The position numbers were made by a program, and so were the translations under genes. Shown in pieces: positions 1-64,000 of a stretch of DNA of 64,000 nt; positions within the stretch are counted from its first letter, which is position 1, and the number at the start of each line of letters is the position of its first letter. A model generated the notes under the pieces. The model saw nothing but the letters and a program-made list of their open reading frames with translations. It had not been told where the DNA came from and made no database searches. This stretch comes from Sulfurihydrogenibium subterraneum DSM 15120 (lineage in GTDB: Bacteria > Aquificota > Aquificia > Aquificales > Hydrogenothermaceae), in assembly GCF_000619805.1 (NCBI RefSeq), contig NZ_JHUV01000011.1:124001-188000 (forward strand). Reading direction: 5' to 3'.

Positions 1-9
1 AAACTTTTA

Positions 10-225
10 CTATTTTTCTTGATTTTTCCTGATTATTTTTGCTTCCCCAGAAGCTATCTTATCAATAGCAATCACTGTCTTTTTTAAAGGTATGCCTTCT
101 TCTGTTACGTAGGTTTCAGCTCCTGTTTCATATAACTCTATTGCTAACTTAGATGCAGCGTGAACAAGTTCGTATCTGCTTTTAACTTTTTTTAAAGCTT
201 GCTCAATTAAAGGTCTTTGATTCAA
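10..225 (-). CDS. rpoZ: RNA polymerase omega subunit
   Basis: Small subunit that helps assemble and stabilise RNA polymerase on the beta-prime subunit. The segment RPLIEQALKKVKSRYELVHA is the typical omega N-terminus, giving 71 aa. I place the start at a TTG (225-223) because GGAGGT lies 7 nt upstream (238-233). A longer reading from a TTG at 273 would translate through a good -10 box (264-259) and the SD itself, so it is unlikely. The gene follows gmk by a few bases at the end of the nuo block and also appears to have its own promoter. Family call is confident; the start is inferred from the SD. Confidence 0.88.
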   Translation of the reverse strand: MNQRPLIEQALKKVKSRYELVHAASKLAIELYETGAETYVTEEGIPLKKTVIAIDKIASGEAKIIRKNQEK

Positions 226-258
226 AACTGATACCTCCAAGTTTTTAGGTAATTTAAT

Positions 259-267
259 ATTATAACA
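259..267 (-). promoter_or_regulatory. extended -10 promoter for rpoZ
   Basis: The minus strand reads TGTTATAAT, a TG-N extended -10 with a perfect TATAAT, overlapping the gmk/rpoZ junction. Transcription would start near 252, leaving a leader of about 27 nt that contains the rpoZ SD. No good -35 is seen at 17 bp. The same nonamer occurs before thiD and typA. Confidence 0.5.
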
Positions 268-274
268 TATCAAT

Positions 275-889
275 TCAAATCATTAAAGCTCTTAAACTTT
301 CGTCTTTGATGTTATCTAAATCAAATCTGCTTACTTTACATCTTTCTGCGGTTATAATACATTTTATCTGGTCTTTTGCTTGAATAAGATTATCGTTTAC
401 AACTACATAATCATACTCTTTCCAAAATGGTATTTCCTTTTTAGCTGTATTTAGGCGTTTTTCTATCTCTTGGTCTGATTCTCCCCTTAATTTCATTCTA
501 TTGACTAACTCTTCTAAAGAAGGTGGGAGTATAAAGATTGTTATAACTTCAGGATATACCTGTTTCATTTGCTTCATTCCTTGAACATCTATAACTAAAA
601 CAACGTCATAACCTTTTTCAAGAAGCTGGAAAACATCTTTTTTAGGTGTGCCGTAATAATTTCCATGGACTAAAGCGTACTCTAAAAAAGCATTTTCTTT
701 AATTAGTCTTTCAAATTCTTCCTTTTTGACAAATACGTAGTCTACCCCATCTATCTCATTTTTTCTCTTCTGCCTTGATGTGTAGGTTACAACCCTTCTT
801 AAAAACGGCAACTCCTCCAGCAGAAGGTTTATTATGGTAGTCTTACCTCCTCCTGCTGGTGATGATACTATATATAAATTTCCTTTCAT
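275..889 (-). CDS. gmk: guanylate kinase
   Basis: Cytosolic kinase converting GMP and ATP to GDP and ADP in purine nucleotide synthesis. The P-loop [10 protein letters not shown] is at residues 9-18. The GMP-binding region follows ([18 protein letters not shown], about 37-54), then HGNYYGTP (75-82) and the lid with RLNTAKKEI. Length 204 aa is normal. The start codon overlaps the nuoN stop (ATGA), so it is translationally coupled to the complex I block. Pairing with rpoZ downstream is common in bacteria (gmk-rpoZ). Confidence 0.96.
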
Positions 890-2355
890 CTTACTCCTAT
901 ATTCATAACAAGAATAGATGTCAGTATGTTAGATATTTCCCAAAATACAGTTGGATATATACCGATAACTAAAACCATTATAGCTAAAAATCCAACAGTA
1001 AATTTCTCAACAGGATTTAAGTTAAACTTACCTTCTTTAACAGGTTCATACATATACATATAAGAAACGACCCTTAAGTAATATCCAGCTGATACTATAC
1101 TTGTAATTACAAGAACAACCGCAAGCCACCAAACATTACTTGATATAAGAGCCATAAATACACCAAACTTACCCATAAATCCAACTGTCGGTGGTATTCC
1201 CAGCATTGAGAACATGTATATAAGCATATAAAGAGCCATTATAGGATGTTTCTTAGCTAAACCTTTAAAGTCATCTAAATCGTTTGTCCAGTTGCCGTTT
1301 TTCTCAAATGCTGATAATAATATAAACCCACCTAAAGCCATAAAGAGATAAACGAGAGAGTAGAAGATTAGAGCTGTAAATCCCATTCCATTAGGTGATG
1401 CTAAAGCTGCTAAAATGTATCCTGTATGGGCGATAGAAGAGTAAGCAAGCATTCTTTTAACATTTCTTTGTTTTAATGCAACGAAGTTTCCTACGACCAT
1501 AGAAACTGCAGCCAGTACTGCCCATCCGTAAGACCATACAGAGTTAACAAGAGGAAACGCTTCAACCATTATTCTTAAAATAACTGCGTAAGTTGCTATT
1601 TTTGAAACACTCGCCATAAATGCGGTTATTGGAGTAGGAGCTGATTCGTAAGCATCAGGTGTCCAAAAATGGAAAGGTACTGCAGAAGCCTTTAAAGCAA
1701 GTCCTACTATAAGCAGTCCAAGTCCTGCTGTAGTAGCTAAATCTGCATTATCCTGAATTTGATTAAATACTCTTGCAAAATCAAAACTACCTGTTTTTCC
1801 GTATATAAGAGCTATTGCGTAGCTTATTATAGCTGTTCCAGCACCACCCATTATAAGGTATTTAAACGCACCTTCTTTTGATTTGTAATCTCTTCTCCAC
1901 AAGCCAACTAAAATGTAAGTTGATACAGACATAAGCTCTAAACCTATGTAAAAGCTTACAAGGTTTGGAGAAGATACCATAATCATAGAACCAAGTAAAG
2001 AAAAGATAATAAGATAGTAATATTCACCATAGTATGTTTTTTTAGCTTCAACATAGGGTTGAAGATTTATGATAGCTAATATAGTGAATATTATCAAGAA
2101 AAACTTAAAAGCCAGTGAAAAGCTATCTACTATGTATAAGCCATAGAGTGTTATAGCTCCTTCACTTATAGTTAAGATAGAAAGAGCTCCAAGTGAGAGT
2201 CCTACAGCAGAGATTAAAGTTAATAGAGTTCTACTTTTAACGAATAATTCTAAAATAAATACGATTATAGCAGTTGTTAAAACTATAATTTCAGGAATTA
2301 ATACTTGGAAGTTTGGAACACCTAATCCAGCTACAAGCTGTTGAACTATCGTCAT
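886..2355 (-). CDS. nuoN: NADH-quinone oxidoreductase subunit N
   Basis: Antiporter-like proton-pumping membrane subunit of complex I, 489 aa with about 14 hydrophobic helices. The conserved antiporter signature is visible around residues 215-265 ([20 protein letters not shown], then [13 protein letters not shown]), with the key lysines of this family. It is last of the nuoHIJKLMN block, 3 nt after nuoM, and overlaps gmk by 4 nt. The call rests on order (L-M-N) and sequence type. Confidence 0.95.
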
Positions 2356-2358
2356 TGC

Positions 2359-3867
2359 TTACCCTCCTACTATCTTATGAAGAACAAAAGCAGTTGTATT
2401 ATTTATAAGTTCAATCCACCACTTTGGATATAGACCAATCACAAACATAAATACAACCAATGGTAAGAAAGACCAAAGCTCAGCTGTGTTTAAATCTTTT
2501 AATTTAGAATATTCTTTCTTTTCCTCTTCTGTTAACAACTCTTCTTCAAACATAGTCCTCTTATAAAGCCATAAAGTATAAGCAGCTCCAACAATAAGGC
2601 TTAATCCTGCTAATGATGCAGTTAAAATACTTACTTTAAAAGTTCCAAGTAAAGCTAAAAACTCCCCTACAAATCCAGATAATCCAGGTAATCCTGCAGA
2701 TGCCATAGCGGATATCATAAATAAGGTAGCAAACACTGGGACAAACTTAGCCATACCTCCAAGGTCTTTCATCTCATAGCTGTGTAATCTTTCATAGATA
2801 AATCCTGCAGCGAGGAATAAAGCTCCTGATGTTAAACCGTGAGATATCATAGTAATGATTGCACCGTTTACACCTTCTGTATTTAAAGCAAACGTTCCTA
2901 TCGTAACAAAACCCATGTGAGAAACAGAAGAGTAAGCGATAAGTCTTTTTATGTGTGTTTGAGCAATTGCCATCATAGCTGTGTATATAATAGCGATAAC
3001 ACCAAGAGCAAACATTACAGGCATAAAGTATTTGGAAGCTTCTGGGAACCAAGGAAGATTAAATCTAACAAATCCGTATGTACCCATCTTTAAGAGAACA
3101 GCTGCTAAAATAACAGAACCAGCAGTTGGAGCCTGAACGTGAGCAGCTGGAAGCCATGTGTGGAACGGCCACATAGGAACCTTTATAGCAAAACCAAGTG
3201 CTAAAAGTAAGAAGAATATTATTTCAAGATTATGAGGAAGAGATAGTTTTAATAGGTCAAAATAACTCATTGATAAAACGTTGTTTTCCATATAGTTATA
3301 GATGTACATTCCTATTACGCCGATTAAAAGGAAGAGAGAACCGAAGAATGTGTATATGAAAAACTTTGTTGCTGCATATATTCTTTCTGCATAACCCCAT
3401 ACACCAATTATAAGAAACATAGGTATAAGCATTACTTCCCAGAAAACGTAAAAAGCAACTAAATCCCAAGCTACAAACACACCTATACATGCAGCCTCAA
3501 GAACTAAAAAGGCTATAAAGTACTCTTTAATCCTTTTTTCTATATTTGTACTCCAGATAAAAGCAACAACAAAAGATATAGCTGTAAGCCAAACCATAGT
3601 TAAACTAAGTGCGTCAACGCCTACTTCATAGTTTATACCAAATTGAGGAATCCAAGAATACTTTTCATAAAACTGGATTTTGTACCCAGATGGGTCATAT
3701 GTGAGAAGCATATAAGATGATAGTATAAATACTATAATAGAAGCAATTATGCTAATTTGTTTTGCTATTTTTTCACTTGTAAAAAATACAATAGCTGCGG
3801 CTATAAGAGGTATCAGTATAGATATACTTATTATCGGAAATTGTGCATAAACGAACTCTGGTGTCAT
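2359..3867 (-). CDS. nuoM: NADH-quinone oxidoreductase subunit M
   Basis: Second antiporter-like membrane subunit of complex I, 502 aa. The helix with FWEVMLIPMFLIIG near residue 143 carries the conserved glutamate of NuoM. The segment IKVPMWPFHTWLPAAHVQAP (about 227-246) is the proton-antiporter signature with its lysine. It lies between nuoL and nuoN with only 3 nt to nuoN. Length and helix count are normal for the family. Confidence 0.96.
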   Translation of the reverse strand: MTPEFVYAQFPIISISILIPLIAAAIVFFTSEKIAKQISIIASIIVFILSSYMLLTYDPSGYKIQFYEKYSWIPQFGINYEVGVDALSLTMVWLTAISFVVAFIWSTNIEKRIKEYFIAFLVLEAACIGVFVAWDLVAFYVFWEVMLIPMFLIIGVWGYAERIYAATKFFIYTFFGSLFLLIGVIGMYIYNYMENNVLSMSYFDLLKLSLPHNLEIIFFLLLALGFAIKVPMWPFHTWLPAAHVQAPTAGSVILAAVLLKMGTYGFVRFNLPWFPEASKYFMPVMFALGVIAIIYTAMMAIAQTHIKRLIAYSSVSHMGFVTIGTFALNTEGVNGAIITMISHGLTSGALFLAAGFIYERLHSYEMKDLGGMAKFVPVFATLFMISAMASAGLPGLSGFVGEFLALLGTFKVSILTASLAGLSLIVGAAYTLWLYKRTMFEEELLTEEEKKEYSKLKDLNTAELWSFLPLVVFMFVIGLYPKWWIELINNTTAFVLHKIVGG

Positions 3868-3879
3868 CTCCTACTCCTC

Positions 3880-5826
3880 CTACTTTAAAAACAAGAATAA
3901 AGATAAGAATATAACTATACCAATAACCATCTGTAAAACATATCCACTTATCCTTCCCATCTGTGTTTTTCTAAATATCTCCCCTGCAAACAATGAGCCT
4001 TTACCTGAACCATCAACTATCCCGTCAATGATTACCCTATCACCAATAAACCATAAGACTTTAGAAAGTTTGTAATAACCATAAACAAATATTGCATAAT
4101 AGATGTGGTCAAAGAACCATCTATTATAGAAAAGTTTATATATTGGTTGGAAGATTTCTCCGGTTTTAACAGGATCAATTTTTCTTATTTGATACATTAT
4201 GTAAGCAAGTAATATCCCACATATTGCTGTTAGTAATAAAACCCAGCCTAAAAGAGAGGTTAAAGAATGCCCCATAAATTCAAACGCATTAGGTTCTACG
4301 TGAACATGGTGAGATCTTGCTAAACCTTCACTTACTAATACTTTTACTTCTTCAGGTAAAAACTTCATATGGCTTGGGTCTAAAGAAGGCTTTAAGAAGT
4401 TTATGAAAAACTCTCTAAAGAATCCTAATACTACCGTAGAGGTTGCTAATACAATTAAAGGTATAGTCATGTTAGGTGGAGACTCGTGAACATGCTCTCT
4501 AATGTGAGGGTCTAACCTGTCTCCATCAAAGAATGTTAGGAAGAACAATCTAAAGATATAAAATGCTGTCATAAATGCACCGATCCATAAAAAGGTAAAA
4601 GCAAAAGTGTTTATCTCATAAGCTCCTTCTATAATAGGGTCTTTACTGAAGAATCCTACAAACGGTGGAATACCTGCCAAAGCTAAAGAACCAATTAAAA
4701 ACGTTCCCATAGTTATGGGCATAGCTCTTCCAATCTGACCCATCTTTTGAACGTCTAAAAGGTGGTGAAGAGCTATTAAAACACTACCAGAGCCTAAGAA
4801 TAGTAATGCTTTAAATACAGCGTGGGAAGTAAGATGGAACATTCCTTCCCCAAAAAGCCCTAATCCTTCAGCTGCAAACATGTATCCAAGTTGCGATAAT
4901 GTAGAATAAGCAATAATTCTCTTTATATCGTTTTGAACAAGACCCATTGTAGCAGCTAAGAAAGCTGACATAGTTCCTATAAATAGTACTGTATCAAGAG
5001 CTATTTCTGAGCTTGCAAAAACAGGCATTAATCTTGCAACCATGTACACACCAGCTGCAACCATTGTAGCGGCGTGAATTAATGCAGAAACTGGTGTAGG
5101 ACCTTCCATCGCATTAGGAAGCCATATATGTAGAGGTATTTGAGCAGATTTACCAACTGCACCACCAAATAATAGTAAAGCTATAGCTGTTATAATTATG
5201 TAATCAACACCAGCTAACTTTTGGAATATTTGGAGATAGTCTAATGTTCCGAATGTAATAAAGGCAAGTAATATACCTAGTAAAAACAACCAATCTCCAA
5301 CCCTGTTAACTACGAAAGCTTCCATTGCAGCGTTTGCTGCTGACTTTTTATAGTGCCAAAAACCGATAAGTAAATATGAAGCTAAACCAACTCCTTCCCA
5401 TCCGAAAAACAGTTGAACAAGGTTATCAGACAGTGTAAGCATAAGCATCATAAAAACGAAAAGAGAAAGGTATGCAAAGAACCTTGGATAAGACTCATCA
5501 CCTTTCATGTATCCAGTTGCAAATATAAAGATAAATGTTGATACACAAGTAACAACACAGGTCATTAAAGCAGATAACGGATCCCATAAGATGCTTACAG
5601 AGATGTTATAATCTCCTATAGGCATCCAATTAAAGAGCTTTAAATCGTAGTAATTCCCTGTTGATGCTACATCAATAAAACCTTTAATAGATGCTATGGC
5701 TGAAATTGCTACACCTATAACTGCAACTATACCTGCTAACGGCTCTCTTAAAAATTTGTAGCCAAATAAACCTATAATGATAAAGGCAATCAGTGGTGAA
5801 AAAGGTATTATCCACAAGTACTCCAT
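3880..5826 (-). CDS. nuoL: NADH-quinone oxidoreductase subunit L
   Basis: Distal antiporter-like subunit of complex I, 648 aa. The signature FFGWEGVGLASYLLIGFWHY holds the conserved glutamate (about residue 143), and SAQIPLHIWLPNAMEGPTPV (about 227-246) the pumping lysine region. A long C-terminal part ending in a hydrophobic helix fits the lateral-helix extension of NuoL. It lies 12 nt upstream of nuoM and 4 nt after nuoK. Confidence 0.96.
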   Translation of the reverse strand: MEYLWIIPFSPLIAFIIIGLFGYKFLREPLAGIVAVIGVAISAIASIKGFIDVASTGNYYDLKLFNWMPIGDYNISVSILWDPLSALMTCVVTCVSTFIFIFATGYMKGDESYPRFFAYLSLFVFMMLMLTLSDNLVQLFFGWEGVGLASYLLIGFWHYKKSAANAAMEAFVVNRVGDWLFLLGILLAFITFGTLDYLQIFQKLAGVDYIIITAIALLLFGGAVGKSAQIPLHIWLPNAMEGPTPVSALIHAATMVAAGVYMVARLMPVFASSEIALDTVLFIGTMSAFLAATMGLVQNDIKRIIAYSTLSQLGYMFAAEGLGLFGEGMFHLTSHAVFKALLFLGSGSVLIALHHLLDVQKMGQIGRAMPITMGTFLIGSLALAGIPPFVGFFSKDPIIEGAYEINTFAFTFLWIGAFMTAFYIFRLFFLTFFDGDRLDPHIREHVHESPPNMTIPLIVLATSTVVLGFFREFFINFLKPSLDPSHMKFLPEEVKVLVSEGLARSHHVHVEPNAFEFMGHSLTSLLGWVLLLTAICGILLAYIMYQIRKIDPVKTGEIFQPIYKLFYNRWFFDHIYYAIFVYGYYKLSKVLWFIGDRVIIDGIVDGSGKGSLFAGEIFRKTQMGRISGYVLQMVIGIVIFLSLFLFLK

Positions 5827-5830
5827 AGCC

Positions 5831-6133
5831 TTACCCCTTTAATTCTGTTAATTTTTCTACATCTACGTCTTTTTTCATTCTGTATATAGCCATTATGAGA
5901 CCAAGTCCTATAGCAGCCTCTGCTGCTGCGATAGTAAGAATAAAGAATACAAAAACTTGTCCGACAACATCATGGAGTTTCATATCAAAGGCTACAAAAG
6001 CTATGTTTACAGCGTTTAACATCAGCTCTGTAGATATAAGCATAGCTATTATGTTTTTTCTAACTATAACGCCGATAAAACCTAAAACCATAAGGAAACC
6101 ACTTAAAGCTACGTAGTACTCGTAAGGAACCAT
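5831..6133 (-). CDS. nuoK: NADH-quinone oxidoreductase subunit K
   Basis: Small three-helix membrane subunit of complex I (100 aa), homologous to MrpC. Typical motifs are ELMLNAVNIAFVAF near residues 35-50, with a conserved membrane glutamate, and AAEAAIGLGLIMAIYR near 70-85. I choose the ATG at 6133, which overlaps the nuoJ stop as TGATG and has GGAGGA upstream. A GTG three bases earlier would give the same protein plus one residue. Confidence 0.94.
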   Translation of the reverse strand: MVPYEYYVALSGFLMVLGFIGVIVRKNIIAMLISTELMLNAVNIAFVAFDMKLHDVVGQVFVFFILTIAAAEAAIGLGLIMAIYRMKKDVDVEKLTELKG

Positions 6134-6657
6134 CACGCTCCTCCTTCTTCTACTATTTCTTTTCTACCAAGTAAAATTGCCCCTATCATAGCTACAAGAA
6201 GTATTAAAGAAGCTACTTCAAACGGGAATAGATACTTTGTAAAAAGTAGCGTTGCGACTGCTTTAGCATTTGATATTTGGTTAAATATATCTGGTGAAAA
6301 TATACCAGTATTGGAAGCCCAAAGACCATAAACAGATACGTAAGCAAGTTCTAAAAAGAGTATAAACCCAAACGGAGCTGATAGTAATGCATATTTAGGG
6401 TCTACTGCCTCACCTTTATACTGAGGAACTGTTGAAATAACTAAGACATAAAATACGACTATAGCCACAGCGTAGATTAGTATCTGTAAAGCACCTATAA
6501 GCTCTGCACCTAAATTAAAGAAAAGACCGGAGATAGCTATCAGTGTTGATATTAAAGATAACACCGAGTAAACAATGTTTTTAAAAAACACAACACCTAT
6601 AGCAGATAAAACTGCTATAGCAGACAAAACCCAAAATGCTACTACGCTTAACTCCAT
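6133..6657 (-). CDS. nuoJ: NADH-quinone oxidoreductase subunit J
   Basis: Membrane subunit of complex I with five predicted helices, about 174 aa. The segment ELIGALQILIYAVAIVVFYVL matches the NuoJ core, where a pi-bulge helix is known in the family. The ATG at 6657 is preferred over one at 6672 because a GGGGG SD lies just upstream and the codon overlaps the nuoI end. It sits between nuoI and nuoK with overlaps on both sides. Confidence 0.93.
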   Translation of the reverse strand: MELSVVAFWVLSAIAVLSAIGVVFFKNIVYSVLSLISTLIAISGLFFNLGAELIGALQILIYAVAIVVFYVLVISTVPQYKGEAVDPKYALLSAPFGFILFLELAYVSVYGLWASNTGIFSPDIFNQISNAKAVATLLFTKYLFPFEVASLILLVAMIGAILLGRKEIVEEGGA

Positions 6658-7250
6658 TTTATCTGCCCCCATAACTTAATTCTTTCTTGGTCCTCTATCC
6701 ATATTCTATCTGGTTCTTTTAACCTTCTTGAATCAAACTCTCTTCCTCTCTCGCTCATATCGTCCATGTGAATAACACAATTCTCTCTTTGATATTTAGC
6801 AGTTTCGTATATATCCGTCATTATAAGACAGTCAACAGGGCAAGCATCAACGCAAAGACCACAGTATAAACAGTTTAGCAGATTCATATCAAACCTTACA
6901 ACTTTCTTTTTTCCATTAGGAAGTTGCACTGCTTCTATTCTAAATAAAGAAGGCATAGGGCATGCCTGTTGACACATATAACAGGCAACACATCTGCTTT
7001 CACCTGTATTTATATCCATAAACTTTTCTAAAACGCTGAAAGATGGAGGTTCATTTCCATCTTTAATCCTATGGGCGTGGGTACCTCTAAATCTTTTAGG
7101 TGGTGTTATCTTTTCATACGGATACTTTGTTGTAATGGTTTTTTTTATCATGTTTTTAAAAGTTACTCTTAACCCTTTTATAAAGTCTAAGAAAAATATC
7201 CTTTCTATAAAGCTAAGATTTGGTCTTTCTACGTACTTGAACTTTACCAT
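6648..7250 (-). CDS. nuoI: NADH-quinone oxidoreductase subunit I (two 4Fe-4S)
   Basis: Peripheral-arm subunit carrying clusters N6a and N6b that pass electrons to the N2 cluster. Two ferredoxin-type motifs are visible: CVACYMCQQACP near residue 78 and CLYCGLCVDACP near 117. Length 200 aa is slightly long, with a basic N-terminal part that probably packs on the membrane arm. It follows nuoH by 2 nt. Confidence 0.96.
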   Translation of the reverse strand: MVKFKYVERPNLSFIERIFFLDFIKGLRVTFKNMIKKTITTKYPYEKITPPKRFRGTHAHRIKDGNEPPSFSVLEKFMDINTGESRCVACYMCQQACPMPSLFRIEAVQLPNGKKKVVRFDMNLLNCLYCGLCVDACPVDCLIMTDIYETAKYQRENCVIHMDDMSERGREFDSRRLKEPDRIWIEDQERIKLWGQIKWS

Positions 7251-7252
7251 CT

Positions 7253-8263
7253 TTAACCTTTAATCATTATTATAATGGCTGTGATAAATATGTTTAGTAA
7301 AGATAGTGGAAGCATTACTTTCCAAGCTATCTCTGTTATCTGGTCTACTCTGTACCTTGGAAGCGTCCAGTGAACCCATAAGAAGAACATAAACATCATA
7401 AATACTTTTAAGAAAAACCATATAAATGGTGATAAAGGTCCAAAAATTTCAGGTCCTTTCCATCCGCCAAAGAAAAGAATTACAGCGATAGCACTTAAAA
7501 CAAAAGTTCCAATGTACCACTCAGCAAGTGGGAATAAACCAAACTTCATTCCTGAATATTCAGTGTTGTATCCAGATACAAGCTCAGCTTCAGCTTCTTG
7601 TACGTCAAAAGGAGTTCTTCCTGTTTCTGCAAGTATAGCAAATAAAATCACTATAAAAGCTAAAGGTTGATACCATATAAAAGCACCGAAAAATCCTTCT
7701 TGAGCGTAAACAATCTCTCTTAGAGAAAATGACCCTGCCATCATTATAGGTCCTACCATTGCAAAACCTAAAGCAACTTCATAACCTATCAATACAGCTG
7801 CTTTTCTAAGTCCACCTATCATTGGATATTTACTATTGGAAGCCCATCCTGCAAAGATAACACCGTAAATACTTATGCTACTAAAGGCAAGGGCTAATAT
7901 TAAACCTATATTTAAATCTGTAATGTAAGGCTTTATCTCTATTCCGAAGATTGTAAAAGGCTCTCCAAAAGGTATTACTGAAAGGATCATAATAGCAGGA
8001 ACAAAGGCAAGTAAAGAAGCAAGGTAAAATAAAACCTTATCTACATTATTTGGAACTAAATCTTCTTTTGTTAAAACCTTTAATGCGTCAGCTATAGGTT
8101 GAAGCAATCCGTGAAAACCAACATGTAAAGGTCCAGGTCTTTGCTGAACGTGTCCCGCAAACTTTCTTTCTATAAGAGTTAGGTAAGCTGCTGCTAAGAA
8201 CATTCCAACAATGAATACAAGAGATTTTATAACTACTCCTACTACAGTGGCCAACATCTCCAT
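7253..8263 (-). CDS. nuoH: NADH-quinone oxidoreductase subunit H
   Basis: Membrane subunit forming the quinone chamber at the arm junction, about 336 aa and eight helices. ERKFAGHVQQRPGP near residue 33 is the family hallmark, and AETGRTPFDVQEAEAELVSG near 210 is the conserved quinone-site loop. I use the ATG at 8263, with AGAGG upstream, rather than a TTG two codons earlier. It is first of the nuoH-N block, so a promoter is expected in 8264-8430; I see only weak candidates there. Confidence 0.95.
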   Translation of the reverse strand: MEMLATVVGVVIKSLVFIVGMFLAAAYLTLIERKFAGHVQQRPGPLHVGFHGLLQPIADALKVLTKEDLVPNNVDKVLFYLASLLAFVPAIMILSVIPFGEPFTIFGIEIKPYITDLNIGLILALAFSSISIYGVIFAGWASNSKYPMIGGLRKAAVLIGYEVALGFAMVGPIMMAGSFSLREIVYAQEGFFGAFIWYQPLAFIVILFAILAETGRTPFDVQEAEAELVSGYNTEYSGMKFGLFPLAEWYIGTFVLSAIAVILFFGGWKGPEIFGPLSPFIWFFLKVFMMFMFFLWVHWTLPRYRVDQITEIAWKVMLPLSLLNIFITAIIIMIKG

Positions 8264-8437
8264 CAGCAACCTCTTAGAATATTTTTTACTTTAAATTATC
8301 TTAACATAAGAATTAAAAAAATTAAACACTGTTTTATTTATTTTTCCTAGAATTATGATTAAGTTTTTGATTTAAAACTATTTAGACGATACAAACTGCC
8401 TAAAATTACTATTAAAAGGGAAAAATGCGAAAATTTG

Positions 8438-8475
8438 TACATTTTTAGGTTTGTTATAATTTTTCTAAAAATGTA
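8438..8475 (+). promoter_or_regulatory. thiD promoter inside an 11-bp inverted repeat
   Basis: TGTTATAAT (8452-8460) is an extended -10 with a perfect hexamer. It is centred between two perfect 11-base inverted arms, TACATTTTTAG (8438-8448) and CTAAAAATGTA (8465-8475). The expected start near 8467 falls inside the right arm, so a full RNA hairpin could not form from this transcript. A protein operator is the better reading. The thiD SD (GAGGTG) follows at once. Confidence 0.55.
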
Positions 8476-8486
8476 GAGGTGTTAAA

Positions 8487-9311
8487 ATGATAGCAAAAGC
8501 TTTAACCATAGCAGGTTCTGATAGTGGAGGCGGTGCAGGTATACAAGCAGATTTAAAAACGTTTACAGCACTTGGTGTTTATGGAATGACTGCAATAACA
8601 GCGATCACAGTTCAAAATACTGTAGGAGTCTTTGGTGTTCATCCTATTCCTCCAGATATAGTCTATAATCAAATAAAAGTGGTAGCAGAAGATATAGGGG
8701 TAGATGCGTTAAAAACAGGTATGCTATTTTCTGAAGAGATAATACAAGCTGTTTCTCAAGCTATAAAAGACTTTAAATTAAATAATTTAGTAGTAGACCC
8801 TGTAATGATAGCAAAGTCAGGAGACCCATTGCTTAAAGAATCATCAAGAAAAACACTTTTAGAAAAATTATTGCCTTTAGCTTTAGTAATAACACCCAAC
8901 ATTCCAGAAGCTGAGGATATATGTAAGTTTGAGATAAAAAATGTAGAAGATATGGAGAAAGCTTGTAAGGTTATACACTCTTTAGGCTCTAAATATGTCG
9001 TTTTAAAAGGTGGTCATCTTGAAGGGGATGCAAAGATAGACGTTATTTACAATGGTAGAAATTTTGAATACCTTAAAGCTAAATCTATTCTAACAAAAAA
9101 CACTCACGGAACAGGATGTACGTTCTCAGCTGCAATTACGGCATTTTTAGCTAAAGGGGAAAATCCAATAGATGCTATAAAAAAAGCAAGAGAGTATATA
9201 CAAGGTGCAATAGAAAACAGTTTATCTATAGGAAAAGGACACGGTCCTTTAAACCATACATGGAATCTACCTGTCAGTTTCTCCAACAACAGGGTCAATA
9301 CTTCCAAGTAG
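8487..9311 (+). CDS. thiD: hydroxymethylpyrimidine/phosphomethylpyrimidine kinase
   Basis: Thiamine pathway kinase that phosphorylates HMP and HMP-P. The N-terminus [20 protein letters not shown] (residues 5-24) is the ThiD signature, and [14 protein letters not shown] (about 204-217) holds the anion hole and catalytic aspartate/cysteine region of ribokinase-fold kinases. Length 274 aa is normal. It is the only plus-strand gene between the two nuo blocks, and its last 45 bases overlap the 3' end of nuoCD tail to tail. No TPP riboswitch core is seen upstream. Confidence 0.94.
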
Positions 9312-11012
9312 AGCAACAGCGTCTGCTACCGTTCTCCCTTTAATAAGTTGAGGGAATATTTGAAGGTTGTAGAAAGCTCCTGACCTTATTCTCAGTCTGT
9401 AAGGTCTTCCTTCTCCTTTACTTACTATATAAAATCCAAGTTCTCCTCTTGGATTTTCTCCTGACAGATATATCTCCCCTTCTGGAGCTTTTTCTCCGTA
9501 TATACGAAGATTAAAATCTTTTACCATAGCTTCTATTGAGTAATATGTCTCTTGCAGTGTAGGAAGTACATAAGGATTTTCTGTTGCAAGATGTTTATCA
9601 TCTTTCATTTTTTCTAATTTTTCAACACATTGTCGGATAATGTTTACGCTTTGTTTCATCTCTTCCATTCTCAGTAGATATCTATCGTAGGCATCTCCTA
9701 CTGTTCCAAGAGGAATTTCAAAATCTACTTCTGAGTATGCATCTGTTGGCTGAATGTACCTTATATCATAAGGAACCCCTGCACTCCTTGCCATAATGCC
9801 TGTAAGTCCATACTGGTAAACATCTTCTTTTGTGACAACTCCTATATCTTTATTTCTCTTTATCCAAATTCTGTTTTTCGTTAAAAGGTTTTCGTAATCT
9901 TTTATCCTTGCAGGAAAGTCGCTTATAAAGTGTTTTATAACATCTAATGCACCTTCTGGAAGGTCGTATCTAACACCACCTATTCTAAGAAAAGAAGAGT
10001 TTAGCCTTATTCCAGCTATGCCTTCAATAATGTCCATGATTTTTTCTCTTTCTCTAAATGTGTATAGGAACATCGTCAAAGCACCAAGGTCTAAGGCAGT
10101 TGTACCAAGCCATAAAAGATGGCTGTTTATTCTTTGAAGTTCAGCCATCATAGTTCTAATCCATTTTGCTTTTTCTGTAGGATCTACTTTTAGAAGTTTC
10201 TCTACTGCATTTACATATGCTATGTTTGAGCAGAGAGCTGAGATATAATCCATTCTGTCTGTGTAAGGAATAATCTGGGTGTAGGTAAGGTCTTCTGCTA
10301 ACTTTTCTATTCCTCTGTGGAGCTGTCCCAAAATAATATCACACTCTCTTATCGTTTCACCTTCAAGGTCAAACAAAAACCATATTGTTCCGTGGGTTCC
10401 TGGGTGTAGTGGTCCCCAGTTTAGTACTATTTGATTTTTTTTGTTTATTCTCTTTCTTTCTGTAATTTCCAAGTCTTCTAAGGTGGGTATAGCTGTATGG
10501 TAAGGGTCGTAATCGTGGCTTGGAATATTTCCCCTTTCATTTAAAGATGGAAGATATGTGTCTTTTATACCTTCTTTTGGAAAGTCTTTTCTCAATGGAT
10601 AGTAAGGGTATGTTTCCCATAGAAACATTCTAACAAGATTTTCGTGTCCTTCAAATTTTATTCCAAACATATCGTAGGCTTCTCTTTCAGCCCACTTTGC
10701 TCCCTTCCACAGAGGTATTAAAGAAGGTAGGGATTCATCTGTCCAAGTTTTTATTATTATTCTTTCATTGTAATCAGGAGAGTATAGTATATAAACTCCT
10801 TGAAATCTTGGTTTATGAAATGGATAGTCTACAACTGTAAAGTCTATAAACATTTTAAAAGAATATTCTGGTTCTTCTTTTAGAAACTTTAATAAATCTA
10901 TTAATCTTTCCTTTTCTATCTCTACTGATACTGAATTTTCATCTTTAAAAATTTTTATGGAAGGAAAGGTAGACTTTAAATTGTCTACCTTTTGAGGATT
11001 TATCCAAATCAA
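9267..11012 (-). CDS. nuoCD: fused NADH-quinone oxidoreductase subunit C/D
   Basis: One 581-aa chain joins the 30-kDa NuoC domain (residues about 1-165) and the 49-kDa NuoD domain (about 195-581). NuoC is marked by WKGAKWAEREAYDMFGIKFE and YPLRKDFP. NuoD is marked by VLNWGPLHPGTHGTIWFLF, GQLHRGIEKLAE and DRMDYISALCSN. NuoD lines the quinone pocket next to N2. Fusion of C and D is known from several bacteria. The start follows nuoB by about 30 nt. The 3' end overlaps convergent thiD by 45 nt. Confidence 0.95.
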   Translation of the reverse strand: MIWINPQKVDNLKSTFPSIKIFKDENSVSVEIEKERLIDLLKFLKEEPEYSFKMFIDFTVVDYPFHKPRFQGVYILYSPDYNERIIIKTWTDESLPSLIPLWKGAKWAEREAYDMFGIKFEGHENLVRMFLWETYPYYPLRKDFPKEGIKDTYLPSLNERGNIPSHDYDPYHTAIPTLEDLEITERKRINKKNQIVLNWGPLHPGTHGTIWFLFDLEGETIRECDIILGQLHRGIEKLAEDLTYTQIIPYTDRMDYISALCSNIAYVNAVEKLLKVDPTEKAKWIRTMMAELQRINSHLLWLGTTALDLGALTMFLYTFREREKIMDIIEGIAGIRLNSSFLRIGGVRYDLPEGALDVIKHFISDFPARIKDYENLLTKNRIWIKRNKDIGVVTKEDVYQYGLTGIMARSAGVPYDIRYIQPTDAYSEVDFEIPLGTVGDAYDRYLLRMEEMKQSVNIIRQCVEKLEKMKDDKHLATENPYVLPTLQETYYSIEAMVKDFNLRIYGEKAPEGEIYLSGENPRGELGFYIVSKGEGRPYRLRIRSGAFYNLQIFPQLIKGRTVADAVALLGSIDPVVGETDR

Positions 11013-11042
11013 ATTTTTCCTCTTTTAGTTTTAAAAATATTA

Positions 11043-11561
11043 CTACTTAATAACAGGTTTAGATGCTGTAGGAATTTTAATAGGAATTTCTTTTAATTCT
11101 TTCCCTTCTTGTCTTGCTTTTATTTTTTTCTGAAGTTCCATAATTCCCCAGAGTAGAGCCTGTGGCGTTGGAGGACATCCTGGAACGTAAACATCAACAG
11201 GAATTATTCTATCAACTCCTTGAAGGGTTGAATAAGTAGGGAACGGACCTCCTGCAGATGAACAACCACCCATTGATATAACCCATTTAGGGTCTGGCAT
11301 CTGCTCATATATAAGTTTAAGCATTGGTGCAACTTTATTTACAACAGTTCCAGCAACGATTAAGACGTCTGCCTGTCTTGGAGAACCTCTAAATATGATA
11401 CCAAGCCTGTCTGTATCAAATCTTGATGCAGCTGTATGCATCATCTCAATTGCACAACAAGCAAGACCTATGGATACAGGCCATAAAGAGTTTCTTCTTC
11501 CCCAGCTTAAAACTTCTTCTACTGTAGTTAAAATTATTCCGCTATTACTATTTACTGCCAT
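11043..11561 (-). CDS. nuoB: NADH-quinone oxidoreductase subunit B
   Basis: Carries the terminal N2 4Fe-4S cluster of complex I. The tandem cysteines in [11 protein letters not shown], the cysteine of GGCSSAGG and that of [14 protein letters not shown] are all present. I prefer the ATG at 11561, with AAGGAG 7 nt upstream, over a TTG at 11582 that would include the SD; this gives 172 aa. It overlaps the end of nuoA by about 10 nt. Confidence 0.95.
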
Positions 11562-11923
11562 CTTAACGCTCCTTTTTTCCAAGCATATATGTATCCTAAA
11601 ATAAGTATTGCCAAGAATAAAAACATTTCTGTAAAAATAAACCCAGATGCTACTTGAGCCACTTCCTTAAATATTACAGCCCAAGGAAATACAAAAGCAG
11701 ACTCTAAGTCAAAAAGAACAAGTAGTAAACCTAATAGATAATATTTTTGGTCTATAGTAGTCCACGTAGTTTTGTCGTAAAGTGGAACTCCACATTCGTA
11801 AGGGTATCCTTCGTAAGGTTCAGGAGTTTTTGGAGCTAAAAGTCTGTTTAAAATAAGTAATGCAGCACCTATAACAACAGCTAAAACAAAAAATACTACA
11901 AGCCCAAAGTATCCTGTCGTCAT
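11552..11923 (-). CDS. nuoA: NADH-quinone oxidoreductase subunit A
   Basis: Three-helix membrane subunit of complex I, 123 aa. [15 protein letters not shown] near residue 35 holds the conserved loop cysteine, and [16 protein letters not shown] near 70 the conserved acidic residues. A strong SD (AGGAGG) lies 6 nt before the ATG. It is first of the nuoA-B-CD block behind a plausible promoter at 11952-11980. Confidence 0.95.
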
Positions 11924-11951
11924 TCATCTCCTCCTACAAATATGTAAAATT

Positions 11952-11980
11952 AGAATAAACCAAATTTTAAAACTTTGCAA
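11952..11980 (-). promoter_or_regulatory. promoter for nuoA-B-CD
   Basis: The minus strand reads TTGCAA (11980-11975), a 17-bp spacer, and TATTCT (11957-11952). It lies 29 bases upstream of the nuoA start and is back to back with the hemerythrin promoter. Each hexamer matches consensus at four of six positions. Confidence 0.4.
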
Positions 11981-11996
11981 GATTTTATAACACAGT

Positions 11997-12024
11997 TTGA
12001 AAATTTTTAAAAATAAGATATAAT
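11997..12024 (+). promoter_or_regulatory. promoter for hemerythrin gene
   Basis: TTGAAA (11997-12002), 16-bp spacer, perfect TATAAT (12019-12024). Transcription would start near 12031, giving a leader of about 25 nt with SD GAGGTGG. The same TTGAAA-N16 layout occurs before tmRNA, rnpB and the DUF151 gene. Confidence 0.6.
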
Positions 12025-12055
12025 GGTATTAAAATCTTAAATAGAGGTGGGTAAA

Positions 12056-12472
12056 ATGTTAGTATCTCCTCAAGAAATATCTAAAGTTGCTGTTGATAAG
12101 ATGAATGAGGTTCATTCTGTAGAAATAGATATATTAAATAAACTTTACAACAAAATTTTAGAATTTGAAGATGACAACTCAAGGTTTGAAGAGGTTGTTA
12201 AGCTTTTTGATGAATTTTTAAATGATGTAATACAGCACTTTTCTTTTGAACAATCCTTAATGGAAAAATATAACTTCTTTGCATATCCTATGCATAGAGG
12301 TGAACACGACAGAGTATTATTTGAATTAAAAAGTTTAGAAAAGATGTTAAAAGAGAAAAACGACGTTAAAACATTAAAAGAGTATCTTATTTATAACTTT
12401 AAACCTTGGCTTATAAATCACGTACAGACAATGGATACGGTTACCGCAATGTATCTTTCCAACTTTTTGTGA
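12056..12472 (+). CDS. bacteriohemerythrin
   Basis: Single-domain non-haem di-iron protein of 138 aa that binds O2 or senses it. All expected ligands can be read: His in NEVHSVE, HxxxE in HFSFEQ, HxxxH in HRGEH, and HxxxxD in NHVQTMD. The start is taken at the ATG at 12056 because the GTG at 12047 lies within the SD. It is transcribed away from nuoA. An oxygen-buffering or delivery role next to the respiratory chain of a microaerophile is plausible but inferred. Confidence 0.9.
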   Translation: MLVSPQEISKVAVDKMNEVHSVEIDILNKLYNKILEFEDDNSRFEEVVKLFDEFLNDVIQHFSFEQSLMEKYNFFAYPMHRGEHDRVLFELKSLEKMLKEKNDVKTLKEYLIYNFKPWLINHVQTMDTVTAMYLSNFL

Positions 12473-12478
12473 TATAAT
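12470..12478 (+). promoter_or_regulatory. extended -10 for a leaderless small gene
   Basis: TGATATAAT (TG, A, TATAAT) overlaps the hemerythrin stop codon. The next ATG at 12486 is 7 nt past the -10 and has no SD, so the message would start at or next to the start codon. Confidence 0.4.
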
Positions 12479-12485
12479 ATGTTTT

Positions 12486-12755
12486 ATGGTATTCAAAATA
12501 TTAATTTCATTATTTTTAGCCTTCTTTATAGGTATGAATCAAGTTGATCAGGTTTATGATGATATACACGATGAGTATTGTGTAGCAGTCTATGGAGAAA
12601 ATATTTCCGGTGTAGAAACAGATATAGAAGTTGAGTTTAAAGTAAATATAGGAGAGTATAAAATAGACAATAATCCCTTTAAATTTACCATTTCAAAGCA
12701 GTCTATACCCAAATACATCTTTCCAAATAAAATTTTCAAACCACCAATAGTATAA
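12486..12755 (+). CDS. small secreted or anchored hypothetical protein
   Basis: 89 aa of no family I recognise. The first 17 residues are hydrophobic (VFKILISLFLAFFIG) like a signal peptide or anchor, followed by a polar, acidic middle with one cysteine. No lipobox is seen. It lies 13 nt after the hemerythrin gene and about 60 nt before the TolC-like gene, so it may be the first gene of the efflux operon. There is no SD. Real coding is likely but not certain. Confidence 0.55.
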   Translation: MVFKILISLFLAFFIGMNQVDQVYDDIHDEYCVAVYGENISGVETDIEVEFKVNIGEYKIDNNPFKFTISKQSIPKYIFPNKIFKPPIV

Positions 12756-12814
12756 TCTTTTTTCTTTAATTCATCCTAAATTTTCACCGCAAAAAAATTT
12801 TTTGGAGGATTATT

Positions 12815-13984
12815 GTGAAAAAGTATATTATTACAATTTTAGGGTTTTTATCTTTTAGTTATGGACAGACTTTGGAAGAGATTTTAAATAAATCCTTTCA
12901 AAATGAACTTATAAAGAGTAAAGAGTATGAAGTAAAAGTTTTAGAAGGTGAGCTAGTAAAGGCAAAAAGTTTTCAAAATCCTGAAGTATATGCTGAGTTT
13001 GGAAGATTGATATCAAAAGGAAACTCTTCAGCCACACTTACAGAGTTTTCTATTTCCCAACCTCTACTACTTTATGGATTAAGAAATTACCGAACAGGAG
13101 AAGTTAAAGCTTTAATAGAATCTTACAGATACAATTTTGATTTATTTGTATACAGCTATAAAAGTGATATATACAGACTTTTCTATGAGAGTTTATATAA
13201 AAAAGAGGTTATGAAAATATCAAAACAGGAGCTGGATTTTTCAGAGAGTATATACAATTTTGTAAAGAAAACTTACCAGTTAGGTGAGGTATCAAAAGTA
13301 GACTTATATAGGTCGGAAAAAGAGTACACCTTAGCAAAGATAAATTATGAAAAAGCACAGGCAGAGTATAGAGAGTCTTTGAAAAAGCTTTCATCTTTTG
13401 TAGGATTTGAAGTTTCAAATGTGGAAGGAGATTTTTACAGCTATAAAGATATAAAAGAGCTGAATTTTGAAGAAAATCCAGAAATAAAGTCTTATAAAAA
13501 ATATCTTCAAGTAATTTCAAATCAAGAAAGCTATTTTCGAGCTTTATCTAAACCTCAGATATCTGTTGGATTTATAACAAAGGAAGCTACAAAAAATAGT
13601 TATGAAGCTGGATTTTTTGTATCAGCTACACTGCCAACCTTCTATAGATATACAGGTGAGTTAATGTCATTAAAAAATAGAAAAATACAGTATGAAAATC
13701 TTATAACTTACACGCTGAACACTTTAAAACTCAAGTATGAGACAGTCTATAAAACCCACGAAAACTTAAAATCTCAGTTATTAAAGATAAATACTGATTT
13801 AATACCTACTGCAGAAAATCAGCTCCAGCTTGCAGAGAAAAGTTATAAATTGAGGGTTATAACCCTGTTTGAACTTACAAGTATAAAAAATGATTTCTTT
13901 CAATCTTTAAAGTACAGGTTAGAAGTTTTAGACTCTATACACAAAAATTATGCAGAATACGTCAAAATCGGAGGAGAGATATGA
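12815..13984 (+). CDS. TolC-family outer membrane efflux protein
   Basis: Outer-membrane channel of a tripartite metal efflux pump, 389 aa. A signal peptide (ITILGFLSFSYGQ, residues 5-17) is followed by two long alpha-helical repeats typical of OEP proteins, with LGEVSKVDLYRSEKEYTLAK near 160 and the repeat LRVITLFELTSIKNDFF near 345. The start is GTG with GGAGG seven bases upstream. It overlaps the adaptor gene by 4 nt, so the three pump genes are coupled. Confidence 0.87.
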   Translation: MKKYIITILGFLSFSYGQTLEEILNKSFQNELIKSKEYEVKVLEGELVKAKSFQNPEVYAEFGRLISKGNSSATLTEFSISQPLLLYGLRNYRTGEVKALIESYRYNFDLFVYSYKSDIYRLFYESLYKKEVMKISKQELDFSESIYNFVKKTYQLGEVSKVDLYRSEKEYTLAKINYEKAQAEYRESLKKLSSFVGFEVSNVEGDFYSYKDIKELNFEENPEIKSYKKYLQVISNQESYFRALSKPQISVGFITKEATKNSYEAGFFVSATLPTFYRYTGELMSLKNRKIQYENLITYTLNTLKLKYETVYKTHENLKSQLLKINTDLIPTAENQLQLAEKSYKLRVITLFELTSIKNDFFQSLKYRLEVLDSIHKNYAEYVKIGGEI

Positions 13985-15027
13985 GAAAAGTATTTATTTT
14001 AGTATTATTCCTATTTTCACTTTCCTACGCAAAATATGTAAAGTTAAACCCAGAAATAGAAAAAAACTTTGATATAAAAACAGTAAAGGTAAAAAAGGAA
14101 AAGTTTACAGATAAAGATGAATATCCAGCAGTAGTTATAGAAAACCCATCAAAAACTGTGATTGTGTCTTCTCCTGTAGAAGGAGTTTTAGAAGCTCTAT
14201 TTATTAAAAAAGGAGATTTTGTCAGAAAAGGACAAGTTATAGCACAAGTAATCTCTCCAGAGATAAATCAAATAATAGCACAGATAGAAACAGCTAAAGT
14301 AAAAGTCCAAACAGCTAAAAACATATTAGACAGAGAAGAACTTTTATATAAAGAGGAGGTTATCCCTTATTCAAGATATTTTTCTGCAAAGGTAGAGTAT
14401 GAAAATGCAGTTGCAACTTTAAAATCCCTTGAAAGAGTTTTGTCTTCCTATGGTATTGTAAAAAACGGTAAACTTATGCTTACGTCTAAAGTTTCAGGAG
14501 TTGTTTTAGAAATATCTGCTTTTGTAGGCTCTCCTGTTGGTGTAGATAAGGAAATAGGTAAAATCGCAGATTTGAGCGAAGTTTTAGTAGTTGCTCAGAT
14601 ACCTCCTGAGGAAGTTAAAAAAATTAAAGTGGGAGATAAAGTAGCTATTGTAGGATTGGATAATGTTGAGTTAGAAGGTAAAGTAATTTTGATAGACTAC
14701 CAGCTTAATCCTCAAACAAGAAGAAATGAGATTAGGATATCTGTAAAAAACAAAAACTTTATTTTAAAACCTAATATGTTTGTAAATGTAAGACTTTTTA
14801 AAGCCACAGAAGAAGGTTTTATAATTCCTAAATCTGCGGTTATAGCTTCATCTTACAAAAATTTTGTAATCGTAAAAACGGATAAAGGATATACCCTGAA
14901 GGAAGTTGTTATAAACAAAGTTTTTACTGATAACGTTATCATTGTTCAAGGTTTAAAAGAGGGAGAGGAGGTTGTTGTAAGTGGTGTAAACCTTCTGAAA
15001 AAAGAGTTGTTGGAGGAAAGTAAATGA
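13981..15027 (+). CDS. RND efflux periplasmic adaptor subunit
   Basis: Membrane-fusion protein linking the inner-membrane pump to the TolC-like channel, 348 aa. Signal peptide at residues 1-17. The lipoyl-type half motif SPVEGVLEALFIKKGDFVRKGQ (55-77) is followed by a short coiled coil (95-145), a beta-barrel with VKKIKVGDKVAIVG, and the C-terminal membrane-proximal domain (GLKEGEEVVVSG). This is the CusB/CzcB type. No His/Met-rich N-terminal metal-binding tail is visible. It overlaps both neighbours by 4 nt. Confidence 0.87.
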   Translation: MRKVFILVLFLFSLSYAKYVKLNPEIEKNFDIKTVKVKKEKFTDKDEYPAVVIENPSKTVIVSSPVEGVLEALFIKKGDFVRKGQVIAQVISPEINQIIAQIETAKVKVQTAKNILDREELLYKEEVIPYSRYFSAKVEYENAVATLKSLERVLSSYGIVKNGKLMLTSKVSGVVLEISAFVGSPVGVDKEIGKIADLSEVLVVAQIPPEEVKKIKVGDKVAIVGLDNVELEGKVILIDYQLNPQTRRNEIRISVKNKNFILKPNMFVNVRLFKATEEGFIIPKSAVIASSYKNFVIVKTDKGYTLKEVVINKVFTDNVIIVQGLKEGEEVVVSGVNLLKKELLEESK

Positions 15028-18000
15028 TAGACTTTATTTTGTCTAATAGAATAATAGTTTTACTGCTTTTAGTCTTTCTTTTTGGTTTTGGAATTTACTC
15101 TTACAAGACTCTACCAATCGATACGTTTCCTGACCCTACACCTATTCAAGTAAACATATACACAGAAGCTCCTGGACTGTCTGCAGAAGAAGTTGAATCT
15201 CTTATTACAAAGAAAGTAGAAACGGTAATGTCTGGAATAAAAGATGTAACAGGTGTAAGAAGTGTATCAATAGCAGGGTTGTCTCAGGTTACAGTCTTTT
15301 TTAAGGACAACGTAGATATATTCTTTGCAAGAAGATTGGTTTTAGAAAAGTTAAATGAAGTTGAATCTATTTTAGATTCTCAATACAAACCTGTTTTAGG
15401 ACCAAACGTATCAGGTCTCAGTTTTGTAATGTTCTACGTTTTGGAAAGTGATAAATATACACTTGCAGATTTAAAAAGTATAGAGAGATGGAAAGTTAAA
15501 CCATTATTAAAATCTGTTGATGGTGTTGAGGATATAAACGAATGGGGTCCTGATAAAGCCTATCTGATAAGACCAGACTACAACAAAATGATAGCTTACA
15601 ACATCTCTTTTAACGACCTGATACAACAGATTAAAGAAGGGGGAGGTGTTGCAGGCGGTGGATATGGAATAATAAACGGAAAAGATATAGTTTTGAGAGG
15701 TATAGGATATATAAAGAGCATAGAAGATATTAAAAATATAAAGGTTAAATCCTTAGATGGATTTTACATAAAAGTATCTGATATTGCACAAGTAGAGGTG
15801 TATGAAGTTCCTGGTAGGAGAGGCTTATTCTCATTAAACGGAGAAGAAGTTCAAGGAAACATAGTTGTCAAAAGAAGTTTTAGCAACACAAGAGAAGTTA
15901 TAAAAAATGTTTACAAAAAATTAGAAGATGTTATAAAAGTTTTACCTGAAGGTGTAAATTTAAAAGTTGTTTATGACCAAGCTTACTTGATAGATAAAGC
16001 TATACACACTGTAGAGAAAGCCTTAATAGAAGGTATAGTTTTAGTTACTTTAGCGATGATATTTTACTTAGGCAATTTTAGGACTGCTTTAATTGTAGTT
16101 TTGTCCATTCCAATCACACTGCTTATAGCTTTTATATTTATGAAGCAAGCAGGAATATCAGGTAATCTAATGTCCTTTGCTGGACTTGCCATAGGTATGG
16201 GACTTTTTGCAGATGCTTCGGTAGTTGTAATAGAAAATATCTATAGACACTTGCATCACAACTTGGAATTTTCCAAATCTAAATCTGGAAGGCTTGAAAT
16301 TTTATCTCTATCAGTAAAGGAAATTTTCAGACCTGTATTATTTGCAGTCTTTGTTATAGCTATGGTCTTTATTCCTATTTTTAGTTTTGAGTCGGTAGAA
16401 GGTAAATATTATAAACCTCTTGCAACGACTATAATTTTTGCACTGTTTGCGTCTTTGTTTGTTGCTTTTGTATTTATGCCAGTTCTTGCTTACTACTTTA
16501 TAAAAGCAGAAAAAGAAGAAGAGACAAAAATAATGAGGTTTATATCAAATGTTTATCAAAAAATACTTAAAATAACGTTAAAGTATTCCAAAGTTGTGAT
16601 AGCTTCTGTTGTAGTAGCTTTTTTACTATCTTTAACACTTTTAACAAGAATAGGGACAGAGTTTGCACCTATTTTAGATGAAGGAGCTCTACTTGTTAAA
16701 ACTTACTTAGACCCTAACATTACAAAGGAAGAATCTTCAAAAGTAGCATCTTTTGTTGAAAAAACTGCAAAATCTTTTCCTGAAGTAAAAGATGCATTTA
16801 CTCTTTTAGGTAGGTCTGAGAAAAGCGACCCAGAAGATGTTAACTACATGGAAACTTTTATAACTTTAAAACCTTATAGTGAATGGAAAACCTTTAAAAC
16901 AAAAGATGAGTTAGAAGATGCATTAAGGGAAAAGTTAAATCAGCTTCCAGGCGCAAAGTTTAGTTTTACTCAGCCAATCCAAATGAGAATAGACGAACTT
17001 TTATCAGGGGTAAAGTCAACCGTTGCTATAAAAGTTTTTGGAGATGATTTAGAAGTGTTAAATGAGATTGGTAAGAAGATTGAGAGTATTGTAAAAGCTA
17101 CACCTGGGGCTGTAGATGTTGAGATGGAAGTTCAAAAAGGAAAACTTCAGCTAAAGATTTATCCTAAAAAAGACCAGCTTGCTAAATTTAACCTTACTGT
17201 TGAAGATTTACTTGAAATTATAAAGGAAGCAATAGCTGGAGTAGAAGTAAACAACCTACGGGAAGGGTTAATATCCTATCCAATTATAGTTAAGCTTCCT
17301 GATAGAGATATAAACGACATTGAAAGGTTTTTAAGTATTCCTATAGTAAGCTCTGAAAATAGAATAGTTTCTCTCTCTCAAGTTGTGGATATTGAAATCT
17401 CTGAAGGATTTTTTAAGATAAGACACGAAAACGGTCAAAGGTACGCTTTAGTCCAAGCTAACCTAAAAGGAAGAGACTTGGGTAGTTTTATAAATGACCT
17501 AAGACAAAACATTGGGAAAAATGTAAAGCTTCCAGAAGGGTATGTTATACAGTTTGCAGGACAGTTTGAAAATCAAGAAAGGGCAATGAAAAAGTTATCT
17601 ATAGTTATACCAATAGTTATATTCTTAATATTCATCATACTTTACATAAACTACAATTCAGTAAAAGACAGCTTGATAGTTATGTTAAATGTACCATTTG
17701 CAACTATAGGTGGAATTGTTGCTCTTTACTTATCTGGCTTTAATTTGTCTGTTCCAGCTGCTATTGGGTTTATAGCGGTTTTTGGAATAGCTACTTTAAA
17801 CGGTGTTGTTCTAATATCTTACATAAGACAGCTTTTAGAAGAGGGTAAAACGATAGATAAAGCTATAGAAATTGCAACAAAATTAAGATTAAGACCTATA
17901 CTTATAACAGCTACAGCTGCATCTTTGGGACTTGTACCTATTTTAATTACAAACGATGTAGGCTCAGAAACTCAAAAACCAATAGCTACTGTAGTAATTG

Positions 18001-18185
18001 GAGGAATATTTACCTCTACAATGTTAACTTTGCTTATTTTACCTGCTGTCTATAGGCTGTTTTATAAAGAACCTAAACCTTATCCAACCTATAAAATACC
18101 AAACAAATTCCAAAGAAGGTATCAACAGGCAAGAAAGTACATAAGGTCAAAGTATAGAGATTTTAAAGGAAAATTTGAGAGGTAA
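15024..18185 (+). CDS. heavy-metal efflux RND transporter (CzcA/CusA type)
   Basis: Proton-driven inner-membrane pump of 1053 aa with two six-helix bundles and two large periplasmic loops. FPDPTPIQVNIYTEAPGLSAEEVE near residue 35 is typical of the HME-RND group. The TM4 stretch GMGLFADASVVVIEN puts Asp397 and Glu404 in the proton-relay position. Flanking residues match neither the usual Czc (DFGxxxDGA) nor the Cus (GAMVDAAIVMIEN) pattern exactly, so the substrate (Cu/Ag or Co/Zn/Cd) is left open. It is last of the three-gene pump operon, before a terminator. Confidence 0.88.
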   Translation: MIDFILSNRIIVLLLLVFLFGFGIYSYKTLPIDTFPDPTPIQVNIYTEAPGLSAEEVESLITKKVETVMSGIKDVTGVRSVSIAGLSQVTVFFKDNVDIFFARRLVLEKLNEVESILDSQYKPVLGPNVSGLSFVMFYVLESDKYTLADLKSIERWKVKPLLKSVDGVEDINEWGPDKAYLIRPDYNKMIAYNISFNDLIQQIKEGGGVAGGGYGIINGKDIVLRGIGYIKSIEDIKNIKVKSLDGFYIKVSDIAQVEVYEVPGRRGLFSLNGEEVQGNIVVKRSFSNTREVIKNVYKKLEDVIKVLPEGVNLKVVYDQAYLIDKAIHTVEKALIEGIVLVTLAMIFYLGNFRTALIVVLSIPITLLIAFIFMKQAGISGNLMSFAGLAIGMGLFADASVVVIENIYRHLHHNLEFSKSKSGRLEILSLSVKEIFRPVLFAVFVIAMVFIPIFSFESVEGKYYKPLATTIIFALFASLFVAFVFMPVLAYYFIKAEKEEETKIMRFISNVYQKILKITLKYSKVVIASVVVAFLLSLTLLTRIGTEFAPILDEGALLVKTYLDPNITKEESSKVASFVEKTAKSFPEVKDAFTLLGRSEKSDPEDVNYMETFITLKPYSEWKTFKTKDELEDALREKLNQLPGAKFSFTQPIQMRIDELLSGVKSTVAIKVFGDDLEVLNEIGKKIESIVKATPGAVDVEMEVQKGKLQLKIYPKKDQLAKFNLTVEDLLEIIKEAIAGVEVNNLREGLISYPIIVKLPDRDINDIERFLSIPIVSSENRIVSLSQVVDIEISEGFFKIRHENGQRYALVQANLKGRDLGSFINDLRQNIGKNVKLPEGYVIQFAGQFENQERAMKKLSIVIPIVIFLIFIILYINYNSVKDSLIVMLNVPFATIGGIVALYLSGFNLSVPAAIGFIAVFGIATLNGVVLISYIRQLLEEGKTIDKAIEIATKLRLRPILITATAASLGLVPILITNDVGSETQKPIATVVIGGIFTSTMLTLLILPAVYRLFYKEPKPYPTYKIPNKFQRRYQQARKYIRSKYRDFKGKFER

Positions 18186-18196
18186 AATTTTAAGAG

Positions 18197-18222
18197 AAGG
18201 GGCTTTTAAGCCCCTTATTTTT
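18197..18222 (+). terminator. intrinsic terminator between pump operon and glnA
   Basis: A GC-rich hairpin AAGGGGC-TTTTAA-GCCCCTT (18197-18216) is followed by TTATTTTT on the plus strand. It lies between two convergent genes (ends at 18185 and 18222). On the minus strand the U-tract is weaker, so bidirectional use is possible but less sure. Confidence 0.8.
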
Positions 18223-19646
18223 CACACGTCAAAGTATAGTTCAAACTCTTTTGGATGTGGGATTAATCTTATAGCATCTACTTCAGCTTGTTTTGTGTCT
18301 ATCCACATATTTATAAAGTCTTCGTCCATCACTCCGCCTTTTAGTAAAAACTCTTTGTCTTCTTTAAGAGCATCTATGGCTTCTTGTAATGACCCTGGAG
18401 TTTGAGGAACGTTTGCAAGCTCTTCTGGTGGAAGTGAGTATATATCTTTGTCTAAAGGTTCTCCTGGATGAATTCTATTTTCTATACCGTCTATGGCAGC
18501 CATAAGCAATGCTGTAAATGTTAAGTATGGATTAGAAGATGGGTCTGGGAATCTTACTTCTATTCTTTTTGCTTTTGGAGACTCTGAACCAAGAGGTATT
18601 CTTATAGCCGCAGACCTGTTTCTTGCAGAGTACGCAAGTCTAACAGGAGCTTCATATCCCGGAACAAGTCTATGATATGAGTTTGTTGTTGGGTTTGAAA
18701 ATGCACATATTGCTTTAGCGTGTTTTATAATTCCACCTATCGCATAAAGTGCTATTTCTGAAAGTCCTGCGTATGAGTTTCCTGCAAATAGGTTTTCTCC
18801 GTTTCTCCATATAGAAAAGTGAACGTGCATTCCTGAGCCGTTGTCTCCTGCAATTGGCTTTGGCATAAATGTAACAAATTTTCCATACCTGTATCCTACG
18901 TTTCTTAAAACGTATTTGTATTTTTGAATGTTATCTCCGGACCCGATTATGTCAGAGAATCTAAAGTTTATCTCTCCCTGTCCTGCAGTTGCAACTTCGT
19001 GGTGTTCTCTCTCTACAGTTATTCCTACTTCTTCAAGGGTTTTTACCATTTCCATTCTTATATCGTGGGTTTTGTCTATTGGAGCTACTGGGAAGTATCC
19101 TCTTTTGAAAGGAATTTTATAGCCAAGGTTTGGATTTTCTTCTCTTGAAGTGTTCCACCAAGCTTCTTCTGAGTCTATTTGATAGAAAGCGTGGTTAGGA
19201 CCTGTGCTAAATCTAATGTCATCAAATATAAAGAACTCTGCTTCTGGACCAAAGTAAGCGATATCACCTATGCCTGTTGATTTTAAAAATTCAAGAGCTT
19301 TTTTGGCTATTTGTCTTGAATCTCTAGAGTAAGGCTCTTTCGTAATAGGGTCAACTACATCACATACTAAAGATAAGGTTGGTTCGTTTATAAACGGGTC
19401 TATAAAAGCAGATTTTGGGTCTGGTATTAAGAGCATATCTGATTCTTGAATACCTTTCCATCCTCTTATAGAAGAGCCATCAAAAGGAATTCCTTCTTCA
19501 AAAGAGTGTAAACCAAACTCATGGGTAGGTATAGTTAAATGTTGCCACTGACCAAATGGGTCAGAGAATTTAAAGTCAATAAATGTTATACCTTTTTCGG
19601 ATATAACACGCATTACATCATCTGGTGTTTGACATTGAATCATCAT
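18222..19646 (-). CDS. glnA: glutamine synthetase type I
   Basis: ATP-dependent ligase making glutamine from glutamate and ammonia, 474 aa. Signatures in order: [17 protein letters not shown] (about 56-72), the [10 protein letters not shown] metal-binding strand (about 129), [14 protein letters not shown] (about 263) and NRSAAIRIP (about 339). The tail IYSLPPEE retains the tyrosine adenylylated in GSI-beta enzymes, so covalent control is possible. It is second in the glnB-glnA operon, 27 nt after glnB, behind a sigma-54-type promoter. Confidence 0.97.
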
Positions 19647-19673
19647 TAAAACCTCCTGTATAAAAAAATTTTT

Positions 19674-20063
<390 letters not shown>

Positions 20064-20147
20064 TTATTAAATTAAAGCTTTTAAATATTTTACCTTAAAA
20101 AACTCAATTAAATAATGCATATTTTTTATTCAAAATTTTAATTTTTT

Positions 20148-20164
20148 TGCACAGTTTTTATGCA
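20148..20164. promoter_or_regulatory. NtrC-like upstream activator site
   Basis: TGCACAGTTTTTATGCA is a 17-bp imperfect dyad with the dimensions of the NtrC site (TGCACY-N5-RGTGCA). It lies about 100 bp upstream of the sigma-54 promoter and overlaps the end of the aldehyde dehydrogenase gene. Position and size fit an enhancer; one half-site is imperfect. Confidence 0.4.
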
Positions 20165-21582
20165 TTTAAATCAAAAGCTACTACTTTAATCTCTGTGTAA
20201 TCTTCTATGGCAAACTTAGGACCTTCTCTTCCGATACCGCTTCCTTTTACACCACCATAAGGCATATTATCAGCTCTGAAAGTTGGAATGTCGTTTACCA
20301 TTACGCCACCAACCTCTACTTCTTCAATAACTTTCCAAGCGTTTTTAAGGTTGTTTGTAAATATTCCAACCTGTAAGCCGTAATTTGTTTTGTTTACCAT
20401 TTCTACAGCTTCTTCTATCGTTTCAAATCTTTTTACTGCAACAACAGGTGCGAAAGCTTCTTCGTAAAATAGTTTAGAATCTTCTGGAATTTCTGATACT
20501 ATTGTGGGTTTTAAAAGTGTTTTTTCTGCTTCTCCACCAAGGCTAACTTTTGCTCCTTTCATCACAGCTTCTGATATCCATGTTTGTATTCTATCTACTT
20601 CATTTATTGATATTACTGGTCCTACGTCGGTGTCTTCTTCCATCGGGTCTCCATACTTTAATTTAGAAGCTTCTTTTTTAAGTAGGTTTTCAAACTCATC
20701 TGCAACATCTTTGTGAACTAACACTCTTTGAACAGATATACAAACCTGACCTGCTAAGGCAAATCCACCTAAAACGGATTTTTTAGCTGCAAGCTCTAAA
20801 TTAGCATCTTTATCTACTATTACTGCAGAGTTTGACCCAAGTTCCATAACTATTTTCTTAAGTCCTGCTTGTTTTGCTATAATCTCTCCTACTTTTAAAC
20901 TTCCTGTAAAAGAGACCACTCTAACATCAGAATGGGTAGTCATTGCCTGCCCTACATCTGCAAAACCCGGAATGATAGATACAGCTTCTTCTGGAACTCC
21001 TGCCTCTAAAAAAAGCTGACACAACATTGTTGGCGATAAAGGAGTTTTTTCGCTGGGTTTTAGTATAAACGGACAACCAGCTGCTATAGCAGGAGCTATC
21101 TTGTGAGCTGTAAGGTTAACAGGAAAGTTAAAAGGTGTTATAGCTGCAACTATCCCTGCTGGAACTCTAAAGTAGTACCCTCTTTTTCCTCTACCGTTTG
21201 GAGATGCGTCAAAGTGGACTACCTCTCCTGCTATTCTCTTTGCTTCTTCTGCAGAAAAAGTTATTGTGTTTATAGCTCTGTCAACTTCAATCCTTGATTC
21301 TTTTATAGTTTTTCCTGTTTCTAAAGTTATAACTTTTGCAAACTCTTCTTTTCTCTCTTCAAGAAGCTGTGCTACTTTTAGTAGCATTTTATATTTTTCG
21401 TAGGCTGTAAGCTGTTTTAATTTCTTTAATCCGATTTTAGCCTTTTCTACTGCCTTTTCAACGTCTTCCACAGACCCTTTAACAGCTTCTCCTATCTTTT
21501 GTTGATTGTAAGGATAGATAACATCAATGACTTCATCTTTGAATACTTCTTTTCCTCCAATTAACATTGATAATCTAATCAT
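20158..21582 (-). CDS. NAD(P)-dependent aldehyde dehydrogenase
   Basis: 474-aa enzyme of the ALDH superfamily oxidising an aldehyde to its acid. Cofactor-binding TPFNFPVNLTAHKIAPA (about 146-162), the catalytic glutamate in VMELGSNSAV (about 245) and the catalytic cysteine in GQVCISVQR (about 279) are present. The ending GGVKGSGIGREGPKFAIEDYTE is typical. The substrate cannot be told from sequence; succinate-semialdehyde, lactaldehyde and non-phosphorylating glyceraldehyde-3-P types look alike here. Single gene, with GGAG 7 nt before the ATG. Confidence 0.88.
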   Translation of the reverse strand: MIRLSMLIGGKEVFKDEVIDVIYPYNQQKIGEAVKGSVEDVEKAVEKAKIGLKKLKQLTAYEKYKMLLKVAQLLEERKEEFAKVITLETGKTIKESRIEVDRAINTITFSAEEAKRIAGEVVHFDASPNGRGKRGYYFRVPAGIVAAITPFNFPVNLTAHKIAPAIAAGCPFILKPSEKTPLSPTMLCQLFLEAGVPEEAVSIIPGFADVGQAMTTHSDVRVVSFTGSLKVGEIIAKQAGLKKIVMELGSNSAVIVDKDANLELAAKKSVLGGFALAGQVCISVQRVLVHKDVADEFENLLKKEASKLKYGDPMEEDTDVGPVISINEVDRIQTWISEAVMKGAKVSLGGEAEKTLLKPTIVSEIPEDSKLFYEEAFAPVVAVKRFETIEEAVEMVNKTNYGLQVGIFTNNLKNAWKVIEEVEVGGVMVNDIPTFRADNMPYGGVKGSGIGREGPKFAIEDYTEIKVVAFDLNA

Positions 21583-21685
21583 CCATAATCTCCACAGTGA
21601 TTTTTTAACTTTAATAATAACTTAAATCTTTTAAATATGCAAAAGGTTGAAGGTTGGTCCATGCAAACAATTTAAACTCCATATT

Positions 21686-21701
21686 TGGCATAAAAATTGT
21701 A
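21686..21701 (+). promoter_or_regulatory. sigma-54-like promoter for the amidotransferase gene
   Basis: TGGCATAAAAATTGTA matches TGGCACRNNNNTTGCW at all but two positions, with the correct GG-to-G spacing. Transcription would start near 21711, 30 nt before the ATG at 21741, with the SD GGAG between. Confidence 0.5.
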
Positions 21702-21740
21702 TTACAATTGATAAAATTTATACGATTAAAGGAGTCAAGT

Positions 21741-22424
21741 ATGAAAAAAGTAGCTGCTATTAGACATGTAGAGATAGAACATTTAGGACTTATTGAAGAT
21801 TATTTACAACAAAGAGACTTTACTATTGAGTATATTGACACTCCAAAAGGTCAAAAACTTAAATTACCTGTGGAAGAGTATAGCCTTATAGTTATACTAG
21901 GTGGATATATGGGTGTTTATGAATCAGATTTATATCCATTTCTAAAGTATGAATTTGAAATTATAGAACAATCTTTGAAATACCAAATCCCGTTATTTGG
22001 TATATGTCTTGGATGTCAAATGTTAGCAGAAGTTTTAGGTGGGAAAGTTTATAAAGGAGAAAGAGGTAAAGAGATAGGATTTTTCAATATAGAAAAAATT
22101 TCTAAAAATGTTTTATTTTCTGATTTTCCAAAAAATTTCAAAGCATTTCAATGGCATGGAGATACTTTTACTTTACCAAAAGAGGCTGAACGAATTTTTA
22201 AAAATGAAATTTATGATAATCAAGGTTTTATATTTAAAAAAGCTGTAGGATTACAGTTCCATATAGAAGTAAATGAAAAGATGATAAAACAATGGATAGA
22301 TTTTTATAAAGAAGAAATAAAACAAGAAAAAATAAATCCTCAAAAGATATTATCCGATTCTAAATTATTTTTACCAACTTTAAAAAATACTTTAATCAGT
22401 TTTTTAGATAAATTTCTGTTATAA
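21741..22424 (+). CDS. class I glutamine amidotransferase-like protein
   Basis: 227-aa protein of the GATase1 fold, like the stand-alone GMP-synthase-type domain. The nucleophile elbow FGICLGCQMLAEVLGG (about residues 85-100) and LQFHIEVN (about 171-178), with the His-x-Glu pair, complete the triad. The ATG at 21741 is chosen for its GGAG SD; an upstream extension to 21654 would cross the putative promoter. Relatives include gamma-glutamyl hydrolases acting on polyamine or amino acid conjugates. The exact reaction is unknown. A sigma-54-like promoter hints at nitrogen control. Confidence 0.82.
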   Translation: MKKVAAIRHVEIEHLGLIEDYLQQRDFTIEYIDTPKGQKLKLPVEEYSLIVILGGYMGVYESDLYPFLKYEFEIIEQSLKYQIPLFGICLGCQMLAEVLGGKVYKGERGKEIGFFNIEKISKNVLFSDFPKNFKAFQWHGDTFTLPKEAERIFKNEIYDNQGFIFKKAVGLQFHIEVNEKMIKQWIDFYKEEIKQEKINPQKILSDSKLFLPTLKNTLISFLDKFLL

Positions 22425-22425
22425 T
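22417..22425 (+). promoter_or_regulatory. extended -10 promoter for typA
   Basis: TGTTATAAT overlaps the stop codon of the preceding gene and lies 31 nt before the typA ATG. It is the third copy of this exact nonamer upstream of a gene in this window. No good -35 is seen. Confidence 0.5.
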
Positions 22426-22456
22426 AATTTACTTATTTTTTTATTAAGGAGATTTT

Positions 22457-24289
22457 ATGCAGTTAAATCAAGAAGTTTTAGAAACAAACAAAGTTTACAG
22501 AGAAGACATTAGAAACATCGCCATCATAGCCCACGTTGACCATGGAAAAACAACCCTTGTAGATGCAATGTTAAAACAGTCAGGACTGTTTAGAGAAAAC
22601 GAAGAAGTTGCTGAAAGGGTTATGGATAACATAGATTTAGAGAGAGAAAGGGGAATTACCATTATGGCTAAAAATACAGCCGTAAGGTATAAAGATTACA
22701 AAATAAATATAGTTGACACTCCTGGACACGCAGACTTTGGTGGAGAGGTAGAAAGAACCTTAAAAATGGTAGATGGAGTAATACTGCTGGTAGATGCTGC
22801 AGAAGGTCCAATGCCACAAACAAGATTTGTATTAAAAAAAGCGTTAGAGTCAAAGCTAACTCCAATTGTAGTAATAAATAAAATAGACAGACCAGACGCA
22901 AGGATTCAAGAGGTAATAAACGAAGTTTATGACCTTTTTATAGATTTAGACGCAAGCGAAGACCAATTGGATTTTCCAATACTTTACACAATAGGTAGAG
23001 ACGGTATTGCAAAAGAAGATTTAAACGATGATTCAAAAGATTTAAAACCTTTGTTTGAAAAAATAATAGAGTACATCCCAGCTCCAACTTATGACAAAGA
23101 TGCAGGACTACAGTTTTTAATAACTTCTTTAGATTATGATAACTTTGTTGGAAGACTTGCTATAGGTAGAATTTTTAACGGAGCTGTAAGACAAAATCAA
23201 CAAGTAGCCGTAGTTAAGAGAGATGGAACTGTAATAAAAGGCTCTGTAAGAGCTTTATATACTTACGAAGGATTAAAAAGGATAGAAACAAAAGAGGCAA
23301 AAGCAGGGGATATAGTAGCTATAGCAGGATTGGAAGACATAACAATAGGAGAAACAATAGCAGATGCAGAAAATCCTGTGGCACTTCCACCGATAACAGT
23401 TGAAGAACCAACGATATCTATGATTTTTTCTGTAAACGACTCTCCATTCGCAGGAAGAAGTGGAAGATTTTTAACTTCAAGACATCTAAGAGAAAGACTT
23501 TACAAAGAAACTTTAACAAACGTAGCTATAAGAGTAGAAGATACAGAAAATCCAGACTCATTTTTAGTAATGGGTAGAGGAGAGCTTCAACTTTCAATCT
23601 TGGCAGAGATGATGAGAAGGGAAGGTTATGAGTTTCAAGTATCAAAACCTGAAGTTATCGTAAAAGAGATAAATGGCAAAAAGTATGAACCTGTAGAGAG
23701 AGTATTAATAGATACGCCAGAAGAGTTTGTAGGAGTAATAACGCAAAAACTTGGCTCAAGAAAAGGTAGAATGGTAAATATGATAAATCACGGTTTTGGA
23801 AGAGTAAGACTTGAGTTTATAATACCTTCAAGAGGTTTAATTGGATATAGGTCTGAGTTTAAAACAGATACAAGAGGAGAAGGACTTTTAAACACAATTT
23901 TTGAAGGATGGGAAGAGTGGCAAGGTGAGATAAAAACAAGACTAAACGGTGCCTTAATAGCAGATAGGAAAGGAGTTGCAACTCCATATGCTATTTTTGG
24001 ACTTCAAGACAGGGGAATTTTCTTTATTGACCCTGGAACGGAAGTTTATGAAGGAATGGTTGTAGGAGAACACAACAGAGAAAACGACCTTGATGTTAAC
24101 GTAACAAGAGAGAAAAAACTCACGAATATGAGAGCATCTGGTTCTGATGAAAACATAAAAATTATTCCTGCTAAAAAGATGGACTTTGAAAGAGCTATGG
24201 AATGGATAAATGAGACAGAGTTAATAGAAGTTACTCCTGATGCGATAAGAATAAGAAAGAAAATTTTAGAAGCAAATAAAAGAAAGTAG
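22457..24289 (+). CDS. typA: translational GTPase TypA/BipA
   Basis: Ribosome-binding GTPase of the EF-G family involved in assembly and stress adaptation, 610 aa. G1 AHVDHGKTT (25-33), G2 ERGITI, G3 [13 protein letters not shown] and G4 NKIDRPDA are all present, followed by EF-G-like domains and the BipA-specific C-terminus ([20 protein letters not shown]). SD AAGGAG precedes the ATG. The stop lies 2 nt from the end of the convergent sigma-54 activator gene, with no terminator between. Confidence 0.96.
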
Positions 24290-24291
24290 AT

Positions 24292-25512
24292 CTATAATTC
24301 AATATTGTACTGTTTTATCTTTCTCCAGAGGGTAACGGGACTTATACCAAGAAGCTTTGCCGCTTTATTTTTGTTCCCGTTAGCTCTTTTTAAAGCTTCT
24401 ACAATCCTTTTTTGTTCGTTAAATAAAACTTCTTCTGAAATTTCAATATTATCCTTTTCCTGATTGAAATTGACGTATTCATTACTCAAATCTTCTAAGT
24501 CTATAAAATCAGAAGTACAGAATATACAAACAGCATCTAAAAAAGCCCTCAGCTCCCTTACGTTTCCATACCAATCTTTAGATATTATGTACTGCATTGC
24601 TCTGGTGGTTATTCTTTTTCCTTTTTTAGACAAAATACTGTTAACAATCAAAGGTATATCTTCTTTTCTTTCTCTTAAAGGTGGTATCTCTATCTTTACC
24701 GCACAAATTCTGTAAAATAAGTCATTTCTAAAGTTTCCTTTTTCCATTTCTTTTAATAGGTCTTTGTTTGTTGCGGATATAATTCTTACGTCAACTTTCT
24801 TTGATTTGTTGGCTCCAAGTCTTTCAAACTCTTTTGTATCTACAAAAACTAACAGCTTTGCCTGAGATGTTAAAGATAAGTCTCCTACCTCATCTAAGAA
24901 TAAAGTTCCTCCATCTGCAATCTCAACTTTACCAGGTTTAGATGATACAGCTCCTGTAAACGCTCCTTTTTCATATCCAAAAAACTCAGACTCAAAGAGT
25001 GTATCTGGAATGGCAGAGCAGTTTACGGATACAAATTTATTTCTTGACCTTTTACTGTTGATATGTATCCATCTTGCAAGTTTTGATTTTCCTGTTCCTG
25101 TTTCTCCTGATATTAAAACCGATACATCGTGTTGTGCAACTAAAGAAGCTCTCTCTAAAAGTTTTTTCATTTTAATATTTTGAGTGTTAAAAACAATAAA
25201 GTCATCGTTTAACTCTACTTCGTTAAACTCCATAAATTGAATTAAATATCCTCTAATTTGATTGTAATAGTCGTAAAGTTTATCAACCTTGAAATATCCT
25301 TTGTAGAGATTACCATTTTTTGTTTTTAAAAATGCAACAAAACTTGATACATCGTTTAAATCTCTTAATGGTTTGTCTAAAATCTTATCAATCTTTTCTC
25401 CAATAACTTCGTAATTTTTATAGCTTAAAAGCTCTACTAAAGATTGGCTTATTCTCCTTATAGTTAGTTCTGTATCTACTACTATTAAGTTAAGTTCATC
25501 TATAAAGTTCAT
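24292..25512 (-). CDS. sigma-54-dependent transcriptional activator (PAS-AAA-Fis)
   Basis: 406-aa enhancer-binding protein. Residues 1-100 look like a PAS sensor rather than a receiver. The AAA+ domain (about 107-335) has Walker A GETGTGKSK, the sigma-54-contacting loop GAFTGA and Walker B GGTLFLDEVGD. A Fis-type helix-turn-helix ends the protein (NKNKAAKLLGISPVTLWRKI). GAFTGA proves the sigma-54 type. It overlaps the TPR gene by 4 nt in a gmhA-TPR-activator operon. It is the only sigma-54 activator here, so it could serve the glnB and amidotransferase promoters, but this is unproven. Confidence 0.92.
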   Translation of the reverse strand: MNFIDELNLIVVDTELTIRRISQSLVELLSYKNYEVIGEKIDKILDKPLRDLNDVSSFVAFLKTKNGNLYKGYFKVDKLYDYYNQIRGYLIQFMEFNEVELNDDFIVFNTQNIKMKKLLERASLVAQHDVSVLISGETGTGKSKLARWIHINSKRSRNKFVSVNCSAIPDTLFESEFFGYEKGAFTGAVSSKPGKVEIADGGTLFLDEVGDLSLTSQAKLLVFVDTKEFERLGANKSKKVDVRIISATNKDLLKEMEKGNFRNDLFYRICAVKIEIPPLRERKEDIPLIVNSILSKKGKRITTRAMQYIISKDWYGNVRELRAFLDAVCIFCTSDFIDLEDLSNEYVNFNQEKDNIEISEEVLFNEQKRIVEALKRANGNKNKAAKLLGISPVTLWRKIKQYNIEL

Positions 25513-26333
25513 TGCTTACTTTCTATTTTAGACATTATTTGATTGTAGCCTTCTAAATTATTTTCCTCTTTGTAGATTTTTGCAAGTGCGTAAAGTAATG
25601 TTTTTTCATTTGGATACTTATTTATGTTTTGTTCTAAGAATGTTTTTAACTGTTGATGTTTATACCCAGTTTTTAAATAAATCTCTGATAAAAACTGTAA
25701 AGCAGGTAGATAATCAGGTTTTATACTTAAACTGTCTTTTGCAGATTCTGCAGCTAACTGTATCTGACCTAAAATGTAATAAAGCTGAGCTACTTTATAC
25801 TTAGTTTCATAATCTTTTTGATTTTCCGCAAAGGCTCTTAAGTAAAAGAATATTGCATATTTGTAGTTACCCATACTCTCATAATCACGGGCTTTTTGAA
25901 TAAAGTAATCGTATCTACTTAAAGGAAGCTGTAAAGGTTGAGGAGCTGGAGGAATTTGTGAAGGTTGAGGCGGTGGTAAATTTAACGTTTTATCTATGGT
26001 TTGTTTTAAGTCAGGAAGATTTATACTTTTTTGAGCTAAATCTTGTATTATTTCTTCTTCTGTTCTTACTTCTTTTATATCAAGGGTTAAATTAGACCTT
26101 AAAGAGTTTTCAACAGCTTTAATAACATCATCGATTTTAAGGTATTCTTCTACCACATTTAAAGTAGGATTTGAATTTTCTTTATTTTTATAATAATCGT
26201 AAAAAAGGTATCCAATAGCTATGTATGATACTATTACACTTATAATTCCGATTTTTATAGGAGATAGTTTTTTTACCTTCTTATCTGATACATCTACAAG
26301 AGGATGAACATCTAAATTTTTTTCGTTACTCAT
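25509..26333 (-). CDS. membrane-anchored TPR protein
   Basis: 274 aa with one transmembrane helix at about residues 27-48 ([17 protein letters not shown]) after a short basic cytoplasmic tail. A proline-rich linker (about 118-140) follows, then a run of TPR-like helices (about 140-270, for example [20 protein letters not shown]). Topology suggests the TPRs are outside the cytoplasm. No enzymatic motif is seen. It overlaps gmhA by 8 nt and the sigma-54 activator by 4 nt. It is probably a scaffold protein; partner unknown. Confidence 0.75.
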
Positions 26334-26916
26334 ATTCTTTTATTTCTCCACTAAGATACATGTCTATAACTTTACAAATTGAATGTTCTAAAGTTAAGTG
26401 GACTTCTTGGATTCTTGCCGTGTTATCAGACTTTACTATAAAAGCTTTGTCAACTAAATCTTTTAACTTTCCTCCGTCTTTTCCTAAAAATCCTACTGTA
26501 AACATTCCTATCTGTTTTGCTACTTCTACCGCTTGAATAACGTTTTTAGAGTTTCCGCTTGTTGATATTCCTATAAGTATATCTCCTTTTTCTCCAAGGG
26601 CTTCTACTTGTCTTGAAAAGATTTTGTCAAATCCGTAATCGTTTCCTATTGCCGTAAGAGCCGATGTGTCTGTTGTTAGAGCTATTGCAGGATATCCTTT
26701 TCTTTCTTTTTCAAACCTTCCTACTATCTCAGCTGCAAAGTGTTGGCTGTCTGCTGCACTTCCACCGTTTCCGCATATTAAAACTTTTTTCCCTAACTTT
26801 AACCTTTTTGCAATAAGCAGACCTAAATTGACAATATCTTCCGCATACTCGTAAACAAACTCTTTTTTTAAGTTTGCACTTTCTTCAAAAAGCTGTATGA
26901 TTTCATTCTCAAGCAT
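26326..26916 (-). CDS. gmhA: D-sedoheptulose 7-phosphate isomerase
   Basis: SIS-fold isomerase making D-glycero-D-manno-heptose 7-phosphate, the first step toward the LPS core heptose. [20 protein letters not shown] (about 45-64) is the hallmark, followed by [16 protein letters not shown] (about 115) and [18 protein letters not shown] near the end with the catalytic Glu/His. 196 aa is usual. The ATG stands 6 nt after an extended -10 box with no SD, suggesting a leaderless mRNA. First of a three-gene operon. Confidence 0.93.
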
Positions 26917-26922
26917 AGGATA

Positions 26923-26931
26923 ATTATATCA
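26923..26931 (-). promoter_or_regulatory. extended -10 for leaderless gmhA
   Basis: The minus strand reads TGATATAAT (26931-26923). Only six bases separate it from the gmhA ATG (26916), so the first transcribed base would be at or beside the start codon. The arrangement equals that at 12470-12486. Confidence 0.45.
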
Positions 26932-26955
26932 GAAATTTTTAGATTGGTTGTAGAG

Positions 26956-27303
26956 TGGAGGCGGGGGGAATCGAACCCCCGTCCGACAAGAGCCCAAGCA
27001 GTAGGGCATCTACATGCTTAGCCTGTGTTTAGATTTCGCTTCTCTCTTTCCCACAGGCAGGAGGAGAGAAGCTATCCCCGTAGAGTTTCGGAGGTTGTCT
27101 CAGGGGAGGTTGGCAACCTCCTATCCTGTATATCTTACGCCCTATCCCAGCCTACAGGCAAGCCAGGTAGGACGTCGCTGCGTTAATTAAGCAGCGAGAG
27201 CGATTTCGCGTTCGGGAATTGTTTTGTTTTGGTTTTTTACGTAGTGACCTTCTACGGCATGCTTCCCTTTGCCTGCTCTTGCCGTCGAACCCGTATCGCC
27301 CCC
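26956..27303 (-). ncRNA. ssrA: transfer-messenger RNA
   Basis: 348-nt tmRNA that rescues stalled ribosomes with SmpB. The acceptor stem pairs GGGGGCG (5', 27303-27297) with CGCCTCC (3', 26963-26957), discriminator A at 26956; CCA is not encoded. The T-arm GTTCGATTCC and the D-like GGTTCGACGG are present. The reading frame ends GCT CTC GCT GCT TAA (stop 27189-27187). By alignment with the Aquifex tag I read IPEREIALAA (27219-27190); the resume codon is inferred. The 3' half has pseudoknot-like GC-rich pairs. Confidence 0.95.
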
Positions 27304-27322
27304 ATATTCAGTTGGATATATA

Positions 27323-27350
27323 TTTATATCCATTTTTTTCTAAATTTCAA
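27323..27350 (-). promoter_or_regulatory. promoter for tmRNA
   Basis: Minus strand TTGAAA (27350-27345), 16-bp spacer, TATAAA (27328-27323), overlapping the 3' end of the usp gene. A perfect inverted repeat GGATATA-AATA-TATATCC (27313-27330) covers the -10. Start near 27316 would leave a short 5' leader for RNase P to remove. Confidence 0.5.
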
Positions 27351-27784
27351 GATTTTACAACCAGTACATTTTGTTTAGCATACTTAACTATCTCTGAAGA
27401 TGTACTTCCTAAAAGCAGTCTTTTAAATCCTCCTAAACCTCTATGCCCTACTACTATCAAATCAGCTCCCACTTCATCTGCATAGGTCATAATCTCTTCT
27501 GAAGGATCTCCTTCTAAAATTTTGTAAGATGCTTTTAATCCAGACTCTTCCACTATTTTTATAGCTTCTTTTAAATACTTTTCTTCTTTTAATATTTCCT
27601 CTTTTTCATACTCTTCAAGCTCTGTTGGAGTTATGTAATCTATCAATCCAAAATCTAATGGTTTTATAACACCTACAACGTATATTTCAGCTTCGCTACA
27701 TTTTGCAACTTCTATAGCTTTTTTTAGAGCGTTGTTTGCATATACAGAGCCATCATACCCTACTACTATTTTTTTAAATGCCAT
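27347..27784 (-). CDS. universal stress protein (UspA family)
   Basis: 145-aa ATP-binding Usp domain. It begins KKIVVGYDGSVYANNAL and ends with GHRGLGGFKRLLLGSTSSEI (about 113-132), the G-2x-G-9x-G-(S/T) nucleotide-binding motif, so it is of the ATP-binding type. It lies 13 nt after the YeiH-family transporter gene and is probably cotranscribed. Its role is stress resistance in general terms; a link to the transporter is suggested only by position. Confidence 0.9.
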   Translation of the reverse strand: MAFKKIVVGYDGSVYANNALKKAIEVAKCSEAEIYVVGVIKPLDFGLIDYITPTELEEYEKEEILKEEKYLKEAIKIVEESGLKASYKILEGDPSEEIMTYADEVGADLIVVGHRGLGGFKRLLLGSTSSEIVKYAKQNVLVVKS

Positions 27785-27797
27785 TTTAAATCCCCCT

Positions 27798-28808
27798 TTA
27801 AGCTAAAATTTTATGAAATACTAACGTAACTATGTATCCTACCACAAATAGATATATAAAAACAACAAAAGCAGCGTATATAGGCTTCATTCCAGCTTTT
27901 TTCATCTTTTCTAAAGATGTTTCAATCCCCAGAGCTGCCATAGATACAGTTAATAAAAATGTATCTACTTGGTTAATTATATTAACTATCTCTTTAGAAA
28001 AAATTGACATAGAGTTAACTCCTACCATAGCAACAAATCCAAAAACAAACCAAGGGATAGGTATCTCTCTTAGGTTTACGCCGTGGGTAGCGTGTTTTTT
28101 TGCAAAGTAAAAGCTTAAAAACAGAAGTAAAGGAGCAAGCATTATAACCCTTGTTAACTTTGCTATGGTTGCTGTATTACCTGCTTGGTCTGAAACTGCA
28201 AACCCAGCTGCAACAACCTGAGCAACTTCGTGAACAGTTGCCCCTGTATAAACACCGTATGTTATATCATCTAATCCTGGGAGAAGGCCAGATTTGTAAA
28301 CAAGAGGATATAAAAACATTGCTATAGTACCGAATATAGTTACGGTAGCAACAGCCATCGCCGCCTGATGCATCTGACCTTTTACTATAGGAGATGTTGC
28401 CAATACAGCAGAAGCTCCACATATAGAAGACCCTGATGCAATCATATAACTCATCTGACTGTCAAGTCCAAAAAATCTCTGAGATACAAAAACAGTAAGA
28501 ATAAATGTAGATATAAGCATAAAAGCATCTACTATCAACCCTTCAAGTCCCACGTCAATAATGTTTTGAAAAGTAAGCCTAAAACCTAAAAATATTATTG
28601 CTATTCTAAGAATTTTCTTCAAAGAGAAGTTTATCCCTGGTTTTAAAACTTCAGGAATTTTAACTGTATTACCTATAACTATACCTATTATAATCGCTAT
28701 AATCAAAGGGCTAAAATTTACTGTAGATTTAACTACGTCAAGTCCAGATATAAACATAGCCACTAAAGCTAAAAAACTGCTAAAAATAAAACCTGCTATA
28801 TACTGCAT
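27798..28808 (-). CDS. YeiH-family putative sulfate exporter (UPF0324)
   Basis: 336-aa membrane protein with about ten helices. GINFSLKKILRIAIIFLGFR (about 59-78), the region SGSSICGASAVLA (about 125-137) and YTGATVHEVAQVVAAGF (about 187-203) are conserved in the YeiH/UPF0324 family, annotated as putative sulfate exporters. In a sulfur-oxidising organism, export of an oxidised sulfur anion would make sense, but substrate proof is lacking. Upstream gene of a usp pair. Confidence 0.83.
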   Translation of the reverse strand: MQYIAGFIFSSFLALVAMFISGLDVVKSTVNFSPLIIAIIIGIVIGNTVKIPEVLKPGINFSLKKILRIAIIFLGFRLTFQNIIDVGLEGLIVDAFMLISTFILTVFVSQRFFGLDSQMSYMIASGSSICGASAVLATSPIVKGQMHQAAMAVATVTIFGTIAMFLYPLVYKSGLLPGLDDITYGVYTGATVHEVAQVVAAGFAVSDQAGNTATIAKLTRVIMLAPLLLFLSFYFAKKHATHGVNLREIPIPWFVFGFVAMVGVNSMSIFSKEIVNIINQVDTFLLTVSMAALGIETSLEKMKKAGMKPIYAAFVVFIYLFVVGYIVTLVFHKILA

Positions 28809-28892
28809 ACATTACCCCCAAAAAGATAAATTTATGTAATCATTTTACTGTTATTTTTTTCTTTTTTAATTTTAATTTTTCAATAGACGTAT

Positions 28893-30809
28893 TTACAACT
28901 CTTTAAGAAGCTCCTTTAAGTGGTTAAACTCTTTTTCTGATATCTTTTTATCTTTAAACAAGAAGCTCTCGTACATTTTTACAAACTTTAAAGCTTTTTC
29001 TTTAATGGTAGGGTTGTCTATCTTTGAAACAAACTCTTCCAGACCTTCGTTTTCTTTCTTTTCGTATCCTAACTTTATCATCTTTCTTAAAAACATATTT
29101 AAAAGTCTTTTTTCGTAAGGTTCAGATAGGTTTTTAATTAAAACATAGCCTAAGTAAATTAAGATTAAAAGTGAAAAGACAGCTACTAAAAAGTTTTTAT
29201 TTAAGTTAAATGATTGTTTAAAATTGAGATTAGTAAAACCAGATTTAACTTTATTTATAAGCTGAACCTGTTTTGAAAAGTCGTAGTTTACGATAAAAGT
29301 TGTGTAGTAGTAATCCATAAGCTCAAACCACTGTTTTAAAAAGTTTTGTTTATACAGATTTTCAACTATAATATCTCTTATAGGAGGAGTTGGGTCAAAC
29401 TTTACCCATCTGTCGTTTATGTAGCTTTCCACCCAAACGTGAGCATCTTTTTCTCTGAATATATAATAACCTCCAGTTTCATTGTAAGCTGTTGTCTTGT
29501 ATCCTCCTATTAATCTTGAAGGAATACCGTTTAACCTAAGCAAAACAGCCATAGCTGAGGCAAAGTATTCACAGTTTCCTTTTTTAGTCTTAAATAAAAA
29601 ATCTTCTAATGGGTTTTCTCCTGTTGGAAGGTCTTTTAAAGAGTATGAAAAAGTCTGAAGATAGTTAAAAATCTCCTGTGCTGTTTTTTCAGGACTTTCT
29701 TTTTTTAGATGTTTTGCAAGGTTTACGATACTACTTGAAATCTGTGGCAGTTGTAGGTAAACGGAAGGATTTAACTGCTGAAAATAACCGTCTGTTATAA
29801 AAGATTCTCCACTGTATTTGATTTTTGCCGTTATAGGTTTATCTGTTTTATAAGTTAAGTCTGAATTCCTAAAAACTATAAATCCGTTTGGTGTTGTTAT
29901 GTTGTATGGAACATCTACAGAAAATAGGTATTGCTGATAGGTAGGCTCTAAATAAATTGTGTATTCTACTTTTTGACCTGATATATGGGTAAACTTTGTA
30001 TTTAAAAACTTTTCTTGAGATTGCCATCTTTTACCGTCAAAGTAATCAAAAACTATCCCCCTTAAATAAACTTCTTTTTGTGTCCTTTTCATAACGACCC
30101 TTGCCACTACTGAGTTATCTTGCTGTATAGAAGATACTTCACCTAAAGATACATTATCAGAAAAGCCAGTTTTTCCCTTCCCCTGTCCTTGAATGAAGTT
30201 GAGCATTGGATAGCTTGTCCTTGGAAGTGTAAAGAATAAGAAAACCGTTATTGGAATTGAAAAGACGGGTATTAATGAAGTTTTTAAAATAAAACTTTTA
30301 AGCTGTTTTAAGTCAAACGTTAAACTTGGGTCTTTTTGGTAGTAAGATAGTAAAATCACGCCATAGTTTAGGAAAAAGACAAAGAAAATCAAATAAAGTA
30401 AAAAAAACATACTGATAGCCAAAAGAGTGTATCCAGATAATATCAAAGCCACTATAAGATAAACCTGCATGTAGTCTCTAAACTTTTTATCTTCTAAAAG
30501 TTTAAGTCCAAGTAGAGCTGTAATCGTATCAAGTGCAGGTTGGACTATGTTGTTTGTGTTTATCTGTAAAAACATAAGTAAAACAAAAAATACACCTGCT
30601 GTATTAAATATAAACCTTGAGATTGTAAAAGGTCTAAAGAAATCTTTATACAGAGCCAGTATAAACAAACCAGAAAAAACAAAACTGTAAATAGCTGATA
30701 AATAAGGAAATATTATAGTGTAAGCCAGTATACTTGAAATATAAGCATTTACCTTGACTAACTTTTTAACTGAAAAAACTTTTTCTTTAACTAATTCCAT
30801 AAACCGCAA
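28893..30809 (-). CDS. TgpA-like transglutaminase membrane protein
   Basis: 638 aa. About seven N-terminal helices (residues 20-210), a large extracytoplasmic part with the transglutaminase core, one more helix (about 543-562) and a DUF4129-like tail. The Cys-His-Asp triad is visible in KKGNCEYFASAMAVLLR (about 413), DAHVWVESYI (about 457) and WVKFDPTPP (about 470). It is third of the MoxR-DUF58-TgpA module and overlaps DUF58 by 23 nt. Function in the cell envelope is likely; substrate unknown. Confidence 0.85.
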   Translation of the reverse strand: MRFMELVKEKVFSVKKLVKVNAYISSILAYTIIFPYLSAIYSFVFSGLFILALYKDFFRPFTISRFIFNTAGVFFVLLMFLQINTNNIVQPALDTITALLGLKLLEDKKFRDYMQVYLIVALILSGYTLLAISMFFLLYLIFFVFFLNYGVILLSYYQKDPSLTFDLKQLKSFILKTSLIPVFSIPITVFLFFTLPRTSYPMLNFIQGQGKGKTGFSDNVSLGEVSSIQQDNSVVARVVMKRTQKEVYLRGIVFDYFDGKRWQSQEKFLNTKFTHISGQKVEYTIYLEPTYQQYLFSVDVPYNITTPNGFIVFRNSDLTYKTDKPITAKIKYSGESFITDGYFQQLNPSVYLQLPQISSSIVNLAKHLKKESPEKTAQEIFNYLQTFSYSLKDLPTGENPLEDFLFKTKKGNCEYFASAMAVLLRLNGIPSRLIGGYKTTAYNETGGYYIFREKDAHVWVESYINDRWVKFDPTPPIRDIIVENLYKQNFLKQWFELMDYYYTTFIVNYDFSKQVQLINKVKSGFTNLNFKQSFNLNKNFLVAVFSLLILIYLGYVLIKNLSEPYEKRLLNMFLRKMIKLGYEKKENEGLEEFVSKIDNPTIKEKALKFVKMYESFLFKDKKISEKEFNHLKELLKEL

Positions 30810-31674
30810 ACCTTGAAAGTAATTTTTCTCTCTCTGATTTTACACTTATATCATAAATCCTGTCTTCAAATTTTATGAAAAGGTTTTCAAACTGTTTATA
30901 ATTAATCGCTATGTAAGTAAAAAAAGAGAGCTTCTCTTCTGTTGGAAGGTTAACTTTTTCAAAATCTACTATTAAAGGTATAGATTGTAATGAAGAAAAT
31001 ACTTTTTCTTTTAATTTTTCTGACTTTGCAGAAGATTTCCAGTCTATATACTTAATAGGCGTTCCTATGTTGTAATCTCTAACTCCAATAAAGTCTCCTT
31101 CGTATCCAAACCTTTCTGAAGGTATGTCTCCTTTTTTCTTTGAGTAGTCTGAAAAAATGTAAGAAAGTGGATACTTTTTAGGCTCTGGATAGATAAACTT
31201 TTTAAATTCTGTTTTAACAGTTCTACAACGAATAAAAAAGTTAAACGGAAAAACGGAGCACAATCTAACAGATTGTATCTCTAAAATTCCTCTTTTTGAT
31301 ATATTTAGATTTACAGATTTTTCACTCTCTTTTTCAACTACTGGAAATATGGCTGTTTTATCTAATATTATCGTCTCAATTAAAAATGCGTCTAAAAATT
31401 TTTTTCTACTTTTTAACCTAACCTTGAGTATAAAGTCATTATTTGCAAAAACTTCATCGGGAAAATCTATTTCAACGTCTAAATTTTCTATATTCCTTTT
31501 ACCAAAAAATCCAGAAAGTCCCATAAAAGATAAAAAAGCAGAAACGATAAAAAATAGAAGGTTGTTATTGGTGTTTACAGCTGCAAAACCTATCAGTATA
31601 GTGGTTATTACAAATATCCATCCTGCTTTTGTTATCTTTATCACAGAGGGATAGGAATGTTTTCCACTATCCAT
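30787..31674 (-). CDS. DUF58 domain protein
   Basis: 295 aa with two N-terminal helices (about 12-52) and the conserved DUF58 core RDYNIGTPIKYIDWKSSAKS (about 200-219), which normally leads into a von Willebrand A-like fold. It overlaps moxR by 34 nt and the transglutaminase gene by 23 nt. Such proteins work with MoxR ATPases as chaperone-like assembly pairs; the client here may be the downstream transglutaminase. This is a family-level inference. Confidence 0.85.
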   Translation of the reverse strand: MDSGKHSYPSVIKITKAGWIFVITTILIGFAAVNTNNNLLFFIVSAFLSFMGLSGFFGKRNIENLDVEIDFPDEVFANNDFILKVRLKSRKKFLDAFLIETIILDKTAIFPVVEKESEKSVNLNISKRGILEIQSVRLCSVFPFNFFIRCRTVKTEFKKFIYPEPKKYPLSYIFSDYSKKKGDIPSERFGYEGDFIGVRDYNIGTPIKYIDWKSSAKSEKLKEKVFSSLQSIPLIVDFEKVNLPTEEKLSFFTYIAINYKQFENLFIKFEDRIYDISVKSEREKLLSRFAVYGIS

Positions 31675-32561
31675 TTTACTATCTCTTGTTTTTGTGCTTC
31701 AAACTCTGGTTTAAATATTAATCTGTGAGGAATGACGTAAGGGTAGAGTTTTTTTATGTCTTCTGGAATGACGTAATCTCTTCCTTCAAAGTAGGCATTT
31801 GTTTTGGCAGCTGATACTATGGCAAGAGTTCCTCTTGTTGACAAACCTGCTTCTAAGTACTTACTTTCCCTTGTAGCCCAGACTATATCAAGGATGTAAT
31901 CTGCTATTTTATCTGATACATATACTTTTGTAATTTCATCTTGAATTTTAAGTATTTCATCTTTTGTTAGGATTGGTTCAATTTGGTAAAGGCTTTCCCT
32001 TTTACTGCCACCTTTTATTATCTCTTTTTCAGCTTCTCTTGATGGATAGCCAATGGATATTTTTATTAAAAATCTGTCTAACTGAGATTCTGGAAGTGGA
32101 AACGTTCCATAATGCTGTGATGGGTTTTGAGTTGCAATTACGAAAAAAGGTTTTGGAAGTTTGTAAGTGTTTCCATCTACCGTAATCTGTTTTTCTCCCA
32201 TCGCTTCAAGTAAAGCTGATTGGGTTTTAGGCGTTGATCTGTTTATCTCATCAACTAAAATAACGTTATTAAAAATCGGTCCTGGTTTAAATTCAAACTG
32301 AGATTTTTCTTTGTTAAAAACAGATACTCCTAAAATGTCAGAAGGTAGAAGGTCAGAAGTTCCCTGTATTCTTCCGTAGTCTAAACCTAAAATTTTTGCT
32401 ATTCCAATGGCAAGGGTTGTTTTCCCAAGCCCTGGAAGGTCTTCTATCAAAAGGTGTCCCCTTGAAAAAAAGGTTATTAACGTAAGCTCTATGGCTTTTT
32501 CTTTTCCTTGAAGGTAAAAAGATAAAGATGAGACAATCTCTTTTAGAATTGAAGATTTCAT
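31641..32561 (-). CDS. MoxR-family AAA+ ATPase
   Basis: 306-aa AAA ATPase. Walker A is LLIEDLPGLGKTTLA (about 34-48), Walker B VILVDEINRSTPKTQSALLEAMGEKQ (about 98-123), and sensor 1 VIATQNPSQHYGTFPLPESQ follows with an arginine finger in LDRFLIK. This is the classic MoxR pattern. First of the MoxR-DUF58-TgpA module, separated by only 5 nt from panC upstream. Confidence 0.92.
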   Translation of the reverse strand: MKSSILKEIVSSLSFYLQGKEKAIELTLITFFSRGHLLIEDLPGLGKTTLAIGIAKILGLDYGRIQGTSDLLPSDILGVSVFNKEKSQFEFKPGPIFNNVILVDEINRSTPKTQSALLEAMGEKQITVDGNTYKLPKPFFVIATQNPSQHYGTFPLPESQLDRFLIKISIGYPSREAEKEIIKGGSKRESLYQIEPILTKDEILKIQDEITKVYVSDKIADYILDIVWATRESKYLEAGLSTRGTLAIVSAAKTNAYFEGRDYVIPEDIKKLYPYVIPHRLIFKPEFEAQKQEIVKWIVENIPIPL

Positions 32562-32566
32562 AACAA

Positions 32567-33409
32567 TTATAGCTCCATATTGTCTATAAGTCTTGTGTTA
32601 CCTATATAAACAGCAACTGCTATAACATCTCCTGATTCTGCTACCTTTTTAGGTTTTAAACTGTCTTTATCTACCACTTCCACATACTGAATCTCTTTAA
32701 GCAGTGGAGCTTTTTTTATCGTATCTATCACAGCCTGCCTAATTTTTTCTGAGTCTCTTTCTCCTGATTGAAAGAGCCTTTTACCTTCTAAAAGTCCTTT
32801 GTATATGTAAGTGGCTGACTGTCTTTCTTCGTTGGACAGGTAAGTGTTTCTTGAAGACATTGCAAGTCCGTCAGGCTCCCTAACAATAGGACAGCCTACA
32901 ACATTAACAGGAACGTTTAAATCCTTTACCATTCTTTGTATAACTTTTAATTGCTGATAATCTTTTTTTCCAAAGTAAGCATTATCTGGGCAAACTATAT
33001 TAAATAACTTTAAAACAACAGTTGCAACACCTTTAAAGTGCCCTGGTCTGTAATCTCCACAAAGTCCTTTAGACAGCTCTACAACTTCTACGTAAGTTTG
33101 AAAACTCTCTGGATACATGTCTTTATAATCAGGATAAAATAAGTAGTCAACTCCTTCTTTTTCACATATACTCTTGTCTCTTTCAAAATCTCTTGGATAT
33201 TTGCCTAAATCTTCATTTTTACCAAACTGTAGTGGATTAACAAATATACTTACAACTACTATATCGTTTTCCTTTTTAGCACATTTTATTAAGGATATGT
33301 GTCCTTCGTGAAGGTATCCCATAGTAGGCACAAAACCGATTTTTTTACCTTGCTTTTTTAACTCAAGCATTGTGTCTTGGAGTTGTTTTGGATTTTTAAT
33401 TACCTGCAT
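32567..33409 (-). CDS. panC: pantothenate synthetase
   Basis: Joins pantoate and beta-alanine with ATP in coenzyme A synthesis; cytosolic, 280 aa. FVPTMGYLHEGHISLI (about 25-40) is the nucleotidyl-transferase HxGH motif, followed by VVSIFVNPLQFG, FGKKDYQQLKVIQRMV (about 152) and MSSRNTYLS (about 189). Length is normal. The ATG abuts the stop of the Spy-like gene, so translation is probably coupled. Confidence 0.96.
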   Translation of the reverse strand: MQVIKNPKQLQDTMLELKKQGKKIGFVPTMGYLHEGHISLIKCAKKENDIVVVSIFVNPLQFGKNEDLGKYPRDFERDKSICEKEGVDYLFYPDYKDMYPESFQTYVEVVELSKGLCGDYRPGHFKGVATVVLKLFNIVCPDNAYFGKKDYQQLKVIQRMVKDLNVPVNVVGCPIVREPDGLAMSSRNTYLSNEERQSATYIYKGLLEGKRLFQSGERDSEKIRQAVIDTIKKAPLLKEIQYVEVVDKDSLKPKKVAESGDVIAVAVYIGNTRLIDNMEL

Positions 33410-33837
33410 TATAAAGACCCTGATGTTAGATACTTTATAAGTTTTTCATTTTGTTTTTTATTGAGTATAGACTGAACAGCTTTAAAAAGGTTAATATCTA
33501 AAACGGTCATCTCTGACTTTAATTTTGCGATTTCTACAATAAGATTTTTGACTTTTTCTGGGTCAGAGTTGCCATAGACTAACTTTTTTAGTTCTTCTTC
33601 TTTGTCTTTTAGTATTCTGGATTTTCCAAGCATTATAGGAAAGTATTTATCGTATTCTGATTTAATAGCATCTATCTGCTTTTGAGTAAGCTCTAAATCT
33701 GTTTTTTGCATCATTACAATGTTGTATATATTAAAGGGCTCTATTAAAAAATATTTATCCATCCAAGAGTAATCATCTTTTGGTTGGGAAAATGCATTTA
33801 AAAAGAAAATTAAAACCATTACTAAAACGAACCGCAT
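33409..33837 (-). CDS. periplasmic Spy/CpxP-like helical protein
   Basis: 142 aa with a signal peptide (MRFVLVMVLIFFLNAFSQ) and a mature part made of charged helices. LELTQKQIDAIKSEYDKYFP and LNKKQNEKLIKYL resemble the LTxxQ repeats of the Spy/CpxP family of ATP-independent periplasmic chaperones or metal-stress proteins. The ATG at 33837 is used because AGGAG precedes it; the ATG 15 nt upstream would include that SD. It lies between rhomboid and panC. Confidence 0.65.
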   Translation of the reverse strand: MRFVLVMVLIFFLNAFSQPKDDYSWMDKYFLIEPFNIYNIVMMQKTDLELTQKQIDAIKSEYDKYFPIMLGKSRILKDKEEELKKLVYGNSDPEKVKNLIVEIAKLKSEMTVLDINLFKAVQSILNKKQNEKLIKYLTSGSL

Positions 33838-33861
33838 TTTCTCTCCTGACATTTTTTATTA

Positions 33862-34536
33862 TTAATATCTTATCGCTGAATAATGAACCAACTTTAATGA
33901 TTTTTTATACAGTTTGTCTACTAAAAACCATCCTGCTAAAAAACCACCTATATGGGCATACCATGCAACCCCTCCAAGGTCAGTAGGAATAAACATTGCG
34001 TAAAGAAGCTGTAGTATAAACCAGTATCCTATAAAAAACCAAGCAGGAAGAACAAAAAAGAAAAAGATAAAAGGTGGTATTACTGTCAGCACTTTTGCAT
34101 AAGGATAAAGTTTAACGTAAGCTGCCAGTATACCACTTATAGCTCCAGAAGCTCCTACCATAGGAACGTTTAAACTTCCTTCAAGAATAGCTACAAAAGA
34201 TTGTAAAAATGCAGCAAAAAATCCAGAGAAAAAGTATAAAACTAAAAACTTAACTCTTCCTAACGCATCTTCTACGTTGTTTCCAAATATCCATAAAAAT
34301 AGCATATTACCAACAAGGTGGGCAATTCCACCGTGGATAAACATGTGGGTAAAAAGGTTTAAAAAGTTAAGTTGCACGATATCAAGAGGTAGTAATCCAT
34401 ACTTATGGACAAATATTTCAAGTTCTTCTGGGCTTAAAGAAAGCTCATAAAAAAATACTCCAACGTTAATACCTATAAGCAAAACCGTTAAGTAGGGAAA
34501 AGAGTGGGTTGGAATATTATCTTTAATTGGTATCAT
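33862..34536 (-). CDS. rhomboid-family intramembrane serine protease
   Basis: 224 aa with six or seven helices. The catalytic serine is in VGASGAISGILAAY (about 92-105 by motif) and the histidine in WYAHIGGFLAGW near residue 198. LFTHMFIHGGIAHLVGNMLF holds the conserved HxxxxHxxxN of helix 2. Both catalytic residues are present, so it should be active. It overlaps the MFS gene by 14 nt. Substrates unknown. Confidence 0.91.
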   Translation of the reverse strand: MIPIKDNIPTHSFPYLTVLLIGINVGVFFYELSLSPEELEIFVHKYGLLPLDIVQLNFLNLFTHMFIHGGIAHLVGNMLFLWIFGNNVEDALGRVKFLVLYFFSGFFAAFLQSFVAILEGSLNVPMVGASGAISGILAAYVKLYPYAKVLTVIPPFIFFFFVLPAWFFIGYWFILQLLYAMFIPTDLGGVAWYAHIGGFLAGWFLVDKLYKKSLKLVHYSAIRY

Positions 34537-35740
34537 TTTTTACCCCTTTTACAGGCATCTCCATAGAAGAGACTAAAACAAGCCAGATTAAAGTCAATAC
34601 TGTAAGGAATATAAAGTTAAGTTTTGCTGAATCATCAATTTTTAAAAGCAGTCCACCTACAGATCCACCTACAAAAGCTCCTATAAACTGGGCTGTGTTA
34701 AACACTCCAGAAGCTGTACCTTTTACGTGTGGTTTTGCGTATTTACTCATCAATGAAGGCATTATAGGTTCAAGCATCATAAATCCTGTAAAGTAAACTA
34801 CGATAGCTAAAACAGTGAGATAGAAGTTGTCTTTAAAGAGTATAAAGATAATAAAAGAAACTATTAAAATCATTATTCCAAGCATTTTTACCTGCTTTAT
34901 TTTTCCTTTCTTCTCTGCAATAATCGTTGAAGGAACCATTATCGTAAGTCCTACAAAAAACATTAAAAGATAAATCTTCCATATATCTTTTAAGTCTATA
35001 CTATGCTGGTTGGCAAATATTATAGGAACTGCTGTAAAGACAGCGGTTAAAGTCATGTGAAGAACAAACATTCCAAAGTCCATTTTAAGAAGATTTTTAT
35101 CTTTTAAAACAACGGATAAGTAGGAAGAGGTAAACTCTGCATCTTCGTGGTGCTTAACAACAGGTGGCTCTTTTATACCAAATATTACGTAGGGAAGAGA
35201 TATAAGACCAAGTATTCCTGTAAACAGGAAAACTCCTGTTAAACCAAAGTATGACGCTATCAATGGTCCAAGTACCATACCAAAAGCAAAAGCCATTCCG
35301 ATAGAAGCTCCGATAGTTGCCATAGCTCTTGTTCTAATCTCTTCTCTTGTCATATCTGCAAGTAAAGCTATTACTACGGAAGATACAGCTCCTATACCTT
35401 GTAAAAACCTCCCACCGATTAAAAGATGTATGTTTTCTATGTAAGATGCGTAAGCTGCTAAGAAGCTCCCTAAAACAAAGATGATTGTACTAGATACAAT
35501 AATAGGTTTTCTTCCTATCTTATCACTCCAAAGTCCGTAAGGTATCTGGAATATAGCTTGGGTTAAACCGTAAGCACCTATTGCAAGTCCTGCTAAAAAA
35601 GCATCGGAACCAGGCATATTTTTAGCATAGACACTTAGCACAGGTAAAGCCAAAAACAACCCAAGCATTCTTAAGGAAAATACGAAGGCAAGACCAAGTG
35701 TTATCTTTTTTTCCTGTGGTGTAAAGTCTTTATCTATCAA
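34523..35740 (-). CDS. MFS transporter
   Basis: 405-aa 12-helix major facilitator. Motif A is visible as QIPYGLWSDKIGRKPIIVSS (about 65-84), as in drug:H+ antiporter-1 proteins. A central cytoplasmic loop (about 195-215) is short. It lies 11 nt after gpsA and overlaps rhomboid. The substrate cannot be predicted. Confidence 0.88.
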   Translation of the reverse strand: MIDKDFTPQEKKITLGLAFVFSLRMLGLFLALPVLSVYAKNMPGSDAFLAGLAIGAYGLTQAIFQIPYGLWSDKIGRKPIIVSSTIIFVLGSFLAAYASYIENIHLLIGGRFLQGIGAVSSVVIALLADMTREEIRTRAMATIGASIGMAFAFGMVLGPLIASYFGLTGVFLFTGILGLISLPYVIFGIKEPPVVKHHEDAEFTSSYLSVVLKDKNLLKMDFGMFVLHMTLTAVFTAVPIIFANQHSIDLKDIWKIYLLMFFVGLTIMVPSTIIAEKKGKIKQVKMLGIMILIVSFIIFILFKDNFYLTVLAIVVYFTGFMMLEPIMPSLMSKYAKPHVKGTASGVFNTAQFIGAFVGGSVGGLLLKIDDSAKLNFIFLTVLTLIWLVLVSSMEMPVKGVKNDTN

Positions 35741-35751
35741 AATTTTCCTCC

Positions 35752-36738
35752 TTAAAATTCGTTTTTTAAATCTCTCATCATTAGCATCTCTGCTGCTGAC
35801 TTTGGATTTAACCCTTCGTAAATCACTTTATATACCATCTGGGATATAGGTAGTTCTATGTTTTTTTCTTTTACAAAATTATTTAAAGCTTTTACTGTTG
35901 TATAACCTTCTACTATCTGACCTACTTCTTTTATAGCATCTTCAATTTTATAACCCTGTCCTATAAGTATTCCAAACTTTCTATTTCTTGACAGGTCTCC
36001 AGTGGCAGTAAGTATTAAATCTCCAAGTCCAGACAGTCCGTAAACAGTTTGAGGATTTCCTCCATACTCCTTAACTATTTTACTTATCTCATACAGACCT
36101 CTTGTTATAAGGCTTGCCCTTGCATTATTGCCAAAACCAAGTCCATCACTTATTCCACAAGCGATAGCTATAACGTTTTTTACAGACCCACCTACCTCAG
36201 CTCCTATAATATCATCAGAAAGATAAACTCTAAATGTTTTTGTGTTTAAAAGTTTTTGTAAATCTTTTCCTAATGTAGTATTTCCTGCCAGTACTACAGC
36301 TGTAGGAAGCCCCATTATTACCTCTTTTGCAAAAGAAGGTCCAGATAAAGCAAAGATATATTTTTTGTCTAAATTTAGACTTTCAGCGATAACATCGGAC
36401 ATTAATTTTAAACTTTCTATCTCTATTCCTTTTGATGCAGATATTACAGGTTTTTCTCTTTTTATCTTTACATTTGAAAGGGTTTGACGGACAAATTGGC
36501 TTGGAGTAGCAACTATTACAAAGTCCGCTACATCAACAGCTTCCTGAATATCTTCTATAGGGGTAATGTTGTGAGCGAGCATTACGTTTGGATGATACTT
36601 TTTATTTTGATGGTAGCCTTGTATATCTTTTAAAACTTGTTTATCTATGTCCCAAATGTAGACTTTTTCGAAGTTATAGCTTAAAACCTGAGCCAGAGCT
36701 GTTCCCCAGCTTCCACCACCTAATATAGTTAAATTCAA
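35752..36738 (-). CDS. gpsA: glycerol-3-phosphate dehydrogenase [NAD(P)+]
   Basis: Reduces dihydroxyacetone phosphate to sn-glycerol 3-phosphate for phospholipids; 328 aa. The Rossmann [13 protein letters not shown] (8-20), [11 protein letters not shown] (about 130) and the catalytic-lysine region [22 protein letters not shown] (about 181-202) are present. The start is a TTG with GGAGG about 12 nt upstream; no ATG is available nearby. It is first of a gpsA-MFS-rhomboid run. Confidence 0.95.
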
Positions 36739-36891
36739 TTAAGAAAAAGACCTCCAAAATGAAGATTATTAGTAATAATTATATATCAGAATTAGGCTTG
36801 TGGTATTGAAACTAATCACAAATTTTATAGAAAATAATAGAAAATAATCCTTGAAACTTCTATATAAAAAGCTTAAAATAATACTATACTG

Positions 36892-36954
36892 ATGAAACTA
36901 TCTAATTATACAAATAAATACGGAATTACAAAGGAATTAGGAAATGCCAATTAG
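36892..36954 (+). pseudogene. remnant of an IS607-type tnpA
   Basis: A 20-codon frame begins MKLSNYTNKYGIT and stops at 36954, overlapping the tnpB start by 11 nt. IS607 serine-recombinase TnpA proteins begin with a very similar MKLS-x-Y-A-K-K-x-G-(V/I)-(S/T) segment (from memory). The recombinase body is absent, so an internal deletion seems to have joined the head to the tnpB junction. The match is short, so confidence is limited. Confidence 0.4.
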
Positions 36955-38413
36955 GGCATACAAGCACAAGCATAATGCAAATAAAAATAAGGTAGAAACA
37001 GTCAGACGAATTCTCAAAGACTATAGAAAAACTGCTGAAAAAATATCAAAATTACAATGGTATTTGTTTTTTAAAGAAGGCAGTTTCAATAAAAACTACA
37101 AGATTAACCACATTCCATCAAAACTATCAGAAAGATACAAACAAACTTGCCAGTATCAAGTAGTATCAGTATTAAACAGTTATACATCTAACAGACAAAA
37201 AGATTTTATAAAAACAGTTTATAGAAGTTCTTTAGACGAAGATACCAAATTTATCTTATTTGTGATAAATAAATCAAAAGCATGGTTTAATGAAAAATTA
37301 ACAACAGCAGTTCTTAAAGATGATAAAGGGAAAGTTATAAAAGAACTACCGATAGAAAAACATCACTACAAACTCTCAAGAAAAATAATAAAACAAACAT
37401 TTAAGAAAAACAGATTTCCTTCTTTCAAACATATATCAATGCAGTTAGACCAGAAAGTAGCAAAGGTAGAAAAAAGGAAAGAAGATAAAGCAAAAGAATT
37501 TGACTGGTGGATAAAACTATCAACACTTGAGAAAGGAAAACCAATATACCTACCAGTATATAAAAACAGTTATTTTGAAGGAAAAGAAGGAATACATTTA
37601 AACTTTGTGCAGATAAACGAAAAAGAAGGAAATATAGAAATAGCATTTTTAAAGGAAGTGCCAAAAGAGACAAGTTATCTGCCTAAAACAAACAAAATAA
37701 GCATAGACATAGGATTAAAAGCGTTATTTGCAGTAAACACAGGAGATTTGTATGGAAAGCAGTTTTACAAACAGTTAAAATATTACGATAAAATAATCAC
37801 AAAACTACAGGCAGACTTACAAAGACAAGGAATAAATCCGAAAGGAACCAAAAGATACAAAGAGCTAAACAGAAAACTAAAAGAATACATAAAAAACGAA
37901 ATAAATAGACTTTTAAACAGAATATTTAAAACATACCAGCCAAAAGAAATAGTAATAGAGGATATAAACTTTCAAAACAGCGATTTATCACCGCAGTTAA
38001 ACAGATTATTAAACAGATTTGGAATGAAGATAATAAAGCAAAAATTAGCAGATTTTGAAGAAAGATACGGGATAAAGATAATAAAGGTAAATCCAGCATA
38101 CACAAGTCAAACCTGCTCAAATTGTGGATATGTAGATAAAAGGAATAGGAAATCACAAGAAAAATTTGAATGCTTAATATGTGGTAAGAAAATAAACGCA
38201 GATGTAAATGCAAGCAGGAACATAGGGGTTAGAAGTTCTAATCCTATGAAGTCACAATCAAGAAGATCCGTCCTTAGAATGCTCGTAAGGGCATATCTGA
38301 GAGACGATAAACACTATGCCTGTAATAGTCGGGCTCGTGAGGTAATTTTGGGCAATAGATATTTTATATGTTTTCACGAACCGCTCAAAATTACTTCCAA
38401 AGAGAAATCATAG
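36944..38413 (+). CDS. tnpB: TnpB RNA-guided nuclease (IS element)
   Basis: 489-aa transposon-encoded protein of the family ancestral to Cas12. RuvC acidic residues are Asp255 (ISIDIGLKA), Glu339 (IVIEDINF) and Asp420 (NADVNASRN). The zinc ribbon has Cys391/Cys394 (TCSNCGY) and Cys410/Cys413 (CLICGKK). All are kept, so cleavage activity is possible. About 70 residues follow the last aspartate. This tail is coded across the structured RNA region and may not be a folded domain. The N-terminus (MPIRAYKHK) is typical. Confidence 0.9.
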   Translation: MPIRAYKHKHNANKNKVETVRRILKDYRKTAEKISKLQWYLFFKEGSFNKNYKINHIPSKLSERYKQTCQYQVVSVLNSYTSNRQKDFIKTVYRSSLDEDTKFILFVINKSKAWFNEKLTTAVLKDDKGKVIKELPIEKHHYKLSRKIIKQTFKKNRFPSFKHISMQLDQKVAKVEKRKEDKAKEFDWWIKLSTLEKGKPIYLPVYKNSYFEGKEGIHLNFVQINEKEGNIEIAFLKEVPKETSYLPKTNKISIDIGLKALFAVNTGDLYGKQFYKQLKYYDKIITKLQADLQRQGINPKGTKRYKELNRKLKEYIKNEINRLLNRIFKTYQPKEIVIEDINFQNSDLSPQLNRLLNRFGMKIIKQKLADFEERYGIKIIKVNPAYTSQTCSNCGYVDKRNRKSQEKFECLICGKKINADVNASRNIGVRSSNPMKSQSRRSVLRMLVRAYLRDDKHYACNSRAREVILGNRYFICFHEPLKITSKEKS

Positions 38414-38442
38414 ATATTTTCTATGAATTTCTATGATATCTC
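38222..38442 (+). ncRNA. candidate omegaRNA (reRNA) at the tnpB 3' end
   Basis: Four structures follow one another. A hairpin spans 38222-38247 (ATAGG..TTAGAA pairing with TTCTAA..CCTAT). A second spans 38272-38290 (CCTTA/TAAGG). An H-type pseudoknot has stem 1 at 38335-38340/38374-38379 (TCGTGA/TCACGA) and stem 2 at 38341-38353/38383-38395 (13 bp with two G-U). A 12-of-13 bp hairpin pairs 38402-38414 with 38430-38442. TnpB guide RNAs of known systems overlap the gene end in the same way. The exact 3' border and guide are not determined. Confidence 0.6.
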
Positions 38443-38495
38443 AGACTATAATCCCTGTCAATGAATAATTTAAAGATTGATTTAAAAAGTAGATT

Positions 38496-39188
38496 CTAAT
38501 TATAAATGAAAACTTTTAAATTTCTATCCAAGATATTCAAAATTCTTTTTATTCCCTCTGTATGACCTTTACCCACTAAGGCTACAATTGTATAATCAGG
38601 ATTTTCTTTCTTTAAGTGGTAAATCTTATAAGCCATAGAGTAGTTCCAAGCAAGCTGAATATCAAAAAAAGCTTTTTTATCTTTTATTTGAGGATGATTT
38701 TTTAAAACATCTTCAAGCTCTTTTATCTCGTTTTCTGACAGGGTTGGTATTGGTTTTGGTAAAAATTTACTATCAGCATTGTTTATTCCTTTATCTTTTA
38801 TAACCCTTAACTCTTCTGAAGGAATGTTTAAGGCGTAAACTTTTATCTTATTTTGTCTTGCAAACTCTAAAATATCTCTGTAATACTTAAAATCAAATCC
38901 CCATCTTTTTTTATACTCTGTTTTTTCTAAGAGTTCTTCTTCAGATATTTTGCCTTCAATATAATCATCTAAGTACTTTTGAAAAGGCTGTTGAAACATC
39001 TCCATTCCTATGATAATCTTTTTATCGTATCTGTGGAGCTCCTTAATAAGTTCCAGCTGGATTTTGTGGTCGTTTTGGTCTGTGTGTATCTCTCCTACTA
39101 AAATAACGTCATATCTGTTTAAACTGTTTGAAAATGCTAAAATAATTCCTATAATAAAAACAACAAACGGCGAAAAATTTAATTTCAT
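38496..39188 (-). CDS. ChaN/DUF399-like haem-binding family protein
   Basis: 230 aa. N-terminal hydrophobic segment (FVVFIIGIILAFSNS) fits a signal peptide or anchor; no lipobox cysteine is seen. The core begins DVILVGEIHTDQNDHKIQLE and continues IIGMEMFQQPFQKYLDDYI, both typical of ChaN/DUF399 proteins. GKGHTEGIKRIL near residue 205 keeps the conserved C-terminal histidine. Family members bind haem or have been linked to iron uptake; the role here is unknown. A single gene next to the tnpB element. Confidence 0.8.
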   Translation of the reverse strand: MKLNFSPFVVFIIGIILAFSNSLNRYDVILVGEIHTDQNDHKIQLELIKELHRYDKKIIIGMEMFQQPFQKYLDDYIEGKISEEELLEKTEYKKRWGFDFKYYRDILEFARQNKIKVYALNIPSEELRVIKDKGINNADSKFLPKPIPTLSENEIKELEDVLKNHPQIKDKKAFFDIQLAWNYSMAYKIYHLKKENPDYTIVALVGKGHTEGIKRILNILDRNLKVFIYN

Positions 39189-39271
39189 AGTAAAAAACCT
39201 ATTGTTAGGAATTGTTATTGAGATTATAGTATATGATAAAATTAAGAAAAATCAAAAGTGAGGTAAATTCT

Positions 39272-39472
39272 ATGACCACAGTTATTATAAAAATAGATAA
39301 ACCAGAATCTGATAAAGAGTTAATTATACATACTAAATTGACTCCTAAAGAAATAGAAAATTTAATCAAACAGTTAGAAAAGAAAAAGTTTGAAACTGCA
39401 ATATTAAGTGAATCTTCGTTAAAAAAAGATTGGCTTAAACCAGAAGAGGACGAAGCGTGGGCAGATTTATAA
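39272..39472 (+). CDS. antitoxin-like small protein
   Basis: 66 aa from the ATG at 39272, which has AGTGAGG upstream; a longer frame from 39233 has no SD. The body is charged and helical (LTPKEIENLIKQLEKKKFE). The tail DWLKPEEDEAWADL is a form I associate with the toxin-binding end of small antitoxins. No toxin gene follows: mutS starts 16 nt later and is probably cotranscribed. So this is either an orphan antitoxin or a small protein of another role. Confidence 0.6.
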   Translation: MTTVIIKIDKPESDKELIIHTKLTPKEIENLIKQLEKKKFETAILSESSLKKDWLKPEEDEAWADL

Positions 39473-39488
39473 AAGTGAGGATTGGTAG

Positions 39489-42059
39489 ATGGAAAATTTA
39501 ACTCCAATGGTTGCACAGTACCATAAGATTAAAGCACAGTATCAGGACTGTCTTTTACTATATAGACTTGGAGATTTTTATGAACTTTTCTATGAAGATG
39601 CAGTTATAGGTTCAAAAGAGTTAAACATTGTCCTTACTAAAAAGAAAATCAGTAAAGATAAAGACATTCCTATGTGTGGTATTCCTTATCACTCCGCAGA
39701 TAGCTACATTACAAGACTTGTATCAAAAGGTTATAAAGTTGCCATATGTGAACAACTTGAAGATGCATCTAAGGCAAAGGGAGTAGTAAAGAGAGACGTT
39801 ATAAGGGTAATAACCCCCGGAACGTATTTTGACAACGAAAAACTAAAATCAGGACTTACAGCTGTATACAAAAAGTCTGATAAATACGCAGTGGCATTCC
39901 TTGACCTTGCAACAGGAGAGTTTTATGGGTCTGTATTGAATAAAGAGGATTTAATCTCTTTTATAAGTAAATTTTCTCCGAAAGAGATACTTACGCACCC
40001 TGATACAGATATATCTTTTTTAAATCAAGAGTATAAAGGATTTTTCCATTACAATCTACCTGAGTACTTTTTTGAAAAAGATTATCAACAAGAGTTTTTA
40101 ATTCACTTTAAGACAAAAAGTATAACTTCTTTTGGATTTAATCACTTTGAAGAAGAGTTAATCATAAAACCACTATCAGCTGTGTTTAACTATGCAAAAA
40201 TAACACAAAAATCATTCCTACCTTACATCTCACCACCCAAACCATACAGAGAAGATAAGTATATGAAGATAGACTACTCAACTATAAAACATCTTGAACT
40301 TGTATCATCTCAAGAACACAGTCCATCATTACTATCTGTTATAAACAGAGCTATAACAGGAATGGGAAAAAGAAAAATAAAGTTTATGCTACTACACCCC
40401 CTTTTAAACATAGAAGAAATTAAAGAGAGACAAGATGCCGTAGAAGAACTTACAAAAAATCATCAGTTAAGAGAAGAAATCAGACAACATTTAGACAAAG
40501 TTTACGACATAGAAAGACTTGTAGCAAAGATAACCTCAAACACACTTACACCAAAGGATATGGTTGCTTTAAGAGAGTCTTTAAAAAAGGTAAAGGATAT
40601 AAAAAATCTCTCTGCCAAATCAAAACTTCTAAAAAATATTATAGACAGCCTAAACCCCCATACTCAGCTTGTAGACAAGTTAGAAAGATACTTGGAAGAC
40701 AACCCACCATTTCATCTCAAAGAAGGAGGATTGATTAAAAAAGGAGTAGATGAAAGGTTAGACGAGCTTAAATCTTTAAAAGAAAATGCAGAGGAGATTA
40801 TCCGTCAGTATCAAGAACAAGAAAAAGAGAGAACTAAAATATCCAGCCTTAAAATAGGTTTTAACAAAGTTATTGGATACTACATAGAAATAACAAAACC
40901 AAACCTAAAACTTGTACCTCCTGACTACAAAAGAAAACAAACTTTATCAAATGCAGAAAGATTCACAACTGACTATCTTCAACAGTTAGAAGACAAAATA
41001 CTTTCAGCAGATGAGAAAATAAAAGCACTTGAGTATGAGATATTTACTCAAATAAGAGAAGAAGTAGTAAATCAGTCTTATGAGATAGAAGAAACAGCAA
41101 GATTGTTAGGGTACTTAGATGCTTTATCTGGTTTAGCCCAAGTTGCAGTTGAGAAAGGTTGGATAAGACCTCAAATCCATAATGGATACCATCTTTTCAT
41201 AGAAGAAGGTTATCACCCTACAGTAGCTAATTACTCAAAAGATTTTGTTCCAAACAGCGTTTACTTTGACGAAAATAGATTTTTCCACATAATAACAGGA
41301 CCAAACATGTCTGGAAAAAGTACATACATAAGACAAGTTGCACTTCTTACAATACTATCTCAAATAGGGTCGTTTATCCCAGCTACTTCTGCACAGATTA
41401 GTGTAGTAGATGCGGTTTACACAAGGATAGGGTCTGGAGATAACCTTGCAAAAGGCTTGTCTACTTTTATGGTAGAGATGCTTGAAGTAGCAAACATACT
41501 CAACAACGCTACAAAAAACAGTCTTATAGTCCTTGATGAAGTAGGAAGAGGAACAAGCACTTACGACGGAATAGCTATAGCTTGGGCTGTATCAGAGTAT
41601 ATCGCAAAAAACGTTAAAGCAAAAACCCTCTTTTCAACCCATTACCACGAACTTACACAGCTTGAAAATCAGCTGGAAGGAGTAAAAAACTTCTATTTAT
41701 CAATAAAAGAAGACCAAAATGGAGAGGTAAGATTTTTATACAAAGTAATGGAAGGATTTATAGATAAAAGCTACGGAATACACGTTGCACAACTTGCAGG
41801 ACTACCAAAATCAGTTATAGATAGAGCAAAAGAAATACTCTTAGAACTTGAAAACAAAAAAACAGAAAACAAAGAAGAAGAAATATATCAACAGCTCCTG
41901 TTTACCCAATTAAATCAACCAGAAACAGAGTATAAAACAGATAAAAACCAAGAGCTCCTAAACTTTATAGAAGAAATAGATATAGCAACAACTACACCAC
42001 TTCAAGCCTTAATGATACTAAGTGAGCTAAAAAATATGGTTAAAAACCTAAAAAGCTAA
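39489..42059 (+). CDS. mutS: DNA mismatch repair protein MutS
   Basis: MutS1-type mismatch sensor of 856 aa. The N-terminal mismatch-binding motif is seen in LLLYRLGDFYELFYEDA (Phe-x-Glu reading FYEL, about 32). The connector, lever and clamp follow, then the ATPase with GPNMSGKSTYIRQVALL (about 605), DEVGRGTSTYDGIAIAWA and STHYHELTQLE. A C-terminal tail with YGIHVAQLAGLPKSVIDRAKEIL is present, so it is not the short MutS2 type. Translation is probably linked to the small upstream gene. Confidence 0.96.
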   Translation: MENLTPMVAQYHKIKAQYQDCLLLYRLGDFYELFYEDAVIGSKELNIVLTKKKISKDKDIPMCGIPYHSADSYITRLVSKGYKVAICEQLEDASKAKGVVKRDVIRVITPGTYFDNEKLKSGLTAVYKKSDKYAVAFLDLATGEFYGSVLNKEDLISFISKFSPKEILTHPDTDISFLNQEYKGFFHYNLPEYFFEKDYQQEFLIHFKTKSITSFGFNHFEEELIIKPLSAVFNYAKITQKSFLPYISPPKPYREDKYMKIDYSTIKHLELVSSQEHSPSLLSVINRAITGMGKRKIKFMLLHPLLNIEEIKERQDAVEELTKNHQLREEIRQHLDKVYDIERLVAKITSNTLTPKDMVALRESLKKVKDIKNLSAKSKLLKNIIDSLNPHTQLVDKLERYLEDNPPFHLKEGGLIKKGVDERLDELKSLKENAEEIIRQYQEQEKERTKISSLKIGFNKVIGYYIEITKPNLKLVPPDYKRKQTLSNAERFTTDYLQQLEDKILSADEKIKALEYEIFTQIREEVVNQSYEIEETARLLGYLDALSGLAQVAVEKGWIRPQIHNGYHLFIEEGYHPTVANYSKDFVPNSVYFDENRFFHIITGPNMSGKSTYIRQVALLTILSQIGSFIPATSAQISVVDAVYTRIGSGDNLAKGLSTFMVEMLEVANILNNATKNSLIVLDEVGRGTSTYDGIAIAWAVSEYIAKNVKAKTLFSTHYHELTQLENQLEGVKNFYLSIKEDQNGEVRFLYKVMEGFIDKSYGIHVAQLAGLPKSVIDRAKEILLELENKKTENKEEEIYQQLLFTQLNQPETEYKTDKNQELLNFIEEIDIATTTPLQALMILSELKNMVKNLKS

Positions 42060-42068
42060 GGAGTAGTA

Positions 42069-42391
42069 ATGTCAATAGAGAAATCACCTCACGATTGGCT
42101 GTTTAAAATGATTTAGAAGAGATAGGAGGTGAAGAAAAGATGATGACTTTAACAGAAAAATGGAAAATGGAAGGATTAAAGAAAGGAAAAGAAGAAGGAT
42201 TAAAGGAAGGATTACAACAAGGATTAGTAGAGGGTTTGAGACAAAGTATATTTGATGCTATAGAGCTAAAATTTGGTTCTGTTGAAGATAACTTAAAAGA
42301 AAAAATAAGTCAAATATCTGATATTGACAAGTTAAAAGAACTACATAGAAAGGTTATACTTGCAAATAGTTTAAATGATATAATCATATAA
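42069..42391 (+). pseudogene. internally deleted Rpn/PD-(D/E)XK-type gene
   Basis: Codons from 42069 read MSIEKSPHDWLFKMI and stop at 42116; PHDxLFK is a typical start of Rpn-family recombination-promoting nucleases. In another frame GGEEKMMTLTEKWKMEGLKK and a GLKEGLQQGL repeat tail (to 42391) match the C-terminal end of the same family. The nuclease core between is missing. An 83-aa frame from 42140 remains open but is only a tail fragment. Confidence 0.65.
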
Positions 42392-42421
42392 TAACTAACA
42401 ACTAAATAGGAGGTAACTAGC

Positions 42422-42622
42422 ATGACACCAATGAGAATTCAAAGAATAATGATGAGTATAATCCTTATTGCAGGATTACTACTTGACTTAAACGGTGTTG
42501 AGTGGGGTAAATATTTAATCTGGTTTGTTGCTCTGATGTCTTTATTTGCAGGTATAACTGGTTTTTGTCCGTCTGACGTTATACTTAAGAAAATAACTGG
42601 CAAAGAAACTATGTGTGGATGA
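42422..42622 (+). CDS. DUF2892 family small membrane protein
   Basis: 66 aa with two hydrophobic helices (about 7-22 and 28-46), then the conserved GFCPSDVILKKITG. The GxCP end is the hallmark of DUF2892/YgaP-like membrane proteins, which often accompany rhodanese domains. The start follows AGGAGG about 8 nt upstream. It overlaps the Mre11-like gene by a few bases. Confidence 0.82.
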   Translation: MTPMRIQRIMMSIILIAGLLLDLNGVEWGKYLIWFVALMSLFAGITGFCPSDVILKKITGKETMCG

Positions 42623-43761
42623 GATTTTTACATCTAAGTGATACCCATCTTGGGTATCACCAATACGGCTTAGTAGAAAGGGCAAAAGATTACTTTGACG
42701 CTTTTATGTCAGCTGTAGACGTTGCAATTGATAGAAAAGTAGATTTTATTATCCACACTGGAGACTTTTTCCATACCCACAGGCCATCAAATCAAACTCT
42801 GCTTGAAGGTATAGAAATTATAAGAAGGTTAAACGACCACAATATACCTATATTCACAATTGCAGGAAATCATGACAGAGGAAGTGGAGTAAGAGATACA
42901 ACCGCATTAGAGATACTTAAACATATGGGTTTGAAAGTATTAGATAAGGGATTAGATGACTCGCTGGGAGTAAACATATTTGGATTAAAGTACATATCTC
43001 CTATATTTGTCAGAAGAAATTTAAAACTTGAAGAGACATTTGAAAACCTCTACAACCAAGCCAAAAATAAAAACAATTTTAACATTTTAATGCTACATCT
43101 TGAATTTGAACCGTTTTTTAACTCAGGAATAAAGTTAGAACACTACCTACCAGAAGGGATGTACAACTATGTAGGTATAGGACATTACCATCAAAGACAG
43201 GAACCAATAAACATAAACGGCTCAACTGTTGTATACAGCGGGTCAACAGAGTACACCCAGTTTAATGAAAAGTTGTATACAGAAAAAGGCTGTTATGTTG
43301 TAGAAGTAGAAAATGGAAGCTGTAGAGCTGAGTTTGTGCCTATAAAAAATAGAATGTTTTTAAGCTATTCTTTTAACGATGAGACTATAAGCGACGTTAT
43401 TAATTCTCTAAAAGAGTTAGACCTGTCTTCTGATAAAAAACCAATTCTTTCACTGGAAGGGTCAACCAAAAATTTTTTAACTAACAAAGAAGTTTTTAAC
43501 CTACTACAAAACGAAGGTTTAATGGATAAGTTTTTACACGTAAAATGTGAAATTAAAAATCTATCAAACAAAGTCCTTGAATTTCAAGTTATTCAAGAAG
43601 ATGACAAATCAACCACAATCAAAGAAAAGTTAAAAGAGCTGTTAGAAGAACCAGAGCTCCTGTCTAGAATAGAGAAAGTTTTAGAAGAGATTAAAGCATT
43701 TGAAGACATAAAAGATTTTGAAGCTTATATAGAAAGTCATCAGGAACTTCTTGAACTGTAA
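42613..43761 (+). CDS. Mre11/SbcD-like DNA repair nuclease
   Basis: 382-aa calcineurin-fold phosphoesterase. Metal motifs in order: FLHLSDTHLGY, IIHTGDFFH, IAGNHD, MLHLEFE and GIGHYHQ. These make up the Mre11 set (D-H, D, N-H, H, H-x-H). The C-terminal cap is present. No Rad50/SbcC gene follows; the next gene is an AAA-DUF234 protein. The start could also be the ATG at 42619. Expected role is processing of DNA ends, with the partner elsewhere or novel. Confidence 0.88.
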   Translation: MWMRFLHLSDTHLGYHQYGLVERAKDYFDAFMSAVDVAIDRKVDFIIHTGDFFHTHRPSNQTLLEGIEIIRRLNDHNIPIFTIAGNHDRGSGVRDTTALEILKHMGLKVLDKGLDDSLGVNIFGLKYISPIFVRRNLKLEETFENLYNQAKNKNNFNILMLHLEFEPFFNSGIKLEHYLPEGMYNYVGIGHYHQRQEPININGSTVVYSGSTEYTQFNEKLYTEKGCYVVEVENGSCRAEFVPIKNRMFLSYSFNDETISDVINSLKELDLSSDKKPILSLEGSTKNFLTNKEVFNLLQNEGLMDKFLHVKCEIKNLSNKVLEFQVIQEDDKSTTIKEKLKELLEEPELLSRIEKVLEEIKAFEDIKDFEAYIESHQELLEL

Positions 43762-43809
43762 AATCGTTTTTAGATTATAATAATTTGAAAACGAAAAATT
43801 GAGGAAAGT

Positions 43810-45183
43810 TTGAGATTTATAAACCGAGAAGAAGAGCTTAAACTCCTTGAACATGAGTATAAAAAAGAAGCTTCATCTTTTGTTATAATCTACGGTAGAA
43901 GAAGAACGGGAAAAACTACTCTGATAGAAAAGTTTATAGAAAATAAAAAAGCTATATACTTTTTAGCAACCCTACAAAACGAGAAGCTTCAAATAGAAAG
44001 TTTTAAAAACATAGCATCAGAAGTTCTAGACGATGACTTACTTAAAAGTTTAAATGTAGATAGCTGGGATATAATTTTTAAGTACATCTTAAATAAAACC
44101 AAAGAGAAGTTAATAATAGTTATAGATGAGTTTCAGTATCTAACACAGGTAAATAGTAGTATACCTTCTATATTCCAAAGTATATGGGATAACATTTTGA
44201 AAAACAAAAATGTAATGCTTATTTTATGTGGGTCTTTAATAGGTTTAATGTATAAAACTACACTTGGATACACAAGTCCACTTTACGGAAGAAGAACCGC
44301 TCAAATCAAACTAAAGCCTATGGAGTTTAAAAATTTTAAAAAATTTTTTAAAAATTCAGATAACATAAAGTTATTAGAGTTTTACAGTGTTATAGGAGGA
44401 ATTCCACGATACATAGAACTTTTTGATGAAAGTTTAGATGTATTTGAAAATATAAAAAATAATATTCTGTATAAAAACAGCTACCTTTATGAAGAGCCAA
44501 AATTTATCCTAAAAGAAGAAATTAAAGACCCGATTACCTACTTTTCTATACTGCAGGTTATATCACAGGGTGAACGCAAAATAGGAAAAATAGCAGCAAA
44601 ATTAGGAATGCAGACTCATAATTTAACTTCCTTCATAGAAAAGCTTATAGAGCTTGATATTTTAGAGAGAAAAGTCCCTATAACAGAAGAAAACCCAGAA
44701 AAAAGCAAAAAAGGATTATACTTTATAAAAGATAACTTTTTTAACTTCTGGTTCAAGTATGTTTTTCCATACCAAAATTATTTAGAGACGGGAAGATACG
44801 ATTACATCTTAAATAAGATAAAATCAGATTTTGATATTTTTGTATCTTTTACTTTTGAAGAGGTTATTTTAGAATACATTTACGATTTAGATATTCCGTT
44901 TCACATATATAAAGCTGGTAAATGGTGGGATAAAGACACAGAGATTGATGTAGTTGCGGTAGGAGAAGATAGTATTCTTTTTGGAGAGTATAAATACTGG
45001 GACTCTCCAGTAGGAACAAATGTTTTATACCAGCTGAAAGAAAAAGCTAAAAAAGTAGATTGGAAAAAAGGTAAAAGAAAAGAATACTATGCTGTTTTTT
45101 CTAAATCCGGATTTACGAAGGAGATTATGGATTTATCTAAAAAAGATAAAGATATATTTTTGTTTGACTTTAATGACTTTTAA
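43810..45183 (+). CDS. AAA ATPase with C-terminal DUF234 nuclease-like domain
   Basis: 457 aa, archaeal-type ATPase family. Walker A GRRRTGKTTLIEKFI (about 29-43), Walker B IVIDEFQYL (about 101-109), then a winged-helix part (about 245-300) and a DUF234 domain. The latter shows EIDVVAVGEDSILFGEYKYW (about 379-398), the D..ExK pattern of PD-(D/E)XK nucleases. Start is TTG with GAGG 5 nt upstream. Such genes are frequent in archaea and thermophiles, and cellular function is poorly known. Its stop codon directly abuts the 3' end of rnpB on the other strand. Confidence 0.87.
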   Translation: MRFINREEELKLLEHEYKKEASSFVIIYGRRRTGKTTLIEKFIENKKAIYFLATLQNEKLQIESFKNIASEVLDDDLLKSLNVDSWDIIFKYILNKTKEKLIIVIDEFQYLTQVNSSIPSIFQSIWDNILKNKNVMLILCGSLIGLMYKTTLGYTSPLYGRRTAQIKLKPMEFKNFKKFFKNSDNIKLLEFYSVIGGIPRYIELFDESLDVFENIKNNILYKNSYLYEEPKFILKEEIKDPITYFSILQVISQGERKIGKIAAKLGMQTHNLTSFIEKLIELDILERKVPITEENPEKSKKGLYFIKDNFFNFWFKYVFPYQNYLETGRYDYILNKIKSDFDIFVSFTFEEVILEYIYDLDIPFHIYKAGKWWDKDTEIDVVAVGEDSILFGEYKYWDSPVGTNVLYQLKEKAKKVDWKKGKRKEYYAVFSKSGFTKEIMDLSKKDKDIFLFDFNDF

Positions 45184-45531
45184 GGCTACGGCTTTGGAGT
45201 AAGCCGGATTCTGTTTTAGTGGTCATTTGTCTAAGCTCCCTACCCGAAGGCATCGGTCGGGCAAACCTGATAACGCCTTCTTACTTGGGATTGCTCCGGA
45301 AGAGGGTTGCCAACCTACGATGTCACCACCGTAGGTAGTGGGCTCTTACCCCACTTTTTCACCCTTGCCTCCATGACCACACCAAAAGGTGTGCGGATTG
45401 GCGGTCTGTTTTCTGTGGCCCTATCTGTGAGGTTGCCCCCACCTGTCTTTCGACAGCTTCCTACCCTGTGGAGTCCGGACTTTCCTCACCAGCTATTTAC
45501 AGCTGGCGCTAACCACCTCAAAGCCGTAGCC
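45184..45531 (-). ncRNA. rnpB: RNase P RNA (bacterial type A)
   Basis: 348-nt catalytic RNA for tRNA 5' maturation. Conserved regions on the minus strand: GAGGAAAGTCCGGACTCC (CR-I) early, GGCAAGGGTGAAA and GGTAAGAGCCCACT centrally, and ACAGAATCCGGCTTAC (CR-V) near the 3' end. P1 is a perfect 13-bp helix joining 45519-45531 with 45184-45196, unusually long and fit for a thermophile. Presence of this RNA separates the organism from Aquificaceae. The 3' end lies 1 nt from the stop of the convergent ATPase gene. Confidence 0.96.
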
Positions 45532-45539
45532 TTATATAC

Positions 45540-45567
45540 AATATATTCTTTTTATAAAATATTTCAA
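45540..45567 (-). promoter_or_regulatory. promoter for rnpB
   Basis: Minus strand TTGAAA (45567-45562), 16-bp spacer, TATATT (45545-45540). The predicted start falls at the first base of P1 or 1-2 nt upstream, which agrees with the mature 5' end. Confidence 0.6.
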
Positions 45568-45572
45568 AATAC

Positions 45573-45620
45573 TTGATTACCCCCCCCACTTATAATAATA
45601 TATTATGAAATTTATGGGGG
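45573..45620 (+). promoter_or_regulatory. C8 tract and possible variable promoter or RBS lock
   Basis: TTGATT (45573-45578), a run of eight C (45580-45587) and TATAAT (45591-45596) precede the large sensor gene. The hexamers are 12 bp apart, too short for a normal promoter, with the C-run inside the spacer. The G5 at 45616-45620 is the apparent SD and could pair with the C-run if transcription starts upstream. Either reading would make tract length matter. Confidence 0.35.
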
Positions 45621-45630
45621 AAATAAATAA

Positions 45631-48600
45631 ATGAACTTTTCAATATGTCCACATGATACTGAAAAGGGACTTAAGTTTTGGAAAGATTTTATAAGACAAC
45701 TTGAAGAAAAACTTGGAGAAAAAATAGATTTTAAGCCCTATAAATCTTTTGAAGAAGAAAAAGAAAATTTAGATACAAAAATTCATCACGTTTATTATGC
45801 AAGCCCTGAAATTGCTATACATCTTTATCAAAAAGGTTATAAACCAGTTGCCAGATTTAAAAGGCAAAGAGATACTTTTTTAATTATAGGAAAAGATGAA
45901 TCTGTTTTTAATAAACGTTTTATAAAAGTTGCAACAGCTTTATCAAACCCTCCTGTATATGGTTTATTAAATTCTGACTTTGAAGATTTAGAAGTGATTT
46001 TTACTAAAACTTGGCAAGAAGTGTTTGAGCTTGTAAAAGAAGGAAAAGTTGATTTAGGAATAATATACAACGAAACTTGGGAAGAAATAAAAAATAAGGA
46101 AGGTATTAATATATTCAGGTCTAATACACTTGAAACTTCACACATTTTTATGGTACATCCTACCGTTTACGACAAAGTAAAGCTTGTTTTACTATCTTTT
46201 GACTTTTTAGAAGAAGTTACAGATGACGATATTAATAAAACGATGGAAACATTCGCCAAATTTAGGATACTTGCAAAAAAGTGGGAAGAACACGACATTG
46301 CAAAAGCTGTATTAAATACTGATAATTTAGGTATTGTTATTTATCAGGAAAAAGTTGTTTTTGTTAACGATTATGTACCTAAACTTTTTGGTTATTCAAA
46401 AGATGAAATACTATCAAAGTCTATTTTAGACTTTATTTATCAAGAAGACAGAGAAAAAGTAATTCCTATAGTTGAAAAAAGGTTAAAAGGAGAGAAGTTT
46501 CAAATTTCACATAAAGAAGTTAGGGCTGTAAGCAAAAGTGGAAAAATTCTTATACTGACTGTTTTTGGAGGCACTATTTTATTTAACGGAAAATACTCAG
46601 GATTTTTAATATTCTTTGACATTACAAAACAAAAAAAATATGAAAGACTTTATCATCTATTGAGGGAAGTTAACCAAGCAATAACCCTTTCTATAACAGA
46701 AGAAGAGATGTTTGAAAAAGTAAGTAAAGCTTTAGTTGAAAAAGTAGGACTTAAGTTTGTATGGATTGGCACTAAGGAAAGTGAAGATAACCCATACTTT
46801 AAGGTTATATACAAATACGGTGAAGACAAAGGCTACCTTGAACAAGTTAAAATATCTTGGAGAGAAGACTTACCTACAGGAAGAGGTCCTACAGGAACTG
46901 CATTTAGAACTGATAAGATTTTTATAATACCTAACACACAAACAGACACAAGATTTATACCTTGGAGAGAGTACGCAAAAGAAAGGGGTTTTTTATCTAC
47001 ACTGGCTCTTCCTTTAAAAAGTGAAGATGGAAAAGTTAAATATGTAATTACTATATATTCTCCTGAACCAGAGTTTTTTGATGAAGACGTTATCTCGGTT
47101 TTAGAAGAGTTAAAGCAAGATTTAGAGTTTTCTATAAAAAGACTGTCTGAAATCAGAAAAAATATAATAATATCAAAGGCTATTGAAAACTCTGATTCTT
47201 GGGTGTTAGTTGCAGATGAAAATTTTAAAATAACATACGTTAATGATACAGTATGCAAAATAAGTGGATACTCAAAAGAGGAACTTATAGGTCAAAATCC
47301 AAGAATTTTTAAATCTGGAGTACAACCAAGAGAGTTTTATGAAGAGTTATACAAAACAATACTATCTGGAAAACCTTTTTCTGCTGTATTTGCAAACAAG
47401 AAAAAAAACGGAGAGCTATTTCATTTAAAAACAACAATATATCCAGTTGAAATACCACCAAATATAAAAAGGTATTTAGCAATAGGTATAGACATTACAA
47501 AAGAAGTTGAACTACAACATCAAGTGGCAAAACTTGAAAACTACGATACTCTAACGAACTTAATGAACCTAAAAGGCTTTTTCTTAATATTGTCAGAAAG
47601 GTTAAAAAGTTTGGATTGTTGTGGAATTTTAGCTTTAATAGACATTAAAGATTTTACTTTTATAAACCAAATTTACGGATTTGTAGTTGGAAACTTTCTA
47701 TTAAAGGAGGTGGCAGGTAGGTTAAATCTTGCTTTTTCTGATGCAATAATAGCAAGAACAGCAGCAGATGAATTTGGAATATTTAAAGAAATAAAAAAGG
47801 GAACTGAAACAATAGAGCTAAACCAATTTATAGAAAAATTAAACACAGTTTTTTCACATTCAATATTTTATGAGGATAAATTAATAAACTTGTCTTTTAA
47901 CGCTGGGATAGCTTTAGCACCAAAAGATGGTAATAATTTAGAATTACTGTATCAAAACGCCTCTACATCTTTAGCCCATTCAAAATTACAGGGAGAAAAC
48001 GCTGTAATTGTATTTAACAAAGAGATAGAAGATAAAGTTAAAAGTATATCTTTTGCAAAACAACTTATAGAAAGAGCGTTAAACGAGAAATTATTTACTC
48101 TCTACTATCAACCATTTTTTAACACTAAAACTTTAAATTTAGAAGGATTTGAAGCGTTAGTTAGAATAAAGGATAAGGATGGAAAAATATACACTCCAAA
48201 TGTTTTTATAGACGTTCTTGAAAACAGTAAGTACTTGATGGATTATGAAAAATGGCTTTTAAACGAGATAATACAGAAAAGTAGTAAATGGAATATTCCT
48301 ATATCCTTTAACATCTCAGCCAACAGTTTTAAAAACAAAGATTATATAAAATATCTTTCTTCTTTAAACTCTAAAATTAATCTTATAATGGAAATTACAG
48401 AAAGAGTTTTAATGATAAATCCAGAAGAAACAAAAGAGATACTCTATAAAATCAAAAAAGATACTGCTTTAAAGATAGCTGCAGACGACTTTGGAATAGA
48501 GTATTCATCGTTAAAATATCTTAAAGATTTTCCTATAGATGAAATAAAGATAGATATTTCTTTTACAAGAGAAATTGTAGAAGATTTAAAAACAAGAGCT

Positions 48601-48783
48601 GTAGTAAAAGGTATTATAACTCTTGCAAAAGAACTTGGAATGCAAACATTAGCAGAAGGAGTAGAAACTAACCAGCAATTAAAGATATTAAGAGATTTAG
48701 GTTGTGATTATGTTCAAGGCTATCTTTTAGGTAAACCTATGCCAGAAGAAGAAGCTGAAAAACTTATAAAAAATCAAGGTTAA
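45631..48783 (+). CDS. PhnD-like/PAS/GAF/PAS/GGDEF/EAL c-di-GMP protein
   Basis: 1050 aa. Residues 1-205 resemble a periplasmic phosphonate-type binding protein (PhnD) but lack any signal peptide or later membrane helix, so the protein looks cytosolic. Then PAS (about 225-335), GAF (about 340-505), PAS (about 515-630), GGDEF (about 640-795) and EAL (about 805-1050). The GGDEF site is degenerate (Ala711-Ala712-Asp-Glu-Phe), so cyclase activity is doubtful. The EAL site keeps E841-A-L, D952-D953, K973 and E1009, so phosphodiesterase activity is likely. It ends with a 20-nt convergent overlap with yraN. Confidence 0.9.
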   Translation: MNFSICPHDTEKGLKFWKDFIRQLEEKLGEKIDFKPYKSFEEEKENLDTKIHHVYYASPEIAIHLYQKGYKPVARFKRQRDTFLIIGKDESVFNKRFIKVATALSNPPVYGLLNSDFEDLEVIFTKTWQEVFELVKEGKVDLGIIYNETWEEIKNKEGINIFRSNTLETSHIFMVHPTVYDKVKLVLLSFDFLEEVTDDDINKTMETFAKFRILAKKWEEHDIAKAVLNTDNLGIVIYQEKVVFVNDYVPKLFGYSKDEILSKSILDFIYQEDREKVIPIVEKRLKGEKFQISHKEVRAVSKSGKILILTVFGGTILFNGKYSGFLIFFDITKQKKYERLYHLLREVNQAITLSITEEEMFEKVSKALVEKVGLKFVWIGTKESEDNPYFKVIYKYGEDKGYLEQVKISWREDLPTGRGPTGTAFRTDKIFIIPNTQTDTRFIPWREYAKERGFLSTLALPLKSEDGKVKYVITIYSPEPEFFDEDVISVLEELKQDLEFSIKRLSEIRKNIIISKAIENSDSWVLVADENFKITYVNDTVCKISGYSKEELIGQNPRIFKSGVQPREFYEELYKTILSGKPFSAVFANKKKNGELFHLKTTIYPVEIPPNIKRYLAIGIDITKEVELQHQVAKLENYDTLTNLMNLKGFFLILSERLKSLDCCGILALIDIKDFTFINQIYGFVVGNFLLKEVAGRLNLAFSDAIIARTAADEFGIFKEIKKGTETIELNQFIEKLNTVFSHSIFYEDKLINLSFNAGIALAPKDGNNLELLYQNASTSLAHSKLQGENAVIVFNKEIEDKVKSISFAKQLIERALNEKLFTLYYQPFFNTKTLNLEGFEALVRIKDKDGKIYTPNVFIDVLENSKYLMDYEKWLLNEIIQKSSKWNIPISFNISANSFKNKDYIKYLSSLNSKINLIMEITERVLMINPEETKEILYKIKKDTALKIAADDFGIEYSSLKYLKDFPIDEIKIDISFTREIVEDLKTRAVVKGIITLAKELGMQTLAEGVETNQQLKILRDLGCDYVQGYLLGKPMPEEEAEKLIKNQG

Positions 48784-49117
48784 AAGCGTTTTCTATGTGA
48801 GTTATGCTTTCTTGAAAAATTGCAACTACGTCAAATCGGATATTTTTATCTGTTAAGTTGTTTTTGTATAAAAAATATTCTGCTGTTTTTATGATTTTTT
48901 TTATCTTTGTTTTATTTAAACTTTCTTGTGGTAGTCCAAAATTAGTTTTAGATAAACTCCTTACTTCAATAAAAACAACCGTATCATCTCTTAAGGCTAC
49001 TATGTCTATCTCTCCGTATCTTGTATAAAAGTTCCTCTGCAGAATTGTATAACCTTTCTTCTGTAGAAAATCTACCGCTAAATCTTCGTTTTTTTTACCA
49101 AAACTCCTTTTATTCAA
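48764..49117 (-). CDS. yraN: YraN/UPF0102 family protein
   Basis: 117-aa protein with the endonuclease-like core. LAVDFLQKKGYTILQRNFYT is followed by YGEIDIVALRDDTVVFIEVRS (about 40-60), giving E-x-D...E-x-R in place of E-x-K, a variant also seen in this family. It probably acts in DNA metabolism; function is not settled in any organism. It overlaps the surA-like gene by 8 nt and the c-di-GMP gene by 20 nt (convergent). Confidence 0.88.
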   Translation of the reverse strand: MNKRSFGKKNEDLAVDFLQKKGYTILQRNFYTRYGEIDIVALRDDTVVFIEVRSLSKTNFGLPQESLNKTKIKKIIKTAEYFLYKNNLTDKNIRFDVVAIFQESITHIENAFNLDFL

Positions 49118-49967
49118 ATCTTTGAATTACCGCTTTTTCTCTAAGTTTTTTTAGGTATATATCGTACTCTCTTTTTAGTTTTTCCATATCTTTTTCTGTT
49201 AGATTTTCTTTTGGAATAAGTTTTTTCTCATCTTTTTCAATGTATATAAAGTAAGTCCCTTCCTTTGTGTCTACTTGGAAAATCTCTCCTTCTTTTCTGC
49301 TGAACACTTCTTTATCTAAATCTTCTGCAAGGTCTCCTTTTTTAACTTCTCCAAGTAATCCACCGTTTTCAGCTGTAAATTTATCGTCTGAGTATTTAGT
49401 TGCGTATTCAGAAAAGTTATTTTTATTTAGCTTTTCTTTAAGTAGTTTTACCACACTTTCATAATCTTGTCTATCTTTTGAGATGTATATCATTCTAATT
49501 TTTTTAACGTCTTCAACGCTTCCTTCCACAATTCCTTTGGTTATGTAATCTCTTAGGTAAAAGTGTAGAAATTTATTGCTTATTAAATCTCTTGTTATAA
49601 ACTCTCTTAGTTTTGTATAGGATATGCCGTTTTTTTCAAGTTCTTTTTTAAATGTTTCTAAATCTTGGATGTTGTTTGCTTTTGCTATTGATAAAAGTGC
49701 GTTGTCTACCTCTTTAGGAGAGACTGATATTCCTAACTTTCTAGCTTGCTGGGATAGTAGTATAGAATCTATTATTTTTTCTTGAGCTTGTTTTTCGTCT
49801 TTTATTTTATACCACTCTTTTGCAAACTCTACGTCAGATTTTAAAACAGGCTCTCCATTAACTACTAAAACTATTTTATCAAAAAGTTGATAATCATCTA
49901 AATTTTCTGCTTTTAAAAGTCCTACAACTGATAAAACAAAGATTAAGATAAAACTAACCTTTTTCAT
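49110..49967 (-). CDS. SurA/PpiC-type periplasmic prolyl isomerase
   Basis: 285 aa with a signal peptide (VSFILIFVLSVVGLLKAE), a SurA N-terminal-like chaperone region (DKIVLVVNGEPVLKSDVE onward, about 30-150) and one parvulin domain (about 170-260) with KYSDDKFTAENGGLLGEVKKG. Acts on outer-membrane protein folding in the periplasm by homology. Only one parvulin domain is seen, whereas E. coli SurA has two. It overlaps glmU by 14 nt. Confidence 0.85.
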   Translation of the reverse strand: MKKVSFILIFVLSVVGLLKAENLDDYQLFDKIVLVVNGEPVLKSDVEFAKEWYKIKDEKQAQEKIIDSILLSQQARKLGISVSPKEVDNALLSIAKANNIQDLETFKKELEKNGISYTKLREFITRDLISNKFLHFYLRDYITKGIVEGSVEDVKKIRMIYISKDRQDYESVVKLLKEKLNKNNFSEYATKYSDDKFTAENGGLLGEVKKGDLAEDLDKEVFSRKEGEIFQVDTKEGTYFIYIEKDEKKLIPKENLTEKDMEKLKREYDIYLKKLREKAVIQRFE

Positions 49968-51399
49968 ACTTTTTCTTCCTCTTTTCTGCGTAATTTTCTA
50001 TTATTTTTTGTTGATTTCTTTCAATTGCAAGGGCTTTATCTGGAACATCTTTTGTAATAACAGAGCCAGACCCTGTAATAGCCTCTTCTCCTATGGTGAT
50101 AGGGGCTACTAACATTGTATCACTTCCTATAAATGCTCTATCTTTTATTACTGTTTTGTGTTTTTTAAATCCGTCATAATTGCAGGTTATAGTGCCAGCT
50201 CCTATATTTACCTCTTCTCCTACTTCTGCATCTCCTAAGTATGATAGATGTCTTGCGTTTGTTTTTCTTCCTATTACAGAGTTTTTAACCTCAACAAAGT
50301 TTCCTATTACAGCTTCTTCTTTTATAACACTGCCTCCTCTTATTCTGGCAAATGGTCCGATAACTGCGTTGTCTTGTATTTCTGAATCTTCTATGTAAGA
50401 GTTTGCAAGAATCTTTACATTTTTACCTATTTTAGAATTTTTTATAATACAGTTTGGTTCTATAACCGTTCCTTCATCTATAGAAGTTTTTCCTTTAAGT
50501 ACAACATTTTGGTGTATCTCAACGTCTCTTGACAAATCTACGTCAAATTCTATCCATACAGACTGTGGATTATGGAAGGTTGTACCGTTTAAAGCCCAAA
50601 AAGTTATGTACCTTTCTTTTAGTATGTTTTCTACTCCTGCAAGCTGAAGTCTATCGTTTACTCCTAAAATCTCTGTGTAATCTGGAATTTCCAGAGCATA
50701 TACATACTTTTCTTCTTGACGAAGTATCTCTATTACGTCTGTTAAATAGTATTCCTGCTGTGCGTTTTTATTTTCAAGATTTTCCAAAGCCTGTATTAAG
50801 TAAGGGGCATAGAAAAAGTATATTCCAGAGTTTACTTCGTTAATCTGCTTTTCTTGGTTGGTTGCATCTTTTTCTTCAACTACCTTTATTACTCTGTGGT
50901 CTTTGTCTTTTATAATTCTTCCATAACCGTAAGGGTTTGGAACTCTGGCAGTTAAAACAACTCCTGCTATAGACTTGTTTTCGTATCCTCTGTAGTTTGT
51001 AAGGTCTGCTCCTTCGTATCTAACAAGTGCTTTAAGGTACTCTCCTGCGTTGTGAAGAGTCTCTCCTCTTACAAGTGGTGTGTCTCCGTTTATTATTAAT
51101 ACGTATCCGTCAAAGTCTTTAAAGTACTCTTTTGCTGTGTAAACAGCGTGTCCTGTTCCCATCTGATTTTCTTGGTACACAAATTCACACCCATCACAGT
51201 TTACTGCGTTTATAACTTCATCTTTTTTATGTCCTACAACAATAACTGTTTTTTGAGGTTTTATCCATCTAACTGCAAAAAGACTATACCACAGCATCGG
51301 TTTGCCTAATATTTGGTGAACTACTTTAGGTTTTTCAGACTTAAAACGAGTACCTTTTCCAGCTGCCAATACAACTGCAATTAGAGGAAAATCTATCAT
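49954..51399 (-). CDS. glmU: bifunctional UDP-GlcNAc pyrophosphorylase/GlcN-1-P acetyltransferase
   Basis: 481-aa enzyme making UDP-GlcNAc for peptidoglycan and LPS. The uridylyltransferase part has AVVLAAGKGTRFKSEKPKVV (8-27), QMGTGHAVYTA and INGDTPLV. The C-terminal left-handed beta helix shows hexapeptide repeats and GAGTITCNYDGFKKHKT with the acetyltransferase site. Length is slightly above usual. It overlaps hisG by 4 nt. Confidence 0.96.
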   Translation of the reverse strand: MIDFPLIAVVLAAGKGTRFKSEKPKVVHQILGKPMLWYSLFAVRWIKPQKTVIVVGHKKDEVINAVNCDGCEFVYQENQMGTGHAVYTAKEYFKDFDGYVLIINGDTPLVRGETLHNAGEYLKALVRYEGADLTNYRGYENKSIAGVVLTARVPNPYGYGRIIKDKDHRVIKVVEEKDATNQEKQINEVNSGIYFFYAPYLIQALENLENKNAQQEYYLTDVIEILRQEEKYVYALEIPDYTEILGVNDRLQLAGVENILKERYITFWALNGTTFHNPQSVWIEFDVDLSRDVEIHQNVVLKGKTSIDEGTVIEPNCIIKNSKIGKNVKILANSYIEDSEIQDNAVIGPFARIRGGSVIKEEAVIGNFVEVKNSVIGRKTNARHLSYLGDAEVGEEVNIGAGTITCNYDGFKKHKTVIKDRAFIGSDTMLVAPITIGEEAITGSGSVITKDVPDKALAIERNQQKIIENYAEKRKKKYEKG

Positions 51400-52055
51400 A
51401 TCTCACCTCTCAAAAACTTTTCTACATTATCAAGTATTTTAAAGATTTTATCAGATTTTAACTTATAACTTCCTCTGTTAACGATTAGTTTTGCGGTAGA
51501 TGGTCTTATATTGTCAATAACTACAAGTCCATTTTCTCGCAAGGTTGTTCCAGTTTCAACTATATCAACTATAAACTTTGCAAGACCGACTAAAGGTGCC
51601 AGCTCCACAGACCCATAAAGCTCAAATATTCTTACGTTTATTCCTTTATCTGAAAAAAACTGAGCTGTTATCTTAGGATACTTTGTAGCAATATCTAAAG
51701 ATGCAGGGTTTGAGAAATAAAAATCTCTGTCTTCTGGTTTTCCTGCAACTACTATATTACAGTATCCTATTTTAAGGTCTAATGGCTTGTACACGTCTGG
51801 CTGGGATTCCAGTAGAACGTCATCTCCAGCTACTCCTACGTCTGCTATACCGTTTTCTACGTAAACAGGAACATCTTTTGCCCTGACGACTAAAAATCTG
51901 TAATCTTTAGATTCTAAAATAAGCTTTCTTGTATTTTGATGTATGTCTTCTGACAGTATTCCAGATTTTTTAAGTATATCTATTGTTTGGTCAAACAGCC
52001 TTCCTTTTGGCAGTGCAAAGGTTATCTTATCCAATATCTCACCTTCCGTTAGCAA
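51396..52055 (-). CDS. hisG: ATP phosphoribosyltransferase, short form
   Basis: First enzyme of histidine synthesis, joining ATP and PRPP. 219 aa is the short (HisGS) form without the C-terminal regulatory domain; such enzymes need HisZ for activity and feedback. ITFALPKGRLFDQTIDILK and the PRPP loop DIVETGTTLRENGL (about 165-178) are present. hisZ is not in this window. It overlaps minE by 17 nt. Confidence 0.95.
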   Translation of the reverse strand: MLTEGEILDKITFALPKGRLFDQTIDILKKSGILSEDIHQNTRKLILESKDYRFLVVRAKDVPVYVENGIADVGVAGDDVLLESQPDVYKPLDLKIGYCNIVVAGKPEDRDFYFSNPASLDIATKYPKITAQFFSDKGINVRIFELYGSVELAPLVGLAKFIVDIVETGTTLRENGLVVIDNIRPSTAKLIVNRGSYKLKSDKIFKILDNVEKFLRGEI

Positions 52056-52284
52056 ATGGTATACTTATCCAAAGCTCGTCTCTATCGTTTTCTGACTTTA
52101 TCTCAACCTCTATATTTCTTGAATCAAACTGAGGATACTTTGAAAAAACCGCCACCAAATCGTCCTTCAATATATCTGCAAAGTTAGGTGGTAATCCTTT
52201 CCTTTCATAAGACAAAACCATCATCAATCTTTCTTTTGCTTTGTTTGCCGATGAATTTCTCTTGAAAAAACTGAATATTGACAT
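52039..52284 (-). CDS. minE: cell division topological specificity factor MinE
   Basis: 81 aa. N-terminal amphipathic SIFSFFKRNSSANKAKERLMM (membrane and MinD contact), then DLVAVFSKYPQFDSRNIEVE, the MinE topological domain. Drives MinD off the membrane so that MinC is lowest at mid-cell. Follows minD by 15 nt and overlaps hisG. Confidence 0.93.
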   Translation of the reverse strand: MSIFSFFKRNSSANKAKERLMMVLSYERKGLPPNFADILKDDLVAVFSKYPQFDSRNIEVEIKSENDRDELWISIPFANGR

Positions 52285-52299
52285 TTTATTCCCCCTGAA

Positions 52300-53082
52300 T
52301 TATCTTCCAAACAGTTTTGCAAAAAATCCTTTTTTCTCTTCAAGCTCTGTAAACGGAATATCCTGACCTTCTATTCTTTTTGCTATGTTCATAATAGCTT
52401 TGGCAGCTGGAAGCTCCTCGTGTAATACAATAGGCTCTCCTTTGTTAGTGAAGTCAACTAACTTTTCTTCATCTGGAACTATACCTATCTTTGGTATCTG
52501 GAGTATTTCTTCTATGTCTTCTACTGATAGCATCTCACCTTTTTTAACCTGATGAAGTCTTATTCTGTTTATTACTAACTTTGGCTGATTCTTCTCCATA
52601 GATTCAAGTAAACCTATTATTCTGTCAGCATCTCTTACAGAGGAAACTTCAGGGTTAACGACAACGATCGCCTCATCTGCTGGGGCTGATGCTGTTTTAA
52701 ACCCTCCTTCTATCCCTGCTGGAGAGTCTATAAAGATGTAATCAAACTCATCTCTTACAGATTCAACAACTTCTACCATTTGATGTGGCTTAACTGCATC
52801 TTTATCTTTTGTTTGAGCAGCTGGCAGAAGGTATAAAGGAAGACCTCTTTTGTCTTTTACAAAGGCTTTTTGTGGTTGAACTCTTCCCTCTACAACGTCA
52901 ACTATGTCGTAAACTATCCTGTTTTCAAGTCCAAGTATCATATCAAGATTTCTAAGTCCAATGTCAGCATCAATACATAGAACCTTTTTACCTAATTTTG
53001 CCAAAGCGGTAGACACGTTAGCTGTTATTGTAGTTTTTCCAACCCCACCTTTTCCCGATGTAACGACGTAAACTTTTGCCAT
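52300..53082 (-). CDS. minD: septum site-determining ATPase MinD
   Basis: 260 aa, deviant Walker A GKGGVGKTTITANVS (11-25) with the signature lysine, DADIGLRNLD (39-48) and IDSPAGIEGGF (about 117-127). The C-terminal LEEKKGFFAKLFGR is an amphipathic membrane-targeting helix. Middle gene of minC-minD-minE. Confidence 0.96.
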   Translation of the reverse strand: MAKVYVVTSGKGGVGKTTITANVSTALAKLGKKVLCIDADIGLRNLDMILGLENRIVYDIVDVVEGRVQPQKAFVKDKRGLPLYLLPAAQTKDKDAVKPHQMVEVVESVRDEFDYIFIDSPAGIEGGFKTASAPADEAIVVVNPEVSSVRDADRIIGLLESMEKNQPKLVINRIRLHQVKKGEMLSVEDIEEILQIPKIGIVPDEEKLVDFTNKGEPIVLHEELPAAKAIMNIAKRIEGQDIPFTELEEKKGFFAKLFGR

Positions 53083-53093
53083 AGATTACACCT

Positions 53094-53693
53094 CTACTTA
53101 ATTTTTTCTATTACAATCTGGTTATTTTCTATGTATGCTTTTTCTGGCTCATTTACTTCTTCGTAAGAATCAGGAGACCTTGCTATGTAGCTTGCTATTC
53201 TAAGCTGTTGTGGCATTAGTTTTAGAGCCATTATAATTGACGTTTCATCACCATTTGCTCCAGCGTGAACAACACCCCTTAGAGCTCCCATCACAATAAT
53301 ACTTCCTGAGGCAATAACGTAAGCATCTGGATTTACATCACCTAATATAAGAACATCTCCGTCATACTCAACACTTTGACCACTTCTAAGGGTTTTATTA
53401 ATGATTTTTAAAGATTTTTTTTCATTTACATGTTTTGGAATGTTTTTATTATCTGATTTAGTATTTTGATAACCTAAAACCTTTGTATTATGACTTTTTA
53501 AAATCTCTTCTATTTTCTTAGAGTTGTCTTGGTTTAACTCTAAGCCCATATAATCTAAAACAGCGTAAGAACCTTTAAAAACAGCAGAAGAGAGCTTCTT
53601 TTCAAGTTGATTTATATTCTCTTCTACAGACAAACTGGGGTCTAACTTTATAAGTAAAGCTGGAACTGTTAAACCTTTAATCTCAATTCCCAT
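53094..53693 (-). CDS. minC: septum site-determining protein MinC
   Basis: Inhibitor of FtsZ ring formation, 199 aa. The N-domain (1-95) carries little recognisable motif. The C-domain has RSGQSVEYDGDVLILGDVNP and GALRGVVHAGANGDETSIIMALKLMPQQLRIA, the beta-helix that binds MinD. First of the minC-D-E-hisG-glmU-surA-yraN run; divergent from lysA. Confidence 0.93.
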   Translation of the reverse strand: MGIEIKGLTVPALLIKLDPSLSVEENINQLEKKLSSAVFKGSYAVLDYMGLELNQDNSKKIEEILKSHNTKVLGYQNTKSDNKNIPKHVNEKKSLKIINKTLRSGQSVEYDGDVLILGDVNPDAYVIASGSIIVMGALRGVVHAGANGDETSIIMALKLMPQQLRIASYIARSPDSYEEVNEPEKAYIENNQIVIEKIK

Positions 53694-53774
53694 ATGTTTT
53701 ACCTTCTTGAAAATTTTAATAATTTATGCTTATCTATTCTACTGCAAAATTCATTTGGAGGTCAAAAATTATTA

Positions 53775-55037
53775 ATGGGTGATAATTTTAATGATTATTT
53801 CGTCTATAAAGAAGGAAAACTTTACTGTGAAGATGTAAGTATTCAAAATCTCGCATCTAAAGTAGGGACTCCTTTTTACATTTACAGTAAAAAAGCTATT
53901 TTAGATCAAATAAACCAGTATAAAGAGGCTTTTAAAGATTATCCTACTTTAATATGCTACGCTTTAAAAGCAAACTCTAACTTATCTATTTTAAAAATAT
54001 TTGAAGAACACGGTCTTGGAGCTGACATCGTATCAGGTGGAGAGCTCTATAAAGCAAGAAAAGCTGGAATATCTTCCAATAAAATCGTTTATGCAGGGGT
54101 AGGAAAAACAGATGTAGAAATTATGTACGCTATAAATGAAAATATTTTGTCTTTTAATGTAGAAAGTCAGATGGAGCTTGAAGTTATAAACGAGATAGCA
54201 GGAAAACAAAACAAAAAAGCGAATGTGAGTATTAGAATAAATCCAGATGTAGACCCTAAAACTCACCCTTACATATCAACAGGATTGAAAAAAAGTAAGT
54301 TTGGAATAGATATAGACCAAGCTTTAGATGTATATAAAAAAGCTGTAAAAATGGAAAACTTAAACATAGTTGGAATTCACTGTCATATTGGTTCTCAAAT
54401 TATGGATGTCTCTGTATATAAAGAATCTGTAGAAAAAACTGTAGACCTTGTGTTTAAACTTAAAAAAGAAGGAGTAGAGCTTCAATTTATTGATATTGGT
54501 GGTGGTTTAGGTGTAAAATATTATCCACAGGACAATCCTCCTTCCGCCTTTGACTTAGCAAATACGGTTTTACCAATTATAAGACAGACAGGTTTAAAGT
54601 TAATAATAGAGCCGGGAAGGTCTTTGATAGCCCAAGCCGGAGCTTTAATTACAAAGGTTATCTTTACAAAAGATAAAAAAGATAAACACTTTGTTATAGT
54701 TGACTCTGGAATGAACGACCTTATAAGACCTTCCATATATAACGCTTACCATCACATAGTGACTGTTGAGGAAAAAGAGGAAAAGATGATAGCAGATATA
54801 GTAGGACCTATATGTGAAACAGGAGACTTTTTTGGATTGGATAGAGAGATAGGAAAAGTAAATAGAGGTGACCTTATAGCAATACTTACAGCTGGAGCCT
54901 ACGGTAGTAGTATGGCATCTAACTACAACGTAAGACCAAAAGCTATAGAAGTTCTTGTAGATGGTGATAAGTATAAGATAATCAAAGAAAGAGAAGATTA
55001 CAGTTTTATAACAAAGTTAGAAGAGGAAGTTTTATGA
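53775..55037 (+). CDS. lysA: diaminopimelate decarboxylase
   Basis: PLP enzyme for the last step of lysine synthesis. CYALKANSNLSILK (about 55) holds the PLP lysine, GIHCHIGSQIMD (about 200), FIDIGGGLGVKY (about 236) the phosphate loop, and GPICETGDFFG (about 352) the second-subunit cysteine. The ATG at 53775 with GGAGG 13 nt upstream gives 420 aa, the usual length. A longer reading from 53694 would cross the promoter region and begin inside the minC start. Overlaps purD (ATGA). Confidence 0.95.
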   Translation: MGDNFNDYFVYKEGKLYCEDVSIQNLASKVGTPFYIYSKKAILDQINQYKEAFKDYPTLICYALKANSNLSILKIFEEHGLGADIVSGGELYKARKAGISSNKIVYAGVGKTDVEIMYAINENILSFNVESQMELEVINEIAGKQNKKANVSIRINPDVDPKTHPYISTGLKKSKFGIDIDQALDVYKKAVKMENLNIVGIHCHIGSQIMDVSVYKESVEKTVDLVFKLKKEGVELQFIDIGGGLGVKYYPQDNPPSAFDLANTVLPIIRQTGLKLIIEPGRSLIAQAGALITKVIFTKDKKDKHFVIVDSGMNDLIRPSIYNAYHHIVTVEEKEEKMIADIVGPICETGDFFGLDREIGKVNRGDLIAILTAGAYGSSMASNYNVRPKAIEVLVDGDKYKIIKEREDYSFITKLEEEVL

Positions 55038-56326
55038 GAGTGTTGATTGTAGGAAACGGTGGAAGAGAACATGCGTTAGTCTGGAAAGTAAAACAAAGTC
55101 CATTAGTAAAAGAAGTTTACTGTGCTTCAGGAAACGCAGGTATAGGCAAAATAGCCACAAGGGTAAACATATCTCCCACAGACATATACAACCTTGTAAG
55201 GTTTGCAAAAGAAAAAAAGATAGACCTTACGATAGTTGGGCCAGAGCAACCTTTATCAGAGGGTATTACAGACAGGTTTGAAGAGGAAGGCCTTAAAGTT
55301 TTTGGGCATAAAAAGAGTGCAGCCATTTTAGAAGCAAGTAAAGTCTTTGCCAAAAACTTTATGAAAAAATACTCAGTCCCAACTGCAAAGTTTAAAAGTT
55401 TTGATAATGAAAAAGATGCTATAGAGTTTATTAAATCTGTTGGAGCTCCTACAGTAATAAAAGCTGATGGTCTTGCAGCAGGAAAAGGCGTTGTAGTTGC
55501 AAAAACGGAAGAAGAAGCATTTCAAGCTGTAAAAGATATGTTCGCAGGAAAATTTGGACCTGCAAGTAAAAGAGTTGTAATAGAAGAGTTTTTAGAAGGT
55601 GAAGAAGCATCTTACATATGTTTTGTTAAAGATGATAAATTTGTGCCAATGCCTACTTCACAAGATCACAAAAGAGCATTTGACAACGATGAAGGACCAA
55701 ACACTGGAGGAATGGGAGCTTACAGCCCTACTTCATTAATAAACCCTGAGATAGAAAAAGAGATACAAGAAAGGATAATTCTGCCGACTTTAAAGGGTAT
55801 GATAAATGAAGGAAGACCTATGTCTGGATTTTTATATGCAGGGCTCATGATAGGTCCAAAAGGAATAAACGTTTTAGAGTTTAACGTAAGGATGGGAGAC
55901 CCTGAAACCCAGCCTATAATGAGAAGACTAAAGTCTGACTTGGTAGAACACATTCTACAGATTTTAGAAGGAGACATAGATAAAGTAAAACCTCAGTGGA
56001 TAGAAGAATACGCAATTGGCGTTGTAATGGCATCGAAAGGATATCCAGATAGCTATCAGAAAGGATTTGAGATAACAGGTATAGAAGAAGCTGAAAAAGA
56101 CCCTGATGTAGTAGTATTCCACGCTGGAACAGAAGAAAAAGACGGAAAGATAATCACAAATGGCGGAAGAGTTTTAACCATCACGGCAACTGGAAAAGAC
56201 ATAAATCAGGCAAGGGAAAAAGTATATTCGGCAGTAGAGAAGATACACTTTGAAGGAGCCTTTTATAGAAAAGATATAGGATTTAGAGAAGTTAATAGAA
56301 AAAATAAAGCTGTTAGTCAATCTTGA
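55034..56326 (+). CDS. purD: phosphoribosylamine-glycine ligase
   Basis: GAR synthetase of purine synthesis, 430 aa, ATP-grasp. VLIVGNGGREHALVWK (3-18), VIKADGLAAGKGVVVA (about 136-151) and EFNVRMGDPETQPIM (about 279-293) are the standard signatures. Coupled to lysA by a 4-nt overlap. Its stop codon overlaps the -35 box of the elbB promoter. Confidence 0.96.
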   Translation: MRVLIVGNGGREHALVWKVKQSPLVKEVYCASGNAGIGKIATRVNISPTDIYNLVRFAKEKKIDLTIVGPEQPLSEGITDRFEEEGLKVFGHKKSAAILEASKVFAKNFMKKYSVPTAKFKSFDNEKDAIEFIKSVGAPTVIKADGLAAGKGVVVAKTEEEAFQAVKDMFAGKFGPASKRVVIEEFLEGEEASYICFVKDDKFVPMPTSQDHKRAFDNDEGPNTGGMGAYSPTSLINPEIEKEIQERIILPTLKGMINEGRPMSGFLYAGLMIGPKGINVLEFNVRMGDPETQPIMRRLKSDLVEHILQILEGDIDKVKPQWIEEYAIGVVMASKGYPDSYQKGFEITGIEEAEKDPDVVVFHAGTEEKDGKIITNGGRVLTITATGKDINQAREKVYSAVEKIHFEGAFYRKDIGFREVNRKNKAVSQS

Positions 56327-56351
56327 AAAAAAGGAATCGTTAAATTATTAT
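56323..56351 (+). promoter_or_regulatory. promoter for elbB-nnr
   Basis: TTGAAA (56323-56328), 17-bp spacer, TATTAT (56346-56351). It lies 31 nt before the elbB ATG, and an SD-like GGGGG precedes that ATG. Confidence 0.45.
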
Positions 56352-56382
56352 TATGATAAGCACTAAATTTAGGGGGTAGTTT

Positions 56383-57039
56383 ATGAAGATAGGCGTTTTA
56401 TTAGCAGGATGTGGAGTGTTTGACGGGGCAGAAATTCACGAAGCGACATTGACACTTTACTTTTTAGATAAAGCAGGAGTAGAGACACTTATAATGGCTC
56501 CAAACATAAAGCAGAAAGACGTTATAAACCACCTTACTGGCGAGCCAATGAACGAAGAGAGAAATGTTTTAGTTGAAGCTGCAAGAATTGCAAGAGGAAA
56601 CATAGTTGATATAGACCAAGTAAAAGCAGAAGATATAGACGGTCTTATAATGCCCGGTGGATACGGCGTAGCAAAAAACTTTTCTAACTTTTTAGAAAAA
56701 GGCGCAGAAGCTGAAGTTATTCCACAAGTAAAAAGGTTGTTAGTAGAATTATTTAAAGCTGGAAAGCCAATCGGTGCTATATGTATATCTCCTGTAATAG
56801 TAGCATCTGCATTAAGGGAAGCTAAACCTACTGTAACAATAGGAACAGATATTGACGTTGCTAAAGCAATAGAATCTATGGGAGCAAGACATTTAGCCTG
56901 TCCAGTAAACGAGATGGTTGTAGACGAAGAAAATAAGATAGTTACAACCCCTGCTTACATGCTTGGAAAAACAATAAAAGACGTTGCAGAAGGTATAGAA
57001 AAACTGGTAAACGAAGTTATCAGACTTGCTAAAAAGTAA
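56383..57039 (+). CDS. elbB: ElbB-type glyoxalase/deglycase-like protein
   Basis: 218 aa, DJ-1/PfpI superfamily. KIGVLLAGCGVFDGAEIHEA (2-21) and MPGGYGVAKNFSNF (about 90-103) match ElbB. GAICISPVIVA (about 135-145) carries the nucleophilic cysteine. E. coli ElbB has been described as an isoprenoid-biosynthesis-linked protein with glyoxalase activity. Stop and start with nnr overlap by one base. Confidence 0.9.
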   Translation: MKIGVLLAGCGVFDGAEIHEATLTLYFLDKAGVETLIMAPNIKQKDVINHLTGEPMNEERNVLVEAARIARGNIVDIDQVKAEDIDGLIMPGGYGVAKNFSNFLEKGAEAEVIPQVKRLLVELFKAGKPIGAICISPVIVASALREAKPTVTIGTDIDVAKAIESMGARHLACPVNEMVVDEENKIVTTPAYMLGKTIKDVAEGIEKLVNEVIRLAKK

Positions 57040-58613
57040 TGAAAATACTTACAAGTAAAGAGATATCACAGGTAGATAAAAACACCATAGAAAAAACCGG
57101 CATTCCTTCCTTGGTGCTTATGGAGAATGCCGGTAGGTCTTGTGTAGAAGTTATTCTAAAAGAGTTTCCTTTTGCCAAAAATATAACAGTAGTAGCTGGG
57201 AAAGGAAATAACGGCGGAGATGGTGTAGTCGTTGCTAGATATTTACAAAAACTTGGAAAAAACATAAAACTTTTTATCCTTGCACAAAATGAAGAAAAAT
57301 TGTCCTTTGACAATAAAACCAATCTTAACATCTTTAAAAAATTTTCAAATCATTTTTACTTTATAACCCAATCAGACTTACAATTTTTAGAAGAAAACTT
57401 AAATACTACAGACTTAATCGTAGATGCAATATTTGGAACTGGATTTAAACCTCCCGTAGAAGGATACTCAAAAGACGTTATCTTTATGATAAACAGTAGT
57501 GGAAAGCCTGTTGTATCTGTAGATATTCCCTCAGGAATAGATGCAGACAGTCCTTTTTTTGATACAGCAGTAAAAGCAAATTCAACGATTACATTTGGAT
57601 ATTTAAAACCATGCCACATACTTTACCCTGCAGCTGAAAACTGTGGAAAAGTATTTGTAGCAGATATAAGCCTTGACGATACCTACGCTCCTTCATACAG
57701 ACAACTTATAACCCCATACAACGTTTCACTTCCAAAAAGAGAAAAAACTGGGAATAAGTACACATTTGGACACGTGGCTATAATTGGTGGAAGTGTAGGA
57801 AAGTCTGGAGCTGTTATTATGGCAAGTAGGTCTGCAAGCTTAGCTGGAAGCGGACTTACAACGGCAATCGTTCCAAAGGATATAAATCAAACAATAGAAA
57901 CAAATCTTATAGAAGAGATGAGTATTCCTGTTAACTGCAAAAACGGAACGTTTTCAAAAGAAAGTAAAGATGAGATACTTGATATATTAAATAAAGGGAA
58001 GTTTTCTTCTGTAGTAGTTGGAATGGGAATGTCTGTTAATGAAGATACTGTAGAAGTAATAGAAGGAATACTTACGGTTAAAAAACCGCTGGTAATTGAT
58101 GCAGATGGTATAAATAACCTGTCAAAAATAGAAAACTTTAAAGACTTATTAAAACAGAGAGCTTTTCCAACAGTTTTAACTCCTCACACAGGAGAGTTTT
58201 CAAGACTTACAAGGTTAGACACTAAAACGATACTTAAAAACTTTGAAAGCATGGCCTCTGAATTTTCAAAAGAGAGTGGTAGCTATCTTATCTTAAAGTT
58301 TTCTAGAATGGTTGTTTTTACTCCAGATGGGAAAATATACTACTGTAATAGAGGAAATCCTGGAATGGCAACAGCCGGAACAGGAGACGTTTTGGCTGGA
58401 ATTGTCGGATCTCTTTTAAACAGACTACCAGTAGAAGATGCTCTAAAGCTGTCTGTACTGCTTCACTCAATAGCAGGAGACTTAGCAGCTGCAGAAAAAG
58501 GTCAAGAGTCTTTAAAAGCAACAGACTTAATAGAAAACATCCCTCACGCTTACAAAGAGATAGAGCTCCAAAGGAAGATAAAAAGAGATAGTTTGATAAA
58601 AAGGATAGATTGA
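57039..58613 (+). CDS. nnr: bifunctional NAD(P)H-hydrate epimerase/dehydratase
   Basis: Repairs hydrated NAD(P)H. 524 aa. The N-terminal YjeF epimerase domain (1-215) shows VLMENAGRSCVEVI and AGKGNNGGDGVVVARYL. The C-terminal ribokinase-like dehydratase (about 225-505) shows GSVGKSGAVIMASRSA, LTPHTGEFSRL and GTGDVLAGIVGS. Hydrated cofactors form faster in heat, so the gene suits a thermophile. It pairs with elbB, another metabolite-repair candidate. Confidence 0.94.
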   Translation: MKILTSKEISQVDKNTIEKTGIPSLVLMENAGRSCVEVILKEFPFAKNITVVAGKGNNGGDGVVVARYLQKLGKNIKLFILAQNEEKLSFDNKTNLNIFKKFSNHFYFITQSDLQFLEENLNTTDLIVDAIFGTGFKPPVEGYSKDVIFMINSSGKPVVSVDIPSGIDADSPFFDTAVKANSTITFGYLKPCHILYPAAENCGKVFVADISLDDTYAPSYRQLITPYNVSLPKREKTGNKYTFGHVAIIGGSVGKSGAVIMASRSASLAGSGLTTAIVPKDINQTIETNLIEEMSIPVNCKNGTFSKESKDEILDILNKGKFSSVVVGMGMSVNEDTVEVIEGILTVKKPLVIDADGINNLSKIENFKDLLKQRAFPTVLTPHTGEFSRLTRLDTKTILKNFESMASEFSKESGSYLILKFSRMVVFTPDGKIYYCNRGNPGMATAGTGDVLAGIVGSLLNRLPVEDALKLSVLLHSIAGDLAAAEKGQESLKATDLIENIPHAYKEIELQRKIKRDSLIKRID

Positions 58614-58704
58614 TTAAAATGATATTGAGGTAATTCGATAGAGTTTAAATTCGGCAATACGGAGCAAGAATTAGAGTATCTTATAAACCTATAGAATAAT
58701 GTTA

Positions 58705-58875
58705 TTATAGTTCTTCTCTTTTTATAGGTTGAAATGCTTTAACTTTTTTAGGAATTATTTCATCTATTCTTTTTTTCTTTTCTCTTTTCTTATATTTTTG
58801 AAGTAAAAATTCATAAAAATCTAACAATTCCTTCTGTGCTTCTTTTGGAAGGTCGTTAAGGTTTATAGTTTGCAT
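58705..58875 (-). CDS. small DUF2281-like (antitoxin-type) protein
   Basis: A 56-aa frame, MQTINLNDLPKEAQKELLDF onward, with a strong SD (AGAGAGG) about 7 nt before the ATG at 58875. The LPxEAxxELLDFYEFLLxKYK pattern is typical of DUF2281 proteins, often antitoxins. A lysine-rich tail follows. No toxin gene adjoins: the gap 58614-58704 holds only an 18-codon open stretch without a start. It is the only gene in the 350-base space between nnr and the helicase. Confidence 0.65.
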   Translation of the reverse strand: MQTINLNDLPKEAQKELLDFYEFLLQKYKKREKKKRIDEIIPKKVKAFQPIKREEL

Positions 58876-58964
58876 ATTTAAACCTCTCTTAAAATAATCT
58901 TCTAATATATAACAATATATAGATTCCTAAATTTTACCACATATATTTTACACATTTTCAATAG

Positions 58965-61364
58965 CTACGCCGTTATCAGCTCCAGTAAAACTATAGAGCC
59001 TATCTTGTCTAAATATTCGTTTGCGTTTCCACACTTTGGTGATAAGATGCAGGAAGGACAACCTGATATACATTTGCAGTTTTTTATATTTTTATAAGTA
59101 GCTTTAAGTATCTCTTCAACTCTTTCAAAGCCAACTTCTGCATAACCAATTCCGCCTTCGAAACCATCGTAAATAAATATACTTGCTTTTTCTGTTTGAT
59201 TGTGGAAGTTAGTTGACATACCACCTATGTCCCATCTGTCGTTCATAGCAAAAATAGAGTATATACCTATCATTCCGTGCTCTACTCCGTGTAAACTTCC
59301 AATAAAAACCTCTCTTCCACCTTTTAGAGTATTTTCAAGGTCTTCTATAACCTGTATATCTTCTTTTTTTACTCTTTTTTGACTTTTTAAAAATTCTATA
59401 GAGAGAGCTTCTTTTAAGGTTTTTAGAGGTTCTTTTGATTCTTTTGTTAACCTTACAATTAATCTATAAGAGGTTTCATCTACTATCTTTTTTAATTTAT
59501 CTAAAACAAAACTTTCTTTTTCTTTTTTTGTTCTTTCAATTACAAGATTTTCGTAGTAATCTTCTAATGTAAACCACATTCCTTTTGTTATAAAGTTTCT
59601 TTCTAGAGATTCTTCAAACTCTATGTCCTTTATTTTTTTATTTTCTTCTATTTCTATTTTGGAATAGCCTACTATACTTGACTTTACGTTTAACTCTCCG
59701 TAATAAATCTTTATATCTTTATAAACTCTTTCTTTTTCAATTTTAAGAATATCGATTTCTGTGTTTAATATTGGTGTGGTGTAATAATTTAAATGTTGAT
59801 TTTCTACATATATAACTTTCTTTTCTTCATCTACATCTAAAACCTTATATGTTTCTCCTCCGTGAAGATAAACAGCATCTTTATACATTTCATAAAATGC
59901 GTATTCTTGATTTATATCGCCTATCTTTCTGTTTTTGTTTATTTCTATTATGTCGTAAGAGCTTCCTGTTGACCTAATGTTAAAATCTGTGTTAATAGAC
60001 TTACTCTTTACAAAAAATTTACCATTTCTAAAGGTCAACTTTCCTTCTTCTAAAAGCTCTCTAACGACTTCTTTTTCTTTGTCTGTTAAATCTTTAATGT
60101 CCAATGGAATTTCTTTTGCTGCAACAAGAATGTGTTTTTTTAGAATATACTTATTTTCAGGATTTATAACTGGTTCTTCTACAGACCTGTTAAACAATTC
60201 TGTAGGATTTTTTACATAATACTGGTCTAATGCGTCATTTTTTGCAATGTAGTAGTTTATAGACTCTCTTCCACTTCTTCCAGACCTTCCAAACCTCTGC
60301 CATAAAGAAGCCAGCGTTCCAGGAAAACCTTTTACAATTACACTGTCTATTGAACCTATATCTATTCCCATCTCTAAGGCACTTGTAGATATTAAAACTT
60401 TTAATTCTCCTGTAGCCATTTTATTTTCAATCTCTTGCCTTTCTTTTGAACTATATCCAGACCTGTAAGGACTTACTTTAGATATTAAATCTATTCTGCC
60501 TTCTTTTTCTAAAAATATTTTTATATTTTTGTAAAGTAGTTCTACATCTTTACGACTGTCTATAAATACAATGGTTGGAATTTCTTTATGTAAATGTTCT
60601 TTTAAAAGGCTCATAAGTTTCTCATTAGAAGTAGGTTTTGATATATAAATAACTTTTTTAGGTGTAGGAGCTCCTGATTTATCTATCTCTACAAAATCTT
60701 TGTTTACAAACTTCTTGGCAAATCCTACAGGATTTCTTATAGTAGCGGAGTTGCATACATAAATAGGAAGTTCTCCTGTATAGTGCTTTACAATTCTGTT
60801 TAACCTTTTTATTACGTTACTAACATGAGACCCTAAAACACCTCTGTATGAATGAAGTTCATCTATAACTACAAACTTTAAATTTTCAAACAGTTTCTCC
60901 CACGTGTAATGAAAAGGAAGTATCCCTTTACTTAGCATATCAGGAGTTGTTATTAGAATGTTTGGTGGATTATTTTTTATTTTATATCTTTCATCTCTTT
61001 CTGTAGAACCGTAATAAGTTGCTACCGAAGCTCTTACTCCTGATTTTTCTATCAAACTTCTTATTTTATTTTCTTGGTCTCTTGCCAAAGCAACCAACGG
61101 AAAGATAAGTAAAGCCTTTGTGCTGGGATTTTTACATACTTGATTTAATATTGATAAAGTGTAAATCATAGATTTTCCAGATGCGGTAGGAGTTGTGATA
61201 ACTACGTCCTTTCCTTCTAAAACAGCCTTTATCCCTTCAACTTGATGACTGTAGAGTTTTATAGAGTTTTTCTTTAAAAAGTCGTTTATCTTTTTACATT
61301 CAAACTCATAATCGCTGTATACAGCTTTATTTGGCTCTAAAACCTTTTTGTAGACAATTTCCAT
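58965..61364 (-). CDS. MrfA-like DEAD/DEAH helicase with DUF1998 (MZB) domain
   Basis: 799-aa superfamily 2 helicase. Motif I TTPTASGKSMIY (about 55-66), II VVIDELHSYRG (DELH form), III SATIRNP, and VI LWQRFGRSGRSG. The C-terminal part ends with CKCISGCPSCILSPKCGN (about 766-783), the four-cysteine zinc site of DUF1998. YprA/MrfA relatives act in UvrA-independent repair of crosslinks in Bacillus. The domain order supports a similar 3'-5' repair helicase. Single minus-strand gene divergent from the DUF151 gene. Confidence 0.88.
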   Translation of the reverse strand: MEIVYKKVLEPNKAVYSDYEFECKKINDFLKKNSIKLYSHQVEGIKAVLEGKDVVITTPTASGKSMIYTLSILNQVCKNPSTKALLIFPLVALARDQENKIRSLIEKSGVRASVATYYGSTERDERYKIKNNPPNILITTPDMLSKGILPFHYTWEKLFENLKFVVIDELHSYRGVLGSHVSNVIKRLNRIVKHYTGELPIYVCNSATIRNPVGFAKKFVNKDFVEIDKSGAPTPKKVIYISKPTSNEKLMSLLKEHLHKEIPTIVFIDSRKDVELLYKNIKIFLEKEGRIDLISKVSPYRSGYSSKERQEIENKMATGELKVLISTSALEMGIDIGSIDSVIVKGFPGTLASLWQRFGRSGRSGRESINYYIAKNDALDQYYVKNPTELFNRSVEEPVINPENKYILKKHILVAAKEIPLDIKDLTDKEKEVVRELLEEGKLTFRNGKFFVKSKSINTDFNIRSTGSSYDIIEINKNRKIGDINQEYAFYEMYKDAVYLHGGETYKVLDVDEEKKVIYVENQHLNYYTTPILNTEIDILKIEKERVYKDIKIYYGELNVKSSIVGYSKIEIEENKKIKDIEFEESLERNFITKGMWFTLEDYYENLVIERTKKEKESFVLDKLKKIVDETSYRLIVRLTKESKEPLKTLKEALSIEFLKSQKRVKKEDIQVIEDLENTLKGGREVFIGSLHGVEHGMIGIYSIFAMNDRWDIGGMSTNFHNQTEKASIFIYDGFEGGIGYAEVGFERVEEILKATYKNIKNCKCISGCPSCILSPKCGNANEYLDKIGSIVLLELITA

Positions 61365-61382
61365 AACTATATTTTATCATCA

Positions 61383-61410
61383 TTGAAAAATTTTTAAATT
61401 TTAGTATATT
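61383..61410 (+). promoter_or_regulatory. promoter for the DUF151-macro-Mrr-like set
   Basis: TTGAAA (61383-61388), 16-bp spacer, TATATT (61405-61410), identical hexamers and spacing to the rnpB promoter. Start near 61417 gives a leader of about 28 nt with GGAGGT before the ATG. Confidence 0.6.
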
Positions 61411-61444
61411 ATTATCAAGTTGATTAACATTGGAGGTAATAAAT

Positions 61445-62035
61445 ATGATAGAGGTAATAGTAAAGTCAATAGCAATAGATTCTTTAACAGGAAATCCTAT
61501 ACTACTTTTGGCTGATGTTAACAATCCTGATGATATATACCCTATATGGATAGGTGTTGCAGAGGCAGAAGGAATAGTAGTTAATCAAAGCGGATTTGTC
61601 CCACCAAGACCGTTGACTTATGACCTATTTAAAAATACAATTGAGAGCTTAGGTGGAAAAGTTAAACACGTGTCTATCGTAAGCATGATAAATAATGCAT
61701 ACATAGCAGAGTTAGTTATAGACCAAAACGGTAAAGAAATAATTATAGACGCAAGACCAAGCGATGCTATTAACTTAGCACTTAGATTTAATGCACCAAT
61801 ATACCTTAATGAAGAAGTAGTTAAAAAAGTAAACGTTTCTCAGTTTACACAACAGCAAGAAAAAGAAGAAAAAGACGAAGATGATGTAAAAACAGTAGAA
61901 GAACTGGCTGAGCAAACAGAAGTAAATAACTTGAACCTTCCTGACGCTAAAGACATTGGAATAAAAGATGAAGATTTAGAAAAGTTTAGAGAGATGCTTG
62001 ACCATATAAAACCTGAAGACTTTTTGATAAAATAA
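61445..62035 (+). CDS. bifunctional nuclease family protein (DUF151)
   Basis: 196 aa. The DUF151 core spans about 1-130 (YPIWIGVAEAEGI, RPLTYDLFKNTIESLGGKV, IIIDARPSDAINLALRFNAPIYL). An acidic tail follows with a UVR-like helix pair (EDLEKFREMLDHIKPEDF). Plant and bacterial members show RNase/DNase activity; the T. maritima homologue is structurally known. The ATG at 61445 has GGAGGT 7 nt upstream; an earlier TTG is rejected. First of a three-gene set. Confidence 0.9.
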   Translation: MIEVIVKSIAIDSLTGNPILLLADVNNPDDIYPIWIGVAEAEGIVVNQSGFVPPRPLTYDLFKNTIESLGGKVKHVSIVSMINNAYIAELVIDQNGKEIIIDARPSDAINLALRFNAPIYLNEEVVKKVNVSQFTQQQEKEEKDEDDVKTVEELAEQTEVNNLNLPDAKDIGIKDEDLEKFREMLDHIKPEDFLIK

Positions 62036-62040
62036 TTTAT

Positions 62041-62607
62041 GTGGAAGTTAAAATAGGTGGCACAACTTTAAGCTTAGTAATAGGAGATATTACCCAAGCA
62101 GATACAGAAGCTATCGTTAATGCTGCAAACCCCTCCTTAATGGGTGGAGGAGGGGTTGACGGTGCTATTCATTCAAAAGGTGGACCCTCTATTTTACAAG
62201 AATGTAAAAAAATAAGAGAAACACTATATCCTGATGGACTTCCTACTGGAGAAGCTGTTATAACCTCTGGTGGTAATCTAAAAGCAAAGTACGTAATTCA
62301 TACTGTAGGTCCTATATGTGATGGCTTTATGACAGAAAAAGAAAAACAACTACTTTCAAACGCATACAGAAACAGTCTCACTCTTGCAAAAATTCACAAC
62401 ATAAAATCAATCTCATTTCCATCTATAAGTACAGGAGCTTATAGGTGTGATAAAAAAGAAGCTTCAAAAGTAGCTCTCCAAACAGTAATAGATTTTATAA
62501 AGGAAAACCCAAACTGGTTTAAAGAAATCCGTTTTGTATTGTTTACGGAAGATATATATCATGTGTACAAACAATCCCTTGAGGAAATTCTAAATGTCTC
62601 TGATTGA
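62041..62607 (+). CDS. macrodomain (ADP-ribose-binding) protein
   Basis: 188-aa MacroD-like domain. VIGDITQADTEAIVNAANPS, then GGGGVDGAIHSKGG (about 38-51), GLPTGEAVITSGG (about 68-80) and SISTGAYRCDKKEA (about 128-141) are the standard ligand loops, all intact, so hydrolysis of ADP-ribosyl or O-acetyl-ADP-ribose groups is plausible. The start is GTG with no clear SD, so it may rely on coupling to the DUF151 gene 5 nt upstream. It overlaps the next gene by 14 nt. Confidence 0.9.
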   Translation: MEVKIGGTTLSLVIGDITQADTEAIVNAANPSLMGGGGVDGAIHSKGGPSILQECKKIRETLYPDGLPTGEAVITSGGNLKAKYVIHTVGPICDGFMTEKEKQLLSNAYRNSLTLAKIHNIKSISFPSISTGAYRCDKKEASKVALQTVIDFIKENPNWFKEIRFVLFTEDIYHVYKQSLEEILNVSD

Positions 62608-63379
62608 CATAGCCATTGTATCAACAATTATACTTATAGTGTCTCTTTATGCATACGTAAGATATAGAGAAGAAAAGCACAAAGAAGAAAAACTCTTAAT
62701 ACCAACGTTAGAAAGCTACAAACAAAAATTTACAGAAGAAAAACAACAATTTTTAGAAAAAAGCCAAAACTTAAAACAACAACTTGAAGATTTAAAAGGG
62801 CAGCTCCAAGAATTAAAGAAAAACCTTTCTCTCTATCCTTGGACTGAGTCTCAAATAAACTACTTAAAAAGTATGAAAGGGTCAGAGTTTGAGTACTTTT
62901 TAACCCAGAGTTTTGAGATGCTGGGTTTTATAGTTATAGACCCTCCCATCTATAAAGACCACAACATAGATACAATAGTAAAGTACCAAGATGACCTTAA
63001 AACAGAGTACTTTGCAGTAGACTTTATGGATTACACCCAGTTAAAAAAGTTAGATGATAATTATGTCTCACAGCTCCTAAAAGGAAAGGATAAATACAGC
63101 TGCCACAAAGTCCTGATAATAACCAACGGACAGCTTACAGATTATCAAAAAAAACTTCTTATAGATAAGGATATAAACTTTTTTGAGATAGACCAGATAG
63201 TAAACTTTATGCCGTCGTTAAATTTCTTTTACAGATATGACGAAATTAGGTCAAAATACCACGCCTGTGAGATACTTCACAAAGAAACCTTTGACGAAGT
63301 GATAAGAAGAGAACACTGGCTAAACGAAGTAGAAGAAAAGCTACTACAAGCTATGGAAAAGCAAAAAATTAAATCTTAG
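62594..63379 (+). CDS. membrane-anchored coiled-coil protein with Mrr-like nuclease fold
   Basis: 261 aa. One N-terminal helix (about 4-22), a long coiled coil (about 35-80), then a region like the Mrr restriction-endonuclease domain (about 92-205). The latter has GSEFEYFLTQSFEMLGF, HNIDTIVKY and a Rossmann-like VLIITNGQLTDYQKKLL. The strand that normally carries Q/E-x-K reads FAVDFMDY, so the catalytic lysine is not obvious and the domain may be inactive or altered. Starts inside the macrodomain gene; convergent 11-nt overlap with the bioF-like gene. Confidence 0.72.
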   Translation: MSLIDIAIVSTIILIVSLYAYVRYREEKHKEEKLLIPTLESYKQKFTEEKQQFLEKSQNLKQQLEDLKGQLQELKKNLSLYPWTESQINYLKSMKGSEFEYFLTQSFEMLGFIVIDPPIYKDHNIDTIVKYQDDLKTEYFAVDFMDYTQLKKLDDNYVSQLLKGKDKYSCHKVLIITNGQLTDYQKKLLIDKDINFFEIDQIVNFMPSLNFFYRYDEIRSKYHACEILHKETFDEVIRREHWLNEVEEKLLQAMEKQKIKS

Positions 63380-64000
63380 ATATAATTTCTAACAGTTTAT
63401 CAATCTCTTTATAACTGTTTTTATGACTTACAGTTATTCTAAGTCTTGAAGTGCCTTTTGGAACAGTTGGCGGTCTTATAGCTTGAATAAATATATTATT
63501 TTCCAGTAGCGTATCTCTTATCTTTAATGCTTTTTCTTCACTACATACTATGTAAGACAAAATAGGTGTGTTATGAAAATGTATATTTATACCAATACTT
63601 TTTAAACCGTCATACAAATACTTGGCTTTTTTTAAAACGTCTTCTCTTCTGTAGTCTTCTTCTGATAATAGTTTAAAGTTTTCAAGTGATATAAAGTTTT
63701 GTATTGGGGATAGACCAGTTGTAAAGATTACAGACCTCATTTTATTAACTAAAAAATCTATAAGTAGTTTGGTTCCACATATAAAAGCACCGTAGCTACC
63801 AACTGCCTTTGAAAGAGTCCCTACCTGAATGATGTTATCTTTAGGTTTAATGCCAAAATGGTTAAGAGTTCCTCTACCTTCTCCTGTTATTCCTGTTCCG
63901 TGGGCATCATCTACAATTAAAACTGCGTTGTATCTATCCGCTATCTCTAAAATCTTGTCAAGGGGAGCTATATCTCCTTCCATACTGAAAACACCGTCTG
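63369..64000 (-). CDS. bioF: 8-amino-7-oxononanoate synthase-like enzyme, partial
   Basis: PLP alpha-oxoamine synthase family. The visible part (about 210 residues, C-terminal) includes SMEGDIAPLDKILEIADRY, VDDAHGTGITGEGRGTLNHF and GTLSKAVGSYGAFICG with the PLP lysine, then SHKNSYKEIDKLLEII at the end. The 5' part lies beyond the window. BioF (biotin) is the best fit; glycine C-acetyltransferase is a close relative and cannot be fully excluded. Confidence 0.85.
   Translation of the reverse strand, partial: DGVFSMEGDIAPLDKILEIADRYNAVLIVDDAHGTGITGEGRGTLNHFGIKPKDNIIQVGTLSKAVGSYGAFICGTKLLIDFLVNKMRSVIFTTGLSPIQNFISLENFKLLSEEDYRREDVLKKAKYLYDGLKSIGINIHFHNTPILSYIVCSEEKALKIRDTLLENNIFIQAIRPPTVPKGTSRLRITVSHKNSYKEIDKLLEIISKI

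What the first reader, a model, noticed from the sequence alone, without database searches (positions are those of the whole stretch)
36892..38442. tnpB element with a readable pseudoknot in its 3' end (candidate omegaRNA)
The tnpB 3' end holds two hairpins, an H-type pseudoknot (stem 1 6 bp, 38335-38340/38374-38379; stem 2 13 bp, 38341-38353/38383-38395) and a terminal hairpin. All TnpB catalytic and zinc residues are kept. The coding frame runs about 70 residues past the last RuvC aspartate through this RNA, so the tail sequence is probably constrained by RNA, not protein.
Basis: partly seen in the sequence, partly recalled or inferred. Interest (0 to 1): 0.68.

Follow-up and report, generated by a model that had tools for sequence, protein, structure and literature searches.

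The report
IS607 transposon's tnpB-embedded guide RNA

Summary
The omegaRNA reading is right; the pseudoknot is not. The window holds an IS607-type element (about 36803-38449) with tnpB intact and tnpA almost wholly deleted. An empty site in a sister species (…GTAT|AATCCC…) fixes both borders. Relatives keep a small hairpin there instead. It is paired (at least 4 of 5 core pairs) in 34 copies, switches U-A/G-C on both sides twice on the tnpB tree, and fits three more distant relatives, one from Thermus. This is the pseudoknot known from ISDra2, ISFba1 and ISXfa1 guide RNAs. The tnpB tail is constrained as RNA and, more weakly, as protein. Expression, cleavage and TAM are untested. New member of a known kind. 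Side leads: solo RNA copies without tnpB, and a sister clade with Gln for the third RuvC Asp.

The parts
36803..38449 (+). IS607-type element, tnpA-deleted derivative (left end GTATTGAAAC, right end CAGACTAT)
   Evidence: Homology to relatives with unrelated flanks starts or stops here (L006 supports the right border only); G004 empty site reads ...CTTATG-GTAT-AATCCC.... TAT is shared by left end, right end and target, so the crossover lies within 36804-36806 / 38447-38449.
36893..36952 (+). remnant of tnpA (MKLSNYTNKYGIT...KELGNAN*, about 20 codons left of about 195)
   Evidence: L034 and L007 carry the full 195-aa serine recombinase at this place, overlapping the tnpB start; no tnpA relative elsewhere in the window's genome, while positive-control genomes match.
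36944..38413 (+). tnpB, 489 aa, RNA-guided endonuclease family, RuvC D255/E339/D420, zinc ribbon CxxC..CxxC
   Evidence: NCBIfam guided_TnpB 133.5 bits (cut-off 100) and Pfam PF07282/PF01385; alignment A4; AlphaFold2 model, best PDB fold matches Cas12f, ISFba1 TnpB and ISDra2 TnpB.
38318..38334 (+). omegaRNA stem 1 (38318-38321/38331-38334) with apical loop 38322-38330; 5' boundary of the conserved RNA core
   Evidence: Invariant in the window clade; in clades A and B the same hairpin has other sequences with compensatory changes, AAGGG/CCCTT, AGGGG/CCCCT, AAGGC/GCCTT, GTGCC/GGCAC.
38325..38330 (+). pseudoknot 5' strand AUAGUC in the loop of stem 1
   Evidence: Pairs with 38444-38449; at least 4 of 5 core pairs in 34 of 34 copies (all 5 in 31), 167/170 cells against a shuffled mean of 150.6 and maximum of 161; pair 2 switches T-A/G-C on both sides at two tree changes.
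   Evidence: 95.8% of cells paired, 4 pairs with changes on both sides.
   Evidence: 96.9% of cells paired, one two-sided change.
38402..38442 (+). terminal hairpin (38402-38418/38426-38442), comparable to stem 4
   Evidence: Basal 11 bp nearly invariant.
38444..38449 (+). pseudoknot 3' strand GACUAU = last six bases of the element; also carries the TAT recombination core
38450..38469 (+). predicted native guide (AATCCCTGTCAATGAATAAT), host flank at the right border
   Evidence: Follows from the border and the known TnpB layout; not tested. Guide length of 16-20 nt taken from the literature (PMC10097598, PMC11061315).

Best explanation
It is an IS607-family TnpB-omegaRNA module left behind by partial loss of tnpA. 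The 3' end of the tnpB transcript is the guide-RNA scaffold: a 4-5 bp hairpin whose loop pairs with the last 5-6 bases of the element (pseudoknot), a long stem 2 and a terminal hairpin. The scaffold ends at the element border, so the next bases of host DNA are the guide. TnpB would bind this RNA and cut DNA that matches the right flank next to a TAM made by the target/core sequence ((G)TAT), that is, the empty site left when the element leaves, which favours its retention. Shown here: ORF and active-site residues, borders, empty site, conserved and covarying RNA, loss of tnpA. Inferred: transcription, processing, RNA binding, cleavage, TAM, retention function.
For: TnpB family and fold. Close relatives, three with full IS607 tnpA; an annotated IS607 transposase precedes a Thermus relative. 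Empty site in G004. Stem 2 covariation. Terminal pseudoknot in 34 copies across three tnpB clades, with a two-sided switch at two points of the tree, and in three further relatives: L107 ATAGT/ACTAT, L108 ATAGT/ACTAT, Thermus GGAGT/ACTCC. Left-end core GTAT/GTCT follows the same switch. Scaffold lengths of 94-166 nt against 116 nt in ISDra2 (PMC10097598). Silent-site rate lowered in the tail. Same pseudoknot placement, shown to be needed for activity, in ISXfa1 (PMC10711439), with analogous ones in ISDra2 (PMC10097598) and ISFba1 (PMC11061315).
Against: No expression data. The terminal pseudoknot is nearly invariant within the window's own clade, so covariation there comes only from comparison with other clades and rests on two tree events. 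Stem 1 of the window clade is only 4 bp, and an alternative conserved helix (38289-38295/38315-38321) competes with it. No Rfam family matches. TAM inferred from one empty site; bases upstream of the left ends are not conserved.
Confidence: 0.9

Rival explanations
1. One reading: an omegaRNA organised by an H-type pseudoknot of stem 1 38335-38340/38374-38379 and stem 2.
For: Both helices are perfect or nearly so in the window copy.
Against: Stem 1 lacks any two-sided change, two of its pairs fail in 4 of 8 copies, 72.9% of cells paired; 12% chance rate; competes with invariant pairs 38339-38340/38396-38397 and with the conserved loop hairpin. In clades A and B the loop of stem 2 looks different and I saw no such partner (by inspection, not counted).
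Confidence: 0.05
2. The tail is conserved as a protein domain and the RNA structure is incidental.
For: Coding frame has the lowest pN/pS of the three frames (0.42, 0.51, 0.67 by clade); AlphaFold2 gives a confident helix at 440-453.
Against: pS is lower in the tail than in the core (0.29 v 0.52, 0.50 v 0.76, 0.50 v 0.68); covariation in stem 2; pLDDT falls to 62-69 and then 37 from residue 451 on, about where the RNA core begins (codon 459); units with the RNA but no tnpB exist (L045, L046).
Confidence: 0.04
3. The element is a relic: the omegaRNA and TnpB are intact by recent origin but no longer expressed or active.
For: tnpA lost; no second copy at this identity in the genome; many fragmentary relatives.
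Against: tnpB ORF open with all active-site residues, RNA helices intact, and core pN/pS of 0.16 among the close relatives.
Confidence: 0.3

Closest known systems
ISXfa1 TnpB-reRNA, IS607 (PMC10711439)
   Same: IS607 element; pseudoknot between the five bases flanking the guide and an apical loop; the transposition core base is built into the scaffold; right flank as guide.
   Different: Core and TAM there are GG/GGG; here the core is TAT (TCT in relatives). Here tnpA is deleted and the RNA overlaps the tnpB 3' end. No activity data here.
ISDra2 TnpB-omegaRNA, IS200/IS605 (PMC10097598)
   Same: Order of elements: stem 1 with pseudoknot loop, stem 2/3 hairpin, stem 4, pseudoknot 3' strand, guide; RNA overlaps a C-terminal tail that is disordered and dispensable there; similar length.
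   Different: Different transposase family, TAM (TTGAT) and sequence; the tail here runs 69 residues beyond D420 and shows some protein constraint.
ISFba1 TnpB with RAGATH-18-derived RNA, IS607 (PMC11061315)
   Same: IS607 TnpB; pseudoknot formed with bases next to the guide; fold match (8iaz).
   Different: Its RNA is separate from the coding sequence and contains RAGATH-18; no Rfam match here.

Membership tests
TnpB RNA-guided nuclease | RuvC D-E-D triad and CxxC..CxxC zinc ribbon, TnpB profile match | tested here: met
   NF040570 above its cut-off.
TnpB RNA-guided nuclease | RNA-guided DNA cleavage | not testable with these tools
   Needs biochemistry.
IS607 family element | serine-recombinase tnpA upstream of tnpB | tested here: met
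   Full tnpA in close relatives L034, L007, L008; only a remnant in the window, so the window copy alone no longer has it. The IS607_TnpB NCBIfam model is matched only below its cut-off (48 of 350 bits).
IS607 family element | no target-site duplication, exchange over a short core shared by both ends and target | tested here: met
   G004 empty site: GTAT in target, GTAT at left end, CTAT at right end.
TnpB omegaRNA/reRNA | scaffold ends at the right border, host flank is the guide | tested here: met
   Border fixed by the empty site and by other right-end insertion sites; the pseudoknot strand is the last six bases. The 3' end of a real transcript was not seen.
TnpB omegaRNA/reRNA | pseudoknot between the loop of a stem and bases flanking the guide | tested here: met
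   (sequence evidence only).
TnpB omegaRNA/reRNA | expression of the RNA | not testable with these tools
   No RNA-seq available here.
RAGATH-18 reRNA | match to the RAGATH-18 motif | tested here: inconclusive
   No RAGATH match up to E = 10 in Rfam 15; whether Rfam holds that model was not checked.
IS200/IS605 element | Y1 (HUH) transposase tnpA | tested here: not met
   Close relatives carry a serine recombinase instead.

The most novel reading that the evidence does not exclude
In these bacteria the module is being separated from transposition: tnpA is lost (window, L006), and roughly 250-nt solo copies of the guide RNA without tnpB (L045, L046) are kept as intact ncRNA genes that arm a resident TnpB in trans with new guides, for example to hold or regulate other loci.
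Probability: 0.12. Interest if true: 0.6.

Novelty: new member of a known kind. Interest (0 to 1): 0.3.

Why it matters
It adds a thermophile IS607 TnpB clade (Aquificota, with relatives in Thermus and viral contigs) to the known guide-RNA systems. It gives natural covariation support, independent of bench mutants, for the rule that the bases next to the guide pair with the loop of stem 1, and for the coupling of that pseudoknot to the recombination core of IS607 elements: T-A-T/T-C-T switches at both ends and in the loop. It also shows how easily a readable but unconserved pseudoknot can be picked from one sequence.

Tried and rejected
Rfam at gathering score and E up to 10: no guide-RNA family. 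Genome-contig scan gave one relative, so most relatives came from the genome search. tnpA elsewhere in the genome to mobilise the element in trans: none, with positive controls. Targets of the solo RNAs' guides at other sites: only self at 0 mismatches; hits with 1-2 mismatches are few and of the order of the reversed-pattern control. Promoters upstream of the solo units: promoter-like sites present, but no more than in shuffles. TAM from upstream flanks: not conserved. A plain file of the genome was not available. I did not build a covariance model, since the helices could be counted directly.

Full report
WHAT IS THERE. The ORF 36944-38413 (489 aa) is a TnpB: NCBIfam guided_TnpB 133.5 bits (cut-off 100), Pfam OrfB_IS605 and Cas12f1-like_TNB. 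D255, E339 and D420 and the four zinc cysteines are present. An AlphaFold2 model from 18 relatives (mean pLDDT 85.5) matches Cas12f, ISFba1 TnpB and ISDra2 TnpB in the PDB. The window's genome has two paralogues at about 50% and 40% identity (L002, L003) and a distant fourth match; other genera of the same family carry copies at 78-80%.

THE ELEMENT. Aligning the window with L034, L006, L007 and L008 shows homology ending sharply at the right at 38449 (unrelated flanks beyond); the window, L034, L007 and L008 share the left border at 36803, L006 does not. L034 and L007 hold a 195-aa serine recombinase before tnpB, overlapping its start, and L008 holds the same gene; in the window this gene is cut to MKLSNYTNKYGIT...KELGNAN, and L006 appears to have a different tnpA deletion. 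No tnpA relative exists elsewhere in the genome, while five of the six other genomes searched match. The sister species G004 keeps the empty site: its DNA runs ...CTTATG-GTAT-AATCCCTGTCAA..., where the window has ...CTTGTG-GTATTGAAAC [element] CAGACTAT-AATCCCTGTCAA. There is no target duplication, and TAT is common to left end, right end and target. This is IS607 behaviour (exchange over a short shared core; PMC6188088).

The quoted bases are correct. In eight copies (alignment A2) stem 2 is 95% paired with four pairs changed on both sides, and the structure beats every slid control. By inspection of the pairs and the frame, the covarying changes are mostly silent, and K/R where they are not. 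Stem 1 fails: 72.9% of cells, no two-sided change, two pairs broken in four of eight copies. A match of six Watson-Crick pairs between that loop and the 30 nt upstream arises in 12% of shuffles. Its bases 38339-38340 are used by an invariant extension of stem 2, and 38379 by a small hairpin (GGCU/AGCC) that relatives conserve.

THE CONSERVED PSEUDOKNOT. The element's last six bases GACTAT (38444-38449) have one exact complement in 38262-38449, ATAGTC at 38325-38330, in the loop of a hairpin 38318-38321/38331-38334. The first hint was that clades A and B also end in a string complementary to a loop at the same place in the tnpB frame. Over 34 distinct copies 167 of 170 cells pair (shuffled mean 150.6, maximum 161). 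The second pair is T-A in the window clade and half of clade A, and G-C in the rest of clade A and in B; on a tnpB tree this needs two changes, and both sides change together each time. Two events cannot reach formal significance alone, and shuffles do not allow for relatedness. Three relatives not used to find the rule also fit: L107 and L108 (viral contigs, about 45% identity) and a Thermus plasmid element with an annotated IS607 transposase. Their hairpins were found by looking for the rule, among other chance matches in the scan, so they are a check, not a blind test. The left-end core, where found, is GTAT with ATAGT loops and GTCT with AGAGT/GGAGT loops; L066 has CTAT, and several copies have no recognisable left end.

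WHAT IT WORKS LIKE. ISDra2 omegaRNA has stem 1 whose loop pairs with bases -6 to -2, then a stem 2/3 hairpin, stem 4 and the guide (PMC10097598). The window RNA has the same order. ISXfa1, an IS607 TnpB, needs a pseudoknot between the five bases flanking the guide and an apical loop; breaking it cut activity and restoring it partly rescued, and its scaffold includes the flanking core base (PMC10711439). The window fits this rule with another core. The likely cycle, inferred: tnpB mRNA is trimmed to this RNA; TnpB uses the right flank as guide and cuts the empty site next to (G)TAT, favouring retention of the element. With tnpA gone the copy cannot move itself.

THE TAIL. With frame-shifted controls, pN/pS in the tail is 0.42, 0.51 and 0.67 in the coding frame against 0.66-1.27 in the other frames, so some protein constraint remains. 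pS falls from 0.52, 0.76, 0.68 in the core to 0.29, 0.50, 0.50 in the tail, as expected if RNA also constrains silent sites. AlphaFold2 gives a confident helix to about residue 453; beyond that, where the RNA core begins (codon 459), confidence drops. In ISDra2 the C-terminal region is disordered and dispensable and the functional parts of protein and RNA hardly overlap (PMC10097598). The pattern here is similar.

LIMITS. RNA expression, 3' end, TAM and cleavage were not tested. Stem 1 is short in the window clade and has a conserved competitor (38289-38295/38315-38321). Whether the copy is still active is open.

Noticed in passing
L045:1017-1266, L046:1038-1287 (genome G026); partial copies in G031 (L047, L063, L065): Roughly 250-nt copies of the guide RNA without tnpB, 94% alike, in unrelated flanks, sharing a 5' part (AGGAGG...CCTCC around a hairpin) not found in the tnpB-linked copies. 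Possible trans-acting guide RNAs. The G031 copies are cut off at contig ends, so their tnpB status is unknown.
   Followed up: partly
L002, L009-L014, L019, L035, L066 and Thermus L187; column of window D420: A whole clade of these IS607 TnpBs, including a paralogue in the window's own genome, has Gln in place of the third RuvC Asp (NAQVN) while keeping the first two catalytic residues, the zinc ribbon, the RNA pseudoknot and, in L013 and Thermus, tnpA. It may be nuclease-impaired or use another residue.
   Followed up: partly
window 45184-45527 (-), 26953-27303 (-): RNase P RNA (class A) and tmRNA genes, ordinary.
   Followed up: no
L042, L043 (genome G037): Copies with a damaged tnpB tail and stem 1 (3 of 5 pairs) whose terminal pseudoknot still pairs.
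   Followed up: no
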